NCBI GenBank assembly: GCA_018817385.1
Contig: JAHIUA010000024.1
Span: 1-64,000 of the forward strand
DNA length: 64,000 nt
Reading direction: 5' to 3'
DNA from: Pseudomonadota bacterium
GTDB lineage: Bacteria > Desulfobacterota > Desulfobulbia > Desulfobulbales > Desulfocapsaceae
Positions 1 to 64,000 of this stretch are shown in pieces. The position numbers and the translations under genes were made by a program. Within the stretch, counting starts at the first letter, position 1. Each line of letters opens with the position of its first letter. The notes beneath the pieces are model-generated. The model made no database searches. It was given only the letters and a program-made list of their open reading frames with translations, and was not told where the DNA came from.

Positions 1-146
1 CATAACATCACTTTTTCCCGCATCTTTTCAATACAATCGATGCGGACGGAAAGGCACTGGCGCTTTAAGACATTGAGTTCAATCTCTGCTATATTGAGCC
101 AACTCCCATGTTTTGGTGTGTAATGGATTTCCAGACGATTTTTCTC
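1..146 (-). pseudogene. IS630-type transposase, C-terminal fragment
   Basis: Read on the minus strand from about 146 down to the window edge there is an open frame containing RLEIHYTPKHGSWLNIAEIE followed by LNVLKRQCL. This is the characteristic C-terminal signature of IS630-family DDE transposases, in the stretch around the last catalytic acidic residue. The frame has no stop and runs off the window edge. Upstream homology stops near 135-146, exactly where homology to an IS91-type transposase begins on the other strand, so this is a truncated remnant at a junction between two elements. Whether the rest of the gene lies outside the window is unknown. Confidence 0.75.
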
Positions 147-1018
147 TCTTGTGGAAATCGAAATTGTCCCAAATGCCAGAACCATGTGGCTAGCCAGTGG
201 ATAAATAAACAGCAGGTTAAGTTATTGCCTGTTCCGTATTTTATGGTCACTTGCACATTGCCATACGAACTGAGATCATTTGCCAGGTCTAATCAAAAAC
301 TGGCATATTCGCTTTTGTTTGAAAGTCTTTCAAGCACCTTGAAAGACTTTGGTAAACGCCAAAAAACCTCGGTGCTGAGATTGGTATGACGATAGTACTG
401 CATACCAACAACAGACGATTAGATTTCCATCCACATATTCATGCTGTGGTTCCTGGCGGTGGTATGGACAAACAAAGTCATCAATGGAAAAGAGTTAAGG
501 GCGACTATTTGTTTCCTCACAAGGCCTTGGCCAAGGTTTTTCGAGCCCGCTTCTTGACGGCACTTAAGGAAGCTGGATTTCTTATTCCAAAAAAGCTTCC
601 TGCAAAATGGGTTATTGATTGCTCCTATGTGGGCAAAGGAATTTCTGCCCTGAAATATCTGTCCCGGTATTTATACCGAGGGGTGATCAGTGAGAAAAAT
701 ATTGTTTCAAACAAGAATGGTCGTATCACTTTCAGATACATTGAAAGTGATACAAAAAAGATAAAATATCGCACGCTTAAAGGGGAGGATTTTTTACAGT
801 TAATAATCCAACATGTGCTACCACAAGGTTTTAGAAGAGTCAGAGACTATGGCTTTCTTCATGGTAATGCCAAAAGGCTCCGTTCCTTGATCTAACTGAT
901 ATTACGGGTGATAATCCCACAAATCACAGCCACGCCAAGACCAGCTTTCAAGTGTGCTTGCTGTCAGGCTGCTATGGTTGTCATGGCGTTCAGACGAAAT
1001 GAAGGGAAACCGGGGTAG
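147..1018 (+). pseudogene. IS91-family (Y2, rolling-circle) transposase, broken
   Basis: Homology starts at a zinc-binding motif (SCGNRNCPKCQ, from 147) and continues through LLPVPYFMVTCTLPYEL, typical of IS91/IS801-type transposases. At the A6 run 361-366 the frame shifts: frame 3 ends at 389, while the next frame reads NLGAEIGMTIVLHTNNRRLD, then FHPHIHAVVPGGG. That is the expected continuation, including the HPHIH metal site and the Y2 region (LSRYLYRG). A TAA at 893-895 interrupts the reading after FLHGNAKRLRSLI. Beyond it the same frame continues with KCACCQAAMVVMAFRR, the usual C-terminal Cys region, to a TAG at 1016-1018. One extra A in the run would restore the first frame; the TAA looks like a nonsense change. 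The N-terminus is missing and is replaced by the IS630 fragment. The element looks dead. Confidence 0.8.
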
Positions 1019-1215
1019 TTTTTTTCTCTGGCCAAGGCTCATCTTTCATTAGAACAGGAGCCAAGCTCACTCTATGATATAGCGCCATTTTTTTAGCCTG
1101 ACCCAGGCAAAGGCACAGGTGCGTACTGATACCTGAGCACTTTTTCACAAGTCACCTTTACAGCCACTTCCTCAAAAAGATAATTCCTTATAGTAGCCAC
1201 GGGCTTGTCCAACCC

Positions 1216-1255
1216 AGGATAGATTGTGGTTCGCTCCGCTCTCACAATCTATCCT
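1216..1255 (+). repeat. Perfect 13-bp inverted repeat, possible IS91-type end hairpin
   Basis: AGGATAGATTGTG (1216-1228) and CACAATCTATCCT (1243-1255) form a perfect stem around a 14-base loop, about 200 bp downstream of the broken IS91-type transposase. IS91-like elements carry a subterminal hairpin at the end following the transposase gene. The position fits such an end, but the exact border tetranucleotide was not identified. Confidence 0.5.
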
Positions 1256-1336
1256 TATTCGTTATGTACCATTTTTCAACCTTGAATCCTGTTAGGCATT
1301 GTTATACAATTAGTTAAGATTCTACGAAAATGAGCT

Positions 1337-1540
1337 AACACTGGTGATGAAAGGTAAGCTGGCACTCAGTACAGTACTCCCTTGAGGGTGAAGGTACTAA
1401 AGTCAAATCAGTTGTCAGGTGGGGATGGAAAGCCACGGGGATTTCAACAATAGATAACCGCTCAACTCTTCCAAGTAATACAGGTAAGAGCTAGGCGACT
1501 ACCCCCATAATTTGAAATAAGGGGTCTTATTTTTTATTCA
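1337..1540 (+). repeat. Possible group II intron domain I remnant
   Basis: No reading frame of note. The stretch contains AACACTGGTGATGAAAGGTA, GAGGGTGAAGGTACTAAAGTC and AGGTAAGAGCTAGGCGACTA. These resemble from memory the 5' structural domain of bacterial group II introns; no alignment was run. A diverged copy of its first 60 bases lies at 57863-57922. No reverse transcriptase or domain V follows, so if this is an intron it is only a 5' fragment. It ends right at the start of the truncated histidine kinase. Confidence 0.35.
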
Positions 1541-1549
1541 TGGCAAGGG

Positions 1550-2848
1550 TTGATACAACGCATTGTTGAGTGCTTGTTTTTCAGCAGACGATTCGATTAT
1601 CAAGCTGTGCTCTGTGATTTCAGTGGCAGGATTGCTTCTTCACTGCATCTGCCAGACTTGGTAAATGTTCTTGTCTCTGAATTGCCGAGACAATTGCAGA
1701 TCACAGGTGTTGGACTGATGATCATGGAAGAGAAACGCAGCCGTCTGTATCCGGAAAACTTACGGTTTGGCTCTCAGCTTTGGTCGAAGAGCCGACTCAA
1801 CAGTCTATTGAAGGATGGACAACATTTTTTTCTCTGCAAACCTATTGCCGATGATGCGGAACTGTCCAGGGAGTTGATGGAAATAGAGATGGCTGGTTTT
1901 TCACTGGTCTATGGATTGCAAAGAGGTTCTCAGTTTGGTGGTATGCTGCTGATTGGGTCGAGAAAAAATGGCAGATTGTACAGCAGTCGCGATATCCAGG
2001 TGTTCAGCACGTTAGCAAATCAAGTTACTATAGCGCTTGAAAATGCACTGAACTATGAAACCCTTTCCGAGAGTAAGAATCAGCTGCAGCTTGTCTATAA
2101 TAAGCTGGTTCAGGCAGAAAAAATGGCGGCTCTTGGTGAGATGACTGCCATACTTGCTCATGAGCTGAAAAATCCTATGGCCATTATTCGCAGTTCCGCA
2201 CAGTTTCTGGTGAGTGGCGATCGTACCCCGGAGGTGCAGCAGGAGTTGTTGCGTTATATTGTAGATGAGGTGGATACCCTGAACCTGGTTATTAATAATT
2301 TACTGGGACTGGCGCGTCACAAAGCTCCACGTTTTCGTAAAGTTGATATTAAAAAAGAGATAACGAGTTTTGTCGTCAGGTGGCAACAGTGTGACGATCA
2401 TTGTAAAACGGTGCAGATTAATGTCTCTTTTCCTGAACATCTCCCCGTTTGGTATGCTGATTTTAAACAGATTCGGCAGGTGCTGCTCAACTGTGTTTCC
2501 AACAGTGAGGAGATTATGGGAGATGGTGGTGGTCAGATCATTATATCCGTGCGTGAACTTGAACATGAACGGATTGAAATTCTAGTAACTGATACCGGAC
2601 CTGGCCTTACAAAGGAGGATCTTAAATTGGTGTTTAAAAAGTTTTTTACTACCAAGAAAAAGGGTGTTGGTCTGGGGTTACCTGTCTGCCGACAGATTAT
2701 TCGTGCGCATAACGGCAGTATTACTTTGGTCAATAACAAAAATGGCGGCGCATCTGTTGTTATTCACTTGCCGCTCCGGCCATTGGCAACCATTGGAGAG
2801 GAGCAAAGAGCGACGATGATACCTGTATCAACACAATCGGGAAAATAA
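1550..2848 (+). CDS. Histidine kinase with GAF domain, probably N-terminally truncated
   Basis: Sensor kinase of a two-component pair. GAF-like region at about residues 20-170, dimerisation/phosphoacceptor motif LAHELKNP near residue 205, then an ATP-binding domain with an N-box (LLNCVSNSEE), G1 (DTGPGL) and G2 (GVGLGLPV). The N-box DAxxN pattern is altered to NSEE. The first residues, LIQRIVECLFFSRRFDYQ, look like the linker that normally follows a membrane region in PrsK-type and similar kinases, and no membrane segment is present. The only suitable start is TTG at 1550 with no clear Shine-Dalgarno, and mobile-element debris lies directly upstream (in-frame stop at 1508-1510). I infer a 5' deletion. 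The response regulator gene follows after 1 bp. Confidence 0.8.
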   Translation: MIQRIVECLFFSRRFDYQAVLCDFSGRIASSLHLPDLVNVLVSELPRQLQITGVGLMIMEEKRSRLYPENLRFGSQLWSKSRLNSLLKDGQHFFLCKPIADDAELSRELMEIEMAGFSLVYGLQRGSQFGGMLLIGSRKNGRLYSSRDIQVFSTLANQVTIALENALNYETLSESKNQLQLVYNKLVQAEKMAALGEMTAILAHELKNPMAIIRSSAQFLVSGDRTPEVQQELLRYIVDEVDTLNLVINNLLGLARHKAPRFRKVDIKKEITSFVVRWQQCDDHCKTVQINVSFPEHLPVWYADFKQIRQVLLNCVSNSEEIMGDGGGQIIISVRELEHERIEILVTDTGPGLTKEDLKLVFKKFFTTKKKGVGLGLPVCRQIIRAHNGSITLVNNKNGGASVVIHLPLRPLATIGEEQRATMIPVSTQSGK

Positions 2849-2849
2849 T

Positions 2850-4190
2850 ATGGAAAGACGGATACTGATCATCGAAGATGAGGAGCGAATGCGTCGCCTG
2901 ATGGAATTGGTGTTGGTCGAGCAAGGCTATATAGTAAAGACAGTAAATGATGGTTTGGAGGGTATGGTGCTGTGGCAGACTATGAAGCCTGATGTGGTGC
3001 TGACGGATCTTAAAATGCCCAGAGCTGATGGTTTTGAGGTACTTGATTTCCGGAATCGTCTGTTCCAGCAGGTGCCGCTTATCATACTGACAGCGTATGG
3101 CACGGTGCAGAGTGCGGTAACCGCCATGAAGCAGGGGGCATATGATTATCTGGCCAAACCGATTGATAATGAACAGTTGATTGAAGTCGTGGCCAAGGCT
3201 ATAGCTGAGACTAGAAATCAAGGAGGGGCGTCGCGGGTCTGTGGGTTACAGTGGAGCAAGATGGTTGGTTCATCGCCTGTTATGAAAAAGGTGTACAAAG
3301 ATATTGCTCTGATTGGCTGCATAAGAATGTCTGTGTTAATCACCGGTGAGTCTGGAACAGGTAAAGAACTGGTTGCCAGGGCGATTCATACTCATTCGGA
3401 ACGACCTGACAGTCCTTTTGTCCGGGTTAACTGTGCTGCTATACCTCGAGACCTGTTGGAAAGTGAATTGTTCGGTCATTGTCGCGGCGCGTTTACCGGT
3501 GCGGTCAATGATCGCAAGGGCGCCTTTATCCTTGCAGACGGCGGTACCTTATTCCTTGATGAAATCGGCGATCTTCCCCTTGATCTGCAACCAAAACTAC
3601 TCCATGCTGTGGAGGAAAAATCAGTCACCCCGGTGGGAGCGACCAAAGCACAAACAGTGGACGTAAAGATTATTGCCGCCACCAATCATAATCTGGATGA
3701 GATGATACAAAGCGGATTGTTTCGTAGTGATCTTTACTACCGACTTAATTCTTTTCACATCCCTCTGCCGCCCCTGAGAAAGCGTGGAAAAGATTTGATT
3801 GAGCTCGTCGAGTATTTTCTTGATCGGTTTTGTCGTGAGCAGGGACATAAATCGTTGACCATTGATGCAGAGGCGCTGAAATTACTGCATAACTACCCCT
3901 GGCCTGGGAATATTCGTGAGCTTCGTAATGTGCTTGAACGGATTGTGTTGACCTGTAAAAATGGTGTGATAACATCAGAAATGTTGCCGGAAAAGATCAA
4001 GTGGTACTGTACAGCGACGAAAAAAAAGGACAAGGAATCGTTCGATCTGCCGGCTCAAGAAAAACAGCTTATCGCTGCTGCACTCGAAAATTGTGGTTGG
4101 AATCAGTCTGAATCGGCAAGGAAACTTGGAGTCAGTCGTAATAGTCTGCGCTACCGCATGAAGAAATACAATATTAGCCGCATGAGATAA
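2850..4190 (+). CDS. Sigma54-dependent response regulator (NtrC family)
   Basis: Receiver domain (residues 1-120; acidic pair ED at 9-10, phosphoacceptor in VLTDLKMP, Lys in AKP), AAA+ domain with Walker A GESGTGKE, intact sigma54-contact motif GAFTGA, Walker B LFLDEIGD, and a C-terminal Fis-type helix-turn-helix ([19 protein letters not shown] has the right pattern). Length of 446 residues is normal. It activates sigma54 promoters when phosphorylated, presumably by the kinase immediately upstream, with which it is transcriptionally coupled. The pairing with a GAF kinase resembles PrsK/PrsR exosortase-linked systems, but no exosortase or PEP-CTERM gene is in the window. Confidence 0.92.
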
Positions 4191-4506
4191 TACCTGTCCA
4201 TAACTGGCTATGTTACCCAGCGTCTCTGCTGACATCGTTGTTCACAAAAAAAGTAATTCGGCATAATTTTCTGCCAACTCATCAATAGAGGGCCACCTGT
4301 CGGCCGGGTTATTGTGCTGTATGCAGTGCCATCGATGCGAACATTTGCTCCCAGCCAGTTCCACACCGTTGATATCCTTTTCCAGATTTCTTTTTCTGTG
4401 AGGGGATCTACCCTTTGTCCCCTCCCTTTTCACTTGGCAGAAACATGCTGAAGACATGAATCCTTTGAAGGGCGCTTTCTATATCGAAGTTTTTATGGAG
4501 TTTGTG
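4191..4506. other. Convergent intergenic region
   Basis: Lies between the ends of the sigma54 regulator (plus) and the GH13 gene (minus). I see no convincing gene, terminator or repeat; the short minus-strand frame at 4242-4457 has no recognisable features. Confidence 0.5.
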
Positions 4507-6345
4507 TTAGGAATTGTTTTGTGACAGGATAAGGACGGAATAAGGTCCTATACCCACGTTGGCTCGAAATGGCATGTTGTCCATAGAGCCATCACAGGCT
4601 GTAGTATCGTAGCCCACGTGGTTACCAAAATTTTTACTATATCCCTGCCAGTCGCTGTTGAAACGTACGCACCATTGGCCTGCACGGGGCATACCCAGAG
4701 TGTAACTGGAATAGATACGGTTGGCAAAATTCGCGACGACTACGATATCGTCGCCTGGTCCACCATTTTCCCACCGGTGGAAGGCGATGACTTTGTCACT
4801 ATTGTTGACGTGATGGACGTTAACGTGTTGTCCTCGCAGACCGCGTGTCTGATTGAACCAGTTCCGGCGAAGCCGAATCAGATCGCGGTAAAGCAGATTT
4901 ATACCGTTAAAATCTTGTAGCCTCGACCAGTTGAGAGGAACCGTATCTTGAAAGTATCCGTCTTCGAGGAACTCCTGTCCCTGGAAAATCATCGGTATGC
5001 CGGGCGCGGTGAAAACCATCGCCGCGCCAAGGGTGGATCGTTTTTGGGAGAACCAACTGTTTGCATTACCGGGCCAGATTTCTTCCGGTACTCGGCTTTT
5101 GCCATTCGCCACTTCATCGTGGGACTCGGTATAGATAACCCGCTGCATTGCGTTGTTATTGTAGTCATGGGAAAGGGCGTCTCGTATAGCTAGCATGTCA
5201 CGACTATCGTCATACCTGGAGATAATTGCACTCCGGACCGGATGTACAAAACCCGCATCCCATTGGGTGCAGAAGCCAGCACCGCCTACGCCCGTGTCCT
5301 TGGTGATCCATTCGTTATTTTGTAAATCTTCACCAATAGTAATTTTCCACGATTGCTTCGTGCGGATTTCATTGTTTATCCACTGCAGGAGGCCCCAACC
5401 GTCAGGTAAGTCTCCAGTAGGATCATTATTATTACCGTTTCGGTTGCGAATGTTGACCACTGAGTCAAAACGCAGGCCATCCAGTCGATATTTGTTCAGC
5501 CAGAAGAGCGCATTGTCACGGAAAAACTGGCGTACCTCCTCCCGACTGTAATCAGGGCGAGTTGCACCCCAAGGGGTATGAACGCGTTCATTGTCATAGA
5601 AGTAGATTCCGCCTGCATGATTGCCATCAGACCACCCGTCGAAGCACCACAGGTCGTTATCGCCAGGGCCGCAGTGGTTGTAAACAACGTCTAAAATCAC
5701 AGCAATGCCGTATTCATGCGCAGCTTTGATAAATTTGTGTAGTCCCTGCGGTCCGCCGAGCGCGCTCTCCACAGAAAACGGCTGAGACGGATTGTACCCC
5801 CACGAACAATCTGTCGGGAATTCGGCAACCGGCATTATCTCGATAGCGTTAATACCCAAATCCTGCAAGTAGGCCAATTTGGGCATAATTTTGTTGAATG
5901 TACCAGGGCCGTTACCTGGCGCATCGTTGAAGGTGCCCACATGCATTTCGTAGATAACAAGTTCATTCCATGGTGGCATTGTGAAGTTGTCTCCCTTCCA
6001 GTCAAAGTTGGGATCGTGAATGATGGCATTGCCCGACGAATTGACTAATTCACTTGCGTAGGGATTCTTGCGCCAGATCAGAGGATTCTCACCGCTACGG
6101 ATAACAAATTGATATTCGTCGCCAATTTTAGCTCCAGGAATTTCCGTCGACCAGTAGCCGTTGCCCTCACTGGCGAAAGGATTGGCAGTGGTGCTCCATT
6201 GGTTGAAAGTCCCTGCTGCAAAGACTTCTGAGGCAAAGGGAGCCCAGACACGAAACGCGACGCCTCCTTCAAAAAGTATGGTTCCCATCCCCCGACGGGC
6301 AGTTGGTGAAACGGTTGTGGGAGAGTCTAAGGACTTTACAGGCAT
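4507..6345 (-). CDS. GH13 alpha-amylase/branching-enzyme-like protein with CBM48
   Basis: Acts on alpha-glucans. N-terminal CBM48/E-set domain (GVAFRVWAPFASEVFAAGTF, residues about 28-110), then a GH13 barrel. The catalytic set is visible: nucleophile Asp in GLRFDSV, acid/base Glu in TIGEDLQ and transition-state Asp in ESHDEV, plus region I DVVYNH. The C-terminal beta domain is present; 612 residues is near complete. Domain order is that of glucan branching or maltooligosyl-trehalose hydrolase relatives, so the exact reaction is open. No signal peptide, so cytoplasmic. Start chosen for AAAGGAG 6 bp upstream. It ends a run of minus-strand genes that includes proteases and an EndoU-like enzyme, and no other glycogen gene is nearby. 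Confidence 0.88.
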   Translation of the reverse strand: MPVKSLDSPTTVSPTARRGMGTILFEGGVAFRVWAPFASEVFAAGTFNQWSTTANPFASEGNGYWSTEIPGAKIGDEYQFVIRSGENPLIWRKNPYASELVNSSGNAIIHDPNFDWKGDNFTMPPWNELVIYEMHVGTFNDAPGNGPGTFNKIMPKLAYLQDLGINAIEIMPVAEFPTDCSWGYNPSQPFSVESALGGPQGLHKFIKAAHEYGIAVILDVVYNHCGPGDNDLWCFDGWSDGNHAGGIYFYDNERVHTPWGATRPDYSREEVRQFFRDNALFWLNKYRLDGLRFDSVVNIRNRNGNNNDPTGDLPDGWGLLQWINNEIRTKQSWKITIGEDLQNNEWITKDTGVGGAGFCTQWDAGFVHPVRSAIISRYDDSRDMLAIRDALSHDYNNNAMQRVIYTESHDEVANGKSRVPEEIWPGNANSWFSQKRSTLGAAMVFTAPGIPMIFQGQEFLEDGYFQDTVPLNWSRLQDFNGINLLYRDLIRLRRNWFNQTRGLRGQHVNVHHVNNSDKVIAFHRWENGGPGDDIVVVANFANRIYSSYTLGMPRAGQWCVRFNSDWQGYSKNFGNHVGYDTTACDGSMDNMPFRANVGIGPYSVLILSQNNS

Positions 6346-6595
6346 AGGGACTCCTTTCGGTATGACGCGGATCTTCGTTTCAGGTCGTTAAAGTTTTATT
6401 TTATTGAAAAAGAATAGCAGTGAGGGCCGGAAGACCTACGTGATAATTGCCAGTTCGTCCCGTGCCAAGAGCATTTTTCATTTTTGCTCAGAGATGCTAA
6501 ATCGTTCTTGAAGCAGGGAGCATAGATGTGGTTGCCCGATCCGGCTGGACTCAGGGGATGACAGGCTCAACCGGAACGGGACGATAAAGTGAAAA

Positions 6596-6970
6596 TTATA
6601 AGATGTAGCCAACCGCAGTGATCTGGTAAGCGACACGGTTGATATATCCGTCGCTGTCGCGGATCGCCAACGGCACTCGCAGAAGAATACGGCTGTTGTA
6701 CGTGCCCCAGCGTACCCCATCAACGGCCCAGCCAGCATTAACAGCATGATTAGAATTGCTGATGCTCGCAAGAGAGACTACTGGAGTGACGTCGATGAGG
6801 TTGCGCCAAGTTGGACCAACCACCACATACAATTCATCGCGCTTCCAAGATCCACCGGATCCCCTGAAGCTAAAAACCGGATATCCAGATAAAAATACCA
6901 AGTCGCGATTGTAATGATCTTTAGTGCGAAGTTCATGTGGTGTAGCGATTCCATTAGGCCAAAATGCCAT
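6596..6970 (-). CDS. Hypothetical protein, 124 aa
   Basis: Not recognised. Starts with MAFWPNGIATPHELRTKDHY after a strong AAAGGAGG site. The chain is rich in beta-prone and aromatic residues with no membrane segment, signal peptide or cysteine. It lies 72 bp downstream of an acidic hypothetical protein and 250 bp upstream of the GH13 gene, on the same strand; a structural or carbohydrate-binding role is only a guess. Confidence 0.6.
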   Translation of the reverse strand: MAFWPNGIATPHELRTKDHYNRDLVFLSGYPVFSFRGSGGSWKRDELYVVVGPTWRNLIDVTPVVSLASISNSNHAVNAGWAVDGVRWGTYNSRILLRVPLAIRDSDGYINRVAYQITAVGYIL

Positions 6971-7042
6971 AATTATCCCTCCTTTTGTTTGAGTTCTCGA
7001 CTTTTACTTTCCATCCAACTCAACCTAAGAACCAGATGCTGA

Positions 7043-7546
7043 TCAAATCTCGGGGATTTCTTCCCCGTCAAACGGCCACGGCGGTGGTGCCGATGACCTC
7101 AACAGAACATCAAATGGATCAATGTTTTCTGTTGCTAGAGATTCGCCTGTTCCGCGATCGACAAAATGCAGATCCGATATATGTCCGTTCACTGCAACTG
7201 ATTTGGTGGCTATTAGGACAGTTCCGTCGGCTAAGGTTTCATTAAGATCCGTCCCTTCAACCTTTAAAAATTCTTCTTCTGGTAGCACAACTTCTCCAAA
7301 CTCAGCCTTATCAGATTCCGTCTCGACAGCTTCAACTCTACACAAATCCATTTCATCATTCAGTTTGACCATATCATCGGATGATAGCTCTGGAGCTGCC
7401 GCCGCTTTGGCTGCGACTGAGAGGTCCAGATCGGTAGTATCGTTGGTGGACAGTGGGCCTTCTTCAGGGGCCTGAGTGCTTATTCCCTCCGATTCCGGTG
7501 GCTGAGTGTCAAGAATCTCTTCTTTTTTGTTTTTTTTCAGTACCAT
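7043..7546 (-). CDS. Acidic hypothetical protein, 167 aa
   Basis: Not recognised. Highly acidic, with a low-complexity N-terminal half (KKNKKEE, then Glu/Pro/Thr-rich sequence, then an Ala run AAKAAAA) and a more ordered second half containing LADGTVLIATKSVAVNGHI. The end is Pro-rich (SSAPPPWPFDGEE). One cysteine. No signal peptide or membrane segment. TAGGAGA Shine-Dalgarno. Possibly an intrinsically disordered partner or substrate of neighbouring proteases, which is inference from position only. Confidence 0.55.
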   Translation of the reverse strand: MVLKKNKKEEILDTQPPESEGISTQAPEEGPLSTNDTTDLDLSVAAKAAAAPELSSDDMVKLNDEMDLCRVEAVETESDKAEFGEVVLPEEEFLKVEGTDLNETLADGTVLIATKSVAVNGHISDLHFVDRGTGESLATENIDPFDVLLRSSAPPPWPFDGEEIPEI

Positions 7547-8302
7547 GACAATCTCCTATTTGAATGTTTTGTGCCACTCGTTTGATATTTGATGTTTTAT
7601 AAATTCGTTCTGTCAAAAGAATATATGACTACGAGATGTTCTCTGTTATAATTACTTTGAGACATTACATAAGTGATTCTTCCAATAGTCAAAGCAATTA
7701 TTCAGAAGAAATATATCTTCGTTCATTTATGTATTCTCGAATAGCACTAATATACTTAAAAGTCGTAACTGAACGAATACAAAGCACTTGTAAACAGTTA
7801 CAGAGTAGTTATATGCCAATTATTTGGCATTACCTGAATAGTTATGAGTCAACATACATTCTTTTGCATATTTTATGCCACATGAAGAAGAATGCTCTTA
7901 GTTGTAACCAGTTGTTTGAAATTGGAATGTACAACTCTAAACCAAAGAAGCTTGTAAGCTGAGAGTGGTGCATATGAAGCAATTTTGGTGGTGCATTTCA
8001 ACCAGGAATCAGTTGATCCTTTAAAATTTGAAAATTGGACTATATCCGAGTTTCTCAAATGGGTTTTATGCATAAACGCTCTGCAACTATAGGCTGAGTT
8101 AACAAAAGGCACGTGCAAAACTCCGAAGAGTTATACGTCTCCAAAACTGCAGTGCTTTTCCTCCTCAACCTCTGCTCAATAGCTAGTAGGAGCTCTAGCC
8201 CGTAATTTCGATACCTCAATAGGCTTTTGAGAAACCCGGATAGATCCTGCCCCCCCCCTAACTATAATTGAAAGTTATGAGGTAGGTCTCTCTTGAGGGC
8301 CT
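7547..8302. other. Gene-free stretch holding a MITE-like repeat
   Basis: This 756-bp gap separates the acidic protein from the EndoU gene. It contains the 152-bp repeat at 7694-7845 and two copies of TGGTGCAT at 7967-7974 and 7989-7996, an octamer also found in two other gaps of the island. Short frames here have no coding character. A C9 run lies near 8251-8259. Confidence 0.5.
7694..7845 (-). repeat. 152-bp palindromic MITE-like repeat, copy 1
   Basis: Ends GCAATTATTC and GAATAGTTAT; internal arms include ATCTTCGTTC and GAACTGAACGAATAC-like sequence. Same length and layout as the copies at 20574, 27714, 39569 and 58077. Orientation is given relative to the 20574 copy. No coding capacity. 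Confidence 0.75.
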
Positions 8303-9556
8303 CTAAAACAGAATAGTCTGACCGTCAGTCTTTATTTGCCCTTTCGAATAGGTGACGGTATGGATTGTCAGACCATTTGTATTGACAACACGTATTTGAC
8401 CGCCATTATTGGATAATTGAGCTCCCTGTGGATCAAGTCGAATCCGCACGCTATCACCAGCGCCGATCACCATACTATCCAATGATTGGAACCTTCCATT
8501 CTTGTCCTCCAGGCGCCATCCGTTCAGCGTTTCAATCGTATCACCGGTGTTAATGAGGGTGACCGTTTCATATCCAGGATCATGGCCTTTGGGGTTGATT
8601 AATGCCGCAATTATCCTGATCATTCCAGCCGATACTTGAGTGGTGTCACCATTGCCCCCATTGTCTGAGTCAGCCGGTCCTATGAATGAAGGGTAAAATG
8701 TACGTATATGTCGATTATTGTCGCTACGAAACAACTTGAGATCATACTTTGCCCCATTAATTACTCCCTGTTTTGGAGCCCGTGCACCAAGATGTGCGCG
8801 CACGGAACCTAGCGCCAATAAACCTTCAACACTACAGCCGACAAAAAAACCTCCGATGGGTTTAGTGAGCGGTCGTAAAGATTCTCGGTCGTAATCCGGT
8901 GCATGCCAACGATACGATATTGTGATGGATTCGGGAAACTGTGCCTGGGAATCCCCTTGCTTTGCGCCTAAATACACTATTCGATCATCTACTAATCCTG
9001 GAAAATGTGCCTGAGCATCGTCCACTAAACGGGCAAAACCATCATCAAGATAATACTTGTACCAAAAGTGATATCCCTTGGCCTTTGCACCTTCCTGTTC
9101 GCCAACCACAACATGCTCAAATCCGCTCAAATGAGGATCCCCTCCCTGCGAAAACTTGCGAAACCACATCTCCATAAGCGTGTTGTACCAACGTTCGCGA
9201 GTTATGCTGGTCCCTGTAGCCTGTGCCACATAGTCACGAGCTACCTGCATCGGTGCCGTATCAACCATAGCATGAACGAGATCATGCACTTCTTCGCGTT
9301 CCTCAGGTGTATCATTCTCCTCATCACGCTCAGGCAACGCAAAATTATCAAAAAGTTCCCGGCATAAATCATAGGTACGACGTTTTGAATCCGGTATGAT
9401 TGCTTCTGGAAGTGCTCGAAGGGATTGGTCTTCGGTATTCAAATTACTGTTCACTTTTACATAACCAATAGTCGAGTCTCCCGATTCGGTATCAAGCATC
9501 GGTACAACACCTGATTCGGACTGATCAGCGTCCCATATCTTTTGATAGATATCCAT
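8303..9556 (-). CDS. EndoU/XendoU-like ribonuclease with C-terminal lamin-tail domain
   Basis: The region around residues 120-260 carries the EndoU signature: GFEHVVVGE (His148), GYHFWYKYYL (His163) and TKPIGGFFVGCS (Lys232). Together these match the His-His-Lys catalytic set of XendoU-type endoribonucleases, which cut RNA preferentially at uridines. Residues about 307-417 form a lamin-tail-like beta domain (ETVTLINTGDTIETLNGWRL). No signal peptide, so the enzyme is probably cytoplasmic, unlike most bacterial EndoU toxins, which are exported effectors. There is no toxin-delivery gene or immunity gene next to it. It lies 78 bp downstream of a radical SAM gene on the same strand. Function in this cluster is inferred, not known. 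Confidence 0.8.
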   Translation of the reverse strand: MDIYQKIWDADQSESGVVPMLDTESGDSTIGYVKVNSNLNTEDQSLRALPEAIIPDSKRRTYDLCRELFDNFALPERDEENDTPEEREEVHDLVHAMVDTAPMQVARDYVAQATGTSITRERWYNTLMEMWFRKFSQGGDPHLSGFEHVVVGEQEGAKAKGYHFWYKYYLDDGFARLVDDAQAHFPGLVDDRIVYLGAKQGDSQAQFPESITISYRWHAPDYDRESLRPLTKPIGGFFVGCSVEGLLALGSVRAHLGARAPKQGVINGAKYDLKLFRSDNNRHIRTFYPSFIGPADSDNGGNGDTTQVSAGMIRIIAALINPKGHDPGYETVTLINTGDTIETLNGWRLEDKNGRFQSLDSMVIGAGDSVRIRLDPQGAQLSNNGGQIRVVNTNGLTIHTVTYSKGQIKTDGQTILF

Positions 9557-9633
9557 ATGTTAACCACCGTAAAAGTTGAATGTGCGAAAAAACAAGCCGT
9601 TTCAAAGAGGTCAGAGAGTCGAACCTGATATCC

Positions 9634-11004
9634 TCATGAACATGATAAGAACGTTTGTTTCGTTTCCTCTACAGCTTTGGTGAAGAGCGATTCAATCCAT
9701 TTCTTCCTGGTCTCACAAGAAGATGGGTATAGAACCGTACCTGTTGTCTCAAAGGCATTTCCCATGCAGCCGGCACCACAGTATTTTTGCCATCGACAGA
9801 CACTGCAACTATCGATCGTGGCAGGGCGGCGGATGCTGAGAGCTTTGATTGCTTTTATTTTTTCACCTTCTATCATTGATTTGAGGCTCTGTGTCTTGAC
9901 GTTACCCAACTGAAAGTCTGCCCCAGAATGAAAACACTGGCAGGGATACACATCTCCTGTCGGGTCAACTCGGAACTGGGTGCCAATGGAGCATTGAAAA
10001 GGAGAACCGGCTTGATGGATGTTGATTGAAAAACAGTCGGCTAGCAAATCCATTTCACCTTGAAGTTCTGCGGAACGTTTATTCACAGTCTCCCAGAATT
10101 CCAACATCTGATCACTGCTCAATTGCAGTTTGTCCCATCTTTCTTTAGCTCTGCCCGAACGAGTTAACGGAGGATACTGTAGCACCGGTATTTTTCGGCG
10201 GCGGGCAAATTCAATTATAGCCAAAACCTCACGCCGGTTGGATTGCATGGGGGTAAAGGCAATGACCAGATCCTTTGCCTTGTTCTTTTCCACCAGTGCG
10301 TCTATTCCCTGCACAGCGGCTCTGAAGCTTCCTTTTCCCCTGATAGCATCATGAACCTGTTCTGTTGCTCCATCAAGGCTGATCTGTATTTTAATTGGTA
10401 GATTGGCCAATGTTGCCGCAAGTTTTTTGTCAATTAGCGTTGCATTGGTTCCCATGGATACCAGCAGGTTACACGATAGGGCGTAGTCAAGGATATCAAG
10501 GCAGTCGGAACGCAACAACGGCTCGCCGCCACCTATGGCCAGTGAGCCGCCACCTGCATCTCCGATGGCAGCAATGAGCTTTTTGATTTCGTCAGTGTTC
10601 AGTTCATCAATAGCCTGTTTGCCAGCGGCAAGATAACAATGACGACAACGCAGGTTGCATTCTTTTGTAATTTCGAGTGCTAAACCATGAAACTGGTTGT
10701 CCCTCCTGTTTTGGTGGAGGCTGTTATTAATGAGGAGTTTATCTTCCATCTGCCGGAGAAATGAGTGTACCGATTGCAGAGCGTCAGAAAAATCAATGTT
10801 CGAGCGTTGGCTGATACGTTGGGCAATAGTATCCGGTGACCGCTTGCCATTGCAGAGTTCCAAGAGTTCCACTCCATCCTTATTGATAATCACCCAACTG
10901 GGTACAGATGGGTCCAGGACAAGATACATTTGTTTTTCTGTTTCTCCAGAAATGGCCTGGATGTAAAGATTGTCTCCTGTTTTTGGAAATGTTGTATCAT
11001 TCAT
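9634..11004 (-). CDS. PqqD-radical SAM-SPASM peptide-modifying enzyme
   Basis: N-terminal PqqD-like recognition domain (about residues 25-95), then the radical SAM core with CX3CX2C as CNLRCRHC (Cys116, 120, 123). GGGEPLL follows the expected SAM-binding GGEP pattern. C-terminal SPASM cysteines (CSIGTQF, PCQCF, CSVCRWQKYCGAGC) bind auxiliary Fe-S clusters. Such enzymes modify ribosomal peptides or proteins. Length of 456 residues is typical. The 262-aa gene directly upstream on the same strand (128-bp gap) is the best candidate substrate. No transporter or classical small precursor was seen. Confidence 0.9.
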   Translation of the reverse strand: MNDTTFPKTGDNLYIQAISGETEKQMYLVLDPSVPSWVIINKDGVELLELCNGKRSPDTIAQRISQRSNIDFSDALQSVHSFLRQMEDKLLINNSLHQNRRDNQFHGLALEITKECNLRCRHCYLAAGKQAIDELNTDEIKKLIAAIGDAGGGSLAIGGGEPLLRSDCLDILDYALSCNLLVSMGTNATLIDKKLAATLANLPIKIQISLDGATEQVHDAIRGKGSFRAAVQGIDALVEKNKAKDLVIAFTPMQSNRREVLAIIEFARRRKIPVLQYPPLTRSGRAKERWDKLQLSSDQMLEFWETVNKRSAELQGEMDLLADCFSINIHQAGSPFQCSIGTQFRVDPTGDVYPCQCFHSGADFQLGNVKTQSLKSMIEGEKIKAIKALSIRRPATIDSCSVCRWQKYCGAGCMGNAFETTGTVLYPSSCETRKKWIESLFTKAVEETKQTFLSCS

Positions 11005-11132
11005 GAGGACAGGCTGTGGCTGAAATTAATGTATTCATCTGTTCGGAAAATTCTCCCTGTAATGTGTCATGAAAAAAGAGGCATCGCTTTCTTCAAGCTG
11101 TGATGCCCCTTGGATATATCAGCTACCACTGT

Positions 11133-11921
11133 TCATCGATATTGTCGCACCAAGTCAAGGGCACGTAACAGTTCCGGTGCCGGGATGCCGATCCACCACC
11201 AGCGGTTAATGACAACGCCGGGGATAAATCCCTTATCACGAATTTCAATAATACCTGGAAATGGTTTCATTGCGCCAAAACTTGGTTCTGGGGTGGGGTC
11301 AGCTGAGGCATAGAGTTGTGGACCGAATCCTTGCATTTCAGAAATGTCCCCAACAAGCCCCACCTTCTGGGCAAATACAGGTGTTTGAAAAACGATTGGG
11401 GTAAAGACACACCCTTCTCGTTGATTAAATTTGATATCTACCTCTTGCAGCACTGCAAAGAGTGATTCGCTGAGAGCCTGCATAAGTTTTTTGTTACCAA
11501 CTATGCGGCGCATGAGGTTTTCGCTGGAGATTATCGGAACAAGGTCATCATCCACGACTTTACTGATCCTGAGCTTTTCCAGCACGTTCAAGCTGACAGG
11601 ATCCATGGGGCCACACTGGGGCAGACAGGCAGTATATTTCGACATATCAATGGCTTCATCCATCTTGTTCCCGGCATGCTCTACAGCTAGATCTTCTATG
11701 ATAGCTGAGAGCATGGCTGCCCGCGATTTGTGGAGAACCTCCGGTGCCTCTTGAGAATCCATGGAAAAGACTCTTGGCTCAAAAACGTAGCTCATACCGG
11801 GCATCTTGATTTTGTACTCTTTAAAAAGAGCTTCAATGCGTTCAGTCAGTTGCTTCATTACTTTAGGATTATCAGCAATTTTCTCTTTCAGTTTCATACT
11901 GCTTTTTATATTCCAGTTCAT
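11133..11921 (-). CDS. 262-aa protein with duplicated motif; candidate radical SAM substrate
   Basis: Not a recognised family. Two similar segments are visible: residues about 11-52 (LKEKIADNPKVMKQLTERIE followed by ALFKEYKIKMPG) and about 134-175 (LMRRIVGNKKLMQALSESLF followed by AVLQEVDIKF). Both have the feel of nitrile-hydratase/Nif11-type leader helices. The C-terminus is rich in aromatic and aliphatic residues (INRWWWIGIPAPELLRAL). Strong AAGGGAG site. Placed immediately upstream of the PqqD-radical SAM enzyme, so a modified protein or RiPP-like precursor is plausible. Other options are a structural protein or a regulator of the next-door protease. Confidence 0.6.
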   Translation of the reverse strand: MNWNIKSSMKLKEKIADNPKVMKQLTERIEALFKEYKIKMPGMSYVFEPRVFSMDSQEAPEVLHKSRAAMLSAIIEDLAVEHAGNKMDEAIDMSKYTACLPQCGPMDPVSLNVLEKLRISKVVDDDLVPIISSENLMRRIVGNKKLMQALSESLFAVLQEVDIKFNQREGCVFTPIVFQTPVFAQKVGLVGDISEMQGFGPQLYASADPTPEPSFGAMKPFPGIIEIRDKGFIPGVVINRWWWIGIPAPELLRALDLVRQYR

Positions 11922-12037
11922 TTTTGTCTCCCTTTACTGTTATGGATGATTTGATCACGGTCTTGTCAGAGGAGTACTCTCTCTTGGCAACACCATGCTT
12001 TTCAAGTCAACTCCCGTTTCAAGCCAAGCAGGGGAAC

Positions 12038-13705
12038 CTAAACTGTAAAACGAAAATATGACCAGGGTGACCATCGGCAATAAGTAGTGTCGACTTTGGC
12101 ACGAACCCGCCAACGCCCACGCTGTTTACCAACAAAATTAAAATCCAGGGTATGCTCAGTGATATTATAATAGTTATAACAGGCTCTTCCTGTTTCCTCG
12201 GCCCAGTTCCCAGTATAATAATCCACCTGCACATGATACGTTACATTGGGAATATTGACTGGATCCCATCGGAACTGCATTTTTCTGGGATAATGATCGA
12301 ATACATCTTCATGGTCGGGTTGTTCAAGACTGGGCACGTTTCCTTTCCACCATGTCAAGGTCGGATCGCCAAGCAACACTAGCCCATAATGCCATCTGCG
12401 TTCGTTTAAGTCGTGGCTTGGGCCTCGTGCTTGCCACCAGCGTTGATAGGCAGTTCCTATATCGCTGCCTCTGCCTAATTCACGATAAAAGTCTTCGAAG
12501 AACAGCATCGAACCGGATTTGGCACTCGCGACTGCGGTGAGACCATGATTGGTGCCGCCACCGGCTTTGTCGAAGATATACCAGCCAGCAAGATAATCGC
12601 TGGAGGTGTAACGCCCCGGGCCACAACAAAAGAGATTGTAGAAATGAGCATTAGGTGGATTTGTGTCTCGGAAGTAGGAAGAGCCGATGTGTTCATTCTT
12701 GTTTTCTGAAGGAACACGCAGTGAATGACTTTGTGTCGACGAATGTGCACAGAGTTGAACCCATGAACGTAAGCTATTGACTTCTGCCTTGTAGAGATCG
12801 GCGTCCGTGGTGTCCGGGTTCGTATAGGTGGTGATAAAAGAGGTTGGAAATTGCTCATCCAATCCACAGTCGTTGAATCCGGTCCAGTCATCATCGACGT
12901 AGGCAAGCGCCGAACGGGCGTGCCCGAGTTGTCCCAGGCGAAATTTGTGGTTGCGTTTAAAATAATCGTTAATCATGGCACTGTCGTTGCCATTGGCTGT
13001 CGGCGTCCACAGACGACCCACCCATATTTCCGGATTTACGTCGCCACTCACTGCGTTGAATTTTCCATTGCCGTCTGGATCAGTCCAGTTCGCATTGGTA
13101 TCCATGTAATAGAGGTCACAGGGAAAACTGGTGCTGGCTCCATGAAAATCATTGCTCAGCTCAAACCAGGGCGCCGGAATGGCTCCTACAAGAAGTACGC
13201 CGACACAAGGATGTTGTTGGATGTAACCACGAATGTTTGTTGGGCCTCCACCGCTGATGGTATGAATCGTTGCCCAATAGCCTTCTTTGCCAATGTCGAG
13301 GACATATTGGTTTATGCTTTTAGACACCGTGCTGAAAATAGCTTTGTCTACGACGACAAGCACTTCTCCTTTTCGATAGTGCCGTTTAGTCCGGGTGTTG
13401 AGATAGCCCTCGTCAGGAGAAAATTTGGGGCGTGTATGCTCTACCGCTTCAAATCTCCGCCTCAATACTTCGGCACGAGGTGCGAAGTATTCGTCAAAGT
13501 TCTCAACGGCCAGACTTCCTTCACCTCGATACTCAAGAATCCGCACACTGGAATAGGCCTGGGCGAGCTTGTAATCGTTTGACAGTGTTGCGGTATTAAA
13601 AAAAGTTCTGTTTTCTGCATCACTGGTTCGATATTCTTGATCCGCTTCAACGGTTTTGTCTTTTTCAAGAATTAAGCTTTCTTGCCATTTTTTGGGATTG
13701 GTCAT
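12038..13705 (-). CDS. Peptidase C25 (gingipain)-like cysteine protease
   Basis: Clan CD caspase-fold protease. Visible landmarks: VGVLLVGAIPAPWF, CDLYYMDTN, PEIWVGRLW, then LCAHSS with the likely catalytic His321 and FYNLFCCG with the likely catalytic Cys360 or Cys361, followed by GLTAVASAKSGSML and LVLLGDPTL. These are the landmarks of C25/gingipain-like domains. Residues about 470-555 look like a fibronectin-type beta domain. There is no signal peptide, whereas gingipains are secreted, so this one is probably intracellular. AAGGAGA site. Lies between the candidate radical SAM substrate and a metacaspase gene on the same strand. Confidence 0.8.
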   Translation of the reverse strand: MTNPKKWQESLILEKDKTVEADQEYRTSDAENRTFFNTATLSNDYKLAQAYSSVRILEYRGEGSLAVENFDEYFAPRAEVLRRRFEAVEHTRPKFSPDEGYLNTRTKRHYRKGEVLVVVDKAIFSTVSKSINQYVLDIGKEGYWATIHTISGGGPTNIRGYIQQHPCVGVLLVGAIPAPWFELSNDFHGASTSFPCDLYYMDTNANWTDPDGNGKFNAVSGDVNPEIWVGRLWTPTANGNDSAMINDYFKRNHKFRLGQLGHARSALAYVDDDWTGFNDCGLDEQFPTSFITTYTNPDTTDADLYKAEVNSLRSWVQLCAHSSTQSHSLRVPSENKNEHIGSSYFRDTNPPNAHFYNLFCCGPGRYTSSDYLAGWYIFDKAGGGTNHGLTAVASAKSGSMLFFEDFYRELGRGSDIGTAYQRWWQARGPSHDLNERRWHYGLVLLGDPTLTWWKGNVPSLEQPDHEDVFDHYPRKMQFRWDPVNIPNVTYHVQVDYYTGNWAEETGRACYNYYNITEHTLDFNFVGKQRGRWRVRAKVDTTYCRWSPWSYFRFTV

Positions 13706-13796
13706 TATAATTCTCCTTACCTGCTAGGGTCGTTGAGAATAGTTGTTTTTGTATGCCGAATTTGTGTGATTTGTTTATTGATTAAGTTTTTGTAGG

Positions 13797-14621
13797 CTAA
13801 GCGACTGGTTCGTTTCTTATGGTCGCTTCACATTCCAACTGCGGTGTTTGGGTATAGTCACCCTCAACCAGGTTTTCCCGCACCTTGTCTATAATCTCTT
13901 TACGAGACAGCTGATTATTGCATGCAAGCATCTCTTTGCAGAAGTAATACGTAAATGCGCCGTGCCAGGAATCCCCGATCAAGGCGTCGGCGCTGGTCTG
14001 GTCGGCACGACAACCCGCCCACAGGATATGGTGAAAACGTGGCTGCTGTATGAATTTTCTTGCCAGTCCGCGTGAAGATCTGCCTTCAACCTGCTTGAAT
14101 GCCTGAAGTGATGGCGGAGGTAGATATCTAGGTCTTCGGGTTAAGAGAAAATCTATAGCTTTGAGTCCGCTACCGCTATGACAGGTGTCAAGGAACACCT
14201 CCAGAAGCACATTTTCAGGCAGGGTGATGAAAAGGTCGTGCAGTTCATCGTCTGAAATAATAAAATTCGGATCCCATGCATCGCCTGCCTGATTCAGGTC
14301 ATAGGGGCAGAATGCTTCGTCGGCCGCATCTTCTTCATCGCCACTGAGGTCGGGAACCTGGGTTCCATGGCTGGAAAAACTGAAGACAAGATAATTATGT
14401 TTCCCTGCTTTAGCCTCATCTACTATGGCATGTAGATTGTTCATGATGTTTGCTTTTGTGGCAGCCGCATCGGTTAAAATTGTGATATCTTCACGTGCAA
14501 AGCCGATGAGCTCCTGAAGTATTGATGACATATCCTGCGCATCGTTGACACACCCTTTCAGTGCGGCACCGGGATAATTCTTAAACTCGTTGATACCAAC
14601 GCACAATGCTTTTTTCCCCAT
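13797..14621 (-). CDS. Metacaspase (peptidase C14)
   Basis: Caspase-fold protease that typically cuts after Arg or Lys. Starts KKALCVGINEFKNYPG and carries the catalytic dyad His85 (FSSHGTQ) and Cys147 (DTCHSG). Contains the acidic loop GDEEDAADEAFCPYD expected in metacaspases. 274 residues is a single p20-p10-like unit with no prodomain, partner domain or signal peptide. Strong CAGGAGG site. It lies 91 bp upstream of the C25-like gene. In bacteria such enzymes are linked to regulated cell death and defence; a role in activating its protease neighbours is inference. Confidence 0.92.
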   Translation of the reverse strand: MGKKALCVGINEFKNYPGAALKGCVNDAQDMSSILQELIGFAREDITILTDAAATKANIMNNLHAIVDEAKAGKHNYLVFSFSSHGTQVPDLSGDEEDAADEAFCPYDLNQAGDAWDPNFIISDDELHDLFITLPENVLLEVFLDTCHSGSGLKAIDFLLTRRPRYLPPPSLQAFKQVEGRSSRGLARKFIQQPRFHHILWAGCRADQTSADALIGDSWHGAFTYYFCKEMLACNNQLSRKEIIDKVRENLVEGDYTQTPQLECEATIRNEPVA

Positions 14622-14976
14622 ATCGTTTCCTCCTGATTTGTTTAGTGGTGAAGTGCTATTCGTTGTTTCGAAATCGCTAGAAAGTATCCCTTTTCAAGGG
14701 ATGCCTCTCTCTGAAACCTTCCTCCACGCTGCTTGTCATGAGTATCTTTATTGAATGAGCCAAAATCCAATACAGTTTTTAGTCAGGGTGGCTTCTGATT
14801 ACTTAAAGGCGGCTAATGTGTCCAACGCTATACAGGCAGTCGAAAGCAGGTTTGGGTAGTATTCACCATTAACAAGAGTCATTAGCGTAAAAGCAGTTTT
14901 TGTTAGCTATCAGGATGACATGCACCAACAGAAGTGGCGCATGTCATCCTGATAGGCTTCGATGTTCGATGTCTGG
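14622..14976. other. Intergenic region with strong hairpin
   Basis: 355 bp between the clostripain gene (ends 14977) and the metacaspase gene (starts 14621), both on the minus strand. It probably holds a promoter for the metacaspase gene. The only clear structure is the inverted repeat at 14907-14955. Confidence 0.5.
14907..14955. repeat. Perfect 17-bp inverted repeat
   Basis: CTATCAGGATGACATGC (14907-14923) and its complement (14939-14955) enclose a 15-base spacer. It follows the stop codon of the clostripain gene by 22 bp. No T-tract follows on the minus strand, so it is either a non-canonical terminator or mRNA-stabilising hairpin, or an operator. The inner part, ATGCACCA...TGGCGCAT, shares an octamer with gaps at 7967 and 16906. 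Confidence 0.7.
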
Positions 14977-16665
14977 TTACCTCCTGATCGTTCTTGCCTG
15001 TTTGTATTTTAAGAGAAAATCAGGCCATTTTGTTGCTTTACAGAAATCCAAGTCCCGATAATACATGGAGTCGTCACCAGAAAACGGAAAATGGATGGAC
15101 AGGCCATGGGTGTTTCGCATGTTGTATCCTTCATGGATTGCACCTATTACGGGTGTTTTGTTTGGATTATCAAGAATACCTTTTACCTTTAGAGCATCCT
15201 CAGTAATTTCCGTGCTGAGATTCTGTCCGGCGAGTAGGTCGACAAGGTCGTACAGGTCAACATACATTCCGGTACCGGGCATACTCTGGCCATAAAATTC
15301 CGTTACCGCCTGCCGCACTTCGCCAATTTTAAGTTTGGTGTGCACGTCAGCATTCAAACCGACAATCAGTGAACCTGCTAGATCGTCTATAGCCGTTGTC
15401 AGGTCATCCAGCTTTGAGAGATCAATTGATGACTGGGTAATATCTTCGTCGGAGTAGGATAGGGCATAACTTTCAAGGATATGCAATGAAAGTATCTCAG
15501 GTGTCGTCTCTGGCTCATCGCGCAGTTTTGTTAAGACAAGATCATATGGCCACCCATTGGCCGGTTCTGATTCCTCCGAACCGACTAGAATGGAGGTGTG
15601 ATTGCGCATCTGGTAGGCTACTTCCACCATGTTCATCAGACAAGCGTCCATACCGATCAGATCAATTTTTTCCTTTTTCATAACCGCTGCACATTGCTGG
15701 AGCACCTTGGCGAGTTCCTTATTGTCAAGACAGTCGGCCGAAGTGTCGTCGTAGCATATTCCTCGGACTTGTGGATCAGTGGTTGAAAAGATTTTGTCCA
15801 CTGTGGTTGAGAATATGGCCCTTCGTATTCGTGCCCTGGTGATATGACGTCTCTCAGCCCGATTCGATATTGTCGAATTTCTTGTCATGGATGTTGAGCG
15901 CATCGTTTCCGGGACATACCAACCCGATCCATGGTTCCAGAGAATAAGTAGATAGTGCTCTGCAGGTGCCCGTTGAACACCCCATTCGACAAATTCAAGA
16001 AGTGTGTCAGGATCACCGGCATTTTTTTCCGGCAGAAATTCAACTATGTCATCCATAACGTCTCCATCAGGAACGCCAATATCGAAACGCCACGTACCTG
16101 TCTGCTGCCAGCAGTCTCGGTGCGCCAGGATTTTGATATTGTCGGTGGAACCGATTTTTTTCATCTCCTTAATATCTTGCAATCCATATGAGTCCAGGGA
16201 AAATCCTGAGCTGTTTGGCTTGTCATCACCGATAATGTAGGCAAGAACAGTCCAGTTGCTGACATCCTGTAACTTTCTCACTTTGATCTTGACGGACCAG
16301 CTTTTCAGAGTGCCAGTATCACGGTACGCCTTGTCGGTGATGCTGATAGTCCATGTTCCATGTGTATTTTCTCCGCTAAATTTCTGCAGAACAGTGGCGC
16401 TTTCGGAGTTGTATGTCTGAATCAGATTGTCTTGGGAACCGCCTGTTCTGTTGTGGAGATACACTGTTTTTCCAGAGGGTGCTGAAAGGCTGACGACCAG
16501 ATCATTGATGTATGGATGTTCGATGGATACATCCACTTCTATTGTCTCAAGTTGTGCCTGTTCTTCGATTTTTATGTCATCCTGGACGCCTTGCCAGTAG
16601 TGGTCTGGAATGAAAATATTAGGGAACGAAGCCTTTTCTATTAAAGCAGTATCACCTGAACTCAT
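14977..16665 (-). CDS. Clostripain-like (C11) protease with N-terminal P-domain
   Basis: Residues about 13-130 are a proprotein-convertase P-domain (LETIEVDVSIEHPYINDLVV, HGTWTISITD, GTLKSWSVKI). Residues about 137-550 are a C11 clostripain domain with catalytic His245 (LILWNHGSGW) and Cys342 (GMDACLMNM). C11 enzymes cut after Arg and often self-activate. P-domains are usually C-terminal in secreted subtilases, so an N-terminal P-domain on a protein with no signal peptide is unusual. AAAGGAGG site. First gene of the minus-strand run; the opposite strand starts at 17098. Confidence 0.88.
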   Translation of the reverse strand: MSSGDTALIEKASFPNIFIPDHYWQGVQDDIKIEEQAQLETIEVDVSIEHPYINDLVVSLSAPSGKTVYLHNRTGGSQDNLIQTYNSESATVLQKFSGENTHGTWTISITDKAYRDTGTLKSWSVKIKVRKLQDVSNWTVLAYIIGDDKPNSSGFSLDSYGLQDIKEMKKIGSTDNIKILAHRDCWQQTGTWRFDIGVPDGDVMDDIVEFLPEKNAGDPDTLLEFVEWGVQRAPAEHYLLILWNHGSGWYVPETMRSTSMTRNSTISNRAERRHITRARIRRAIFSTTVDKIFSTTDPQVRGICYDDTSADCLDNKELAKVLQQCAAVMKKEKIDLIGMDACLMNMVEVAYQMRNHTSILVGSEESEPANGWPYDLVLTKLRDEPETTPEILSLHILESYALSYSDEDITQSSIDLSKLDDLTTAIDDLAGSLIVGLNADVHTKLKIGEVRQAVTEFYGQSMPGTGMYVDLYDLVDLLAGQNLSTEITEDALKVKGILDNPNKTPVIGAIHEGYNMRNTHGLSIHFPFSGDDSMYYRDLDFCKATKWPDFLLKYKQARTIRR

Positions 16666-17097
16666 CTCATCCTCCTTTTATGTTGGCGTTATATTTTTCG
16701 GGTCACATCGCTTCTATTAGAAGTGGCGTACTCTGTCTGGTGGAATCAGGAGTACTCTGTAGAAAAGGAAGCAACATCTACACCAGTTTTATTATTACCT
16801 GTTAGTTGTCAATGAGATGGCTCGGAAACAGAAGTTGTAAGCGACTTGAATCCGAAGTTGCATGCCCATTTTTTTCATCAATTGCTTGATATGAACCAAA
16901 AGTGGTGGTGCATATCAACCGGACCAATGGGGTAACTCCAATTCATCGTCCATAGTTGCTCCTGTTTCAAAATATAAATGAGGGCAAATTGAAAGAATGA
17001 ATGGGATAAAAAAACGCATATAGAGTGACTTCTGTTGTTTTTTTAAAATATTCGTATCGGAAGATTCAGCATTGGTACGTCTATTGCTAATTTATCA
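16666..17097. other. Divergent promoter region of the protease island
   Basis: 432 bp between the divergent clostripain and 17098 genes, so promoters for both strands are expected here. It holds one TGGTGCAT octamer at 16906-16913 within AGTGGTGGTGCATATCAACC. No clear -35/-10 or -24/-12 element was identified with confidence. Confidence 0.45.
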
Positions 17098-17445
17098 ATG
17101 TCGTTATTTAAAATCACGATAGACCGCTGGTTGCTTTTGGATCGGTTGAAAAGTTGTCCTATCTTCCGTCACTGCTGCCTTTGGGGCGGAACTTCTCCTT
17201 TTCCATCACGGGACAGAGCGCCGCAGTATCAACAGTCTTCTCCTCGGTATCGTGAACCACAACCTCCTTCGAAATTGGAGCAATTCAGAAGGGATATTGA
17301 AGGATTTTCGTGCCCGGATCTTAAGGCGCTTCATAGTCGAATACGAAGTCAGTACGATGCTGCGAAAACAGCGGCTGATAGACATTATTACAGGCGTTTC
17401 CTCAATGAATTGAACCGTGAACTGGATGGACGATCAAAGTTGTAA
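17098..17445 (+). CDS. Hypothetical protein, 115 aa
   Basis: Not recognised. N-terminal half is Cys/Trp-containing (SCPIFRHCCLWGG), followed by a Pro/Gln-rich linker and a charged helical C-terminal half (LEQFRRDIEGF, HYYRRFLNELNREL). No clear Shine-Dalgarno, so the start is uncertain; a downstream start is possible. It is followed 28 bp later by a membrane protein gene on the same strand. Confidence 0.45.
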   Translation: MSLFKITIDRWLLLDRLKSCPIFRHCCLWGGTSPFPSRDRAPQYQQSSPRYREPQPPSKLEQFRRDIEGFSCPDLKALHSRIRSQYDAAKTAADRHYYRRFLNELNRELDGRSKL

Positions 17446-17473
17446 GGAATAGCCATGCTGAAGGGGGGCTGTT

Positions 17474-17974
17474 ATGGGTAAGAACCTCTTTGTGATGATG
17501 CTTCTCAGCTTGGCCGTATTCTGCTCCAGTCGTGTCTTTGTGGAAACGATATGTGCTGAACAATTATCTGCCGATAGTGCGTACTGGGAAGATGAAATTA
17601 AGCAGGGTAGTCCAGCCAGATTAGAAGAAAATAATCTTCCGAGCCAGGAAGATCTGGAACACGAGATGTTATTAAGAAAGGATGTGGAATATAGAATGCT
17701 TCAGGAAAAGCATAGACTACGGCTTTTGGTCGCTATTGTTGTTTCCACACCCATCCTTTTGGTCATAATTCTATTCTGTTTGAAAAATGCACCAAACTGT
17801 TCTGGAGAAAGTCTGGTGAATGCCGTCGGGCTTGTGTTGGTAATTGAAGGGACTATGTTTATTGCCGTTTCTGCGGTAACAACCGAACAACTAACTGCGC
17901 TGATTGGTATTCTCGGAGCCATTGCCGGTTATCTGTTTGGCTCGGTTAAACGCAGAACTACGGAGTCATCGTGA
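17474..17974 (+). CDS. Membrane protein with signal sequence, 166 aa
   Basis: Not recognised. N-terminal hydrophobic export signal (LFVMMLLSLAVFCSSRVFV), a polar, Glu-rich segment to about residue 75, then two hydrophobic segments (LLVAIVVSTPILLVIILFCL and, after AVGLVLVIEG, LIGILGAIAGYLFG). It ends with a short positive tail. Strong AGGGGGG site. The layout suggests a periplasmic loop plus two membrane helices, perhaps an anchor or sensor for the secreted protease encoded downstream. Confidence 0.6.
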   Translation: MGKNLFVMMLLSLAVFCSSRVFVETICAEQLSADSAYWEDEIKQGSPARLEENNLPSQEDLEHEMLLRKDVEYRMLQEKHRLRLLVAIVVSTPILLVIILFCLKNAPNCSGESLVNAVGLVLVIEGTMFIAVSAVTTEQLTALIGILGAIAGYLFGSVKRRTTESS

Positions 17975-18030
17975 ACCATTTGTATCTTCAGTAAAAAAAA
18001 GTTTTCGCTGAGATGAAACAGAGGAAAGTT

Positions 18031-18300
18031 ATGGGCAGGTTATTTATTGGGATCGTCAAAAACGGCTTGTTTGAACTTTTGTTTCCTAAACCTGAATATA
18101 TAACATTGGTCAGGTTGACCACTACTGGTGTGCAGGATTCTGTTCCTCCGGAAAACGGTGAGCTCAATCTGGTTGAATACGAAAAAGCTGTTGTAGCAGT
18201 CAAAGGTCACGCAAATGGTGGTTGGATCTACTCGGCAAGTGTTGTTGACACTGGTGAGCCAATCGTAACGGCGTTGGTTGAAAACGTATTTGGTAGATAA
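18031..18300 (+). CDS. Hypothetical protein, about 89 aa
   Basis: Not recognised. Start taken at the ATG at 18031 because AGAGGAAAG precedes it; an ATG at 18013 would add six residues. Beta-rich sequence (YITLVRLTTTG, LVEYEKAVVAVKGHANGGWI, YSASVVDTG) suggests a small OB-like or barrel domain. No signal peptide. It lies between a membrane protein and a two-domain serine protease on the same strand. Confidence 0.5.
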   Translation: MGRLFIGIVKNGLFELLFPKPEYITLVRLTTTGVQDSVPPENGELNLVEYEKAVVAVKGHANGGWIYSASVVDTGEPIVTALVENVFGR

Positions 18301-18411
18301 TTAAAATAAATCAGTCTGTTATGGAGAGTGACTTCGGAAGAGGCTGTTAGACTTCCATATCAGGATGTTGGGAATAACTCCATTATATCTAGAGATAAAG
18401 GGAGGGGCGCC

Positions 18412-20541
18412 ATGCTGTATTCATTGAGGAAAATTATTCTTATTTCAATTGTAAGTGTACTACTGATCATGGTTACAGCTTTTCATGCTGTTGTAGAGGG
18501 GGCATCTGATCAAGAAGTGATTTCATTGTCGGATGTAGAAAAACAACGTGTTTTAACTCTTCGGGATCGTAAATTAACCATGATACCGAAAGTTGTGGGA
18601 GGTGCAGCGGCCGAACCTGATCGTTGGCCATGGGCCGCTGCCATCGCATTTAAGAAAGACGACGATTCATTATTCCAATACTGCGGAGGTACATTGATAG
18701 ACAGTCGCTGGGTACTGACCGCTGCTCATTGTGACGTACAAAAAGGGGATAAAGTAATCCTTGGTCGCTCGAATCTAAAACAAGAAGGCGGCGAGGTGAT
18801 TGATGTTACACGTGTGTTATACACACGAGACTCAGGCCTGAAAGCATTTGATCCCAATACGATGGACCATGATATTGCCCTTGTCGAATTGGCCACTGCG
18901 TCGAGTCAACAACCAGTATCCCGGGTTGGCGCGACAGGGGCAGCAGTTTCAGTCGGGAAGCAGGCGACAGTTATAGGCTGGGGATTGCTTGAGGAGGGAG
19001 GAGAAGCATCAGATACCCTTCAGCAGGTCGCTGTACCTATTTTTTCCAACGATTCATGCGACGCCTTGTATAGTTTGTCAAATATTTCCATTACCGACAA
19101 CATGATGTGTGCTGGACTGCATGGAAAAGACTCTTGTCAGGGCGATAGCGGTGGAGGAGTGTTTGTACAGAATTCCCTAGACCAGGACGTAATGGTCGGA
19201 GTAGTTAGCTTTGGTATAGGATGCGCACGGCCTAACTTTCCAGGAGTTTACACGCGGGTATCCAACTACGCTGCCTGGATTGTTTCGGTTACCGGTATGG
19301 ATGTGGCGCGTCTAGTAGATGATACAGCTGATCAGGAAGATGAGGTCGGAGGCAAGTATGTTTTTGCTACTGGCAAAGAAGTTGCTCAAGAGCAGGTTTT
19401 GATAGCAGCAGCTGCAGAGATTCAAGTAGACCCTCAAAAGTGGGAATTTGTTGGTAAAAGGTCTATGCCGGATCTGCGCAAACCTCGAGCAAATTTTGAT
19501 CAGGATTATGAGATTAAGGGTGATGTCTCAGTTTTTGACAAAGAAGAATTGAGTGAACAAATTGCTCCCTCTATGGATATTGCGATCATGGGGTTGGCGG
19601 ACGGGCGAATGTTTTCTCAGAAATCTCAAACAGGCAGGCTTGTCAATGTTTTTCCTTTCAATAGATCTCGTTCCGATGGCGCAACCGAGAGGCTACAGTC
19701 AGAAAGCTCTGCTTCCGATATATTATCTGCGGGAGTGACTGACAATGAGGAAGGTGAGTTGGAACAAGTTGAACGGCAGATTATCGGTACCGATAATCGT
19801 TTACGGTCGACTACCTCATCGAAACCGGGTGTGATGGTGCGAATTCAGTCTACTTCCAGCGGTAATTGGGGGTTTTGTTCCGGTTCAATGATTTCCCCCC
19901 GTGTGGTTCTAACAGCGGCGCACTGCATTACCGATTCAAATGGAGATTTCGATTATGGTCCCACTTATGTGGTTCCAGCCGCACGCGGTGCCTCTTACTC
20001 TGGTGAAAAAAAACCACAGGGAGCGCGGTGGGTCACACATTTTGTTAAACCCAGTGACTGGAGCGGTAGTGGTGCAAAATATGATTACGCAATGCTGGTT
20101 TTGTCTGATTTGGAAAGGGATACTACCGGTCCGGTGCAGTGGGATCCAAAACCGGTATATTATGGTTATAAATCAAACAGCTGGTTGGAAAGTAAAAACT
20201 TCAATCTTCGAGGATATCCGGGAGGATCACGTGCATGTGCGGCTGCGGCAACAGGAGATGGAGGTCAGTGTAATGGGTATGCGTATTATCATGATCCAGC
20301 AAGAAAGCTCCACAATGCACACGCCACCTGGTTGACCCATAAACACGACACACAGCCTGGACAAAGTGGTGCTCCAATTTATTACTATAGTGGAGGGGAG
20401 CGAACTGTCTACGCCGTTCATAAGGGAGCATACTCATCTCGCAACAGGGCCCACCGTATTCGTTCCGGAAGTTTTGGATTGATGTGTGATGTTGTTGAGG
20501 ATTACCCAAGTTCTCATTTTGTTAATATGTATTGTGAGTGA
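18412..20541 (+). CDS. Secreted protein with two trypsin-fold protease domains
   Basis: Start chosen at ATG 18412 after GGGAGGGG. N-terminal signal peptide (IILISIVSVLLIMVTAFHAV). First S1A trypsin domain from VVGGAAAEP, with His106 (TAAHC), Asp154 (DHDIAL), Ser246 (GDSGGG) and Asp240 in the S1 pocket, so cleavage after Arg/Lys is expected. VVGG suggests activation by cleavage before it. Second domain, about residues 455-709, is V8/glutamyl-endopeptidase-like: TAAHC, KYDYAMLVL and PGQSGAP form a full triad. A roughly 130-residue linker joins them. Both sites look intact. It is the only clearly exported protease of the island. Confidence 0.9.
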   Translation: MLYSLRKIILISIVSVLLIMVTAFHAVVEGASDQEVISLSDVEKQRVLTLRDRKLTMIPKVVGGAAAEPDRWPWAAAIAFKKDDDSLFQYCGGTLIDSRWVLTAAHCDVQKGDKVILGRSNLKQEGGEVIDVTRVLYTRDSGLKAFDPNTMDHDIALVELATASSQQPVSRVGATGAAVSVGKQATVIGWGLLEEGGEASDTLQQVAVPIFSNDSCDALYSLSNISITDNMMCAGLHGKDSCQGDSGGGVFVQNSLDQDVMVGVVSFGIGCARPNFPGVYTRVSNYAAWIVSVTGMDVARLVDDTADQEDEVGGKYVFATGKEVAQEQVLIAAAAEIQVDPQKWEFVGKRSMPDLRKPRANFDQDYEIKGDVSVFDKEELSEQIAPSMDIAIMGLADGRMFSQKSQTGRLVNVFPFNRSRSDGATERLQSESSASDILSAGVTDNEEGELEQVERQIIGTDNRLRSTTSSKPGVMVRIQSTSSGNWGFCSGSMISPRVVLTAAHCITDSNGDFDYGPTYVVPAARGASYSGEKKPQGARWVTHFVKPSDWSGSGAKYDYAMLVLSDLERDTTGPVQWDPKPVYYGYKSNSWLESKNFNLRGYPGGSRACAAAATGDGGQCNGYAYYHDPARKLHNAHATWLTHKHDTQPGQSGAPIYYYSGGERTVYAVHKGAYSSRNRAHRIRSGSFGLMCDVVEDYPSSHFVNMYCE

Positions 20542-20573
20542 ACCATATTTTTATCCAGTTAATAACTCAGGGA

Positions 20574-20725
20574 GTAACTATTCCGGTAGTGCTCAATATT
20601 TGGCAACCTACCGCTCTATAACTATTTAGCAGTGCTGTATATTCGTTCAGTTAGGACTTCGAAGCATATTCGTGCTATTCGGGAATACCTAACTGGACGA
20701 AGGTGAAGTACTGCTGAATAGTTAC
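20574..20725 (+). repeat. 152-bp palindromic MITE-like repeat, copy 2 (reference copy)
   Basis: Perfect 10-bp terminal inverted repeats GTAACTATTC (20574-20583) and GAATAGTTAC (20716-20725). An inner pair, TTCGTTCAGTTAGG (20642-20655) and CCTAACTGGACGAA (20688-20701), has one mismatch. No reading frame. It separates the trypsin-domain gene from the Cys-rich secreted protein. No clear target-site duplication was seen. Confidence 0.85.
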
Positions 20726-20749
20726 CTTAGGACAAGCAGAGGTGATGTT

Positions 20750-21460
20750 ATGAAGAAATTACTGTTTTTTCTCTCTTGCTTGCTGGTGATCTGTAGCTCA
20801 CTGGTAAGGGGATCTGAATTTAAAGTGGAGAGTTTCTACAGCCCGATGTACAAGGAAAGCCGTCTGGACTGGTGTTTGAAGTGGGGGCAGGAGTGTGGTG
20901 AACCCGCTGCGAATGCTTGGTGCAGAATGAAGGGTTATGATAGAGCTGTGAAATGGAAAATACAACCAGACATCGGTTCTTTCTCCCCGACAAAAGTGAT
21001 GATCGGAGATAAAACTTGTACTAGTCCAACTTGTGACGGTTTTGCCTGGATCGCCTGTGAACGTTTCAGCGATAAGCTGATCTTGGTGAAAGCATGCATG
21101 AATATTGGCAATAAGGAGGGTGCCGGGAATCCGGTTTGCGAAGGTGAACAGGGCCACAATTATGGTAAGGCAGGTCGTTCTTTCCAAAAAGGGGAAAACG
21201 TGTGGATTTTGCTTAGACTGCGAAGCATTCCCAACGGTAAACATGTGCTCACAACAGCAGTTAATAGAAGTTTTGGTGGAAAAACGACTGGATCTACTGC
21301 TTGGAACCAGAGGATGGAGTTCGCAAATACGACCGACCGCTGGTGGTACTGGTTCAAATCACAGGCTCGAGATTCTGGAGAGTGGGTGGAGCATATTCAT
21401 ATTGACGATAAGCACCTGGGTTACGTTGAGTATTGTGTTGACTGTATAAGCTGGGACTGA
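20750..21460 (+). CDS. Secreted Cys-rich protein, 236 aa
   Basis: Signal peptide (LLFFLSCLLVICSSLVRG) after an AGAGGTGA site. The mature protein has about ten cysteines in motifs such as DWCLKWGQECGEPAANAWC and DKTCTSPTCDG, probably disulfide-bonded, so it acts outside the cytoplasm. The family was not recognised. It is flanked by a full MITE-like repeat upstream and a matching end fragment at 21480-21513 in the same orientation, which suggests movement as a cassette. Likely a partner of, or inhibitor or substrate for, the secreted trypsin-like protein, which is inference from position. Confidence 0.65.
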   Translation: MKKLLFFLSCLLVICSSLVRGSEFKVESFYSPMYKESRLDWCLKWGQECGEPAANAWCRMKGYDRAVKWKIQPDIGSFSPTKVMIGDKTCTSPTCDGFAWIACERFSDKLILVKACMNIGNKEGAGNPVCEGEQGHNYGKAGRSFQKGENVWILLRLRSIPNGKHVLTTAVNRSFGGKTTGSTAWNQRMEFANTTDRWWYWFKSQARDSGEWVEHIHIDDKHLGYVEYCVDCISWD

Positions 21461-21479
21461 GGGAAGGGGAGAAAACTTG

Positions 21480-21513
21480 ACTTGACAAAGATAAAGTGCT
21501 GCTGAATAGTTGC
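21480..21513 (+). repeat. MITE-like repeat, right-end fragment
   Basis: CTTGACAAAGATAAAGTGCT followed by GCTGAATAGTTGC matches the last 33 bases of the 20574 copy in the same orientation. The rest of the element is absent. Confidence 0.6.
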
Positions 21514-21808
21514 GAATTTTTTTTTAGAATGAGTGTGGAAGCAGGCGGATATGTTTTTTGAAAAAGACTATTAATTGTAAATAAATGAATAACGAGTTCT
21601 TTGTGTGAAGGCGAGAGGATTTAGTGATAATGTTTGTTCTGTGTAATTAAGTAAATAATGAAGATTAGAAGGGAGAAGGTTAAAATTCCAGTTCAATGAT
21701 AATTTGAGAGGATTGTTTATTTTTATTAATAACTGTGGGCCCAATTTCTACTGAAAACGTAGAATAGTGTTCCAATGGATGGAGCCATCCCGCAAAAGAC
21801 ATTGGCAC
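21514..21808. other. AT-rich intergenic stretch
   Basis: Nothing recognised. AT-rich sequence with no credible frame between the Cys-rich gene and the csp terminator. Confidence 0.5.
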
Positions 21809-21847
21809 AAAAAAAAAGACCTCACTAAAAGTGAGGTCTTTTTTTTG
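21809..21847 (-). terminator. Rho-independent terminator of the cold-shock gene
   Basis: Stem GACCTCAC / GTGAGGTC with loop TAAAA (21818-21838), flanked by an A-run and a T-run. Works on either strand; on the minus strand it follows the csp stop by about 16 bp. Confidence 0.9.
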
Positions 21848-21863
21848 TCAAATAACTGAAGGC

Positions 21864-22064
21864 TTACTGCTTGACAACGTTCTCTGCAGCGGGTCCTTTC
21901 TGGCCATCGACTATGTCGAAGGTCACTCGTGCACCTTCATCGAGTGATTTGAAACCATCACCTTGAATTGCTGAATGATGAACAAAGACATCTTTGCCGC
22001 CATCTACTTCAAGAAAACCAAAACCTTTTGCATCATTAAACCATTTAACTGTTCCATTTGCCAT
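21864..22064 (-). CDS. Cold-shock protein, CspA family
   Basis: 66-residue single cold-shock domain with the RNA-binding motifs KGFGFL (RNP1) and VFVHHSAI (RNP2). Single-stranded nucleic-acid chaperone in the cytoplasm. Start [11 protein letters not shown] is canonical and follows AAGGAG. Monocistronic, with its own terminator. The next gene upstream on the same strand is a DEAD-box helicase, another cold-adaptation type function. Confidence 0.97.
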
Positions 22065-22235
22065 GGTGTACTACTCCTTGTACTGGGTTCTCATTAGAAC
22101 CTTTTTGTTATAAAGCCGGATCGCCAAAATACGAGCCGGTAACTGTTTTGTTGCCAAAACATAATTTAGACTATTGTTGTGCTATGGCTGGAGTGCAGGG
22201 GCATTTTTTTCGACCTCCACTCCAACTCATTTTAT

Positions 22236-23408
22236 TTACCGATCCTGGAGGATGGTAGTTGTTCTTTGCTTTCCCCTGAAAGCCTGGGGGACACCTTGCA
22301 GGCTGGACTCTTTTTTATACACAAGTTTTTTACCAAGAGAACGCTCAAGGGCTTTGGTCATCTTGTAGTCGTCTGCTGTCGCAAAGGTGAAGGCAGCGCC
22401 GGTGCAGCTGGCCCTTCCGGTACGCCCGGTACGATGGGTGTAGGTTTCTGCCGTTGCAGGCATGTCAAAGTTAATGACATGAGAAATGCCTGAAACGTCA
22501 ATGCCTCGAGCTGCAATGTCGGTGGCCACTAAAACATTGTAGGTGCCGCTTTTGAAACCTTCCAGGGCCAACTGCCGTTTCTGTTGTGACAGATTGCCTT
22601 GAAGAGAAGTTGCTTTGCATCCTGTTTTTTGGAGGAGAAGGGCAAGGTTTTTGGCCTTGTGCTTCGTTCTCGTAAAAACAATGGCCGTTGTGATCTCTTT
22701 TCCCTGGAGAATCTTTTTCAACAGAGTGGCCTTGTTTTTTTGTTCCACCTGATAAAATGAGTGGGAGATAGCTGCAGTTGGCTTGGTATGGTCGATCTGC
22801 ACGGTGGCTGGGTTCACGAGGACATCCTCAGCCAGAGAACGGATCTCCTTGGGCATGGTTGCAGAAAAGACCAGGGTCTGGCGTTTTCTGGGCAGCTTGC
22901 TCAAAATCCGACGAATGTCAGGCAAAAAACCATGATCAAACATGTGGTCGGCTTCATCTAAAATCAGCATCTCCACTGTGGAAAGATCGATAGCCTTCTC
23001 GTTTGTCAGGTCAAGTAGACGACCCGGGCAGGCTACAACAATATCTGCACCCTTGCGGATGTTTTTAATTTGAGTCTGTTTGCTCACTCCACCATAGATG
23101 ACGATACTGCGCAAGTGGGTGTGCTCGGCCATTTTTCCTATATAGGTATGAGTCTGTTCGGCAAGTTCCCTGGTAGGGGCAATGATCAGAGCTCGGATAT
23201 TTCCCTGTGGACCGCTATGAAGGCGCTGGAGGATTGGAAGAACAAAGGCTGCGGTTTTGCCTGTGCCGGTCTGGGCAAGGCCAAGAAGATCGCGCCCGGC
23301 AAGAACCGGGGGGATGGACTGCTGTTGGATAGGGGTCGGTGATGTATAGCCGCTATGCGTAATTGCTGTTTGGATCTGGGGGTGAAACTGAAATGCTGTG
23401 AAACTCAT
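22236..23408 (-). CDS. rhlE: DEAD-box RNA helicase, RhlE-like
   Basis: 390 residues with Q motif (GYTSPTPIQQQSIPP), Walker A AQTGTGKT, PTRELAEQ, DEAD (LDEADHMFD), SAT, and the C-terminal motifs ATDIAARGID and HRTGRTGR. ATP-dependent RNA unwinding, likely in ribosome assembly or RNA decay. Compact length and the RhlE-like core fit better than CsdA or DbpA, which have long tails. AAGGAG precedes the start. Confidence 0.93.
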   Translation of the reverse strand: MSFTAFQFHPQIQTAITHSGYTSPTPIQQQSIPPVLAGRDLLGLAQTGTGKTAAFVLPILQRLHSGPQGNIRALIIAPTRELAEQTHTYIGKMAEHTHLRSIVIYGGVSKQTQIKNIRKGADIVVACPGRLLDLTNEKAIDLSTVEMLILDEADHMFDHGFLPDIRRILSKLPRKRQTLVFSATMPKEIRSLAEDVLVNPATVQIDHTKPTAAISHSFYQVEQKNKATLLKKILQGKEITTAIVFTRTKHKAKNLALLLQKTGCKATSLQGNLSQQKRQLALEGFKSGTYNVLVATDIAARGIDVSGISHVINFDMPATAETYTHRTGRTGRASCTGAAFTFATADDYKMTKALERSLGKKLVYKKESSLQGVPQAFRGKQRTTTILQDR

Positions 23409-24344
23409 TAAAACTCCTTGTGTATTGCAAGCACTGGCCTATGAATGTAGTTTTTTATGGCCTGGCTCTGTAATGCAGCACTGCGGCTGCTCGTGTGTAA
23501 TTAGTTAGTTAGGGTCTGTTTATTATTCCTGACAAACTTTCAAAAGAATAGAGTGGTCAGGACTTATTTTTCGATTCAACTCTTACCTGTTGCCTTGTAT
23601 TTCCGAAATCTAACGCATTTTTTAGCAAGGCATTTCGAGGCAGCAAGACCACCTGTGTTTTCGTGTAAGAGGATCAATTATGTTTGAGAAATTTTTTACA
23701 AGTGAATGACTGGAAACGCATTTGTTCGAATTCTGAGCTGATCATGGTGTTGGGGACTGCTGTCGATTAAAAGTCTTATACTGTATTTTTTTTTCAATTA
23801 GCAAATAACTTCTACGATAGCGAAGGATGTACGAAGAGAACAACTTAGGCGGGAATACGTGAAAGAATATGCTTCTACTCAAGGTAGGTTTATATTTATT
23901 TGGGAACAATACTCTATTCCAATTTTTTTTGCAAGCATAAAAATAGAGTCAGGCAAATATATGTCGGCGATATCCTCATCCCATCAGGCATCGAACAGCG
24001 AGGGGGAGTGGAAAACTGGACTCTTTTTCAAGGTCGAATATATCTGTTGAGTGTCTCTCGTGCATGGTAACTCCCTAATTTATGCTATGAAATATATTCT
24101 CCTACAGGAGTCTATCGGATCGAGAGAATCGTTGCGAAAATCAGAGAAATCGAGACGAGATTTTCATGGATTTGAGGCGAATAGCAGGACTGTTAAACGA
24201 AAATCCATGGAAATAAGGGCCGATTTGTCAAATTTGCAGCAGCGTTATGTCTCAGTCCGACAGGCTTCTGGCCAAGGCCACTTTCAAACACTCGCTTGGT
24301 CTGTGGGGAGCCAAACGAAAGGCTGTGGCAGTCTCTTTGAATTT
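23409..24344. other. 936-bp region, mostly gene-free
   Basis: Contains the helicase upstream region and the 163-bp repeat at 24107-24269. Short frames at 23859-24050 and 24051-24623 have no ribosome-binding site or recognisable domain, and the second overlaps the repeat and the radical SAM gene. Confidence 0.45.
24107..24269 (+). repeat. 163-bp dispersed repeat with imperfect inverted ends, copy A
   Basis: Closely matches, in inverted orientation, the element at 60534-60695, including GAGACGAGATTTTCATGGAT, TTGAGGCGAATAGCAGG and CAAATTTGCAGCAG. The ends GGAGTCTATCGGA and TCCGACAGGCTTC are imperfect inverted repeats, so this is MITE-like. No coding capacity. Confidence 0.75.
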
Positions 24345-26156
24345 TCACGATACCTGTCTGATCGCCAGGGCCAGGTAGCGGTCCCCTTCCTTAAAGAACA
24401 ATTTCTTGTTTGTGAGGTCTTGGAGGAATTTGAGCAAGGTGATTTTACCTACTGTGGTAAAGGTTTTCAGGATTTCTTCCTGGCTGCGTATCTCGCAACA
24501 GAAGAGGTAGATTTTCCTGGATATTTCCTGGAGGCGATGGCGCAGGATCGGACCATTTATCTGTTCCTGGCGGATGAGGAGGAAGGTCCCGCCATCTCGA
24601 TAGGAGAGTGGTGCAAGGCGTGAATTCCGCTGCTCATGAAAGAGTTGCCAGCGGCGAATCTTTTCTTGTACGGGTTGCCAGCGCCTGCGTTGAAGAACCC
24701 GATCTCCTCGATAGTCTTTGATCAGCATATCGAGATCCTGAAGCAGTTCAGGGGGAAAAAGTTTTCTGTTTTTTGGGTGCTGGGTTATTGCCTTGATCCC
24801 GTAGGCGGAGGGATTTTTGGCCACTGGAGAGCCGTGACCAAGGAAAAAAGAGGCGTTGCTGAGTGGTGCAAAGGGGAGAACAAAATCGAGATTTTTCAGT
24901 GTTTCTTCCATCTCCTCCTCACTGCTCCCCGGAAATTCAGTAATGAGATTTCCATCCAGGCGCATTCCAGCTTCAGCGCTTTGGCGCATTGCAGCAATGT
25001 TTTCAATGGCACTGGTCCCCTTGTTCATCTTTTTGAGCAGGCTGGATGAAAGTGATTCAATACCCACTTGCACAGTGGAGAGTCCGCCACGACGATAGAG
25101 CGCAGGGGTGTCTGAATCAGTAATGACCCGGACTTCGGCGAAAAAATCGTAATCTTTTTGCTCCTTGGCGAGGAGTTGGAAAAAATTGTTGGTTTCTTTA
25201 GGGGGCAGGGCATTGTCGGTAAAACAGAAATCCAGGCACTGATGACGCCTGGATTGCTTGATGACCTCTTCTCGTAATGTTTTAGCTTTTTTCCAGCGGT
25301 AACCCTTCCACTGCAGGTTCAGGTTACAGAAGGTACATTTGTTCCACCAGCAGCCCCTGGAAAATTCCAGAGGGAGGACAGGGATAAAGGATTGTCTGGG
25401 AAAACAGTGGTGCATTTCTTGGAAGTAGGGACTGTAGTCTGGTGCCGGCAGGGTGTTGAGATCTGTTATGGCACCACAGGTGTCAGGTATTTCTGCAGTG
25501 GTTTCTCTATTCAGAATCTGAGCTGGCAGTGCTGTTGCCGGATCGGGATTTGCCAGGAATTGGCAGAGATTTTTCAGGGCCTCTTCTCCTTCTCCATTGA
25601 TGACATAATCGATCTGGGGAAAATGCCGGAGAAATGAGACTCCTATTTTGTCTACACAGCCGGATCCACCAATAACTATGGGGAGATTTGGGAACTGTTT
25701 TTTGATGCGTGCTGCCGCTGTAAGGGAAGAGAGCAGTTGGTTGAAACAGATGGAAAAACCAAAAAGATCAAAAGTCTCAAATTTTACAGAAGAGATCCAT
25801 TGATCCAGGTTCTGACTGAGAATCTTACTGGTGACTTGAAAATTGAGCTGCTTGAGAACAGCTCCTTCGCGGCAGCTCTCATAAAAGAGTTGTTCGGCCT
25901 GCGGCGATTGCTCGGGAAAGAGGAGGGGACTGTAGAGGGCCTCTCCAGCCCAGCTGTTCTTGGCCAGATAGTGATAAGTCTCAGTGCCAACGGCCGCCGC
26001 TGCTGCGAGATAGGGGTGGTAGAGGGTTGTTGCAACAGAGCTGTTTTGATCAAGGTAGGCCTTGAGTGCTGCCAGTTGGATGGAAGGACGATTGAAGATC
26101 GACCACGGCATGGACACCAGACCGAGTCGAAACGGATGTTTGTTATTCGTTTTCAT
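24345..26156 (-). CDS. B12-dependent radical SAM enzyme, RiPP-maturation C-methyltransferase type
   Basis: 603 residues. N-terminal cobalamin-binding-like half containing FDLFGFSICFNQ, IVIGGSGCVD and NGEGEEAL, then a radical SAM core with LEFSRGCWWNKCTFCNLN. The cysteine spacing is CX4CX2C rather than CX3CX2C. CWWxxxCTFC sequences are typical of RiPP-maturation radical SAM C-methyltransferases, where longer spacings occur. A helix-turn-helix-like C-terminus follows. No precursor peptide was recognised beside it. Weak ribosome-binding site, so the start is less certain. Stand-alone, with large gaps on both sides. Confidence 0.85.
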   Translation of the reverse strand: MKTNNKHPFRLGLVSMPWSIFNRPSIQLAALKAYLDQNSSVATTLYHPYLAAAAAVGTETYHYLAKNSWAGEALYSPLLFPEQSPQAEQLFYESCREGAVLKQLNFQVTSKILSQNLDQWISSVKFETFDLFGFSICFNQLLSSLTAAARIKKQFPNLPIVIGGSGCVDKIGVSFLRHFPQIDYVINGEGEEALKNLCQFLANPDPATALPAQILNRETTAEIPDTCGAITDLNTLPAPDYSPYFQEMHHCFPRQSFIPVLPLEFSRGCWWNKCTFCNLNLQWKGYRWKKAKTLREEVIKQSRRHQCLDFCFTDNALPPKETNNFFQLLAKEQKDYDFFAEVRVITDSDTPALYRRGGLSTVQVGIESLSSSLLKKMNKGTSAIENIAAMRQSAEAGMRLDGNLITEFPGSSEEEMEETLKNLDFVLPFAPLSNASFFLGHGSPVAKNPSAYGIKAITQHPKNRKLFPPELLQDLDMLIKDYRGDRVLQRRRWQPVQEKIRRWQLFHEQRNSRLAPLSYRDGGTFLLIRQEQINGPILRHRLQEISRKIYLFCCEIRSQEEILKTFTTVGKITLLKFLQDLTNKKLFFKEGDRYLALAIRQVS

Positions 26157-26431
26157 TGCCGTAGATGATAACAGTTCATCACGTTATTAGCAATTAGCTT
26201 GATCGTCAGTGTGTTACATCCTACTACTGTTGGCGTTTTGGAGTTGAGTTGTGCTGTCGGTGAAGAGGAGTCATGTTCGGACGAAAAGTTTTCCAGCCTG
26301 GCTTGGCAAAGGAGAAAGGCAGATTATGATGCGAAGAAGAAGGCAGGGAGAGGAGTAATAGGCAGGAGTCAGGCCTGGGCGGCCAGGTGGCTTGATTGTC
26401 GAAGTGTCTGTTGATCTCCTGGAAAGAATTG

Positions 26432-26475
26432 AAGAACAGATGGGGGAGTTTTTGCTCGCTCCTCCATCTGTTCTT
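26432..26475 (-). terminator. Hairpin downstream of the 92-aa gene
   Basis: AAGAACAGATGGGGGAG (26432-26448) pairs with CTCCTCCATCTGTTCTT (26459-26475) with one G-T pair and a 10-base loop. It lies 23 bp beyond the stop of the minus-strand gene at 26498. No long T-tract, so the terminator call is provisional. Confidence 0.55.
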
Positions 26476-26497
26476 GTGATTTCTAGTGACGCTTGTC

Positions 26498-26776
26498 TCA
26501 AAGTTGAAGGCGAGGACGGGTTGCCTGTTGTTGCCGTCTCTGCGCACGTTGTTTTGCTTCATCGATAGTGGGTTGCAGTTGACCTATGTTTTTACTTGTT
26601 TCCTGGGGTTCTCCCAGGAGATCGGATGGCTGAAAGAAACAGTACCAATCCTCTCTTTTTTCTTGCTGATTGCCTCTGTGATTTCTTCCTTTTCCAAAAA
26701 AGTTAACGGTTGTGTCTAACAGGTGAAATGCTCCGATAAATCCTACGCTCATTGCAAACATTGTTAATGGCTCCAT
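26498..26776 (-). CDS. Small membrane-anchored protein, 92 aa
   Basis: Not recognised. One hydrophobic N-terminal segment (LTMFAMSVGFIGAFHLL), then a charged C-terminal tail rich in Gln and Arg (EAKQRAQRRQQQATRPRLQL). Strong AAAGGAG site. It lies 26 bp downstream of a Usp gene on the same strand and is probably cotranscribed. Confidence 0.6.
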   Translation of the reverse strand: MEPLTMFAMSVGFIGAFHLLDTTVNFFGKGRNHRGNQQEKREDWYCFFQPSDLLGEPQETSKNIGQLQPTIDEAKQRAQRRQQQATRPRLQL

Positions 26777-26802
26777 GATAGTAACTCCTTTGTATAAGAA
26801 AA

Positions 26803-27357
26803 TTAGAGACGTGAACAGCGAAGATCAAAGACTGGAACATGGGCACGTTCCTGGTTTTTCCTCACTGCTTCTTCATCAGGTTTGCTTAATACGTAGCGAA
26901 TACCTGCATCTGCAGCGCTTACACGGGTAATGATTTCTTCGGAGTCTCCGATATCCATGATATGTTCGACTTTGATGCCGCGAGCCATGGCCAGGCTGGA
27001 AAACTTTTGAGCATTTGCCCTGGCCATTTCAATGAAGCGGTCACTTTCTCTTGTCCGTCTGTCACCAGAAAACTGCAGTGGTTTATTTGTTATGTCGAGG
27101 GCTATGATCTCACAGTCAAGTCGCTGGGCCATTTTCATTGCGTAATCAGTAACTTGTGACAGGTATTCTCCGTCCTGGATCATGAGCACTTTTGTTGGCG
27201 CATTATTCTGATCTATCATTTTGGCAAGGGCGTCAGCGGCCTTAGACGGACTTCCTGCTGCCATTGCACCTATGGCAACAGATTGTTTTTTGATTTTTTT
27301 TATGTTTACGTCTTTGTTCCTTTTTGTTCCTCGTTTGAACCAGTCTGTGAATCCCAT
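26803..27357 (-). CDS. Universal stress protein-like, 184 aa
   Basis: Usp fold from about residue 50: KVLMIQDGEYLSQVTDYAMK, LDCEIIALDI, the segment DRFIEMARANAQKFSSLAMA and then KVEHIMDIGDSEEIITRV. The N-terminus is a basic tail (WFKRGTKRNKDVNIKKIKK). The usual nucleotide-binding GxxGxxS(9)GS motif is not visible, so ATP binding is doubtful. AAGGGGA site. Confidence 0.75.
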   Translation of the reverse strand: MGFTDWFKRGTKRNKDVNIKKIKKQSVAIGAMAAGSPSKAADALAKMIDQNNAPTKVLMIQDGEYLSQVTDYAMKMAQRLDCEIIALDITNKPLQFSGDRRTRESDRFIEMARANAQKFSSLAMARGIKVEHIMDIGDSEEIITRVSAADAGIRYVLSKPDEEAVRKNQERAHVPVFDLRCSRL

Positions 27358-27972
27358 GTTGTTTTCCCCTTTCTTGAAGGTGGTTGTTAGAATGTAGTGT
27401 TTGTGTCTCTGTATCCTTGTAAAGCATATGCTGTGCCAAGGTAAAATAAATTAAATAATCTATAGTAAACAGTATGTTAGGGTGTTTTTGGGTGCGATGG
27501 TGCAGGGAGCGTTTTAGTGTTAGGCAGTGAGTCATTGCAGCTTGCAACAGCTACCAATTTGAATGCAGTGGAAAAAGCACCTTAATTGACAATGCACAGG
27601 AGAGTAATCGTATGTAATGGTTTGAAAATACATACTTAATATGAGATTAAGAGATGTGGGGCAGAGAGAATCGTTGCATGCTGAAACTGTGTAACAGAAT
27701 GCAACAAAAAAACGTAACTATTCAGTAGCGCCTCATCTTCGTTCCTTGAAGTCTTCTCGAATAGCACGAGTATAACTGAACGAATAGAAGGCACCGCTAA
27801 ACAGGCACAGAAAGGTTTTTCGTCAATTATTGGCCACTACCTGAAAGTTGCAAAAGGTATGATGAGGTGGGCGCAAAGAGGAAAAGAGACAAGGCTCAAG
27901 GCACAGAGGAGTGTGCCTTGGCTATAAGGAAACACGAGGACAACGGTTTGATTTTTACAATTTAAAACCTGC
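27358..27972. other. Intergenic region with MITE-like repeat
   Basis: 615 bp between the lon-like gene end and the usp gene start. Contains the repeat at 27714-27852; otherwise no gene or terminator recognised. Confidence 0.5.
27714..27852 (-). repeat. MITE-like repeat, copy 3
   Basis: Starts GTAACTATTCAGTAGCGCC, contains TCGAATAGCACGAGTATAAC and ends CTGAAAGTTGC. Reverse orientation to the 20574 copy and about 13 bp shorter. Confidence 0.75.
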
Positions 27973-30000
27973 TTATGCCAGCAGGTGTGGGATTGCCTCA
28001 TTGAGCATGTCGACATACACCAAGTCAAGATGTCCGGTAACATCGTCATTCAACGAGGCCACATCTTCCTGATTTTTTGCAGGCAGGATAACCTTCACGC
28101 AACCGGTTCGAACAGCGGCCAGGAGTTTTTCCCGAATTCCGCCGACTGGGAGAACTTGACCGGTAAGGGTCATCTCTCCGGTAATGGAGACGTTACGATG
28201 TACCGGACGGCCCGTGAGCAGGGAAATCAGGGCAATGGCTATGGCGACACCAGCAGAGGGGCCGTCTTTTGAAACGGCACCGGCAGGCAGATGGATATGG
28301 ATATCGGAATGGTCATAAAAGTCAGGAGCGATACCGAGTTGTTCCGCATTGCTTCTGATGTAGCTCAAGGCGGTCTGGGCTGATTCACGCAGTACTTCAC
28401 CCAATGAACCGGTAAGGATGAGATTGGTGTTTCCCCGCATGGTCAGGGCCTCGATAAACATAATTTCACCACCAAATTGGGTCCAGACCAGGCTGGTTAC
28501 TACGCCTATCTTGTTTGCGCCTTCGGCAGCTTCCTGTCGATATTTTCGTGGCCCAAGCAGGGGAGTGATGGAATCTTTGTCTATAATCGGCAAGGATTCT
28601 TGGTCATCATTTTGCAGGACTTGCAGGGCAAGTTTGCGACAGATGGTCCCGATTGTCCGATTGAGGCCGCGTACACCGGATTCTCTAGTGTATTCGACGA
28701 TGAGTTTGCCTATTGCATCATCGGTGATCTGGGGATTGATTTCAGTCAAGCCATTGGCTGTTAACTGTTTGGGCAGGAGATATTTTCTGGCAATAACCTG
28801 CTTTTCCTGGAAGGAATAACTGCAAAAGTCGATCACCTCCATTCGATCCAGCAGGGGGGCGGGAAGTTTTGTGATGTCATTTGCCGTAGCGATGAACAGG
28901 ACCCCGGAGAGATCAAAGGGGATATCAAGATAATGATCGATAAATTTGCCGTTCTGTTCGGGATCAAGAACCTCAAGGAGGAGTGAAGCGGGGTCTCCAT
29001 GGAAATCCTGGCCGATCTTGTCAATTTCATCAAGCATAAAGCAGGGATTTGTGACTCCGACCCGTTTGATTTCGCTCATGATGCGGCCAGGCATGGCACC
29101 GACATAGGTTCTTCGATGACCTCGGATTTCAGCCTCATCACGGAGACCCGCCATGGATAGACGAATAAACTCCCGACCAAGGGAGGTGGCCACAGACTGT
29201 CCTATGGAGGTTTTTCCAGTACCCGGTGGGCCGGACAAGCAGAGGACGGGGCCCTGACTGATCTGTAGCTTTTTCTGCCTGTGCAGAATTTCATCCACGG
29301 TCTCTTTCAGCTCGTCCAGGTGAATCGGTTTTGACAAATAATGGGTTGCCCCCTTGCGCATGGCATCCACAGCATTGGCCACTGTTGCGTAGCCGGTAAC
29401 CATGATCACATCGGTCTCCGGAGACACTTTGGCGATCTTTTCGATAAGGGTGAGGCCATCCATCTTATCCATTTTCAGATCGGTGATCATTATATCAAAA
29501 TGATCACTCTGTTCGATCTGTTGCAGGGCGTCAACTCCGTTAGTCGCTACCTGCACTCTATGGCCAAAATTTTTGAAGTAGAGTTGAAGATTATTGCGGG
29601 CAATCTCCTCGTCATCAACGATCAGTATTCTTGATTTTTGCTTATGCTTCAGGGTCTTGGCGGCAAGGTATTCCAGTATTCGCGTCTTTACTGCTTCAAG
29701 TCCGTAATGGTGTGAGGCCATGATGGATTCGGCTCGCTTGAGATCAAGATTGTCTCTGGTTTCCTTAAACCAGGGCAGCGAGAGCAGTAATTCAATATAG
29801 TTTACACCTATTGAGAATTCAGCTGTAATGGGGTCGGTTTTGTCAAGACGGTCCAACTCGATGCCTATCTGGTGCGCAACATAGGGTGGGAGGTCAGTCA
29901 CAGCCGTCCTGCTTTTGAGATCATCAATCTGCCGTGAGTTGGCTGGTTCCTCAGATCCGGGTGTCTTTGTTTCTGGTGTCTTTTTGGAGAAAAAATGCAT
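27973..30000 (-). CDS. Lon-type protease with inserted receiver domain
   Basis: 675 residues. Residues 36-120 match the helical segment before the Lon AAA+ domain (ILEYLAAKTLK). Residues 124-240 form a complete response-regulator receiver (VDD at 128-130, phosphoacceptor Asp174 in MITDLKM, Lys224 in SKP). The Lon AAA+ domain then resumes (Walker A GPPGTGKT at 257-264, DEIDKIG). C-terminal protease domain has Ser582 (KDGPSAG) and Lys625 (GGIREKLL), 43 residues apart as in E. coli Lon. The N-terminal LAN substrate domain is absent or replaced by a short tail. Likely an ATP-dependent protease controlled by phosphorylation, which is inference. No cognate kinase is adjacent. Confidence 0.92.
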   Translation of the reverse strand: MHFFSKKTPETKTPGSEEPANSRQIDDLKSRTAVTDLPPYVAHQIGIELDRLDKTDPITAEFSIGVNYIELLLSLPWFKETRDNLDLKRAESIMASHHYGLEAVKTRILEYLAAKTLKHKQKSRILIVDDEEIARNNLQLYFKNFGHRVQVATNGVDALQQIEQSDHFDIMITDLKMDKMDGLTLIEKIAKVSPETDVIMVTGYATVANAVDAMRKGATHYLSKPIHLDELKETVDEILHRQKKLQISQGPVLCLSGPPGTGKTSIGQSVATSLGREFIRLSMAGLRDEAEIRGHRRTYVGAMPGRIMSEIKRVGVTNPCFMLDEIDKIGQDFHGDPASLLLEVLDPEQNGKFIDHYLDIPFDLSGVLFIATANDITKLPAPLLDRMEVIDFCSYSFQEKQVIARKYLLPKQLTANGLTEINPQITDDAIGKLIVEYTRESGVRGLNRTIGTICRKLALQVLQNDDQESLPIIDKDSITPLLGPRKYRQEAAEGANKIGVVTSLVWTQFGGEIMFIEALTMRGNTNLILTGSLGEVLRESAQTALSYIRSNAEQLGIAPDFYDHSDIHIHLPAGAVSKDGPSAGVAIAIALISLLTGRPVHRNVSITGEMTLTGQVLPVGGIREKLLAAVRTGCVKVILPAKNQEDVASLNDDVTGHLDLVYVDMLNEAIPHLLA

Positions 30001-30028
30001 GGTTGTCTATCAGTTGAGGGTAAAAGTT

Positions 30029-30076
30029 GTACCTGTCGGGGAGTGATTTAAAAAAAGATCACTCCCCGACAGGTAC
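30029..30076 (-). terminator. Perfect 19-bp inverted repeat between nhaD and the lon-like gene
   Basis: GTACCTGTCGGGGAGTGAT (30029-30047) and its exact complement (30058-30076) flank a T-rich spacer (as read on the minus strand). It lies between the nhaD stop and the lon-like start, ending 29 bp upstream of the start codon. It could be a terminator for nhaD, or an attenuator or operator for the protease gene. Confidence 0.6.
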
Positions 30077-30133
30077 AAAAAAAATAACGGAGTTGCCCAG
30101 GTATTTCTCTTTCGTATCTTCTCTGCTATTCCT

Positions 30134-31552
30134 TTAAAACAGACGACTGTTAATAAATAAATGACAGTAGATACTGGCTCCATATCCCAGAGCTACAATG
30201 GGGGTCCATTTTAAATGGGCCCCAAAGGTATAGTTTCCGCGCGCGGTTCCCATGAGTGCCACACCGGCAGCAGAGCCAATGGAAAGCAGACTGCCGCCAA
30301 CGCCCGCAGTCAGGGTGACCAGCAGCCACTGGCCGACAGGCATTGCAGGATCCATGGTCAATACAGCAAACATGACCGGAATATTGTCAACAATTGCTGA
30401 CAGGACTCCAACCAGGATATTGGCATAGGTGGCACCCAGGCCATCATACATCTGGTGAGAAACCAGGGCAAGGTAGCCAAACTGGGAAAGGCCGCCGACA
30501 CAGAGAATAACTCCGTAGAAAAAGAGGAGTGTATCCCACTCGGCCCGGGCCACTTTTTTGAAAATATCAAAGGGGTCATCTTGAATACTGCAGACTATTC
30601 CCAAGGGTTTATCATATTCAAGGGCGCGTTTCTCTCTTATTTTGATGTAATAGGAGAAAAAGCCCAGATAGGAAAGACCCAGCATCATACCTGCCGCCGG
30701 AGGCAGGTCAAGAAAGTTGTGAAAGGAAACTGCAGTAACAATGGTCATGAAAAAAAGAAACATGATTCGCATGGCGCCGAATTTCATCATCACCTTTTCA
30801 TCCAGGGCCTCAGGTACCTCTTTTGAGACAAAGATGCTCATGATGGCTGCTGGAATAACCCAGTTGAGTAAGGAGGGAAAAAAGAGGTAGAAAAACTGGC
30901 CAAAGGAAGCCTGTCCTTTCTGCCAGACCATGAGGGTGGTAATATCGCCAAAAGGTGAGAAGGCCCCGCCTGCATTGGCACCGATGACAATATTGATACA
31001 GGCCAGGGCGATAAACTTTTTATTATCCTTAGCCACTGCCATAACGACAGCACCCATGAGCAGTGCCGTGGTCAGGTTGTCGGCAACCGGAGAAATGATA
31101 AAGGCAAGAAATCCGGTTAGCCAGAAGATGATGCGCAGAGAAAATCCCCTGGAAACCAGCGAAGAGCGCAGGGCCTGGAAGACATTACGCTCTTCCATGG
31201 AGTTGATATAAGTCATAGCTACGAGAAGGAAGAGTAACAACTCAGCATACTCGGTAAGGTTATGAATAATAGCATTATGTGCCTCTTCAGGTGGAATACC
31301 GGCCGTACGGTAGGTAAGGGCAAGGAGTATCCAGATAATTCCTGCGGCCAGAATCACCGGCTTGCTCTTGCGCAGGTGGGTTTTCTCCTCAAAGATAACA
31401 AGGAGATAGGCGAGAACAAAAATAGCCAGAGACGCATATCCGAGCGAAGTGGCGGTCAGGCTCACAGCTGTTTCCCCCCCACCATGTGCAGCAGCGGCAG
31501 CCTGGCCTGCACCGCCAAGTAGGGCGATGCAGAGCAATAGAAAGATTTTCAT
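30134..31552 (-). CDS. nhaD: Na+/H+ antiporter, NhaD family
   Basis: Multi-spanning inner-membrane antiporter. Start taken at ATG 31552 (AAGGAT upstream; signal-like MKIFLLLCIALLGGAGQAAA); a start at 31591 would add 13 residues. Recognised by LTEYAELLLFLLVAMTYINS, SPVADNLTTALLMG, NIVIGANAGGAFSPFGDITT and the C-terminal GVGGSLLSIGSAAGVALMG. Exchanges Na+ for H+, common in marine sulfur bacteria. It lies 105 bp downstream of an SLC13-type carrier gene, which has its own terminator. Confidence 0.9.
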   Translation of the reverse strand: MKIFLLLCIALLGGAGQAAAAAHGGGETAVSLTATSLGYASLAIFVLAYLLVIFEEKTHLRKSKPVILAAGIIWILLALTYRTAGIPPEEAHNAIIHNLTEYAELLLFLLVAMTYINSMEERNVFQALRSSLVSRGFSLRIIFWLTGFLAFIISPVADNLTTALLMGAVVMAVAKDNKKFIALACINIVIGANAGGAFSPFGDITTLMVWQKGQASFGQFFYLFFPSLLNWVIPAAIMSIFVSKEVPEALDEKVMMKFGAMRIMFLFFMTIVTAVSFHNFLDLPPAAGMMLGLSYLGFFSYYIKIREKRALEYDKPLGIVCSIQDDPFDIFKKVARAEWDTLLFFYGVILCVGGLSQFGYLALVSHQMYDGLGATYANILVGVLSAIVDNIPVMFAVLTMDPAMPVGQWLLVTLTAGVGGSLLSIGSAAGVALMGTARGNYTFGAHLKWTPIVALGYGASIYCHLFINSRLF

Positions 31553-31610
31553 TGCAGATATCCTTATAGGTAAAATTAGAGAATGAAGCAAAAGAGATTA
31601 CGGGCAAGGC

Positions 31611-31652
31611 AAAAAAAAGAGCTGTTCCAAGATTGTCAGCCAAACAGCTCTT
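31611..31652 (-). terminator. Rho-independent terminator of the SLC13-type gene
   Basis: On the minus strand, AAGAGCTGTT pairs with AACAGCTCTT (31643-31652 and 31617-31626) and is followed by a T8 run (31611-31618). It begins 5 bp after the carrier gene stop. Confidence 0.88.
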
Positions 31653-31657
31653 CATGA

Positions 31658-33469
31658 TCAGCCAGTAACACCGTAAAATAACACTATGGAGGCCATCATC
31701 ACCACGAGATAGAGGATGGTCATTCCTGCACCGGCCTTGAAGTAATCTTTTGTCTTGTATCCGCCTGGCCGCATAATCAGGGCATTAACCTGATGGGTGG
31801 GCAGGATAAAGGTATTGGAGCAGGCAACCGCTACCACCAAGGCAGCTATACGGGGATCTGCTCCGGCGCTAGCAGCCATATTCATGGCCAGGGGAACCAT
31901 CAGTACCGTCGCTCCGACATTGGAGGCCACCAGGGTGAAAAACGAGGTCAGAATACCGATTACGGTGAGGAGAATGAGCGGCGAAACATCGCCCATCATG
32001 CCCATGATCGTTTCCGCAATGAGTTTGGCCGCCCCAGTTTTTTCAAAGGCGATGCCCAGGGGAATAAGGCCACCCAGAAGAAAAACGGTCATCCAGTCAA
32101 CAGAGTCATAGGCCTCATCAATGGAGAGGACCTTGGTCAGGATCATGGCCAGAGCTCCTGTGAGCAGGGCAATGGAAAGCTGGACGTGAAAGCCAATGGT
32201 CATCACCAGAGCAAGTATCAGACTGCCCACGGCAAATTTGACCTTGTCCGTGCGGAGAATTTCTCCCTGCACTTCTTCGGTAAAAACAAGATCAGTCCTT
32301 TCTTTGAGATAATGAAATCGTTCCCATGGACCCTGGAGCAGCATGGCATCACCAGCCTGCAGGACCATTGTTGAGATGTCGCCGACAAAAGTCTTGTTGT
32401 CTCGGAACACCGCCAGTGGCATTACGCCATTTTTTTTCCTGAAGGAAAAGGAGCGCAGGGTATGGCCTACCAGTTCAGAACGGGGTGTGATAATGGTCTC
32501 CATGATACCGGCATTGTTCGGCGAGAGACTTTCGGCAAACACCTCCAGATCCTCTTTGATCTGCCAGCCAAAGGATTGGGCCATTTTGGCAACCAGGTCA
32601 GGTGGTCCTTCTACAGCAATTGTATCTCCTCCCTCAATGGTATCGGAATAGTCAGGGGAAGTTACAGGTATTCCCCCCTTGCTGGCTATAGCGAGAATTG
32701 TGGTGAAGAAGATAGGTCTGATCTCCAATTCTTCGAGAGTTTTTGGTCCCTTGAATGACTCAGGTACTTGGATTTCAAAAAGATTTCCTATGTCGTGGTA
32801 TGTTCTTGCAAGTTCCTGCGACATCGGTCCGCTGCCCGTTGTCTCACCCTGTCCGGCAGGAAGAATAAAACGGCCCAAGAGAACGAAATAGATGAGGGCG
32901 GCAATAATCAGCGACATCCCCACTGGAGTGACAGAAAACAGGCCAAATGGCTCGATTTCCGGGGCAGAAATTTTCATCACATCATTGAGCAGAATAAGCG
33001 GGCTTGATCCGATCAGGGTGATACAGCCACCGATAATAGCACAGAAGCCCATGGGCATGAGAATTCGGGAAACCGGGATATTGGTCTGGCGACAGATCCG
33101 CTTGGTAACAGGCAAGAACAGGGCGGCAGCACCGATATTTTGCATAAAACTTGAGATAAAGGCCACTGTACCGGAGATGAGAACCATGATCCTGTTTTCA
33201 CTCTTGCCGGCAAACTTGAGTATGATTCTGGCCAGGTGATTCATGGCTCCGGTCTTATCCAGGCCTGCACCGATAATGATAACAGCAATAATTGAGACAA
33301 CAGCATTACTTGAAAGCCCGCTGATGGCCTCTTTGGGAGTAACCAGTCCCAGCAGGGGGAGAATGATCATCATAATGATGCCGACGACATCGACACGCAC
33401 CCATTCAAAAATAAAGAGTAGAACTGCCAGGCCGAGAACGGCCATGACTAAAACTATTGGTAACGTCAT
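31658..33469 (-). CDS. SLC13/DASS-type ion carrier with TrkA-C domains
   Basis: 603 residues: membrane half, two RCK/TrkA-C-like cytosolic domains (GGDTIAVEGPPDLV and AGDAMLLQGPWERF), then a second membrane half. The motifs SFMQNIGAAALFLP and ASNVGATVLMVPLAM are typical of the SLC13/YbiR ion-transporter group, whose substrates include sulfate and dicarboxylates. Given the setting, sulfate or another anion is plausible but unproven. AAGGAAA site. Upstream of nhaD, with a terminator between. Confidence 0.85.
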   Translation of the reverse strand: MTLPIVLVMAVLGLAVLLFIFEWVRVDVVGIIMMIILPLLGLVTPKEAISGLSSNAVVSIIAVIIIGAGLDKTGAMNHLARIILKFAGKSENRIMVLISGTVAFISSFMQNIGAAALFLPVTKRICRQTNIPVSRILMPMGFCAIIGGCITLIGSSPLILLNDVMKISAPEIEPFGLFSVTPVGMSLIIAALIYFVLLGRFILPAGQGETTGSGPMSQELARTYHDIGNLFEIQVPESFKGPKTLEELEIRPIFFTTILAIASKGGIPVTSPDYSDTIEGGDTIAVEGPPDLVAKMAQSFGWQIKEDLEVFAESLSPNNAGIMETIITPRSELVGHTLRSFSFRKKNGVMPLAVFRDNKTFVGDISTMVLQAGDAMLLQGPWERFHYLKERTDLVFTEEVQGEILRTDKVKFAVGSLILALVMTIGFHVQLSIALLTGALAMILTKVLSIDEAYDSVDWMTVFLLGGLIPLGIAFEKTGAAKLIAETIMGMMGDVSPLILLTVIGILTSFFTLVASNVGATVLMVPLAMNMAASAGADPRIAALVVAVACSNTFILPTHQVNALIMRPGGYKTKDYFKAGAGMTILYLVVMMASIVLFYGVTG

Positions 33470-34290
33470 TTTTTCCTTATTATCCTTTTCTATTCTGAGT
33501 TGTGGTGACCATAGGGCGTCACCTTATATGTAAGGGCAACACTGTTCAGTTTTTTATGAGAGGGGTGGTGGACCGGTAGCGTTCTGAAAACCCGGTATGG
33601 GGGTGGGGTGGATATCCCCGCCCATTTTCTTTTTTCTTCTTTCCTCTTCCATTTTTTCCTCCTTAAAAAAAATATCCAAATATTGTGTAATTCTAGACTC
33701 GTAATGTAGGTTGTGTTTTTGCTAAGCTGTTTGATTGCGAGTGAATTTTATTCTAAATTGCAACCTGTATGCCGTTTTTTCATAAAGCAGATGAAAGCTG
33801 AGAAATGGGTTTGGTGGTCTTGTTTGCTGGACGAGAAAAATGCGAGAAGTTTGAGAGACAACACCGGTTGTTGCAGGGTGTAACACTTTGGTGGAAGAAG
33901 AAGAGAGATTGTTTTAGGGGGGGGGATTGATCGAGAAATGAATAAAATAAAAGGACCATAATCATTTCCCCAGGGCATACTGTTGCATATTAACAACGTT
34001 GCGTATTGTAACAGCGTTGTTAATATGCAACAGTATGCCCTGAGGGGGTAGAGAGGGGTTTTGAGAAACAAAGCTCTTCCCTCTCTTGCAGAGACGGAAG
34101 GATAAAGTCGATCCTGTTTTATTTTTCAGTTGGCCTCAAATTTGCTTCTTATGGAGAATAGACGCTCAATTATTTCTTTCCTGCTTTGGTGACCGATGAA
34201 TCGATATTTTTGTACGAGAAGAGAAGACAACACTCATATGTTCTTATCAGAATCCATTGTTGGGGCCGATCAGGATGGGAGAGAGACCTT
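33470..34290. other. Divergent promoter region with long hairpin
   Basis: About 820 bp between the SLC13-type gene (minus) and the histidine kinase at 34291 (plus). The only strong structure is the 28-bp inverted repeat at 33971-34042. A G/C-rich patch (GGGGTGGATATCCCCGCC) lies near 33604-33625. No gene recognised. Confidence 0.5.
33971..34042. repeat. Perfect 28-bp inverted repeat
   Basis: CAGGGCATACTGTTGCATAT followed by TAACAACG (33971-33998) is exactly complementary to 34015-34042 around a 16-base loop. Not followed by a T-tract on the plus strand. Too long for an ordinary terminator; it may be a small transposon remnant or a regulatory hairpin between divergent genes. Confidence 0.85.
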
Positions 34291-35763
34291 ATGTTTTCCT
34301 TAAATCTACGCCAGAAGATGACCGGCTGTTTTTGTCTGCATCTGTTTTTTTATATTGCTGTTGGAGTGATTTATTTACGAGATTTTGAGATGTTTAACGA
34401 TGAGGTTATCTTGTTGATGCATGCTGGCAGCCTCAGCAATATCAGTCTTGAGATACGACGTTATGAAAAAAACTTTATCATTCGCCATGCTGATGAGGAT
34501 TTTGATAAAGTTCTTGAATATATTAATGATGCGCAGGAAACTGTTCCTCAGGTAATTGGCGAGTTGAAGATTATGTCCCATCCGACCCACCTGGAGAACT
34601 TTCTATTCAAACTGGCGGTTTATGAGGTTGCTTTTCGGGATTATAAACAACATTGTATTCCTGAAAATGAGGTCGCTGTCTGCCCATCACGGGAAAAAGT
34701 ACGTCGTCTGGGGCAGGACATTGTCAGTATCTCCCACGACCTGGTTCTCTTTGAACAGGATAAAATGACCAAATTTATAGCTGTATTGAAAAATCAGCTT
34801 GTAAAAACATTCCTCTTTCTTGTTCTCCTCTCAGTCTTCACCATCACCCTTCTTTATAACTCGATTATCAAGCCCCTGAAAAGGGTCGAGAGCGCCGCGA
34901 GAGACGTTGCCAATGGAACCTTTACCCGGTTGCTGGTAGACGAACAAAGAGGTGAGGTTCGCAGTGTACTTCGGGCGTTTAATAAAATGGTTACTGATCT
35001 GGAAGAACAACAGGAACAGCTCTTTCAGGTAAAGAAACTGTCATCGATTGGCACCCTGGCCTCGGGAACAGCCCACCAGATTAATAATCCCCTTAACAAC
35101 ATTTCAACATCCTGCCAGTTGGCCCTTGCCGAAATAGATGCCGAGCAGAACCCCTTAGTCGCTAGGATGCTGGAAACCATTAAGCAGGAAACACATCGTG
35201 CCGGAGAAATTGTTCGTGGCCTGCTGGAATTCTCCAGGGCCCAGACCTTTTCTCTCCAACCCTATCCGCTGCTGAAAGTTGTTGATAGGGTCCAACAGCT
35301 TGTTGCCAGCGAAGTCCCGTCTGGTATTATTATGGATACCGATATTCCTGAGGATATAATCCTCTTCATCGATGTCCAGAAAATGATCGAAGCCTTGTTG
35401 AATTTGACGATTAATGCAATTCAGGCTATTCCCGAACCGCCCGGTGCGGTCGTTATCGGTGCAGAAATGGATGCAAAGAAAAAAAATGCTATCATTATTG
35501 TCGCTGATACGGGCACGGGAATTGACAAAGAGTCCCTGCCGAAAATCTTTGATCCCTTTTTTACCACCAAAACTGCTGAAAATGGCACTGGTCTGGGGCT
35601 GGCAGTTGTCTATGGTATTATAAAAAAACAAAATGGGTCAATCCGAGTAGAGTCTGAAAAAGGGAAGGGAACCCGGGTTATCATCACTCTGCCACTTTAT
35701 TCAAAGCCCGAAGAAGAGGATTTCTTGGATAAGAGTGAAACAGGGGGGTACCATAATGACTGA
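34291..35763 (+). CDS. Membrane histidine kinase with HAMP domain
   Basis: Start taken at ATG 34291 (GGGAGAGAG upstream; the frame is open from 34186). Two membrane segments (residues about 13-30 and 205-225) flank a periplasmic four-helix-type sensor of about 170 residues. HAMP then follows ([20 protein letters not shown]), then a phosphoacceptor motif [12 protein letters not shown], where the usual HE is HQ, an N-box ([12 protein letters not shown]) and G boxes ([14 protein letters not shown]). Overlaps its regulator by 8 bp. Signal unknown. Confidence 0.9.
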
Positions 35764-37135
35764 CATCAGTAATATTGCAATTCTGCTGGTTGATGACGAG
35801 GTGATAAATGTCCAGAATGTTGGCCTCTTCCTAGAACGGCAGGGGTTTCAGGTAACAACTGCGCTAAGTGGTAATGAGGCAATGGACTTGCTGAGTCAAT
35901 CCCATTTTGATCTGGTAATAACGGATTTGAAAATGGGTGATGTTGGTGGCGTTCAGGTGATGAAGGCTGCCAAAGAGCTCCATCCCGAGATTGAGGTGAT
36001 TATTGTCACCGGCTATGCAACGGTAAACTCTGCTGTAGATGCCATGGCCCAGGGGGCATTCTATTATCTCCCCAAACCAATCAAGCTCAAGGAACTTCAC
36101 ACCCTGGTCCTGAGGGCAACTGAAAAAACAATGTTGCTGCGGGAGATCCGTAGGCTTAAACAGCGTATTAAAGCACAGCAGGGGACGACCCAGTTCATTG
36201 GTCAGAACCCGGCAATACTCGAACTCAAGGATTCCATCGCCCATTTCGCTCAGTTGGAATGTAATATCCTCATCAGCGGTGAAACTGGAACGGGTAAGGA
36301 ATTGGTGGCCAGGACAATGTATGAACTGAGTCCCAGGGCCGACAAACGTTTCCTCCCTATCAACTGCGGGGCCATGACAGAAGACTTGATGGCCAACGAA
36401 TTGTTTGGCCATGAAAAGGATGCCTACACTGATGCCGGCGGATTGCGTAATGGGCTCCTTGAATCGGCAAATGGCGGTGTCGTCCTTTTGGACGAAATAG
36501 GCGAAATGCCCCTCACCATGCAGGTCAAGCTGTTACGGGTTTTGCAGGAGAAAAAAATTATCAGAGTAGGAGGAACCAAAGAGATACCGATAGATGTTCG
36601 TTTGCTGGCCGCAACGAACAGGGATCTCAAAGAAGAAGTGCAAAAAGGGACATTTCGCCAGGATCTCTATTACCGACTCAATGTCGTCAACCTGCATATC
36701 CCGCCACTGCGGGACAGAAAAGACGATATCCCATTACTGGTGAACTACTTTCTGGCAAAATATTCTCTGCCGAATGGACGAAGCAAAAGTATTTCTCACG
36801 AGGCAATCCAACGGTTACAGGATTATGATTACCCAGGTAATGCACGGGAGCTTGAAAACATCATTGAACGCTCCCTGGCCCTTTGTGACAGCACAGAAAT
36901 ACAAACGCAGCACCTTCCGTCGGATCTCAGTCATAGCCGGCATTATCACCCCCAAGGTCTCCAGCCAGTCAATCCAAGCAAGAGCCTGGAAGAAAACGAG
37001 TGTGAATATATCCTCTCAGTCCTTAAAAGCGTTGACGGCAACAGGACTAAGGCTGCCAAGATCATAGGTATCGACAGAGTTTCTCTCTGGCGAAAAATAA
37101 AAAAATACGAAAAGAACGGAATTGAGGTGGAGTGA
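35756..37135 (+). CDS. NtrC-type response regulator with degenerate GAFTGA motif
   Basis: Start at ATG 35756, overlapping the kinase stop. Receiver with LLVDDE, phosphoacceptor in VITDLKMGD and PKP lysine; AAA+ with Walker A GETGTGKE and Walker B VLLDEIGE; Fis-type helix-turn-helix at the C-terminus (AAKIIGIDRVSLWRKIKKY). The sigma54-contact loop reads KDAYTDAGG instead of KGAFTGA, losing both glycines and the key Phe/Thr-Gly arrangement. It may bind DNA without activating sigma54, acting as a repressor or a sigma70 activator like other degenerate members. Confidence 0.9.
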   Translation: MTDISNIAILLVDDEVINVQNVGLFLERQGFQVTTALSGNEAMDLLSQSHFDLVITDLKMGDVGGVQVMKAAKELHPEIEVIIVTGYATVNSAVDAMAQGAFYYLPKPIKLKELHTLVLRATEKTMLLREIRRLKQRIKAQQGTTQFIGQNPAILELKDSIAHFAQLECNILISGETGTGKELVARTMYELSPRADKRFLPINCGAMTEDLMANELFGHEKDAYTDAGGLRNGLLESANGGVVLLDEIGEMPLTMQVKLLRVLQEKKIIRVGGTKEIPIDVRLLAATNRDLKEEVQKGTFRQDLYYRLNVVNLHIPPLRDRKDDIPLLVNYFLAKYSLPNGRSKSISHEAIQRLQDYDYPGNARELENIIERSLALCDSTEIQTQHLPSDLSHSRHYHPQGLQPVNPSKSLEENECEYILSVLKSVDGNRTKAAKIIGIDRVSLWRKIKKYEKNGIEVE

Positions 37136-37166
37136 TTTCCTCTTTGTCTTTCTGATTTTTGGTTAG

Positions 37167-37901
37167 CTATTGATGAATTATTTCCGTTCCTTCAGGCGGG
37201 GTGAAGGAGAAAAGATGTTGCATCAGGGCGGTATCGTCAGGAGAAAGGGTGTTGACCTTGATATTGCTGAAGTTGAGGACGGTCAGGGTGTCGAAATGAT
37301 CAAGGATTTCTATGCGCCGAATCAGGGAGTCGTCTGTGATCCAGAGCTGGATGGAGGCCACTTGAGACTGGCTTGATTTGGGGGTCAGTTTGACAATTGC
37401 TGACTGCTCTTGGGCCTCTTGGACATCATTTAAATCCTCTTCTGATGCCAGGATGTTGAAGTCCTGAAGCAGGTTCCCTGATCCTGTGAAAAAAGAGTAG
37501 GTAAGATCCTGTTTTAGAGATTCAGCGGAACTGACAATCATCTGCTTCAGGGTTGCAAAATACATGGAAAAGGTTTCTCCGTCGCTGACCAGGACCTGCA
37601 GGTCAGGATCTGAGTAGTTCCAGCGCATCCTGCCCGCCTGCTTTGCCTTGGTATCATGCTTGCTGCTCTTGACGAAAAATGCCTGGCCGCGTCCTTTCTT
37701 GGGCCGACCACTGAGCTGTCCCCTGGTATCCTGGATAAAATCAAAGCTGAGAGAATGGATTCCATCGTAGCGCATTTGCAGCCTGTTGGCCGTGTCCTGT
37801 GGCGACTCGAATGCTCGTGCAACAAACGGAGTAGTGCTGAGAAGGAGGAACAGGAAAAAAAAGAAGCAGTTGCGGTGTGTTGTTGTCTGAATTGTTTTCA
37901 T
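37167..37901 (-). CDS. lolA: Outer-membrane lipoprotein carrier LolA-like
   Basis: Signal peptide (NCFFFFLFLLLSTTPFVARA), then a LolA-type half-barrel: DTANRLQMRYDGIHSLSFDF, GRMRWNYSDPDLQVLVSDGE, LKQMIVSS. Shuttles lipoproteins across the periplasm. 244 residues is usual. Its ATG overlaps the murI stop (ATGA), so the two are cotranslated. It converges with the regulator gene ending at 37135. Confidence 0.85.
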   Translation of the reverse strand: MKTIQTTTHRNCFFFFLFLLLSTTPFVARAFESPQDTANRLQMRYDGIHSLSFDFIQDTRGQLSGRPKKGRGQAFFVKSSKHDTKAKQAGRMRWNYSDPDLQVLVSDGETFSMYFATLKQMIVSSAESLKQDLTYSFFTGSGNLLQDFNILASEEDLNDVQEAQEQSAIVKLTPKSSQSQVASIQLWITDDSLIRRIEILDHFDTLTVLNFSNIKVNTLSPDDTALMQHLFSFTPPEGTEIIHQ

Positions 37902-38680
37902 GCCAGTGTCAGCTCCATAGGGCGGGAAAAGATCCGTTGAGCCACCTTCATGGCCGTTTCGGTACAGTCGGAAACATAATAGCTGTGCTTCACCTCCTCT
38001 TGTCCCTGTCTGGAAATAAGAGTTGGGTTGTGCAAGAGGAATTCTTTGACGTATTGGGCTGTTTCAATGGAGGAATCAATGAGGGTGACTTGCTTTCCAA
38101 TACGGTGTTGGATCAATTCTTTAAGCAGGGGGTAATGGGTACAGCCAAGAACCAGGGTGTCTATCTGTTTGTCTTTTAACGGATGGAGGTAGCGGCGTAG
38201 AATCATTTTTGTTTCCCGTTTGTTCAGCCAGTTCTCTTCCACCAGGGGGACTAATAGGGGACAGGGTTCTGAGTAAACCTTGAAGCCAGGACGTTCTGCC
38301 GTGATGGTCCTCTGATAGATACCGCTTTTCACTGTGGCCTTGGTGCCGATGACACCGATCCTCCCGTTCTTGCTGCTCGAAATGGCTCGGCTGGCTGCAG
38401 GGGTAACCACTTCAATGATGGGAACCTGAAAGCGTTCTCGCAGGGCCAGGGTGGCAACTGAGGAGGCGGTATTGCAGGCAATGATGATCAGCTCGGCTCC
38501 TTTTCCCAGGAGAAATTCCGTGTTGCGGATGGAATAGTCGGTAATGGTCTTGGGGCTTTTGGGACCATAGGGAGTCCTGGCAATGTCACCGTAGTAGACA
38601 AGTGAGTATTCAGGCAGGAGCTGTTCTATGGCGCGGGCCACTGTCATGCCGCCGATACCTGAATCAAAAATTCCAATCAT
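37898..38680 (-). CDS. murI: Glutamate racemase
   Basis: Makes D-glutamate for peptidoglycan. The catalytic cysteines are visible: IIACNTASSVA and VLGCTHYPLLKELI. Begins IGIFDSGIGGMTVARAI, canonical. 260 residues is the usual length. Weak ribosome-binding site. First gene of the murI-lolA pair. Confidence 0.95.
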   Translation of the reverse strand: MIGIFDSGIGGMTVARAIEQLLPEYSLVYYGDIARTPYGPKSPKTITDYSIRNTEFLLGKGAELIIIACNTASSVATLALRERFQVPIIEVVTPAASRAISSSKNGRIGVIGTKATVKSGIYQRTITAERPGFKVYSEPCPLLVPLVEENWLNKRETKMILRRYLHPLKDKQIDTLVLGCTHYPLLKELIQHRIGKQVTLIDSSIETAQYVKEFLLHNPTLISRQGQEEVKHSYYVSDCTETAMKVAQRIFSRPMELTLA

Positions 38681-38834
38681 GAGAGGGGGGTTATTAAAAG
38701 GGACAGAGGGGCAAGGTCCTGATGTCTTCTTGTCAGAAAAAAGAGGTCGCGTCCGCTGTTGAAGGATGGTAAAGGGTCGATGCAGCTTTCCCAGTTATCT
38801 GGACGAGTGAACAGATAACTGGGAATAGAGATGG

Positions 38835-39308
38835 TTATTTTTTCACCGCTCTTTTTCTCGGTGTTTTCTTGGGGGCAGCATTGGCTTTTTTGCGGGCCTC
38901 AATAGATTTTTTCAGGGCATCGGGAATACCGCGTGCTTTTCCTGATTCTTTTCTTTTTTCTGAAAGTGCTTTTGCGCAAAGAGGCTGGCGTAGAGAAAAA
39001 CCATATTTGATTCTGTATTCTCGTCCTGTAAGTTCATGGGAACGGAGATGTTTTGGTGAGAGCATTTTAAATTCTTCACCACATTCCAGGCAGATGATCT
39101 TGTTCTTTAAAATTGACTTGTCAGGCGAAATGAAAGGCTTCTTGTTTTCTTCTTCACTGCTTGATTCACCTGATTCCATTTTTTGCAGGTTTTGCAGGGT
39201 AGAAAAAGTTTCCTGTAATGCTGCCTGCATTTCTTCTATTGTTAAGCTTGTTGAATTTCCCTGGGCTTGAACGATTTCTGCCGCCATTTCAACCAGTGAT
39301 TTTGTCAT
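38835..39308 (-). CDS. MucR/Ros-family transcriptional regulator
   Basis: C2H2-like zinc-finger region CLECGEEFKMLSPKHLRSHE, followed by LTGREYRIKYGFSLRQPLCA, the classic MucR C-terminal signature. The tail is Lys/Arg rich (KKTPRKRAVKK), suiting nonspecific DNA contacts. 157 residues. CAGGAG site. A global-type regulator; targets unknown. Confidence 0.93.
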   Translation of the reverse strand: MTKSLVEMAAEIVQAQGNSTSLTIEEMQAALQETFSTLQNLQKMESGESSSEEENKKPFISPDKSILKNKIICLECGEEFKMLSPKHLRSHELTGREYRIKYGFSLRQPLCAKALSEKRKESGKARGIPDALKKSIEARKKANAAPKKTPRKRAVKK

Positions 39309-39763
39309 TATATTCTCCTGAGGATTTATATTTTTTTCAAATGATCAATAGGGGTATAAAGAGGATAGTATACAGACAGGAATAAAAGTCAAGTGATGAC
39401 TGCCGATTTCTTGTGAAGTAAATCTGTCTTTACCCGGTTTGTCAGGAGTGAAGAGGGAGTTGACAGACCGAATCTTGAGCATTACATTAAGGGTGTTTCT
39501 GATGCCAGTGTGTTACCCCAGACAGGGCGTTTCTGTCTGTTGACTGGAATCGGTAGATGGTTTTAAGGTAACGAGTCAGGTAATGACCAGTAGTTGGCAA
39601 AAAAAAAACGGCTCTGTAACTGGTTAGCAGTGGTGTATATCCGTTCAGTCAGGACTTCGAAGCATGCGAGTGCTGTTCGAAAAGAACTCAATGGACGAAT
39701 ATGGAATGCTGCTGAAGAGTTATATTTAATTAAGACGTATCTGTAAATGTGATGGAGTGAAAA
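39309..39763. other. Intergenic region with MITE-like repeat
   Basis: 455 bp of divergent upstream sequence between mucR and fmdB. The repeat at 39569-39723 lies only 40 bp upstream of the fmdB start, so it may carry or displace that gene's promoter. Confidence 0.5.
39569..39723 (+). repeat. MITE-like repeat, copy 4
   Basis: Starts GTAACGAGTC, contains CCGTTCAGTCAGGACTTCGA and ends GAAGAGTTAT. Same orientation as the 20574 copy, 155 bp, with an expanded A-run (39601-39608). Confidence 0.75.
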
Positions 39764-40036
39764 ATGCCTGTTTACGAGTATGAGTGTCTAGAATGTGAAA
39801 CTGTGTTTGAGGTGCAGCAACGAATGGCTGATGACCCCTTGTCCAAGTGTCCTGAATGTGAGGGCGCTGTTAAAAAAATAATGTCCAGGAGTTCTTTTCA
39901 GCTCAAGGGTGGTGGTTGGTATGCAGACGGCTATTCTTCGAGCAAAGTGGCAGCAGGTAATGCGGCCAGTACGTCTCCTCCTCCCTGCAAATCTGCAGAC
40001 AGCTGTTCTTCCTGTCCAGCTGCTACCACAACTTGA
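39764..40036 (+). CDS. FmdB-family zinc-ribbon protein
   Basis: 90 residues with two CxxC pairs (CLECETVFEV and CPECEGAVKKIM) and the canonical start MPVYEYECLECE. A Cys/Ser-rich tail follows (CKSADSCSSCPA). Small regulatory zinc-ribbon, function poorly known. GGAG site. Confidence 0.93.
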   Translation: MPVYEYECLECETVFEVQQRMADDPLSKCPECEGAVKKIMSRSSFQLKGGGWYADGYSSSKVAAGNAASTSPPPCKSADSCSSCPAATTT

Positions 40037-40085
40037 TCGTATAGCTATCGCTCATCCGGGAAGGACCTTTTTGTCCAGGTCATTT

Positions 40086-40150
40086 GGTATGTGAGAGATT
40101 TTATCATCAGAGTCTCTCGTAGATACCTGTGGTGAAATCTTTCACATACC
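40086..40150. terminator. Long hairpin between convergent genes
   Basis: GGTATGTGAGAGATTT (40086-40101) pairs with AAATCTTTCACATACC (40135-40150) with one mismatch. On the plus strand TTGATTTT follows. Likely terminates fmdB and possibly the opposing regulator gene ending at 40171. Confidence 0.6.
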
Positions 40151-40170
40151 TTGATTTTAAAGGCAACATC

Positions 40171-41613
40171 TCATTTCTGGAGAGATATTGGTTGTTCTCT
40201 GAATTGATTCCCATCAATGGTATGCCGGTGCATTATTTTCTGCAGGGCGGCCCTGCTGAGGTGTGACAACCGTGCTGCCAGTGAGACATTGCCATTGCTC
40301 TTTCTGAGTAGTGTAGAGATATACTGGCGAGTAAAGGAATCAAGACAATTGTTTTTTGCTTCCTTATAGGGGAGAATCTCCGCATCTGTCTCCTGTCTTA
40401 AACCGATACCAGGATTCGGTACTGATGATTCTATCATGAGGTGCTGGCTATCAATGACAGGATCAGGGCAGAACAGAACGGCACGGCGGATAACATTCTG
40501 CAGTTCTCTGATGTTGCCTGGCCAAGTGTGCTTGCAAAGTGTCTCAAGTGCCCTCTTAGAGAATCCTTTTTTGCTGCTGTTTAATTCCTTGCGGGCCTTT
40601 TTAAGAAAGTGGTTGGCCAGCAGAGGAATATCTTCTCTGATCTCGAAAAGAGAGGGCATACGCAGGGTGAGGACCTCTAAGCGATAAAAAAGATCTTCCC
40701 TGAATTTGCCTTCATTAATTTTACTCTCCAGATCAGCATTGGTTGAGGCAATAATGCGGACATCAATTTTACTTGAGGTGTCTGCCCCAAGTTGTTTTAT
40801 CTCCTGCTCCTGCAGCACCCTGAGCAACTTTGTCTGTACGTTGACTGGGATATCCCCGATTTCATCTAAACAGATGGTGCCGCCATTCGCCTGGAAGAAC
40901 AGTCCGGCATGGTCCCTGACTGCTCCGGTAAAGGCCCCTTTACGGTAGCCAAACAGCTCTGACTCCAACAGGTGTTCCGGAATCGCCGGGCAGTTGACCA
41001 TGGTAAAGGGTTTTCGTGATCGTTTGCTCAAGGCATGGACAGCCTTGGCGCAGAGTTCTTTGCCTGTTCCGGAAGCTCCACGGATTAAAACAGTATACTC
41101 GCTGTTTGCTGATGTCTGGATGGTCCTGTAAAGTCGCTGCATGGCTGGACTCTGACCGACAAAGTCAGTGACGGGTTCTCCTGAACCTATCCTACTGCGT
41201 AATTTTTTATTTTCATTGAGCAGGTGGCTGCGTTCCAGACCTTTTGTCAGTGTTCTGGTCAGGCTATCGAGTTCCAGGGGTTTGGTCACAAAATCCCATG
41301 CCCCACGGCGAATGGCATCCACAGCCAGCTCTATTGTTCCATAGCCGGTCATTATGATAACGGTCAGTTCCGGGTTTATGTTGTGGATGCGGTCTAGGAC
41401 CTCCAGTCCATTCATTTCCCCCATCATAATATCCATTAACACCAGGGAAATATCCTCTTTTGTCACTATATCCAGTGCTTCTCGACCGCTGGCAGATGTC
41501 AATACTGTCAGGTGTGGAAGTCGTTTTGAAAAGCTTCTTTTCAGGCCGGTGAGGAGGTCCGGTTCGTCGTCAACAAGAAGAAGTTGGGGGAGAGGCAAAT
41601 GGGTGTCAGTCAT
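40171..41613 (-). CDS. Sigma54-dependent response regulator
   Basis: Receiver (LLVDDEPDLL, phosphoacceptor in VLMDIMMG, TKPL lysine), AAA+ with Walker A GASGTGKE, intact GAFTGA (YRKGAFTGAVRDHAGLF) and ICLDEIGD, then a Fis-type helix-turn-helix (AARLSHLSRAALQKIM). Partner of the haem-sensor kinase encoded just upstream; the genes overlap by 4 bp (ATGA). 480 residues. Confidence 0.92.
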   Translation of the reverse strand: MTDTHLPLPQLLLVDDEPDLLTGLKRSFSKRLPHLTVLTSASGREALDIVTKEDISLVLMDIMMGEMNGLEVLDRIHNINPELTVIIMTGYGTIELAVDAIRRGAWDFVTKPLELDSLTRTLTKGLERSHLLNENKKLRSRIGSGEPVTDFVGQSPAMQRLYRTIQTSANSEYTVLIRGASGTGKELCAKAVHALSKRSRKPFTMVNCPAIPEHLLESELFGYRKGAFTGAVRDHAGLFFQANGGTICLDEIGDIPVNVQTKLLRVLQEQEIKQLGADTSSKIDVRIIASTNADLESKINEGKFREDLFYRLEVLTLRMPSLFEIREDIPLLANHFLKKARKELNSSKKGFSKRALETLCKHTWPGNIRELQNVIRRAVLFCPDPVIDSQHLMIESSVPNPGIGLRQETDAEILPYKEAKNNCLDSFTRQYISTLLRKSNGNVSLAARLSHLSRAALQKIMHRHTIDGNQFREQPISLQK

Positions 41614-44150
41614 CGGGTACGTTCTCCTGTGCTTACAGGCAGGGTAACAGTAAATCGTACTCCATTTCCTGGAGTGGATTGAACCTTGATTGTTCCATCA
41701 TGCTCACGAACAATGCCGTAGCTGACTGAGAGTCCTAGTCCTGTTCCCTGTCCCTGCTCTTTGGTACTGAAAAAGGGATCGAAAATTTTGTTGATTATCT
41801 CTTTCCCGATTCCCGGTCCGTCATCCTTGATCTCTATGATAATAGTGCTGTTCTCTGTTCTGGTGCTGATGAAGATATTTCCGCTGTGTTCAATTGCCTG
41901 TTCTGCATTCATGATCAGGTTGAGAAAGACCTGTTGCATGCGTCGGCTATCCATGAAACAAGTCGGGAGCGTCTTGTCCAAGTCGCAGACCAGGTTGATT
42001 TGTTTCTTCAGAAACTGTTGGCGAACCATGGTGAGGACATCTTCGATGGTATCATTGATCGATGCCTCCTGCTTGTCTATTCGGGAGTCTCTACTCCGGG
42101 AAAAATCAAGCAGGTCTGCGACAATACGGCGACAGTTTTCTGCATGGCGTTCAATGGTCGTGATGTCTGCAATGATCTCTTCATTGTCTCTGTTGTTTTC
42201 TTTGATAATGTCTGTGTAACAGAGAATGACGCCCAGGGGGTTGTTGATTTCATGGGCCACTCCGGCAGCCAACTGGCCGACGGCAACAAGTCTTTCGGTC
42301 TGTTGGATCCGACGCTCTGTTTCTTTTAGCGTGGTGACATCTTTAGCAAAACCGATAATGGCACGAACAGAATCGTCATTGTTGAGAATTGGATAGAAGT
42401 AGACATCAAAAATTGAACCGTTATCCAGTTGGATCTCTTCTGTGTGTGGCTTTTTTGCCGAGAGGTCAACTTCTCGTACCCGGCTGCTGAAAAGACATTG
42501 ATGGGGCAGGGAAAGCATATCGACTGTTAGCCCCAGAGCCTCATCGATATGAAGATTATTGCGCAGCAGAAAGGCCTGATTGACCATTTTCAAGGTGCCG
42601 TCCGGAGCCAGGAGAATAAGGGGGTCACTGATGCCATCAAAAACGGACTGGAGAAGTTCGGTACTCTGCCGCAAATTTTGCATATTCTCCAGACTCTCAA
42701 TGGTCATGCCGATTTGCTGACCGATTGAGAGAAGGAGATCCTGTAAGGCCTCGTTTACACCTTCAACGGGGAGTTCGGTCAGAACCATTATGCCCTGCAG
42801 CTGGTTGCGACAGCAAAGGGGGATGCGGATATTGAGGTTGGTATCATTTTCTGAGACGGAGAGCTTCAGGTGACTGCAACTGCTTTTATGTGCATTCGGA
42901 AGGGGGCCACAAAGCTTGGTTGTGCAGGTGAACTCAGGTTCAATAGCGTCGGAGAGCATAGGGGCTTGCTTTGAACATTGAAGAACAAAACCATCAATTT
43001 TGTCATTATAGAGATAAATTCCTCCTCCGTTTGCCGGAATAACCTGGAGAACTTCGTTGAGCACCTGGTGGAGGATGGTCTGCAGGGTGTCTGTTCGGGT
43101 GATAAGGCTAGTCAGCGTTGTGTGGAGTGTCAGTTCTCTGTTTCTTTTCTTCACCTGGGCCTGGAGCTGGTTTTCTGAGCGTTTCAGTGCTTCTGTCCGT
43201 TCAGCGACCATGACTTCCAGGTTGTCGGCATAGCCGACAAGTTGTGAGCGGTTATCTTGGAGTTTCCTTATCAGGGTTCTGGCACTGTGAAACAGCTCTT
43301 CGAGTTCTTCTCTGTGCCCTTTGAATTCTTTCGGTAATGGTGTTGCGCCGCTGTCATCCATACTGGTACGAAATAAGGTCACCAGGTCGCGTAGGTTAGT
43401 GATGATCAGTTGATGAAAAAAGAGCCAGATCGTGCCATAGAGGAGCAGGGCCAGGATCAGGACTATGCCGAACATTCGAAAAGAGGTCTGCCTGATTTGA
43501 GCAAGGCTTACTTCCAGGGGGATGGAGATGGAAAAAAGGCCTGCGATCTCATTTGCCTGTCGATAGAAACCTTGAGTCTGTCCATATGATTCACTGATGG
43601 TGGCTGGCGCTTCATCAGGACTTCCATGGCAGTGCAGGCAGGAGTCCGTGAAAGTCACTGGACGATACAGGGTGTAATAGGGGACAGAGGCAACCTGTGT
43701 CATGCCGTGCCATTCGTCTGAATGGGGATTTCTCCGAAAATAGTCTATCATTTTTTGTTCCTCCACGTTTGCCTCAAAACCTGGATTCCTGGCACCGAGG
43801 GCCACGCGTCGGTACTTGAAGGAGGGAACTTTTTCTTTGAAGCGATCCATGATGATTCGAGTGATATAAGAGGTTGACATCGCTTCGATAACAAAGTGGT
43901 CATCGCCAAATTCTTCATACATGCGTGGCCGTAGTACCTCTCGGATATACTCTCGGGTCGACTCCAGACCGGCCATGACCAGTTCGGTCTGTCTGAGGGC
44001 CTCTTCTTCCAATAGATTTTTTTGAAAATGATAGATAATGGTCGCTGTGAAGAGGCAGAAGCAGAAGAGGATGACCCCTAAACCAACCTGAAACCGTATT
44101 TTGAGGTTGTGTTGATCTTTGTTGGCAAGGTCCCGGATAATATCTTTCAT
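41610..44150 (-). CDS. Haem-c sensor histidine kinase (Tll0287-like domain, GAF, PAS)
   Basis: Start at ATG 44150 (GGAGTTTC upstream; the frame is open to 44255). Two membrane segments flank a periplasmic Tll0287-like (DUF3365) domain with a c-type haem motif CLHCH, so it probably senses redox state or a ligand through haem. Then HAMP-like and coiled-coil segments, GAF (about residues 340-500), PAS, HisKA (GVAHEINNPLGV) and ATPase (NLIMNAEQAI, GTGLGLSV). 846 residues. It shares its sensor with the kinase-like protein at 50629. Confidence 0.9.
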   Translation of the reverse strand: MKDIIRDLANKDQHNLKIRFQVGLGVILFCFCLFTATIIYHFQKNLLEEEALRQTELVMAGLESTREYIREVLRPRMYEEFGDDHFVIEAMSTSYITRIIMDRFKEKVPSFKYRRVALGARNPGFEANVEEQKMIDYFRRNPHSDEWHGMTQVASVPYYTLYRPVTFTDSCLHCHGSPDEAPATISESYGQTQGFYRQANEIAGLFSISIPLEVSLAQIRQTSFRMFGIVLILALLLYGTIWLFFHQLIITNLRDLVTLFRTSMDDSGATPLPKEFKGHREELEELFHSARTLIRKLQDNRSQLVGYADNLEVMVAERTEALKRSENQLQAQVKKRNRELTLHTTLTSLITRTDTLQTILHQVLNEVLQVIPANGGGIYLYNDKIDGFVLQCSKQAPMLSDAIEPEFTCTTKLCGPLPNAHKSSCSHLKLSVSENDTNLNIRIPLCCRNQLQGIMVLTELPVEGVNEALQDLLLSIGQQIGMTIESLENMQNLRQSTELLQSVFDGISDPLILLAPDGTLKMVNQAFLLRNNLHIDEALGLTVDMLSLPHQCLFSSRVREVDLSAKKPHTEEIQLDNGSIFDVYFYPILNNDDSVRAIIGFAKDVTTLKETERRIQQTERLVAVGQLAAGVAHEINNPLGVILCYTDIIKENNRDNEEIIADITTIERHAENCRRIVADLLDFSRSRDSRIDKQEASINDTIEDVLTMVRQQFLKKQINLVCDLDKTLPTCFMDSRRMQQVFLNLIMNAEQAIEHSGNIFISTRTENSTIIIEIKDDGPGIGKEIINKIFDPFFSTKEQGQGTGLGLSVSYGIVREHDGTIKVQSTPGNGVRFTVTLPVSTGERTR

Positions 44151-44401
44151 AAAAGAAACTCCATAACATTGTTTCCCAATCAGTTGCAGTGCATTCACAA
44201 GTATACACTTTATGTATGCATGTGCAAACTCGCGGAGGCACTTTGTCGCGGCCATATCGATGGGTTTTCGGGGGTCAAAATTGGATAGTGTTTTCGTGTC
44301 AACAGGTTACTGGTACAGGGGGTTTTTGTTTCAGTCAGGAACGGTATTTGCTTGTTTATGGAAAATACCTACCACATATAAACCTTATTCCGGAGTCTGT
44401 A

Positions 44402-44635
44402 ATGAAGCGAACGCTTATTGCCCCCATGGGAGTCTTGCTTGGCCTGATTGGAAGCGTTGCCCTGATGGCTTTTTCTGATGTCTTTACTCCGCTCATTCAA
44501 TTTATCCATAGTGGGGTCATTAGCCCACTGCAGGCTGGTGCCTGCATTGTTTTTAGTGTAGCAGGATTTGCGGCCTGCTACTTCCTTTTGAGTCTCCTCT
44601 GTAGCTATTTTGTGCCACGTATGATCACAAATTAA
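44402..44635 (+). CDS. Small two-helix membrane protein, 77 aa
   Basis: Start at ATG 44402, preceded by CCGGAG. Two hydrophobic segments (VLLGLIGSVALMAF and AGACIVFSVAGFAACYFLLS) and little else. Function unknown. 99 bp upstream of the sulfate-exporter-type gene, same strand. Confidence 0.55.
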   Translation: MKRTLIAPMGVLLGLIGSVALMAFSDVFTPLIQFIHSGVISPLQAGACIVFSVAGFAACYFLLSLLCSYFVPRMITN

Positions 44636-44734
44636 GGTGGCAGCGGAGCTCTTTCACAAACAACGAAAATGGAGGGGGATGACAGGCCAAGAGTGAAGTG
44701 AAAACAGTAAGATAAACTAGTTGGGGGGCTCTCT

Positions 44735-46363
44735 ATGTCACGAGTAAAAGACCATGTACCTGTCCTGCTCATGGGCGGGCTTTTAATTGTTTATGGACTC
44801 ATTGTTCAGACAGGAATCCTGTTGCCGATGATGAAATATCTACAGACCCATAAATCTATGGATCTACAGATGACCTTAACCTTAATTGTTGGAGGTATTG
44901 CCATTGCTGGTGCCCTGGTCAACTCGGTCAAGGAGCCTGGCAATTCTATTATTGATAGGTTTTTTCTGCAACCGCTTGGCGGAATCGTTTTGATCCTGGT
45001 TATGGCCATGGCAATCCGCTGGTATCTGGAACCACTGGTCGAAATCATGAGTGAAGCGCTGCAGCCGTTATTGGGATTTGGCATCTATAAGGTCCTTAAT
45101 CTTAACTATGTTGTTCTGGGAATTCTGGCCGGCGTGCTGTTGACCAACACCTGGGGAATTCCAAAATTTGCTGAAGCCGGAGTCAAGTGTGCCCGTTTTG
45201 TCCTGAAGATGGGAGTTATCATGCTTGGTGCTCGTTACTCTTTTGCTGAACTGGCTAAGCTCGGTGTCTATTCCGTCTGGTTAGTTGGTTTTTTTGTTCT
45301 CGGCACTGTTTTCCTGGTGCTCTGGCTGGGAAATCTTTTTAAACAACCTAAGTCGATGACCGGAGTCCTTTCTGCAGGCATGGGAGTCTGTGGTGTTTCA
45401 GCTACTGTTGCAGTGGCACCCGTGGTAAAGGCCAAGAGTGCGGAAATGGCCTACACCATTGGGACAATCCTTTCCTTTGGTATCATCTGTATGTTTGTCT
45501 TTCCTACCATTGGTCATATGGCGGGTATGAATCCTGTCCAGTTCGGGGCCTGGGCCGGGACCGGTATCCTCAATTCCGCGCAAGTGGCGGCAGCCGCGCT
45601 TGCCTTTAATGCCGTAGATATCAAAACCCTGAAAGTTGCAGAAATTTTTAATATTACCCGTGTCCTCTTCCTGCCGATCATTGTCTTGGTTCTGGCAACC
45701 TGGTTCGGTAAGGAATCCGGGCATAAGCTCAGTTTTAAGTCTGTGGTCATTGATAAGTTCCCGATTTTTATCCTCGGCTTTTTGCTGCTTTTCGGCATGT
45801 CATCCGCTGGTATGTTTTCACCGCCCAGTCATTACAAGGGCAAGTATATCGATGTATCTTATAACGACCGTACCCAAGTCACCAATGAAGAGTGGGTAAC
45901 TCTGAGTAAGGCCATGGCAGCTGGAGAATTCTCTGCCTTGACTCCTGAGCAACTGGCTGCTGTTAAAAATCTGATAGAGCAGCGCCAGATTGCCGGTAAC
46001 TATGCTGAGCGAAATGACAAAAAGGCGTTTGATAAGGTCGGTCGTGCTCGTATGACTGAGCTGGAAGGCGTGTTGGCAGCTGCTAAAGCGAAAGAATTGA
46101 CACTGTCCAGCGATGTCAAGGGAGCAATCAAGCATGCAATCAAGCAGGTGCATAAAAAATCAAAAACCATCGTTACTCTGACCGACTTCATGATTTGGTT
46201 TTTTGCCTTCGGCCTGATCGGACTGGGCATGCAGATAACCAAAAAGGCGATTACCCAGGCAGGCGGCTGGCCAATCGTCATGGGAGTTATTGCAGGAATC
46301 ACCAAGGCAGCTCTTTCTTTCTTTGTTGTCCTCTGGTTGGTCAAAGATGTTGTCTTGAATTAG
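44735..46363 (+). CDS. YeiH-family putative sulfate/anion exporter
   Basis: Multi-spanning membrane protein of the UPF0324/YeiH family: LGILAGVLLTNTWGIPKFAE, VIMLGARYSFAELAKLG, GVCGVSATVAVAPVVKAKSA and GAWAGTGILNSAQVAAAALA. 542 residues, longer than the usual 350 or so, with an insertion of about 110 polar residues near 365-475 (ISVSYND-like region, then Lys-rich helix). Plausible exporter of sulfate or related anions; substrate not shown. GGGGGG site. Followed 45 bp later by a small membrane protein gene. Confidence 0.85.
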   Translation: MSRVKDHVPVLLMGGLLIVYGLIVQTGILLPMMKYLQTHKSMDLQMTLTLIVGGIAIAGALVNSVKEPGNSIIDRFFLQPLGGIVLILVMAMAIRWYLEPLVEIMSEALQPLLGFGIYKVLNLNYVVLGILAGVLLTNTWGIPKFAEAGVKCARFVLKMGVIMLGARYSFAELAKLGVYSVWLVGFFVLGTVFLVLWLGNLFKQPKSMTGVLSAGMGVCGVSATVAVAPVVKAKSAEMAYTIGTILSFGIICMFVFPTIGHMAGMNPVQFGAWAGTGILNSAQVAAAALAFNAVDIKTLKVAEIFNITRVLFLPIIVLVLATWFGKESGHKLSFKSVVIDKFPIFILGFLLLFGMSSAGMFSPPSHYKGKYIDVSYNDRTQVTNEEWVTLSKAMAAGEFSALTPEQLAAVKNLIEQRQIAGNYAERNDKKAFDKVGRARMTELEGVLAAAKAKELTLSSDVKGAIKHAIKQVHKKSKTIVTLTDFMIWFFAFGLIGLGMQITKKAITQAGGWPIVMGVIAGITKAALSFFVVLWLVKDVVLN

Positions 46364-46408
46364 CTTTGCAAAATGAGAACTTTTTAATATCCGAGCAGGG
46401 AGTTCATT

Positions 46409-46618
46409 ATGAGTGATGAGAAAGAAAAAAAAGTAATCATTGAAACCGGTGATGCCGGCAAAGGGACTTCGGAACTCGCCGAAGGTGCGAATACCGATGA
46501 ACTTGAGGAACGTGCTTTGTCTGTTTTTTCCAGTGAACGCAATGAAGATATTACTGCACTTGTTTTTTGCCTGATCACCACCTTTTTTGTATTACTGTTC
46601 ACCAAGTGGATGGTGTGA
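46409..46618 (+). CDS. Small single-span membrane protein, 69 aa
   Basis: Acidic soluble N-terminal half (TSELAEGANTDELEERA), one C-terminal hydrophobic helix (ALVFCLITTFFVLLFT), ending in KWMV. Not recognised. GGGAG site. Possibly an accessory subunit of the exporter just upstream. Confidence 0.65.
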   Translation: MSDEKEKKVIIETGDAGKGTSELAEGANTDELEERALSVFSSERNEDITALVFCLITTFFVLLFTKWMV

Positions 46619-46631
46619 TAAAGTAGGTATA

Positions 46632-46660
46632 CGGTATGAGGTATGAGGTATGAGGTGTGA
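46632..46660 (+). repeat. Short tandem repeat GGTATGA
   Basis: Three GGTATGA units plus a diverged GGTGTGA directly after the 69-aa gene. Simple tandem array, 7-bp period. Confidence 0.7.
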
Positions 46661-46826
46661 GGGAGGTAGGCACGTCCCATTTGTGTGCGTCTGATGGCAG
46701 TACTCCTGGCGGACACAGATGGGAGGCCCGGTAGAGGGATGCTTGTAGGGTCGGCCTCAGGACTATTTTTAGGCTATAGGGTACCTCCTTCATATTGCAG
46801 GCGATCAGCGACTATGTGCCATTCTG

Positions 46827-46860
46827 CCATGGCCGCCTTATGCATCGGCCATGGTGTTTT
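46827..46860 (+). terminator. Hairpin with T-run upstream of usp
   Basis: CCATGGCCG (46827-46835) and CGGCCATGG (46846-46854) form a perfect stem, followed by TGTTTTTGG. Probable terminator of the exporter transcript. Confidence 0.65.
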
Positions 46861-46898
46861 TGGCTCCGGCCAAAGTGCGTCTTTTGTGAGTATTTCTT

Positions 46899-47369
46899 AT
46901 GTTTAAACATATTTTACTCTGCACCCATGGTACGGCAGGTGCCCAGAAAGCAGAGGCCTTTGTTTTTAGGCAGTCAGCTGCAGACTCCGCTCTTCAGGTC
47001 AGCGTGCTTACAGTACTTGATGAAGATTGGCGTTTGATGACCGGTGATGACTGGCTCAACTCCAGTAAGACCCATACTGCCTTTCTTGATCATGTTGAAG
47101 AGCAGGTGAGTGAAGAAATAGGAGAGGAGTGGCAGCGGATCAGAGACACCTATCCGGCAGCATCAGAGGCGGTTTTTCTCCAGCGAACCGGTTCCATTGC
47201 AGAGACAATTACAAGGGTTGCCAACAAGCTTCACTGCGACGTGATTGCCATCGGTCCTTATCAAAAGAGTAAAGGCATCTTTAGCCATGCGGAAAAAGGA
47301 TTACGGGCGAGAATGAAAAATGAAATTCTTCATCCCCTGCTTCCCTGCCCGCTCCTCATCATCCCATGA
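46899..47369 (+). CDS. Universal stress protein-like
   Basis: 156 residues starting FKHILLCTHGTAGAQKAEAF, with CDVIAIGPYQKSKG near the C-terminus. Usp fold; the ATP-binding glycine pattern is only partly kept (GPYQKS). Weak ribosome-binding site. Its stop overlaps the next start by 4 bp, so it is coupled to the signalling genes downstream. Confidence 0.85.
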   Translation: MFKHILLCTHGTAGAQKAEAFVFRQSAADSALQVSVLTVLDEDWRLMTGDDWLNSSKTHTAFLDHVEEQVSEEIGEEWQRIRDTYPAASEAVFLQRTGSIAETITRVANKLHCDVIAIGPYQKSKGIFSHAEKGLRARMKNEILHPLLPCPLLIIP

Positions 47370-47932
47370 CGGTATTTACACCGACTATCCCACAAGAGGT
47401 TGATCTTGGCCTGCAATTGCCGACCAACCTTGACCTGCAACTCTTTTTCCCCCATGATCGTCTCCTCCGGCTCCATCCTAACTGGTTTATCTTCGACTTT
47501 CACCAGGATGGGACGGATTTTTCGGCGAACCTCAAAGATTATGTGACAGAAGAGGAGTTTTCAGCTTCAGGTCAGTTCGTTTATAATGGAGCAGAAGATG
47601 AACTTTTGTCTGTTCAATTATTCAAACCTGCTTATGTAACTATTGTTTTCGTTCGTTATAATAATAGGTTGCATGTGAGAGTCTCCTCGGCTGCTGGAAT
47701 GATTGATGCCAGTGATCCACTCCTGCTTTGGATACGAGCCATCAAAGAGTATATTCGCCTCTATGTGAAACGGACGCCGCTCACTCTGTTTTTCCGGCTT
47801 TTGATGAACCGCATGATGCTGCAGATGGATCCGTCTCAGCGAAAAATATGCTTGATGATCGCTAAGATCACTGCCGTGGAGCTTCTGGTCATTGTCCTAC
47901 TGGTGGTTGGCTATGTTTTCTTTGTCTTGTAG
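47366..47932 (+). CDS. Hypothetical protein with C-terminal membrane anchor, 188 aa
   Basis: Not recognised. Soluble beta-rich domain (PNWFIFDFHQDG, FSASGQFVYNG, AYVTIVFVRYNNRLHVRVS) and a C-terminal hydrophobic helix (TAVELLVIVLLVVGYVFFVL). Probably faces the cytoplasm as a tail-anchored protein. Coupled by overlaps to the usp gene before it and the kinase gene after it. Confidence 0.7.
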   Translation: MTVFTPTIPQEVDLGLQLPTNLDLQLFFPHDRLLRLHPNWFIFDFHQDGTDFSANLKDYVTEEEFSASGQFVYNGAEDELLSVQLFKPAYVTIVFVRYNNRLHVRVSSAAGMIDASDPLLLWIRAIKEYIRLYVKRTPLTLFFRLLMNRMMLQMDPSQRKICLMIAKITAVELLVIVLLVVGYVFFVL

Positions 47933-49877
47933 CGCCTTTCAACAGCCTGCTGTTGGCGATTCCATCGATATTTTTATTTTACGCTCCGAGCTCTACCAGG
48001 GGGCTATGGCCACTCTTTTTCTGGCTCAGGATCTACTTTCCAGGCAACAGGTTGTGCTTAAAATACCATGTGGGGATATTCTTAATCATCCTATAATCTT
48101 ATATCACTATCAGAATGAAGAGAGAGTTGGCCGACTGCTTGAGCATCCTGCTGTCATACGCTTTATCCATCGAGAACGCAGCCGACAGTACATCATCATG
48201 GAGCATGTGCTCGGGCAGGACCTGCGTTCCAGGGTCGGTAAGGGACGCAGGCTTGAGCTGAATGCTGCCCTGTCCCTGATGGATCAACTGTGCAGGGGAG
48301 TGAGTTATCTGCATAAGCAATCCATTGTTCATCTGGACCTGAAACCTGAAAATATTCTCTGTCTCAAGGATGCCAGTATCAAGATCATTGATTTTGGTCT
48401 GGCCAGTTGTCTTCATCTGCCGGATCTCCTGGCCCGTGATCTGAAAAACCCCCAGGGAACTCCCTGGTATATTGCACCGGAACAACTGCTTGGCGAACGG
48501 GCAGACCCCCGTTGCGATATCTATAGCATGGGCATGCTGCTGTATGAGATGCTTACCGGCCAGTTACCTTGGCCGCGTTCCGGTAACATCCATATTGCCC
48601 GCCGTCGCCTGCATCATGATCCTACCCCGCCCCGCTATTATAATCCTGAGATACCACCCCAGATCCAGTCTGTCATCCTCCGAGCCATTGCTCGTCATGC
48701 GGATGATCGTTATGCAAGTGTAGAAGATTTCCATAACGATCTCGAATGCTGGCAACAGCTTCCGCTTACAGGTGCAGGCAGCAATGTCAGACCGCCTCCT
48801 TTGTGGCGGCACTTGTTTCCAAAAAAATCCGTACAGCTGAGAGGGAAACAAGAAAAGAGGACAACTCTCTCAGGTGCTCAACCCCAGATCATTGCTGCCT
48901 TGATTGATTCTTCACAGAGTGACAATGTGTTGGCAGAGGTCAAAAAACTGGCCCTGATTCGTTCTGCCGAGGTGACTCTTGTTCATGTTGTTGAAGAAGA
49001 GAGCGACTCTCATGTCAGGCGTTATGGTATCGCCGTTGAGGGGGAGCAGTTGATGGTCAGGTTGGAGCATGCCGTGCAGCTTTTTCGCCGCTGCAGTCTT
49101 GATCCCAGTATTTGCCTGATTCGAGGAGAGGTTGTTGAGGTCTTGAGGAAACTCTGTGCGGATCTGGATGCGGAGATCTTGGTGCTGGGAGCTTCCCGTA
49201 AAAAAGATGGCTTGCTGCGGAGTGCTTCGGTGCGGCGTCGTCTGGAAAAACAGAACCCATGCCCATTACTGGTCGCAGAAGAGCAGCCTTTTTCACCAGC
49301 CACCGCTCTGTCGGCTTTTCAGGCCGAGCAATTGACGGTCGGGCAGGTGCTTGCCTGTGATATTTTTCTGGTGGATCTCTGGTATGAATATCTCCATCAT
49401 CATACAGATTTTATCTACCAGATGCTCCTCTATCCTGAGCGCGCTATTAATCTCAATGAGGATCATTCCCTGTTTGGCTGTTTCCTGACCAGCCTGGAAG
49501 CCTCAGGAGGATGGGATGCAATAATTTCGCTGCTCAAACCCATCCACCTGCAATTTCAACAGATTGCTCGTCGAATGGCAGCGCTTGGTCCAACTGATCA
49601 TCCAGGGCTGCAGGAGCTCTATATCCAGGAATCACTGCCGCTTTCCTGCAGATTCAAAAAAGAGTTGGGCCAGGTTTCTCTCTTTCTGCGTGCTCACCTT
49701 GAAGGGCCACCGCCCCTGGTTCCCTTTCTGGTTGATCAGACCTGCCCTGTCAGCCAACCGAACCTGGCCTGCTTTGGTCCCCTGTTGCGCGCCTTTAATC
49801 TGGATCAGGATCTCTGCATCTTAATACAGCAAAGGCAGAATAAAGAACCACATCCTCAAACAACGATGGGAGAGTGA
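47913..49877 (+). CDS. Ser/Thr protein kinase fused to a Usp domain
   Basis: Start at ATG 47913 (TTG 47892 also possible). Kinase domain about residues 20-285 with VVLKI lysine, catalytic loop HLDLKPEN, DFGLA and APEQ, so active. Then a Usp domain (about 315-460: IIAALIDSSQSDN, AEILVLGASRKKDGLL) and an unrecognised 180-residue C-terminal domain containing LWYEYLHHHTDFIYQMLL and LNEDHSLFG. No membrane segment. Kinase-Usp fusion suggests stress-linked phosphosignalling. Confidence 0.88.
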   Translation: MFSLSCSAFQQPAVGDSIDIFILRSELYQGAMATLFLAQDLLSRQQVVLKIPCGDILNHPIILYHYQNEERVGRLLEHPAVIRFIHRERSRQYIIMEHVLGQDLRSRVGKGRRLELNAALSLMDQLCRGVSYLHKQSIVHLDLKPENILCLKDASIKIIDFGLASCLHLPDLLARDLKNPQGTPWYIAPEQLLGERADPRCDIYSMGMLLYEMLTGQLPWPRSGNIHIARRRLHHDPTPPRYYNPEIPPQIQSVILRAIARHADDRYASVEDFHNDLECWQQLPLTGAGSNVRPPPLWRHLFPKKSVQLRGKQEKRTTLSGAQPQIIAALIDSSQSDNVLAEVKKLALIRSAEVTLVHVVEEESDSHVRRYGIAVEGEQLMVRLEHAVQLFRRCSLDPSICLIRGEVVEVLRKLCADLDAEILVLGASRKKDGLLRSASVRRRLEKQNPCPLLVAEEQPFSPATALSAFQAEQLTVGQVLACDIFLVDLWYEYLHHHTDFIYQMLLYPERAINLNEDHSLFGCFLTSLEASGGWDAIISLLKPIHLQFQQIARRMAALGPTDHPGLQELYIQESLPLSCRFKKELGQVSLFLRAHLEGPPPLVPFLVDQTCPVSQPNLACFGPLLRAFNLDQDLCILIQQRQNKEPHPQTTMGE

Positions 49878-50618
49878 ATGCGTTTGCTGGTCTTCTCAGA
49901 TATCCACGGGAATCTGGAGGCGTTGCAATGTATATTGCGCGATGCAGCGGGCCGCAACGTCCACAGGAGCATCTGTCTGGGAGATATGGTGGGCTATGGA
50001 CCGTATCCCAATGAATGTATCGAAGTGCTGCGCAGCTTGAAAAATTGTCGCTGTCTTGCCGGCAATCATGATGTGGCTGTCTCGTGGAAGACCTCACCCT
50101 ACGGAATGTCATCTGCTGCCAAGGAGGCGATTCTCTGGACCATGGATCAGCTGAGTGATGAAAACAAGGACTATCTGGCCACCCTGCCGGACCGTCTTGA
50201 TCTGGCGGATATGACCTTTGTCCATGCCAATCCCTATAATCCGAGAGGCTGGCGGTATGTGCTGGATCGGAAATACGCCTTGCGAAGTTTTGCGGCCACC
50301 CGTTGCCGTCGCCTCTTCATCGGTCACAGTCATCGCCCCCTGATAATCACCAGAAGGCACCTGCTGGCAATTGATTTGCAGGCAGTATCCGGTTCCATGC
50401 GTTACCGGGTTGATGATACCAGACGTCGTATCATCAACTGCGGCAGTGTCGGTCAACCAAGGGACAAAGACCCTCGCTCCTGCTACCTTATCTTTGATAG
50501 TCGTAAGCAGGAACTTGAATTTTACCGGGTTGCCTATGATATAGAAAAATCGGCTAAAGCTATTCGCTCTGCCGGTTTGCCGTTAGAACTTGGTAAACGA
50601 CTGTACAGAGGCATTTGA
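49878..50618 (+). CDS. Calcineurin-like metallophosphoesterase
   Basis: 246 residues with metal motifs DIHGN (FSDIHGNLEAL), GDMVGYGP, GNHD (LAGNHDV) and GHSHRPL. Cleaves phosphomono- or diesters; a protein phosphatase for the neighbouring Ser/Thr kinases is possible by context. Its ATG directly follows the kinase stop, so it is in one operon. Confidence 0.9.
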   Translation: MRLLVFSDIHGNLEALQCILRDAAGRNVHRSICLGDMVGYGPYPNECIEVLRSLKNCRCLAGNHDVAVSWKTSPYGMSSAAKEAILWTMDQLSDENKDYLATLPDRLDLADMTFVHANPYNPRGWRYVLDRKYALRSFAATRCRRLFIGHSHRPLIITRRHLLAIDLQAVSGSMRYRVDDTRRRIINCGSVGQPRDKDPRSCYLIFDSRKQELEFYRVAYDIEKSAKAIRSAGLPLELGKRLYRGI

Positions 50619-50628
50619 CGGAGAGGCT

Positions 50629-52347
50629 ATGACTAACGAGAGACATGGACAGATATCAACTACCAATCTGAAACAGCGCTTTTTCCTGTGGTCTACCCTC
50701 ATTCTCCTCGGAGGCGGTCTGCTGCTCTCTGCACTTTCTTTTTGGAACACTCGTCGACTTCTTATGGCAGAGGCTCTGGCCAAGTCCGAGGTTATTCTCC
50801 AGGAGGTGGAGGCCATCCGTGCGTATGTGAAAGAGGAATTACGGCCGAAGATGAACGAACTGCACGGTTCCGATACCTTTATCATCGAGGCCATGTCTAC
50901 CACCTATATCAGCACCACGATCATGGAACATTTCTCCGGTTTCATGCCCAATTATATTTATCGCCGGGCCTCATTGAATCCCCATAATCCGCGTAATCTG
51001 GCTGACTCCTTTGAAGAGGAGATGTTTGATTGGTTTGAGGCGGATTCCGGAAGATCCTTCTGGCAGGGCGTGGTGAAAAAAAATGGAGAGGCCTATTTCA
51101 TTTCCATGGTTCCCGATTATTTAGGCACGGACTGTCTTCCTTGTCACAGTAAAGTGGAAGATGCGCCGCAGTCCTTGCTAGACAGATATGGATCAAAGGG
51201 AGGGTTTCGCTATCAGACGGGTGATCTCGCAGGTATTGACTCGGTGGCAATTCCTGTCTCTGCTTCACTGCGTGAGGCATGGCGGGGCAGTCTTGTTATT
51301 TTTATGATTACCCTCGGGGGCAGCGTTGTCTTGCTGTGGCTTTTGAACCTGCTCTTTCAGCATCTGGTCATTGAGCGTCTGGGGGTAATGCTCTCGCTTG
51401 TGATTGAAAAGAAGAGAGGAACAGGTGCTCCCGGTCCTGGGGATGAGCTTGATGTCCTCCATGCCTCCCTGGGTTCTCTGCGTAGCTATGTCCGTTCGGC
51501 CCGTAAGGGGGCAGCCCTTCAGCCCAACTTTGTCGGAGACTATGTTGTCGATCGGCCAATAGTTGCCGGGGCCATGTCCTGGCTGTACAGTGGTTATTCC
51601 GTGATATCCAATGACAAGGTAGCCCTCAAGCTGGGCTTTGATGAGGTGCTGCAAAATCCCTTGTATCGAGCCTGTCTTGAAACAGAACTGCAGCTGTTTG
51701 AGACCCTCTCACACCCCTGTCTTCCTGGCGTCAGGGAGCGGATAGGGGATGTACTGGTTGTGGAGGAGGTTCAAGGCAGGAGTCTCAACTCACTGCTGAG
51801 CAGTGGACGCCTGGCTGATCAGTCGTTGCTCCCTGTTTTCGAGCAGCTCTGTGATCTGACGGCAACCTTCCATGCTGCAGGTATCGTCCATCACGATCTC
51901 CGTCCCCAAATCCTGATGCTTGATGAAAAGGAAAGCCTGAGGCTCATCGATATGGGGCTGGCAGCCAGTGATCAACTGCCCGATCCCATTGTTGCCGCCG
52001 GCCTTGGCCCCCAGGGAGACCTGCTCTATATGGCGCCGGAACTGATCCAGGCGAGACGTGGGGATCCACGCAGCGATATTTATGGACTGGGCGTGCTCCT
52101 CTTCCTGGCCACAACGGGTCACCTCCCGTTTAGCGAAGGGAGAAAATCAGCGCAGAAGTGGTTGCAGCATAAAGAAGAGATTACCTCCCCGCGAAAGTAT
52201 CGAGCCAGCCTCTCTCTTGGCCTGGAACAGATTATTCTGAAGGCCCTGTCCTATGATAAGAAAAAAAGGTATCAATGGGTTGAGGATCTGTGGGAGGATC
52301 TGGAGCGGGAGGGGAGGCAGTTTTCGGAAAACGGGGAGCCGGGGTGA
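50629..52347 (+). CDS. Haem-c sensor (Tll0287-like) fused to a kinase-like domain
   Basis: Start at ATG 50629 after GGAGAGG. Two membrane helices flank a Tll0287-like domain with haem motif CLPCH, a close relative of the sensor in the histidine kinase at 41610. The cytoplasmic part is a Ser/Thr-kinase fold (about residues 300-555): VALKLG lysine kept; the catalytic loop reads HHDLRPQI (Asp kept, Lys to Arg, Asn to Ile) and DFG reads DMG; APE and DIYGLGVLL follow. Activity is uncertain because the metal-binding Asn is lost. End of the operon. Confidence 0.88.
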   Translation: MTNERHGQISTTNLKQRFFLWSTLILLGGGLLLSALSFWNTRRLLMAEALAKSEVILQEVEAIRAYVKEELRPKMNELHGSDTFIIEAMSTTYISTTIMEHFSGFMPNYIYRRASLNPHNPRNLADSFEEEMFDWFEADSGRSFWQGVVKKNGEAYFISMVPDYLGTDCLPCHSKVEDAPQSLLDRYGSKGGFRYQTGDLAGIDSVAIPVSASLREAWRGSLVIFMITLGGSVVLLWLLNLLFQHLVIERLGVMLSLVIEKKRGTGAPGPGDELDVLHASLGSLRSYVRSARKGAALQPNFVGDYVVDRPIVAGAMSWLYSGYSVISNDKVALKLGFDEVLQNPLYRACLETELQLFETLSHPCLPGVRERIGDVLVVEEVQGRSLNSLLSSGRLADQSLLPVFEQLCDLTATFHAAGIVHHDLRPQILMLDEKESLRLIDMGLAASDQLPDPIVAAGLGPQGDLLYMAPELIQARRGDPRSDIYGLGVLLFLATTGHLPFSEGRKSAQKWLQHKEEITSPRKYRASLSLGLEQIILKALSYDKKKRYQWVEDLWEDLEREGRQFSENGEPG

Positions 52348-52370
52348 GCCTCCAGGGGTGATGCCATCGA

Positions 52371-53450
52371 TCAGGGACAGATGGCCATGGCATCGCCGTA
52401 AGAGTAGAAACGGTAGCCCAGTTCGATGGCCTCCTGGTAACATTCCAGCAGGGTTTGCCGTCCGCAGAGGGCGGCCACGAGAAAGAGCAGGGAGGACTGG
52501 GGGAGATGGAAATTAGTGATGAGATTGTCGACCACCTTGAATTCATATCCGGGCACGATATAGAGCCTGCACCAGCCGTCTCCTCCCTGTACGTGGCCAT
52601 TTCCATCGGCCATAAACTCAAGGGTGCGCACCGTGGTGGTTCCCACGGCCCAGATCTTTCCCCCCTTTGCCCGCACCCTGTTGATCTTGTCTCCATTTTC
52701 TTGGGAGACTGAGACATATTCCTCGTGAATCCTGTGTTCTCTGATCTCTTCGCAGCGGACCGGGGCAAAGGTACCGTGTCCCACATGAAGGGTGATATGG
52801 GCCGTGTCGATCCCTTTTTTGCGGATGGCCTGCAAAAGTTCCTCGGAAAAATGGAGACCTGCGGTGGGAGCAGCCACGGCTCCAGGGGTGTGGGCGTAAA
52901 CGGTCTGGTAACGTTTACGATCTTCTTCGGTGCTGCCCTCTGTTCTGCTGATATAGGGCGGGAGCGGCACCTGGCCGTGATCGTCGAGGATGGTGGCCAG
53001 TGGTTTGTTGCCTGAATAGCGCAGTTCGATCTTGACTTTGCCGTCGTCCAGCAGTTCGAGGACGATGGCGGAAAGATCCGCTCCCAAAAGAAGACGGATG
53101 CCGGCCTTCGGGCGTTTGGAACTCTTGATCAGGGCCGTGGCCGAGGCCCTCTTTTCCTCTCCACTATCCTCTGCTTCATGGGGGTAGGAGAGGAGGAAGA
53201 CTTCCACCTTGCCGCCGCTCTCCTTATGGCCCAAGAGCCGTGCCGGAAAGACCTTGGTGTTGTTGACTACCAGCAGATCTCCCGGGTTCAGCAGCTCAAT
53301 GATCTGGTGAAATGTTCCATGTTCCCTTTTTCCACTTTCCCGATGCAGGATCAGGAGGCGGGATTTCTCCCTGGCATCTGCCGGGTGCTGGGCGATGTTT
53401 TCCGGGGGAAGCGTGTAGTCGTAGGCCTGGAGGGAGAAATCCTGTTGCAT
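52371..53450 (-). CDS. queA: tRNA preQ1(34) S-adenosylmethionine ribosyltransferase-isomerase
   Basis: Makes epoxyqueuosine in tRNA. Start at ATG 53450 (MQQDFSLQAYDYTLPPENIA, typical); the longer frame to 53504 is not needed. Contains RLLILHRES, LLVVNNTKVFPARLLGHKES, PTAGLHFSEELL and VGTTTVRTLE. About 359 residues, a normal length. Convergent with the operon ending at 52347. Confidence 0.96.
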   Translation of the reverse strand: MQQDFSLQAYDYTLPPENIAQHPADAREKSRLLILHRESGKREHGTFHQIIELLNPGDLLVVNNTKVFPARLLGHKESGGKVEVFLLSYPHEAEDSGEEKRASATALIKSSKRPKAGIRLLLGADLSAIVLELLDDGKVKIELRYSGNKPLATILDDHGQVPLPPYISRTEGSTEEDRKRYQTVYAHTPGAVAAPTAGLHFSEELLQAIRKKGIDTAHITLHVGHGTFAPVRCEEIREHRIHEEYVSVSQENGDKINRVRAKGGKIWAVGTTTVRTLEFMADGNGHVQGGDGWCRLYIVPGYEFKVVDNLITNFHLPQSSLLFLVAALCGRQTLLECYQEAIELGYRFYSYGDAMAICP

Positions 53451-53549
53451 GGTTCTTCTATTATACGGTATACGTAAAACTGAAATCACTATCGGAGAAG
53501 GCAAGGGTTTGCTTGCCCCAATTATTCAAAATGGAATCGTTTACCTACC

Positions 53550-54206
53550 ATGTTCCTTGCCGCTTGTGCAACCGAATTTGAGATGCAGCCCCTGCGTGAT
53601 CTTCTCAGTCAGGCAGATCGAGGCTGGCTGAGCCTGGTCACCGGGGTCGGGATTGTGGAAACCACCCTTTCCCTGACCAGATACCTGGAACAACAGGATG
53701 GGCAGGTGAGTGGGGTGCTTCATTTTGGCGTGGGCGGGGCCTATGTCCGTTCCGATGCAGGGGGCGCAGATCTTCTGGATATTTGCCTTGCTGAGGAAGA
53801 AGTCTTTGGTGATTTTGGCATCTGTCACCGGGACCGGATTGAACCCTTAAATGAACAGATGCTGTACCGGCAAAGCTATCCCCTGGATGGTGCTCTCCTT
53901 GCTCAGGCAGGAAAAATCCTGGAGGAGGAGGGGCTCAGTTACAGACAGGGCAATTTTGTCACGGTCTGCGGAGTGAGCGGCACTGCCAGGCGCGGGGCCA
54001 TGCTCGCTCAACAGTACAACGGAATATGTGAAAATATGGAAGGTGCGGCTATGGCCAGGGTCTGTGAATCGTATCATCTTCCCCTTCTCGAACTGCGGGC
54101 TATCTCCAATTTTGTCGAAGATAGAGACCTTGAACGCTGGCGACTGACCGAGGCCTGCGAGTCTGCCGGCAGGGCCGCTGCATTACTCCTCAGAAATTTG
54201 AAATAA
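53550..54206 (+). CDS. mqnB: Futalosine hydrolase
   Basis: Second step of the futalosine menaquinone route, releasing hypoxanthine. 218 residues of the nucleoside-phosphorylase fold: LAACATEFEMQPLRD, LVTGVGIVETTLSLTRYLEQ and, near the end, MEGAAMARVC with the purine-contact Glu. Weak ribosome-binding site. mqnD follows after 2 bp. Confidence 0.92.
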   Translation: MFLAACATEFEMQPLRDLLSQADRGWLSLVTGVGIVETTLSLTRYLEQQDGQVSGVLHFGVGGAYVRSDAGGADLLDICLAEEEVFGDFGICHRDRIEPLNEQMLYRQSYPLDGALLAQAGKILEEEGLSYRQGNFVTVCGVSGTARRGAMLAQQYNGICENMEGAAMARVCESYHLPLLELRAISNFVEDRDLERWRLTEACESAGRAAALLLRNLK

Positions 54207-54208
54207 CC

Positions 54209-55051
54209 ATGACAATTCCACTTTCCATAGGCTATTCGCCCTGTCCCAACGACACCTATATCTTTTACGGTCTGACCCACGGTAAGGTTTTGCTGCCGGA
54301 TGTGAAACTGGCACCTCCTCTGCTGGAAGATGTGGAGACCCTGAATAGATGGGCAATGGAGAAAAAGCTCGATATTACAAAACTCTCTTTTCATGCTCTG
54401 GGTCATGTCCTGGATGAGTATTGTGTCCTTTCTGCCGGCAGCGCCCTCGGTCGGGGCTGTGGCCCCCTCCTTGTCGCTCGTCCCGGTTTTGATCCGGCCT
54501 TGCTCGCTGAGGCCCGGGTCGCCATTCCCGGTCGTCTGACCACGGCAGCCCTCCTTTTCCGCATGTATTCACCTGCTTCTCATCAGCTGCTTGCGATGCG
54601 TTTTGACGAAGTGATGACTGCGGTGACAGAGGGGAGCGTCGATGTCGGGGTCATCATCCATGAAAGCCGTTTTACCTTTGCCGAGTATGGTTTGGTTTGT
54701 CTTCAGGATCTCGGACAGTGGTGGGAGGAGACCTCCGGTCATCCTATCCCCCTTGGTTGTATCGCTGCCAGGCGTTCGCTGGGGAAGGAGCGGATTACCT
54801 CAATCGATCAGGCCATCTATAATTCCATCCTCTGGGCAGACAAACACCCCGAAGAGTGTCTGCCCTATATCTGTGAACATGCCCAGGAAATGGATCAGCA
54901 GGTGATGCAGAGTCATATCGGTCTCTATGTGAATGACTATTCCAAGGAACTGGGCAGGGAAGGGCTGGCAGCCATTGAAGCCTTTCTCCGTCTTGGCCGT
55001 GAGGCAGGGATTCTTCCTGCCCTGGCCACTGGAGTTACCCTGCAGGCATGA
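54209..55051 (+). CDS. mqnD: 1,4-dihydroxy-6-naphthoate synthase
   Basis: Fourth step of the futalosine menaquinone route. 280-residue periplasmic-binding-protein fold with the characteristic GYSPCPNDTYIFYGLTHG start, KLSFHALGHVLDEY and GVIIHESRFTFAEYGL. mqnA and mqnC are not in the window. Overlaps the next gene by 4 bp. Confidence 0.95.
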   Translation: MTIPLSIGYSPCPNDTYIFYGLTHGKVLLPDVKLAPPLLEDVETLNRWAMEKKLDITKLSFHALGHVLDEYCVLSAGSALGRGCGPLLVARPGFDPALLAEARVAIPGRLTTAALLFRMYSPASHQLLAMRFDEVMTAVTEGSVDVGVIIHESRFTFAEYGLVCLQDLGQWWEETSGHPIPLGCIAARRSLGKERITSIDQAIYNSILWADKHPEECLPYICEHAQEMDQQVMQSHIGLYVNDYSKELGREGLAAIEAFLRLGREAGILPALATGVTLQA

Positions 55052-56124
55052 AGAGACATCATACTCCCCAGGCCCTTGCGGTTGACCTGAAAAAGCTGCC
55101 GATTCTTGGGATCTGTGGGCTCTCCGGTGCCGGAAAAACTACCCTGATCGAGGCCTTGTTGCCGGCGCTCATCGCAGACGGCCTGCGTGTGGCTGTGGTC
55201 AAACATGATTGCCGTGATCTGGTGCTGGACAGGCCTGGGAAGGACAGTGATCGTTTTTATCAGGCCGGGGGCGATGTCTTTCTCTTCGGCGGTGAGGTTT
55301 TTGCCAGACTGCACAGCGATGAGGACCGCTCTTTTGCGATCCAGCTGGCCCAACTTGTCGGACAGTATGATCTGATTCTGGTTGAGGGACATGGAAAGAC
55401 CCCGGTTGCAAAACTCTGGCTCCTCAGTGAGGAGGCAACAGATACGCCATCAGGTATTGAGGGGCTCCTTCAGGTCCTGGCCCGTGATCAGAACAGGGAA
55501 AGAAGAGGACTGGAGTGGATCAGGGCCTGGCTTTGGGAAAAGCAGGTCGGGATTCCGCTCTGTGCCTGCTTGCTTATTGGGGGACGCAGTTCTAGGATGG
55601 GACGGCCCAAGCACCTGATTACAGGTGAAAACGGACGGACATGGATCGATAATACCGTCGAGCTCCTGGCCCCTTTTGCTGAGCAGGTGGTCCTTTCGGG
55701 GCCAGGCGAAGTTCCCGCTCATCTCAATCATCTGGTCCGTCTTCCGGATTTGCCGGATGTAGCCGGTCCTCTTACCGGTATCCTTGCCGCCATGCGCTGG
55801 CAACCGGCAGTTTCCTGGCTGCTGGTGGCCTGCGACATGCCGAATATCAACTTCCAGGCCCTGGAATGGCTGTTAGGCCAGAGGCGACCCGGTAGCTGGG
55901 GGACAGTGCCACGGCTCCGGGAAGACGGCTTTGTCGAACCTCTGCTCGCCGTCTATGAGCCGCAGAGTAAATATTACCTGGAAACACTCTTCCTTTCCGG
56001 CTGCCTGCGCATCTCCCAGGTGGCCAGAAGATCTAATATCTCAACCCCTGTGGTCCCCCCCACGCTCTGCCGGGCCTGGAGCAATATCAATACACCTCAG
56101 GAACTGCGCCAATCCCTCCTCTAA
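55048..56124 (+). CDS. mobBA: MobB-MobA fusion, molybdopterin guanine dinucleotide synthesis
   Basis: Residues 1-165 are MobB (GLSGAGKTTLIEALLPAL Walker A, VVKHD). Residues about 170-358 are MobA (LIGGRSSRMGRPKHL nucleotidyl-transfer motif, VACDMPNI). Attaches GMP to molybdopterin for molybdo- or tungsto-enzymes. MobB first then MobA in one chain. Overlaps mqnD, so likely cotranscribed. Confidence 0.93.
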   Translation: MKRHHTPQALAVDLKKLPILGICGLSGAGKTTLIEALLPALIADGLRVAVVKHDCRDLVLDRPGKDSDRFYQAGGDVFLFGGEVFARLHSDEDRSFAIQLAQLVGQYDLILVEGHGKTPVAKLWLLSEEATDTPSGIEGLLQVLARDQNRERRGLEWIRAWLWEKQVGIPLCACLLIGGRSSRMGRPKHLITGENGRTWIDNTVELLAPFAEQVVLSGPGEVPAHLNHLVRLPDLPDVAGPLTGILAAMRWQPAVSWLLVACDMPNINFQALEWLLGQRRPGSWGTVPRLREDGFVEPLLAVYEPQSKYYLETLFLSGCLRISQVARRSNISTPVVPPTLCRAWSNINTPQELRQSLL

Positions 56125-56751
56125 CCTATAGTACCGTCTAATGGTGTTGACCGAATAGCCTCGTTTGAAAACTGCTGACGGTTGAAGTCTCTCCTGTCCT
56201 TATTTGAATAAATATCATCTAAGGCTACCTCTCTGTTTTTTTGTTAAATTTGCTCTCGGCGCTGCAATGGTCAATGCTCATGCATTTATGAGGTGTGGGG
56301 TTTAACAGTCTGCATTTGTGGTTTTTTCTAGAGGTTGTCTTCCTGCAGTTATTGGTGACTGTTCTCGTTCTTGAGGTACTCTGAAGAAATCTAATCGAAA
56401 TAATGGGTTACGAGTATAGGTATTATCTATTTGTGTGAGGAGTGGTTCTGTGTCAATCTTTGCAATGCGATTTTTTATAGAGTGTTGAGGACAATTTGAT
56501 GTTGATTGAAATAGAATAGGTACTGAGAATGTCCCTAAACCGACTCGGGTTGGTAAAAGATAGGGCGACGGTTCTGGCTCCCTCCTGATCTCTTGGCCTG
56601 AATCGCGGCAGCGTGTCCTTGGTATGCATCATGCTATCAAATGAGCAGAAAAGTGTCTGCTTTGTCGATCTTCGTTTTGCCTTTTGTTGTTGCCAGGTCT
56701 GGTGTCCGTCTCATGTAACAAGGAAAATCATGTGAACAGAAGGAGATAACC
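56125..56751. other. Upstream region of the first HesB/IscA-like gene
   Basis: 627 bp without a gene. From about 56400 it resembles the region upstream of the second copy (58560-58984), e.g. TATTATCTATTTG, GAATGTCYCTA and TCCTGATC..., so the two genes were duplicated together with their leader regions. Confidence 0.5.
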
Positions 56752-57105
56752 ATGCTTGAAGTCACAGAATCTGCACTTGTTAATCTCAAGGATTTCCTGG
56801 CTGAGCAAAAAAAAGATTCAACTGTCCGTATTGCTATGAAGTCCGGCGGCTGCGCCGGACCTGCTCTGGAGCTGGCCATGGATAAGGTCAGAGAGAATGA
56901 CAATATTTTTGATCATGACGGGGTCAGCTTTGTGGTTGACAAGAAGCTTATTGTCATCTGTGGCGCCATTACGGTCAATTTTATTGAGGAATATGATGAT
57001 CGAGATGGTTACGGTGGTGGTGGCACTTTTGCTGTGACCAGTGAAAATTACATCTCGTCAAGGAATGGCAGTTGTTCTTGTGGCTTCAGATCATCCGGCG
57101 AATAA
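56752..57105 (+). CDS. HesB/IscA-like Fe-S or metal-binding protein, copy 1
   Basis: 117 residues: VRIAMKSGGCAGPALELAMD (the first conserved Cys), VDKKLIVICGAITVNFIE, and a Gly/Ser-rich tail with a CSCG. The usual tail Cys pair CxC of IscA is present in altered form. Close to copy 2 at 58985. Scaffold or carrier role in Fe-S assembly is possible; no nifS/iscU gene is nearby. AGAAGGAG site. Confidence 0.8.
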   Translation: MLEVTESALVNLKDFLAEQKKDSTVRIAMKSGGCAGPALELAMDKVRENDNIFDHDGVSFVVDKKLIVICGAITVNFIEEYDDRDGYGGGGTFAVTSENYISSRNGSCSCGFRSSGE

Positions 57106-57354
57106 GTATAGCCGGGTTCAGGTCGGGGCTATTTTCTTCAAGCCCTAATGTGTCCACCTTGTATAACGCGGTATAAGAGGGGCCGGACAGAGCTGTTTCC
57201 TGAGTCGTGGTTTTCTTGCACCCATGAACTCATTTTTATATCGTTTCATCTTTCTGCTCTTATCACCAGCTCTAGCCTTTTGGAGTGACGGGTGTTTCCG
57301 TTGCTTCACCCTCACAGAACACCTCCTTAAAAATAATTATTTGCAGTATTTCTT
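57106..57354. other. Convergent gap, no gene
   Basis: Between copy 1 and the toxin-like gene. Nothing recognised. Confidence 0.4.
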
Positions 57355-57723
57355 TCAGGAGTTTTTCTTGAATTTTTTCATTTCATTTTTGTGGTAGAGA
57401 TCAAAAAATATCACACTATTATCTGGTATGGTTTGACAATTGTCACATTCTTTTTCGAGGCGGCGATTCTCTTTACGACATAATTTGCACCAATAATAAA
57501 TGACCCGGTAATCCCGTCTGCCAACATATTTTTTGAACCGGCCCCGGTACATCCCTTGCATTTTACCATCAGCGTCGTTTGGTTCAGCGAGCAAGCGTTC
57601 AACAACCTGTTGAATGCGCTTGTAACCTGGGGGGTCAGCCTGCTTTACTTTCTCAAGTTTCCGGGAAAAGTGCTCGGTGGGTAAATACAAATTGTTACCA
57701 CTCATTGGCGTTTGCTCCTGCAC
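57355..57723 (-). CDS. Orphan RelE/ParE-like toxin with Cys-rich insert
   Basis: 122 residues; the RelE-type pattern is visible as FSRKLEKVKQADPPGYKRIQ, GMYRGRFKKYVGRRDYRVIYYW and VIFFDLYHKNEMKKF. A CXXC-X12-CXXC insertion (CKLCRKENRRLEKECDNC) splits the last strand, probably a zinc ribbon. mRNA-cleaving toxin fold is inferred; catalytic residues not confirmed. No antitoxin gene is recognised on either side; an alternative start at the second Met (MSGNNLY) is possible. Confidence 0.7.
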   Translation of the reverse strand: MQEQTPMSGNNLYLPTEHFSRKLEKVKQADPPGYKRIQQVVERLLAEPNDADGKMQGMYRGRFKKYVGRRDYRVIYYWCKLCRKENRRLEKECDNCQTIPDNSVIFFDLYHKNEMKKFKKNS

Positions 57724-57862
57724 TCATTGCGGATTGTTGGGACATGATAGCATTTTCAAGAGAACGGGCCGGGGAGATTGGAAGGAAGCTGATTAGTTGC
57801 TCTTTTCATGAGAAATTTTCAAAAAGAGGTTCGTTTAATTCTTATAACAAGAATACAAGTCC

Positions 57863-57922
57863 AACACCAGTGATGAAGGGTAAGTCGGCACTCATTACAA
57901 TACCCCAAGGGGTGAAAGTACC
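57863..57922 (+). repeat. Diverged copy of the 1337-1540 repeat
   Basis: AACACCAGTGATGAAGGGTA, CACTCATTACAATACCCC and GGGTGAAAGTAC align with 1337-1396 with several substitutions. Only the first 60 bases are shared. Confidence 0.5.
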
Positions 57923-58076
57923 TTCACGAAATTCTTATTCAAAAAATGGTGAAAAGAATTCTTAAGGTGCTAAACAGGCAACTCAAGGACTTACCGGCAA
58001 AATCAGAAAAAATGGACAATGCAGCATTCCATGAATTCTCTATTCTGCCAAGGAAAAAAACATATGGACCGGAATA

Positions 58077-58228
58077 GTAACTATTCAATAACACACCATC
58101 TTCGTCCATTGAAGTCTTTTCGAAAGAGCACAAATAGCTTCGAAGATCTCACTGAAGGAATATAAAGCATTGCGAAACAGTTGCAGAGCGGTTGTCAGCA
58201 GATTGGTGGCTATTGCCTGAATTAATAC
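58077..58228 (-). repeat. MITE-like repeat, copy 5
   Basis: Starts GTAACTATTCAATAACACA, contains ATCTTCGTCCATTGAAGTC and ends GAATTAATAC. 152 bp, reverse orientation to the 20574 copy. Confidence 0.75.
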
Positions 58229-58984
58229 TAACCCAATCTATCTTCTGTAAATTTTGATTCGATCAGTAGTTTAGCAGGAATATTCCTTGGTCAGCCGCTC
58301 TGTGCTGGCACAGCGGAGGGATTCAAACTCCTTCCTGAATTCGTACACTGGTCTTCCGCCTGGTTTGAAAACGTTTCAGAGTGACCATAAGTAGCCACAG
58401 ACTCACCTCGATTCCTGCACCGCCACTACTCTTGCTTCCATCTCCTTCTCTTCCCTCCGCAATGATGTTCGGCTGGTAGATCCAAGTTGAAATATCTATC
58501 TACCGGAATGTTTTCGGTCGGCAAAGAAACAGCTCACGACAGCCGAGAGGCGGGTTGTTTGGATAGGTATTATCTATTTGCAGTATAGCCGCTATTGTGT
58601 CAATGTTGCCGCACTTTTTTCATCTCTTTTCATGGAGTATTGCATGTTGAACAGCTGTTACAAAACTAGTTATTGAGAATGTCTCTATAACTGCCAACCC
58701 GGTCCGGGTTGGAAACAGATGTCAGCGGTGGTTTTTCCTCCCCTCCTGATCCTTCCGGCCTGAACCGGGCCACTGTATCTTTTGATGCACGGTATCAGAC
58801 GGACGAAAAGCCGTCTGGATCGATTTGTAGAGAGTCACCTTGAGTGATGTTGTGATTGGCTCAGGCCGCCTTTGGATTTTGTCCTTGGTGGTGTCGTGGT
58901 CGCTAACTGCGAAAAGGTCTTGAATACCCCATGGGGGAGTTTAAGAATACATAAGAGAAGAAAAATTAACAGGAGGATACAATC

Positions 58985-59332
58985 ATGCTTGAAGTAACAG
59001 AATCTGCGTTAGGCAACGTGCAAGATTATCTGAGTCAGCAAAAAATAGAATCGGCTGTTCGGATTACCATGATGTCTGGCGGTTGCTCCGGGTCCAGCCT
59101 GGGGCTTGCAATTGATGATGCCAAGGAGAACGACAATGTTTTTGATCATGACGGGGTCAGCTTTTTGGTCGACAAGGAGCTTTCCGACATCTGCGGGGCT
59201 ATCAAGGTGGATTTTATTGAGGACAAGAGTGGGGGATGTGGTTGCGCTGGCGGTGGTTTTGCAGTGACCAGTGAAAATCCTCTGTCCGGCGGGAGCTGCA
59301 GTTGTTCCTGCGGCTCAGGGTCATGCGGTTAG
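58985..59332 (+). CDS. HesB/IscA-like Fe-S or metal-binding protein, copy 2
   Basis: 115 residues, a clear paralogue of copy 1: SGGCSGSSLGLAID, VDKELSDICGAIKVDFIE, then a Cys/Gly-rich tail (GGCGCAGGG and CSCSCGSGSCG) with more cysteines than copy 1. The tail suggests stronger metal binding. ACAGGAGG site. Confidence 0.82.
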   Translation: MLEVTESALGNVQDYLSQQKIESAVRITMMSGGCSGSSLGLAIDDAKENDNVFDHDGVSFLVDKELSDICGAIKVDFIEDKSGGCGCAGGGFAVTSENPLSGGSCSCSCGSGSCG

Positions 59333-59445
59333 CACGAATGGTTGGATTTGGGCTGGGGGCTGTTTGCCCCTGGCATTGAGTGTTCGTTTAAGTGAAATGG
59401 TATAAGGAGGAGGGCTGTGATTTTTACTCAGCCCATGGTGGCATT

Positions 59446-60240
59446 ATGGTCAAAATCACTTCGTTTATTTTCGTTTATATCTTTCTTGTTTTATCACCGG
59501 TCCTGGCCTTTCAGGCTGATGGCTGTGGGGCAGGTGAATGCCGGGACTGCCACACCTTGGATACAAAAGAGGCGGCAATTCTTCTGCAGGACAAGGTGAC
59601 CGAGGTTGTTGATGTCAAACTCAGCGAGGTGCCGGGTCTGTGGGAGGTTGAGGCGATCTATCAGGGCAAGAAAGTACCGCTCTATATTGATTTTTCCAAG
59701 CAATATCTGATAGGTGGGAATATTGTCAAACTGGCCAGCGGTGAAAATCTGACCCAACAGAGTTATATTGACATGAACAGAGTGGATGTTTCCAAAATTT
59801 CTCTGGATGATACAGTTATTATCGGCAATCCGGCAGCTCCACGGAAAGTCATTGTCTTTGATGATCCGCAGTGTAGTTATTGCCTTAAAATTCATCCGGA
59901 AATGGAAAAGGTTGTGGCGCAGCGTGCTGATATTGCCTTTTTTATCAAAATGTTTCCCTTGGAGATGCATCCTGCAGCCTATGATAAGGCCAGGACCATA
60001 GTTTGTGCCAAAATGAAGAAGTCAAACGACTATGCCCTTGCCTTCCTGAGTGACAGTCTGAGCGGTAAGGAGTTGCCTGGCCCCGATTGTGACAGCGATC
60101 AGGTGGATAAAAATATCGCCCTCGCCAAAGAGCTGCATATCAACTCCACTCCCACTCTCATTATGCCGGATGGCCGCGTGCTGCCGGGCTACAAAGGGGC
60201 AGATGCGATTGTTGAGGCCGTAGGCCCCGGACAGCCATGA
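59446..60240 (+). CDS. Periplasmic DsbC-like thiol:disulfide protein
   Basis: Start at ATG 59446. Signal peptide (ITSFIFVYIFLVLSPVLAF), an N-terminal GCGAGECRDCH segment that includes a CXXCH pattern (possible haem-c site), a DsbC-type dimer domain, then a thioredoxin fold with CSYC (FDDPQCSYCLKIHPEM) and a cis-Pro loop (STPTLI). Disulfide isomerase or reductase, periplasmic. 264 residues. Its position next to Cys-rich proteins suggests thiol or metal handling. Confidence 0.82.
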   Translation: MVKITSFIFVYIFLVLSPVLAFQADGCGAGECRDCHTLDTKEAAILLQDKVTEVVDVKLSEVPGLWEVEAIYQGKKVPLYIDFSKQYLIGGNIVKLASGENLTQQSYIDMNRVDVSKISLDDTVIIGNPAAPRKVIVFDDPQCSYCLKIHPEMEKVVAQRADIAFFIKMFPLEMHPAAYDKARTIVCAKMKKSNDYALAFLSDSLSGKELPGPDCDSDQVDKNIALAKELHINSTPTLIMPDGRVLPGYKGADAIVEAVGPGQP

Positions 60241-60346
60241 ACTCTGTTTCCAGAGAAAAGTCATCGGACCCGTCGTTTCAGCAAAGAGTTGCAGGCCATG
60301 TGTCAGAGCGGGAAAATCTCTGCGGATCTGGAGGAAAATTCTGTGC

Positions 60347-60530
60347 ATGTCAGAGGCAGCATGTAAAGACTGCCTCTACGGGGAGCAACGCCTTACAGAC
60401 TGTCGTAACTGTGATCCTCCCCTCTTGGTATTCGCCTCGTTGGTCTGAAGAAGGGCAGGCGGCTGATTTCCACCTGTGTCGGCAGTGCTATGAGGACTGT
60501 CAGCGCTTGATAGGAAACAACCGTGAATAA
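60347..60530 (+). pseudogene. Possible frameshifted Cys-rich small protein
   Basis: Reading from ATG 60347 gives CKDCLYGEQRLTDCRNC then a stop at 60446-60448. In the next frame the sequence continues as WSEEGQAADFHLCRQCYEDC to a TAA at 60528-60530. Together they would make a small protein of about 60 residues with three CxxC pairs, interrupted by a frameshift near 60440. This could instead be coincidence or sequencing error. It directly follows the DsbC-like gene. Confidence 0.3.
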
Positions 60531-61587
60531 CTAGGAGCATGTCGGACTTAGACATAAATCTGCTGCAAATTTGTCAAATAGGCCTATATTTCGATGGCTT
60601 TTCGTTAAATAGGCCTGCTATTCGCCTCAAATCCATGAAAATCTGGTCTCGATTTCTCTAATTTTCGCTACGATTCTCTAAATCCGACAGACTCCAGGGA
60701 CGAAATAGAGTCGAATCCTGTTCCTGAGCAGGGGTCCTAAAATGGTCAGCGATGAGTTGCTCTACCCAGGAGAGAAGAAGCGGACATTGATGAGTATGAG
60801 AAACCGCTCATGGTCTGGGTTGGTGAACGGTTGTTGCGGGAGAGTATCGCCGGGTTCTGTACAACGAGCAGAGTGAATATTGGTGTAGGTACTTGAGCAA
60901 AGCTAAAGAGAAAAGAGCGGACTGGTGTGGCAAGGTCTGCCGCGGGTGAGCGGGACAGGAAAATTGTTTTGCCTAACGGAGTATCGCACCATATTTGTGA
61001 ACGAATACCAATATTCTTTTTTTTTGAGGCGCTTCACCTTTTCGCTTGCCCACAGGGTTTTCCTGGAGCCAGACGAGCAAAGATCGTTATCCCCTTGTGT
61101 TCTCCTCCTTCTGTCATTCTTCATTAATATCAGTATGTCTGCTGAACGCCCCTGCTCTCTCCTGTCATTTTGACCATTTTTTCTGAGTGCTTCCTTGGCA
61201 ACGTTTCGAGTGGCGCAGACCTGGGGGGGAGTGTGGCATACCATATGGCAGCAAATACAACTTTGTAATTAGAGTTAAGGCTGGAACATGTCAGAAATAC
61301 AGCTTGTTTTGTGGTGGTTATCTTTTTGGAGGGGATATAATCTTAGATTTTTGGTAATCTGCTTTCAAAAGGTTGGAAATCTGGTATCTTTCACTTTTCA
61401 GTGTTCCTCTTAGCCAGGGTTGTGAGAAAAGTTCACATGGCAGAGGGAGTCGTTTCTGCTGGCGAGCCGGGAGAATTGTTCGTGCAAGCTGCCTTAAAGG
61501 GCTTGCCGAGTTGTTCTTATGGGGAACGGCCAAGGAACTTGCCTCTTAGGACGACGATCTAACAAACAATCACTTATCACCTCCAAT
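60531..61587. other. Long gap with the 163-bp repeat
   Basis: About 1 kb with the repeat at 60534-60695 and then no convincing gene; a frame around 60760-60895 looks protein-like (VALPRREEADIDEYEKPLMV) but has no start or family. It probably holds the kinase promoter. Confidence 0.4.
60534..60695 (-). repeat. 163-bp-type dispersed repeat, copy B
   Basis: Inverted relative to copy A at 24107-24269. Ends GGAGCATGTCGGACTTAGA and its partner TCCGACAGACTCC form imperfect inverted repeats. Inner CCTGCTATTCGCCTCAAATC matches copy A in complement. Confidence 0.75.
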
Positions 61588-64000
61588 ATGCGTCGGTATA
61601 AATTTTCACCCGGAAGCGAGAAGAGTAAAGCGATTATAGTCGTTATGCTTGTGGTTGTATCGCTTGCCGCGCTTTTTTCCTATGAAGGCATCCTGCTTCA
61701 TAACAGGACAATTGATCAGGTCATTCTTGAAAAGGAAAAATCGATATACAGAACGGTTAGAGACATAACCCTCTATTCCTTTGCGCCTTATGAACAGCGA
61801 CTCGTTACCCTTCTCAGCACTCATGAAGGGATTTCCAGGGCATTCTCTGACCACGATCGAGAGACACTTTATCGTCTTACCCTTCCTCTCTACGAGGAAC
61901 TGAAACGGGAAAATAACCATCTCCATGTCATGCATTTTCATCTTCCGGACGGGCATTCTTTTCTGCGTATGCATAAACCGGATAAATTTGGTGACGATCT
62001 GCGGAAAATCAGACCAGCGGTGCAATATGTTCATCAAAAAAGAACTCCTTTGACATGTTATGAGATCGGTGTTCTTGGTGTCTTTTACCGAATCATTCAG
62101 CCTGTTTTTTACCAAGGCTCGTATGTCGGCGTTGTCGAATTGGGATTCAAGGTGCATAGTGTTCTGGAATCTCTCAAAAAACAGATTTCTGATCCTTTAG
62201 CCACCTATTTTGTGGCGGATAGATGGCAAAAGATGGCCAAGTCTCTGGAGTATGAGTCTCTTCCTTTTGGCAAATACATCATAAACAGTCATAATGATCC
62301 TTTTTTCAAACAACTCCCTCCTGACCTTGATATTTTAGCGGAGAATGTGCGCTTAACCATTGCCGGCAATGCGTATCTGTTGCATGCCTACCCAGTTTTT
62401 ACAGACTTTCAGGGAAAACCAATTGGTGGGTTTGTGGTGATGCAGGATCTCTCCCAGGCGCTCATAGCCAAAAAAACATTTATTATTCAATCTGTTGCTT
62501 TTTCCTGCTTGTTGCTGGCAATCTCATTGGTCGTTCTTTATCTCAGTTTTGGTAAAATAATTGACAAGCTTGAGCTTTCCCGGGCCAGTCTGAAAAAAAC
62601 GGTTGTCAAGCTTGGTATGGAGGTTGATGAACGCAAACAGACGGAAATGCAACTCTCTAAAAGTAAAAAGGAGTGGGAAAGAACCTTCGATGGCATTGGT
62701 GATATCGTCACTATCATGAATGGTCAGCTCCAGATTCTCAAGGCCAACCAGGCAGCGTATAGATTGCTCAATGCTGAACCTGGCACCTTGATTGGCAAAT
62801 TCTGTTATCAGGTGTTTAATAACCGATTGTCTGCCTGCATTGCTTGTCCCGGTATTGATACTATAAATAACTGCATGGTAAGCTCCTCTGAGATTGAACA
62901 TCAGTATCTCGGGAAAAGCTTTTTGATAACCACTTCTCCTGTTCCTGATGAACATGGTGAATTTACGCATATTGTTCATATCGCTAAAGATATTACCGAG
63001 AAAAAAGAGCTTGAAACTAAATTGCGGCAAGCCCAGAAAATGGAAGCCATTGGTGCCTTGGCAGGTGGAATTGCCCATGATTTCAATAACATTCTGACAG
63101 CGATCTACGGCTATAGTCAATTGGCCATGCGGAAAGCAGGTGCTGACAGAAAGCTCGTTTATGACCTGAATCAGATTCACTCTGCCACTGAAAGGGCAAA
63201 AGATCTCGTGAGCCAGATCCTTACCTTCAGCCGTCAGACCGAGTATGCCAAAAGACCTCTGCAGATATCCCTTATTGTCAAAGAAGCTCTAAAGCTTCTC
63301 CGCTCGTCAATTCCCACTACAATTGAGCTTAAACAGAATATCGATGCCCAGGCTAACATCTTGGCCGACCCGACCCAAATTCATCAGGTTGTCATGAACC
63401 TTGCCACCAATGCCTACCATGCCATGATGGAATCAGGTGGCATTTTGGGAGTTTCATTGAAGGAAATCATCATTAATGGCAATGACATGATTACTGAAAT
63501 TAAAATGAGGCCGGGAAAATATATTTGTCTCGAGGTGAGTGATACCGGCTGTGGTATGGACAAGGAGACAAAGGAGAAAATCTTCGAACCCTATTTCACC
63601 ACTAAAGAGGTCGGCAAGGGGACAGGACTTGGCCTGGCAGTCGTTCATGGAATTGTCACTGATTGTAATGGCTATATAACTGTTTACAGCGAACCTGGCA
63701 AAGGTACTGCTTTTCTTTTGTATTTTCCAATTGTTGAAGGGGAAGCGGTTGATTGTTCGAACCAAGGAGTTGCAGAACCTGTCCGTGGTGGCAATGAACG
63801 AATTATGTTTGTTGATGATGAGGCGATTATTGCCAATCTTGCCTCTGAAGTTCTAAAAATATATGGCTATAAGATCACAATGTTCACCAACGCTGTGCTG
63901 GCGATGCAAGACTTTGCAACCCATCCAGACGAGTACGACCTCGTTATCACCGACATGTCCATGCCCATCATGACAGGCTTACAGCTTAGCCGGAAAATCA
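61588..64000 (+). CDS. Hybrid histidine kinase (dCache_3-like sensor, PAS, receiver), truncated by window edge
   Basis: Open from ATG 61588 to the window end with no stop; its C-terminus lies outside. N-terminal membrane segment ([17 protein letters not shown]), a periplasmic dCache_3-like sensor ([30 protein letters not shown]), a second membrane segment near residue 305, PAS ([18 protein letters not shown], with a CIAC pair), HisKA ([14 protein letters not shown]), ATPase ([24 protein letters not shown]) and a receiver ([18 protein letters not shown]). Signal unknown. Confidence 0.92.

Follow-up and report, generated by a model that had tools for sequence, protein, structure and literature searches.

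Within the 64,000-nt stretch of DNA analysed here (the window), we identified a Lon protease that carries a complete two-component receiver domain (REC) inside its own chain and lacks the LAN domain. The gene for this protein, REC-Lon, lies together with genes for a histidine kinase and a sigma-54 NtrC-type response regulator (positions 27973-37135). We consider it likely that REC-Lon provides the proteolytic arm of a stress system with three components, in which the kinase would address both the NtrC-type regulator, with its sigma-54 regulon, and REC-Lon, gated through D174.

The REC-Lon ORF encodes 675 amino acids without an internal stop. Pfam assigned residues 125-235 to Response_reg (E 1.7e-28 for the whole protein), 253-390 to AAA, 415-468 to Lon_lid and 473-674 to Lon_C (E 3.8e-77), and the protein scored 707 bits against the NCBIfam equivalog TIGR00763 (lon, endopeptidase La), for which the curated cut-off is 608. 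A LAN match was absent from the seven Pfam families listed for it, and the LAN region itself is gone: 23 residues stand ahead of residue 24, compared with 246-347 in 33 uncut ordinary Lons. The phosphorylation site of the receiver is intact (D129/D130, D174, T202 and K224), and so are K263 in Walker A, D324/E325 in Walker B and the protease residues S582 and K625, the former within the motif SKDGPSA, of the PKDGPSA type; labels other than those of D174, K224, S582 and K625 follow the usual assignments in these families. The sequence-only reading had described a complete receiver between the helical region and the Walker A of a Lon with an intact Ser582/Lys625 pair and no LAN domain, and this description held throughout, including the coordinates 27973-30000 and the numbering of D174, K224, S582 and K625.

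The receiver, about 125 residues long, sits just before the Walker A strand of Lon, where ordinary Lons have three residues in the alignment (36 of 36 rows, hence 33 of 33 distinct sequences, L001, L002 and L004 being truncated copies of L203, L202 and L204, respectively). The flanking helices '...HYGLEAVKTRILEYLAAKTL' and strand 'GPVLCLSGPPGTGKT' both align with ordinary Lons from the same and related genomes. An AlphaFold monomer model built on a 37-row alignment (mean pLDDT 81.6, pTM 0.75; below 50 at residues 1-19 and in three short loops, one of them beside the catalytic Ser) contains a complete receiver of five strands and five helices, the last of which (228-248) runs into AAA beta1 (252-256); because the model is a monomer, coupling of the receiver to the ring is not visible in it. 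Fold comparison placed LonA chains on top (best Z 33.2, rmsd 2.8, 519 aligned), with the match starting at about residue 21, and 4ypn, a fragment comprising the three-helix bundle and the AAA-alpha/beta domain, aligned with model residues 22-394. The three-helix bundle is thus retained, with the loss limited to the part before it.

The architecture proved to be that of a family. Of 99 distinct sequences, L017 (internal stop), L030 (an ordinary Lon) and L084 (fragmented) were set aside; the remaining 96, all of at least 500 amino acids and including the window's own, share it, which rules out an assembly or annotation artefact as the source of REC-Lon. D129, D130, D174 and K224 are invariant in all 96, some of which are merely about 49% identical to the window protein, and at position 202 there is a T in 94 sequences and an S in the other two. 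Walker A and B, sensor 1, the arginine finger, sensor 2 and the pore-loop Tyr, the last four at positions that presumably correspond to these elements, are likewise present in 96 of 96, and S582 and K625 are found in every row that reaches them (95/95 and 94/94, respectively). The Walker A motif is GPPGT in 30 of 34 REC-Lons, whereas it is GPPGV in all 36 ordinary-Lon rows. In a quick tree search on the Lon part, with the receiver columns excluded, 34 chosen REC-Lons split from 33 ordinary Lons with an SH-aLRT of 100; on this sequence evidence the REC-Lons are one clade, present in Desulfobacterota and Nitrospirota. The search for REC and Lon combinations that the sequence-only reading had proposed therefore shows that the window protein is not a one-off.

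A match spanning the receiver turned up in 89 of the 257 genomes sampled from the class and in 48 of the 395 from the phylum, two overlapping samples (the raw tallies of 91 and 49 include matches that start after the receiver, in G061 and G135 for the class and G261 for the phylum), and such matches also occurred in 24 of 198 genomes from the phylum of a Nitrospirae MAG. At E <= 1e-165, the identical query and cut-off that gave these matches returned none in 369 Gammaproteobacteria genomes (the class of L120's genome) or in 140 genomes from the phylum to which L133's genome (Labilithrix) belongs, although the sample or the cut-off may miss some REC-Lons, since PMC3333781 reports relatives in Thioalkalivibrio and Dechloromonas. 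In L017/L086 the frame is broken by one TAG about 120 residues in, either a pseudogene or an assembly error. At the N terminus (window 29970-30000), 89 of the 96 REC-Lons have the motif [FWLIV]F with a K or R shortly after it, and F4 is kept in 91 of 96 although the residues after it vary; this short aromatic motif is perhaps an anchor or a docking element. The Usp-like proteins (26803-27357 in the window, and its relatives) frequently start with MGF-x-x-W, somewhat like the aromatic start of REC-Lon.

Table 1. Features of the REC-Lon region, in coordinates of the 64,000-nt window
Feature	Position	Strand	Remarks
Usp-like protein, 184 aa	26803-27357	-	Sequence reading, no Pfam match; own conserved sigma-54-like site
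Sigma-54 -24/-12-like site, upstream of Usp-like gene	27423-27438	-	TGGCACAGCATATGCT
Palindrome GTTGCA-N3-TGCAAC, three copies upstream of Usp-like gene	27534-27705	.	Candidate enhancer; 27534-27548 and 27673-27687 (1 mismatch each), 27691-27705 (2 mismatches)
REC-Lon	27973-30000	-	LonA protease (three-helix bundle, AAA+, lid, Ser-Lys protease) with inserted REC, without LAN
REC insert of REC-Lon	29260-29631	-	Residues about 124-247; phospho-Asp D174; predicted alpha5 228-248 leads to AAA beta1 252-256
NhaD-type Na+/H+ antiporter	30134-31591	-	Upstream of REC-Lon, same strand; NF038006, E 2.3e-178
SLC13/CitMHS-type transporter with TrkA_C domains	31658-33469	-	First in probable operon
Sigma-54 -24/-12-like site, upstream of SLC13-NhaD-REC-Lon	33759-33774	-	CGGCATACAGGTTGCA; first base off consensus
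Palindrome GTTGCA-N3-TGCAAC, two copies between the divergent promoters	33870-34012	.	Candidate enhancer; 33870-33884 (1 mismatch), 33998-34012 (2 mismatches)
Sigma-54 -24/-12-like site, upstream of kinase gene	34131-34146	+	TGGCCTCAAATTTGCT
Histidine kinase	34186-35763	+	HAMP, HisKA, HATPase_c; HBM below cut-off; probable phosphodonor
NtrC-type response regulator	35735-37135	+	REC, sigma-54 AAA, Fis HTH

The kinase and NtrC genes are divergent from the minus-strand genes for the SLC13 transporter, NhaD, REC-Lon and the Usp-like protein (Table 1). The SLC13, NhaD and REC-Lon genes probably form a single operon, and the true start of the kinase may lie downstream of the annotated TTG (34186). 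Taking up to 10 kb on each side of the locus, and thresholds set by similarity to the window's proteins, we found both a kinase and an NtrC-type regulator at 30 of 39 named REC-Lon loci. Among the 32 loci whose flanks total 8 kb or more, 27 have both (one or both partners being missing by these criteria at the other five), and among the 14 flanked by 7 kb or more on each side, 11 do. Both partners were also present at 18 of 20 REC-Lon loci from related genomes, compared with one of 20 ordinary-Lon loci, and the kinase match reaches the contig end in both misses; there is some overlap between the named and unnamed sets, because four of the 39 named loci (L068, L070, L086 and L116) repeat genomes found in the genome search. 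At one locus (L220, 2733-8470, genome G024), an ordinary Lon of 778 amino acids, with its N-terminal part and no receiver, is located beside a kinase and an NtrC-type regulator that is 51% identical to that of the window, and a REC-Lon is encoded elsewhere in the same genome; this is perhaps a related, unfused layout of Lon, kinase and NtrC. The window also encodes a radical SAM protein downstream of the cluster, with a B12-binding match below cut-off (24345-26156), and, close by at 40171-44255, a second pair of kinase (Tll0287-like sensor, PAS) and NtrC-type regulator.

The receivers themselves suggest which kinase may be involved. Among the 136 other receivers reported from the same genome, the best match to that of REC-Lon was the receiver of the neighbouring NtrC (48% identity, 90.9 bits), with the runner-up at 39% and 83.7 bits. 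The second kinase-regulator pair was considered as a partner and rejected, its receiver being a weaker match (37%, 68.9 bits). When the L118 receiver was used as query in four other genomes, the top two receivers were in each case that of REC-Lon and one within about 6.5 kb, which lies in the NtrC ORF in L118 and L072 and was judged by position and frame length in the other two. A tree of 164 receivers placed 96 from REC-Lons and 49 from neighbouring NtrCs on one side and, on the other, 19 other receivers from the window's own genome, which were the nearest to the REC-Lon receiver in the own-genome search (support 98/82). The second NtrC copies of L187 and L189 fall at the base of the REC-Lon/neighbour-NtrC side; they score 102 bits against a profile of REC-Lon receivers, against which most neighbour-NtrC receivers reach at least 136 bits and those of L059, L061 and L064 120-121 bits. 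REC-Lon receivers are not one clade in this tree, as nine of them, seven from Nitrospirota, group with NtrC receivers, which might reflect gene exchange or an artefact of the 119 alignment columns. Because the two kinds of receiver are so alike, they are likely phosphorylated by the same kinase, and the kinase encoded next to NtrC is probably the one for REC-Lon. A single kinase would then probably phosphorylate twin receivers, one for transcription and one for proteolysis.

We also mapped putative regulatory sites in the cluster. Sigma-54-like matches were hardly above chance across the window (47 vs 37 expected), so the case for promoters rests on the conserved place of the sites. A strict pattern (TGG[CT]-N8-TGC[AT]) was present 62-101 nt upstream of the Usp-like gene at 20 of 20 loci (81 of 6300 random windows, 1.3%), and around the kinase start at 14 of 21 loci (324 of 6300 random windows, 5.1%). 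Before the SLC13 gene, it was found at six of 17 loci and was absent from the window; under a variant with a looser first base and a tighter remainder, all 17 loci having the upstream region carry a site (150 of 6300 random windows, 2.4%). None of 21 loci has a sigma-54-like site before REC-Lon itself. Two similar sites occur in each of L182 (6583 and 8062) and L193 (7280 and 9093), perhaps marking tandem Usp-like genes in some relatives. The SLC13 gene and the Usp-like gene are thus predicted to be under sigma-54 control, their sites being conserved in relatives.

The palindrome listed in Table 1 recurs in the same places. With up to two mismatches, it was found upstream of the Usp-like gene at 20 of 20 loci, of the kinase at 21 of 21 and of SLC13 at 16 of 17, as against 10-13% of random windows, the loci being related, the motif having come from the very regions used for the count, and the kinase and SLC13 counts overlapping because the divergent genes have one intergenic region in common. 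It was upstream of REC-Lon at none of 21 loci and of NhaD at two of 13. Five of the six copies in the window fall in the two intergenic regions of the cluster, and, to judge from its place next to sigma-54-like sites, the palindrome is probably what the neighbouring NtrC-type regulator binds. Genome-wide, 17 sites with at most one mismatch were found, vs five for the reversed control, and three of the 17 are in the REC-Lon cluster. A larger regulon was considered and rejected: by a simple ORF list, 11 of the other 14 sites are inside ORFs and three between them, and ten of the 14 have no sigma-54-like site within 300 nt. The sole candidate outside the cluster, both between ORFs and near a sigma-54-like site (C41:43313, L229/L238), precedes a gene whose start resembles, by eye, a phosphate-binding-type protein.

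The sequence-only reading had known of no characterised bacterial example, which is too strong. In PMC3333781 (2011), Desulfovibrio vulgaris DVU3303-3305 is described as a three-component system of a response regulator with a Lon protease, a histidine kinase and a sigma-54 response regulator, and the window carries the same set of parts. Orthologues of that regulator are given there for some Desulfovibrio, Thermodesulfovibrio yellowstonii, Thioalkalivibrio and Dechloromonas, mostly alongside the Lon-receiver gene. The targets of DVU3305, according to PMC4641369, are its own operon, DVU3303-3305, and DVU3302-3298. The targets of the system include genes with UspA-type domains and an anion transporter, DVU3299, and resemble the predicted targets in the window. 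In a 2023 transposon study (PMC10102598), DVU3303-3305 have pairwise cofitness >0.9, and each of the three is detrimental in chlorate. Since DVU3303-3305 are described as a single operon, polar insertions could account for part of this cofitness. DVU3299 is itself important in chlorate in the same source, which does not fit simple activation of DVU3299 by the system. Among the matches listed from the open-licence literature, we found no REC-Lon biochemistry (phosphotransfer, ATPase or proteolysis), and the terms 'receiver', 'response reg' and 'two-component' are absent from the main text of a survey of serine-protease architectures covering two deltaproteobacterial genomes (PMC2605481). What is known of the system comes mainly from the genetics of a single sulfate-reducing species, and to this the present analysis adds the insertion site, the conservation, the twin-receiver evidence and the promoter map.

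We propose that the membrane kinase would autophosphorylate upon some envelope or ionic stress and hand its phosphate to the two closely related receivers, that of the NtrC-type regulator and that inside Lon. Phosphorylated NtrC would bind the palindrome and fire the sigma-54 promoters of the kinase-NtrC genes, the transporter-REC-Lon operon and the Usp-like gene. In REC-Lon, phosphorylation of D174 would shift the receiver against the AAA+ core by way of the long alpha5 that continues into AAA beta1, and the hexameric protease would become active on substrates that it selects without a LAN domain. An NtrC-like switch is the most economical reading of the anatomy, because a long helix connects an NtrC-type receiver with the Walker A strand. 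That the kinase directly gates a processive ATP-dependent protease through a coupling borrowed from NtrC-type proteins, and that throughout Desulfobacterota and Nitrospirota twin receivers drive transcription alongside proteolysis, seems to us somewhat more likely than not. Direct control of proteolysis by a histidine kinase, as the sequence-only reading had it, is well supported by anatomy and context, namely the invariant phosphorylation site, the kinase and NtrC neighbours and the twin receivers, and as a statement about control stays a prediction.

As to the sign of the switch, we favour, with some confidence, a protease that is on with phosphate. The opposite sign, in which the unphosphorylated receiver leaves Lon active and phosphate shuts it off, so that a substrate degraded under calm conditions is spared under stress, is unlikely but the strongest of the alternatives: the invariant phosphorylation site is compatible with either direction, and AAA+ regulators whose receiver precedes the motor can be controlled negatively or positively, the receiver of group I enhancer-binding proteins being able to prevent the ring from forming, promote its assembly or cover the ATP site (PMC4878744). 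Yet losses of Lon, kinase and response regulator give the same phenotype in D. vulgaris, which is easiest to explain if phosphorylation activates all outputs, even if polarity could blur this result. The same observation bears on a feedback device, in which phosphorylated REC-Lon would degrade the NtrC-type regulator, the kinase or the Usp-like protein and so end the response. Co-location and a probable operon with members of the regulon are in keeping with such a role, but simple negative feedback is disfavoured relative to activation, because loss of Lon in D. vulgaris resembles loss of the kinase or regulator, with same-sign phenotypes and high cofitness (polar insertions again being possible), and we regard it as rather improbable. 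That the receiver merely serves docking or oligomerisation, replacing the lost LAN domain as a docking surface with no phosphorylation-dependent function, is very doubtful given its invariant D129/D130/D174/K224 across such divergent sequences and the persistence of kinase neighbours across loci.

Regulated proteolysis is usually coupled to signalling by separate adaptors. A Lon with its own receiver would, if the proposal is true, place the protease itself under kinase control, which would be a natural way to make degradation switchable. With twin receivers and a compact candidate regulon, kinase, signal and substrates become directly testable, and the layout of the window, in which REC-Lon is transcribed apart from the kinase and NtrC, offers a means of avoiding the polarity that complicates the D. 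vulgaris case. There, the three genes are given as one operon, whereas in the window REC-Lon stands behind the transporters and divergent from the kinase-NtrC pair. REC-Lon shares with LonA (TIGR00763) the three-helix bundle, AAA+ motor, lid, Ser-Lys protease and catalytic residues; it differs in the absence of LAN, the receiver before AAA beta1 and the usual GPPGT in place of GPPGV. The NtrC-family enhancer-binding proteins NtrC1 and LuxO, like REC-Lon, have a receiver directly N-terminal to an AAA+ motor, and by analogy the receiver of REC-Lon, which is of NtrC type and closest to that of the neighbouring NtrC, may control its motor in a similar way. However, the AAA+ of REC-Lon is that of Lon and serves proteolysis, and its receiver lies between N-terminal helices and beta1 instead of at the N terminus. 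Finally, RssB and CpdR, whose receivers match REC-Lon in NCBIfam, also link two-component signalling to an AAA+ protease, but they are separate adaptor proteins for ClpXP, whereas the receiver of REC-Lon is built into Lon itself.
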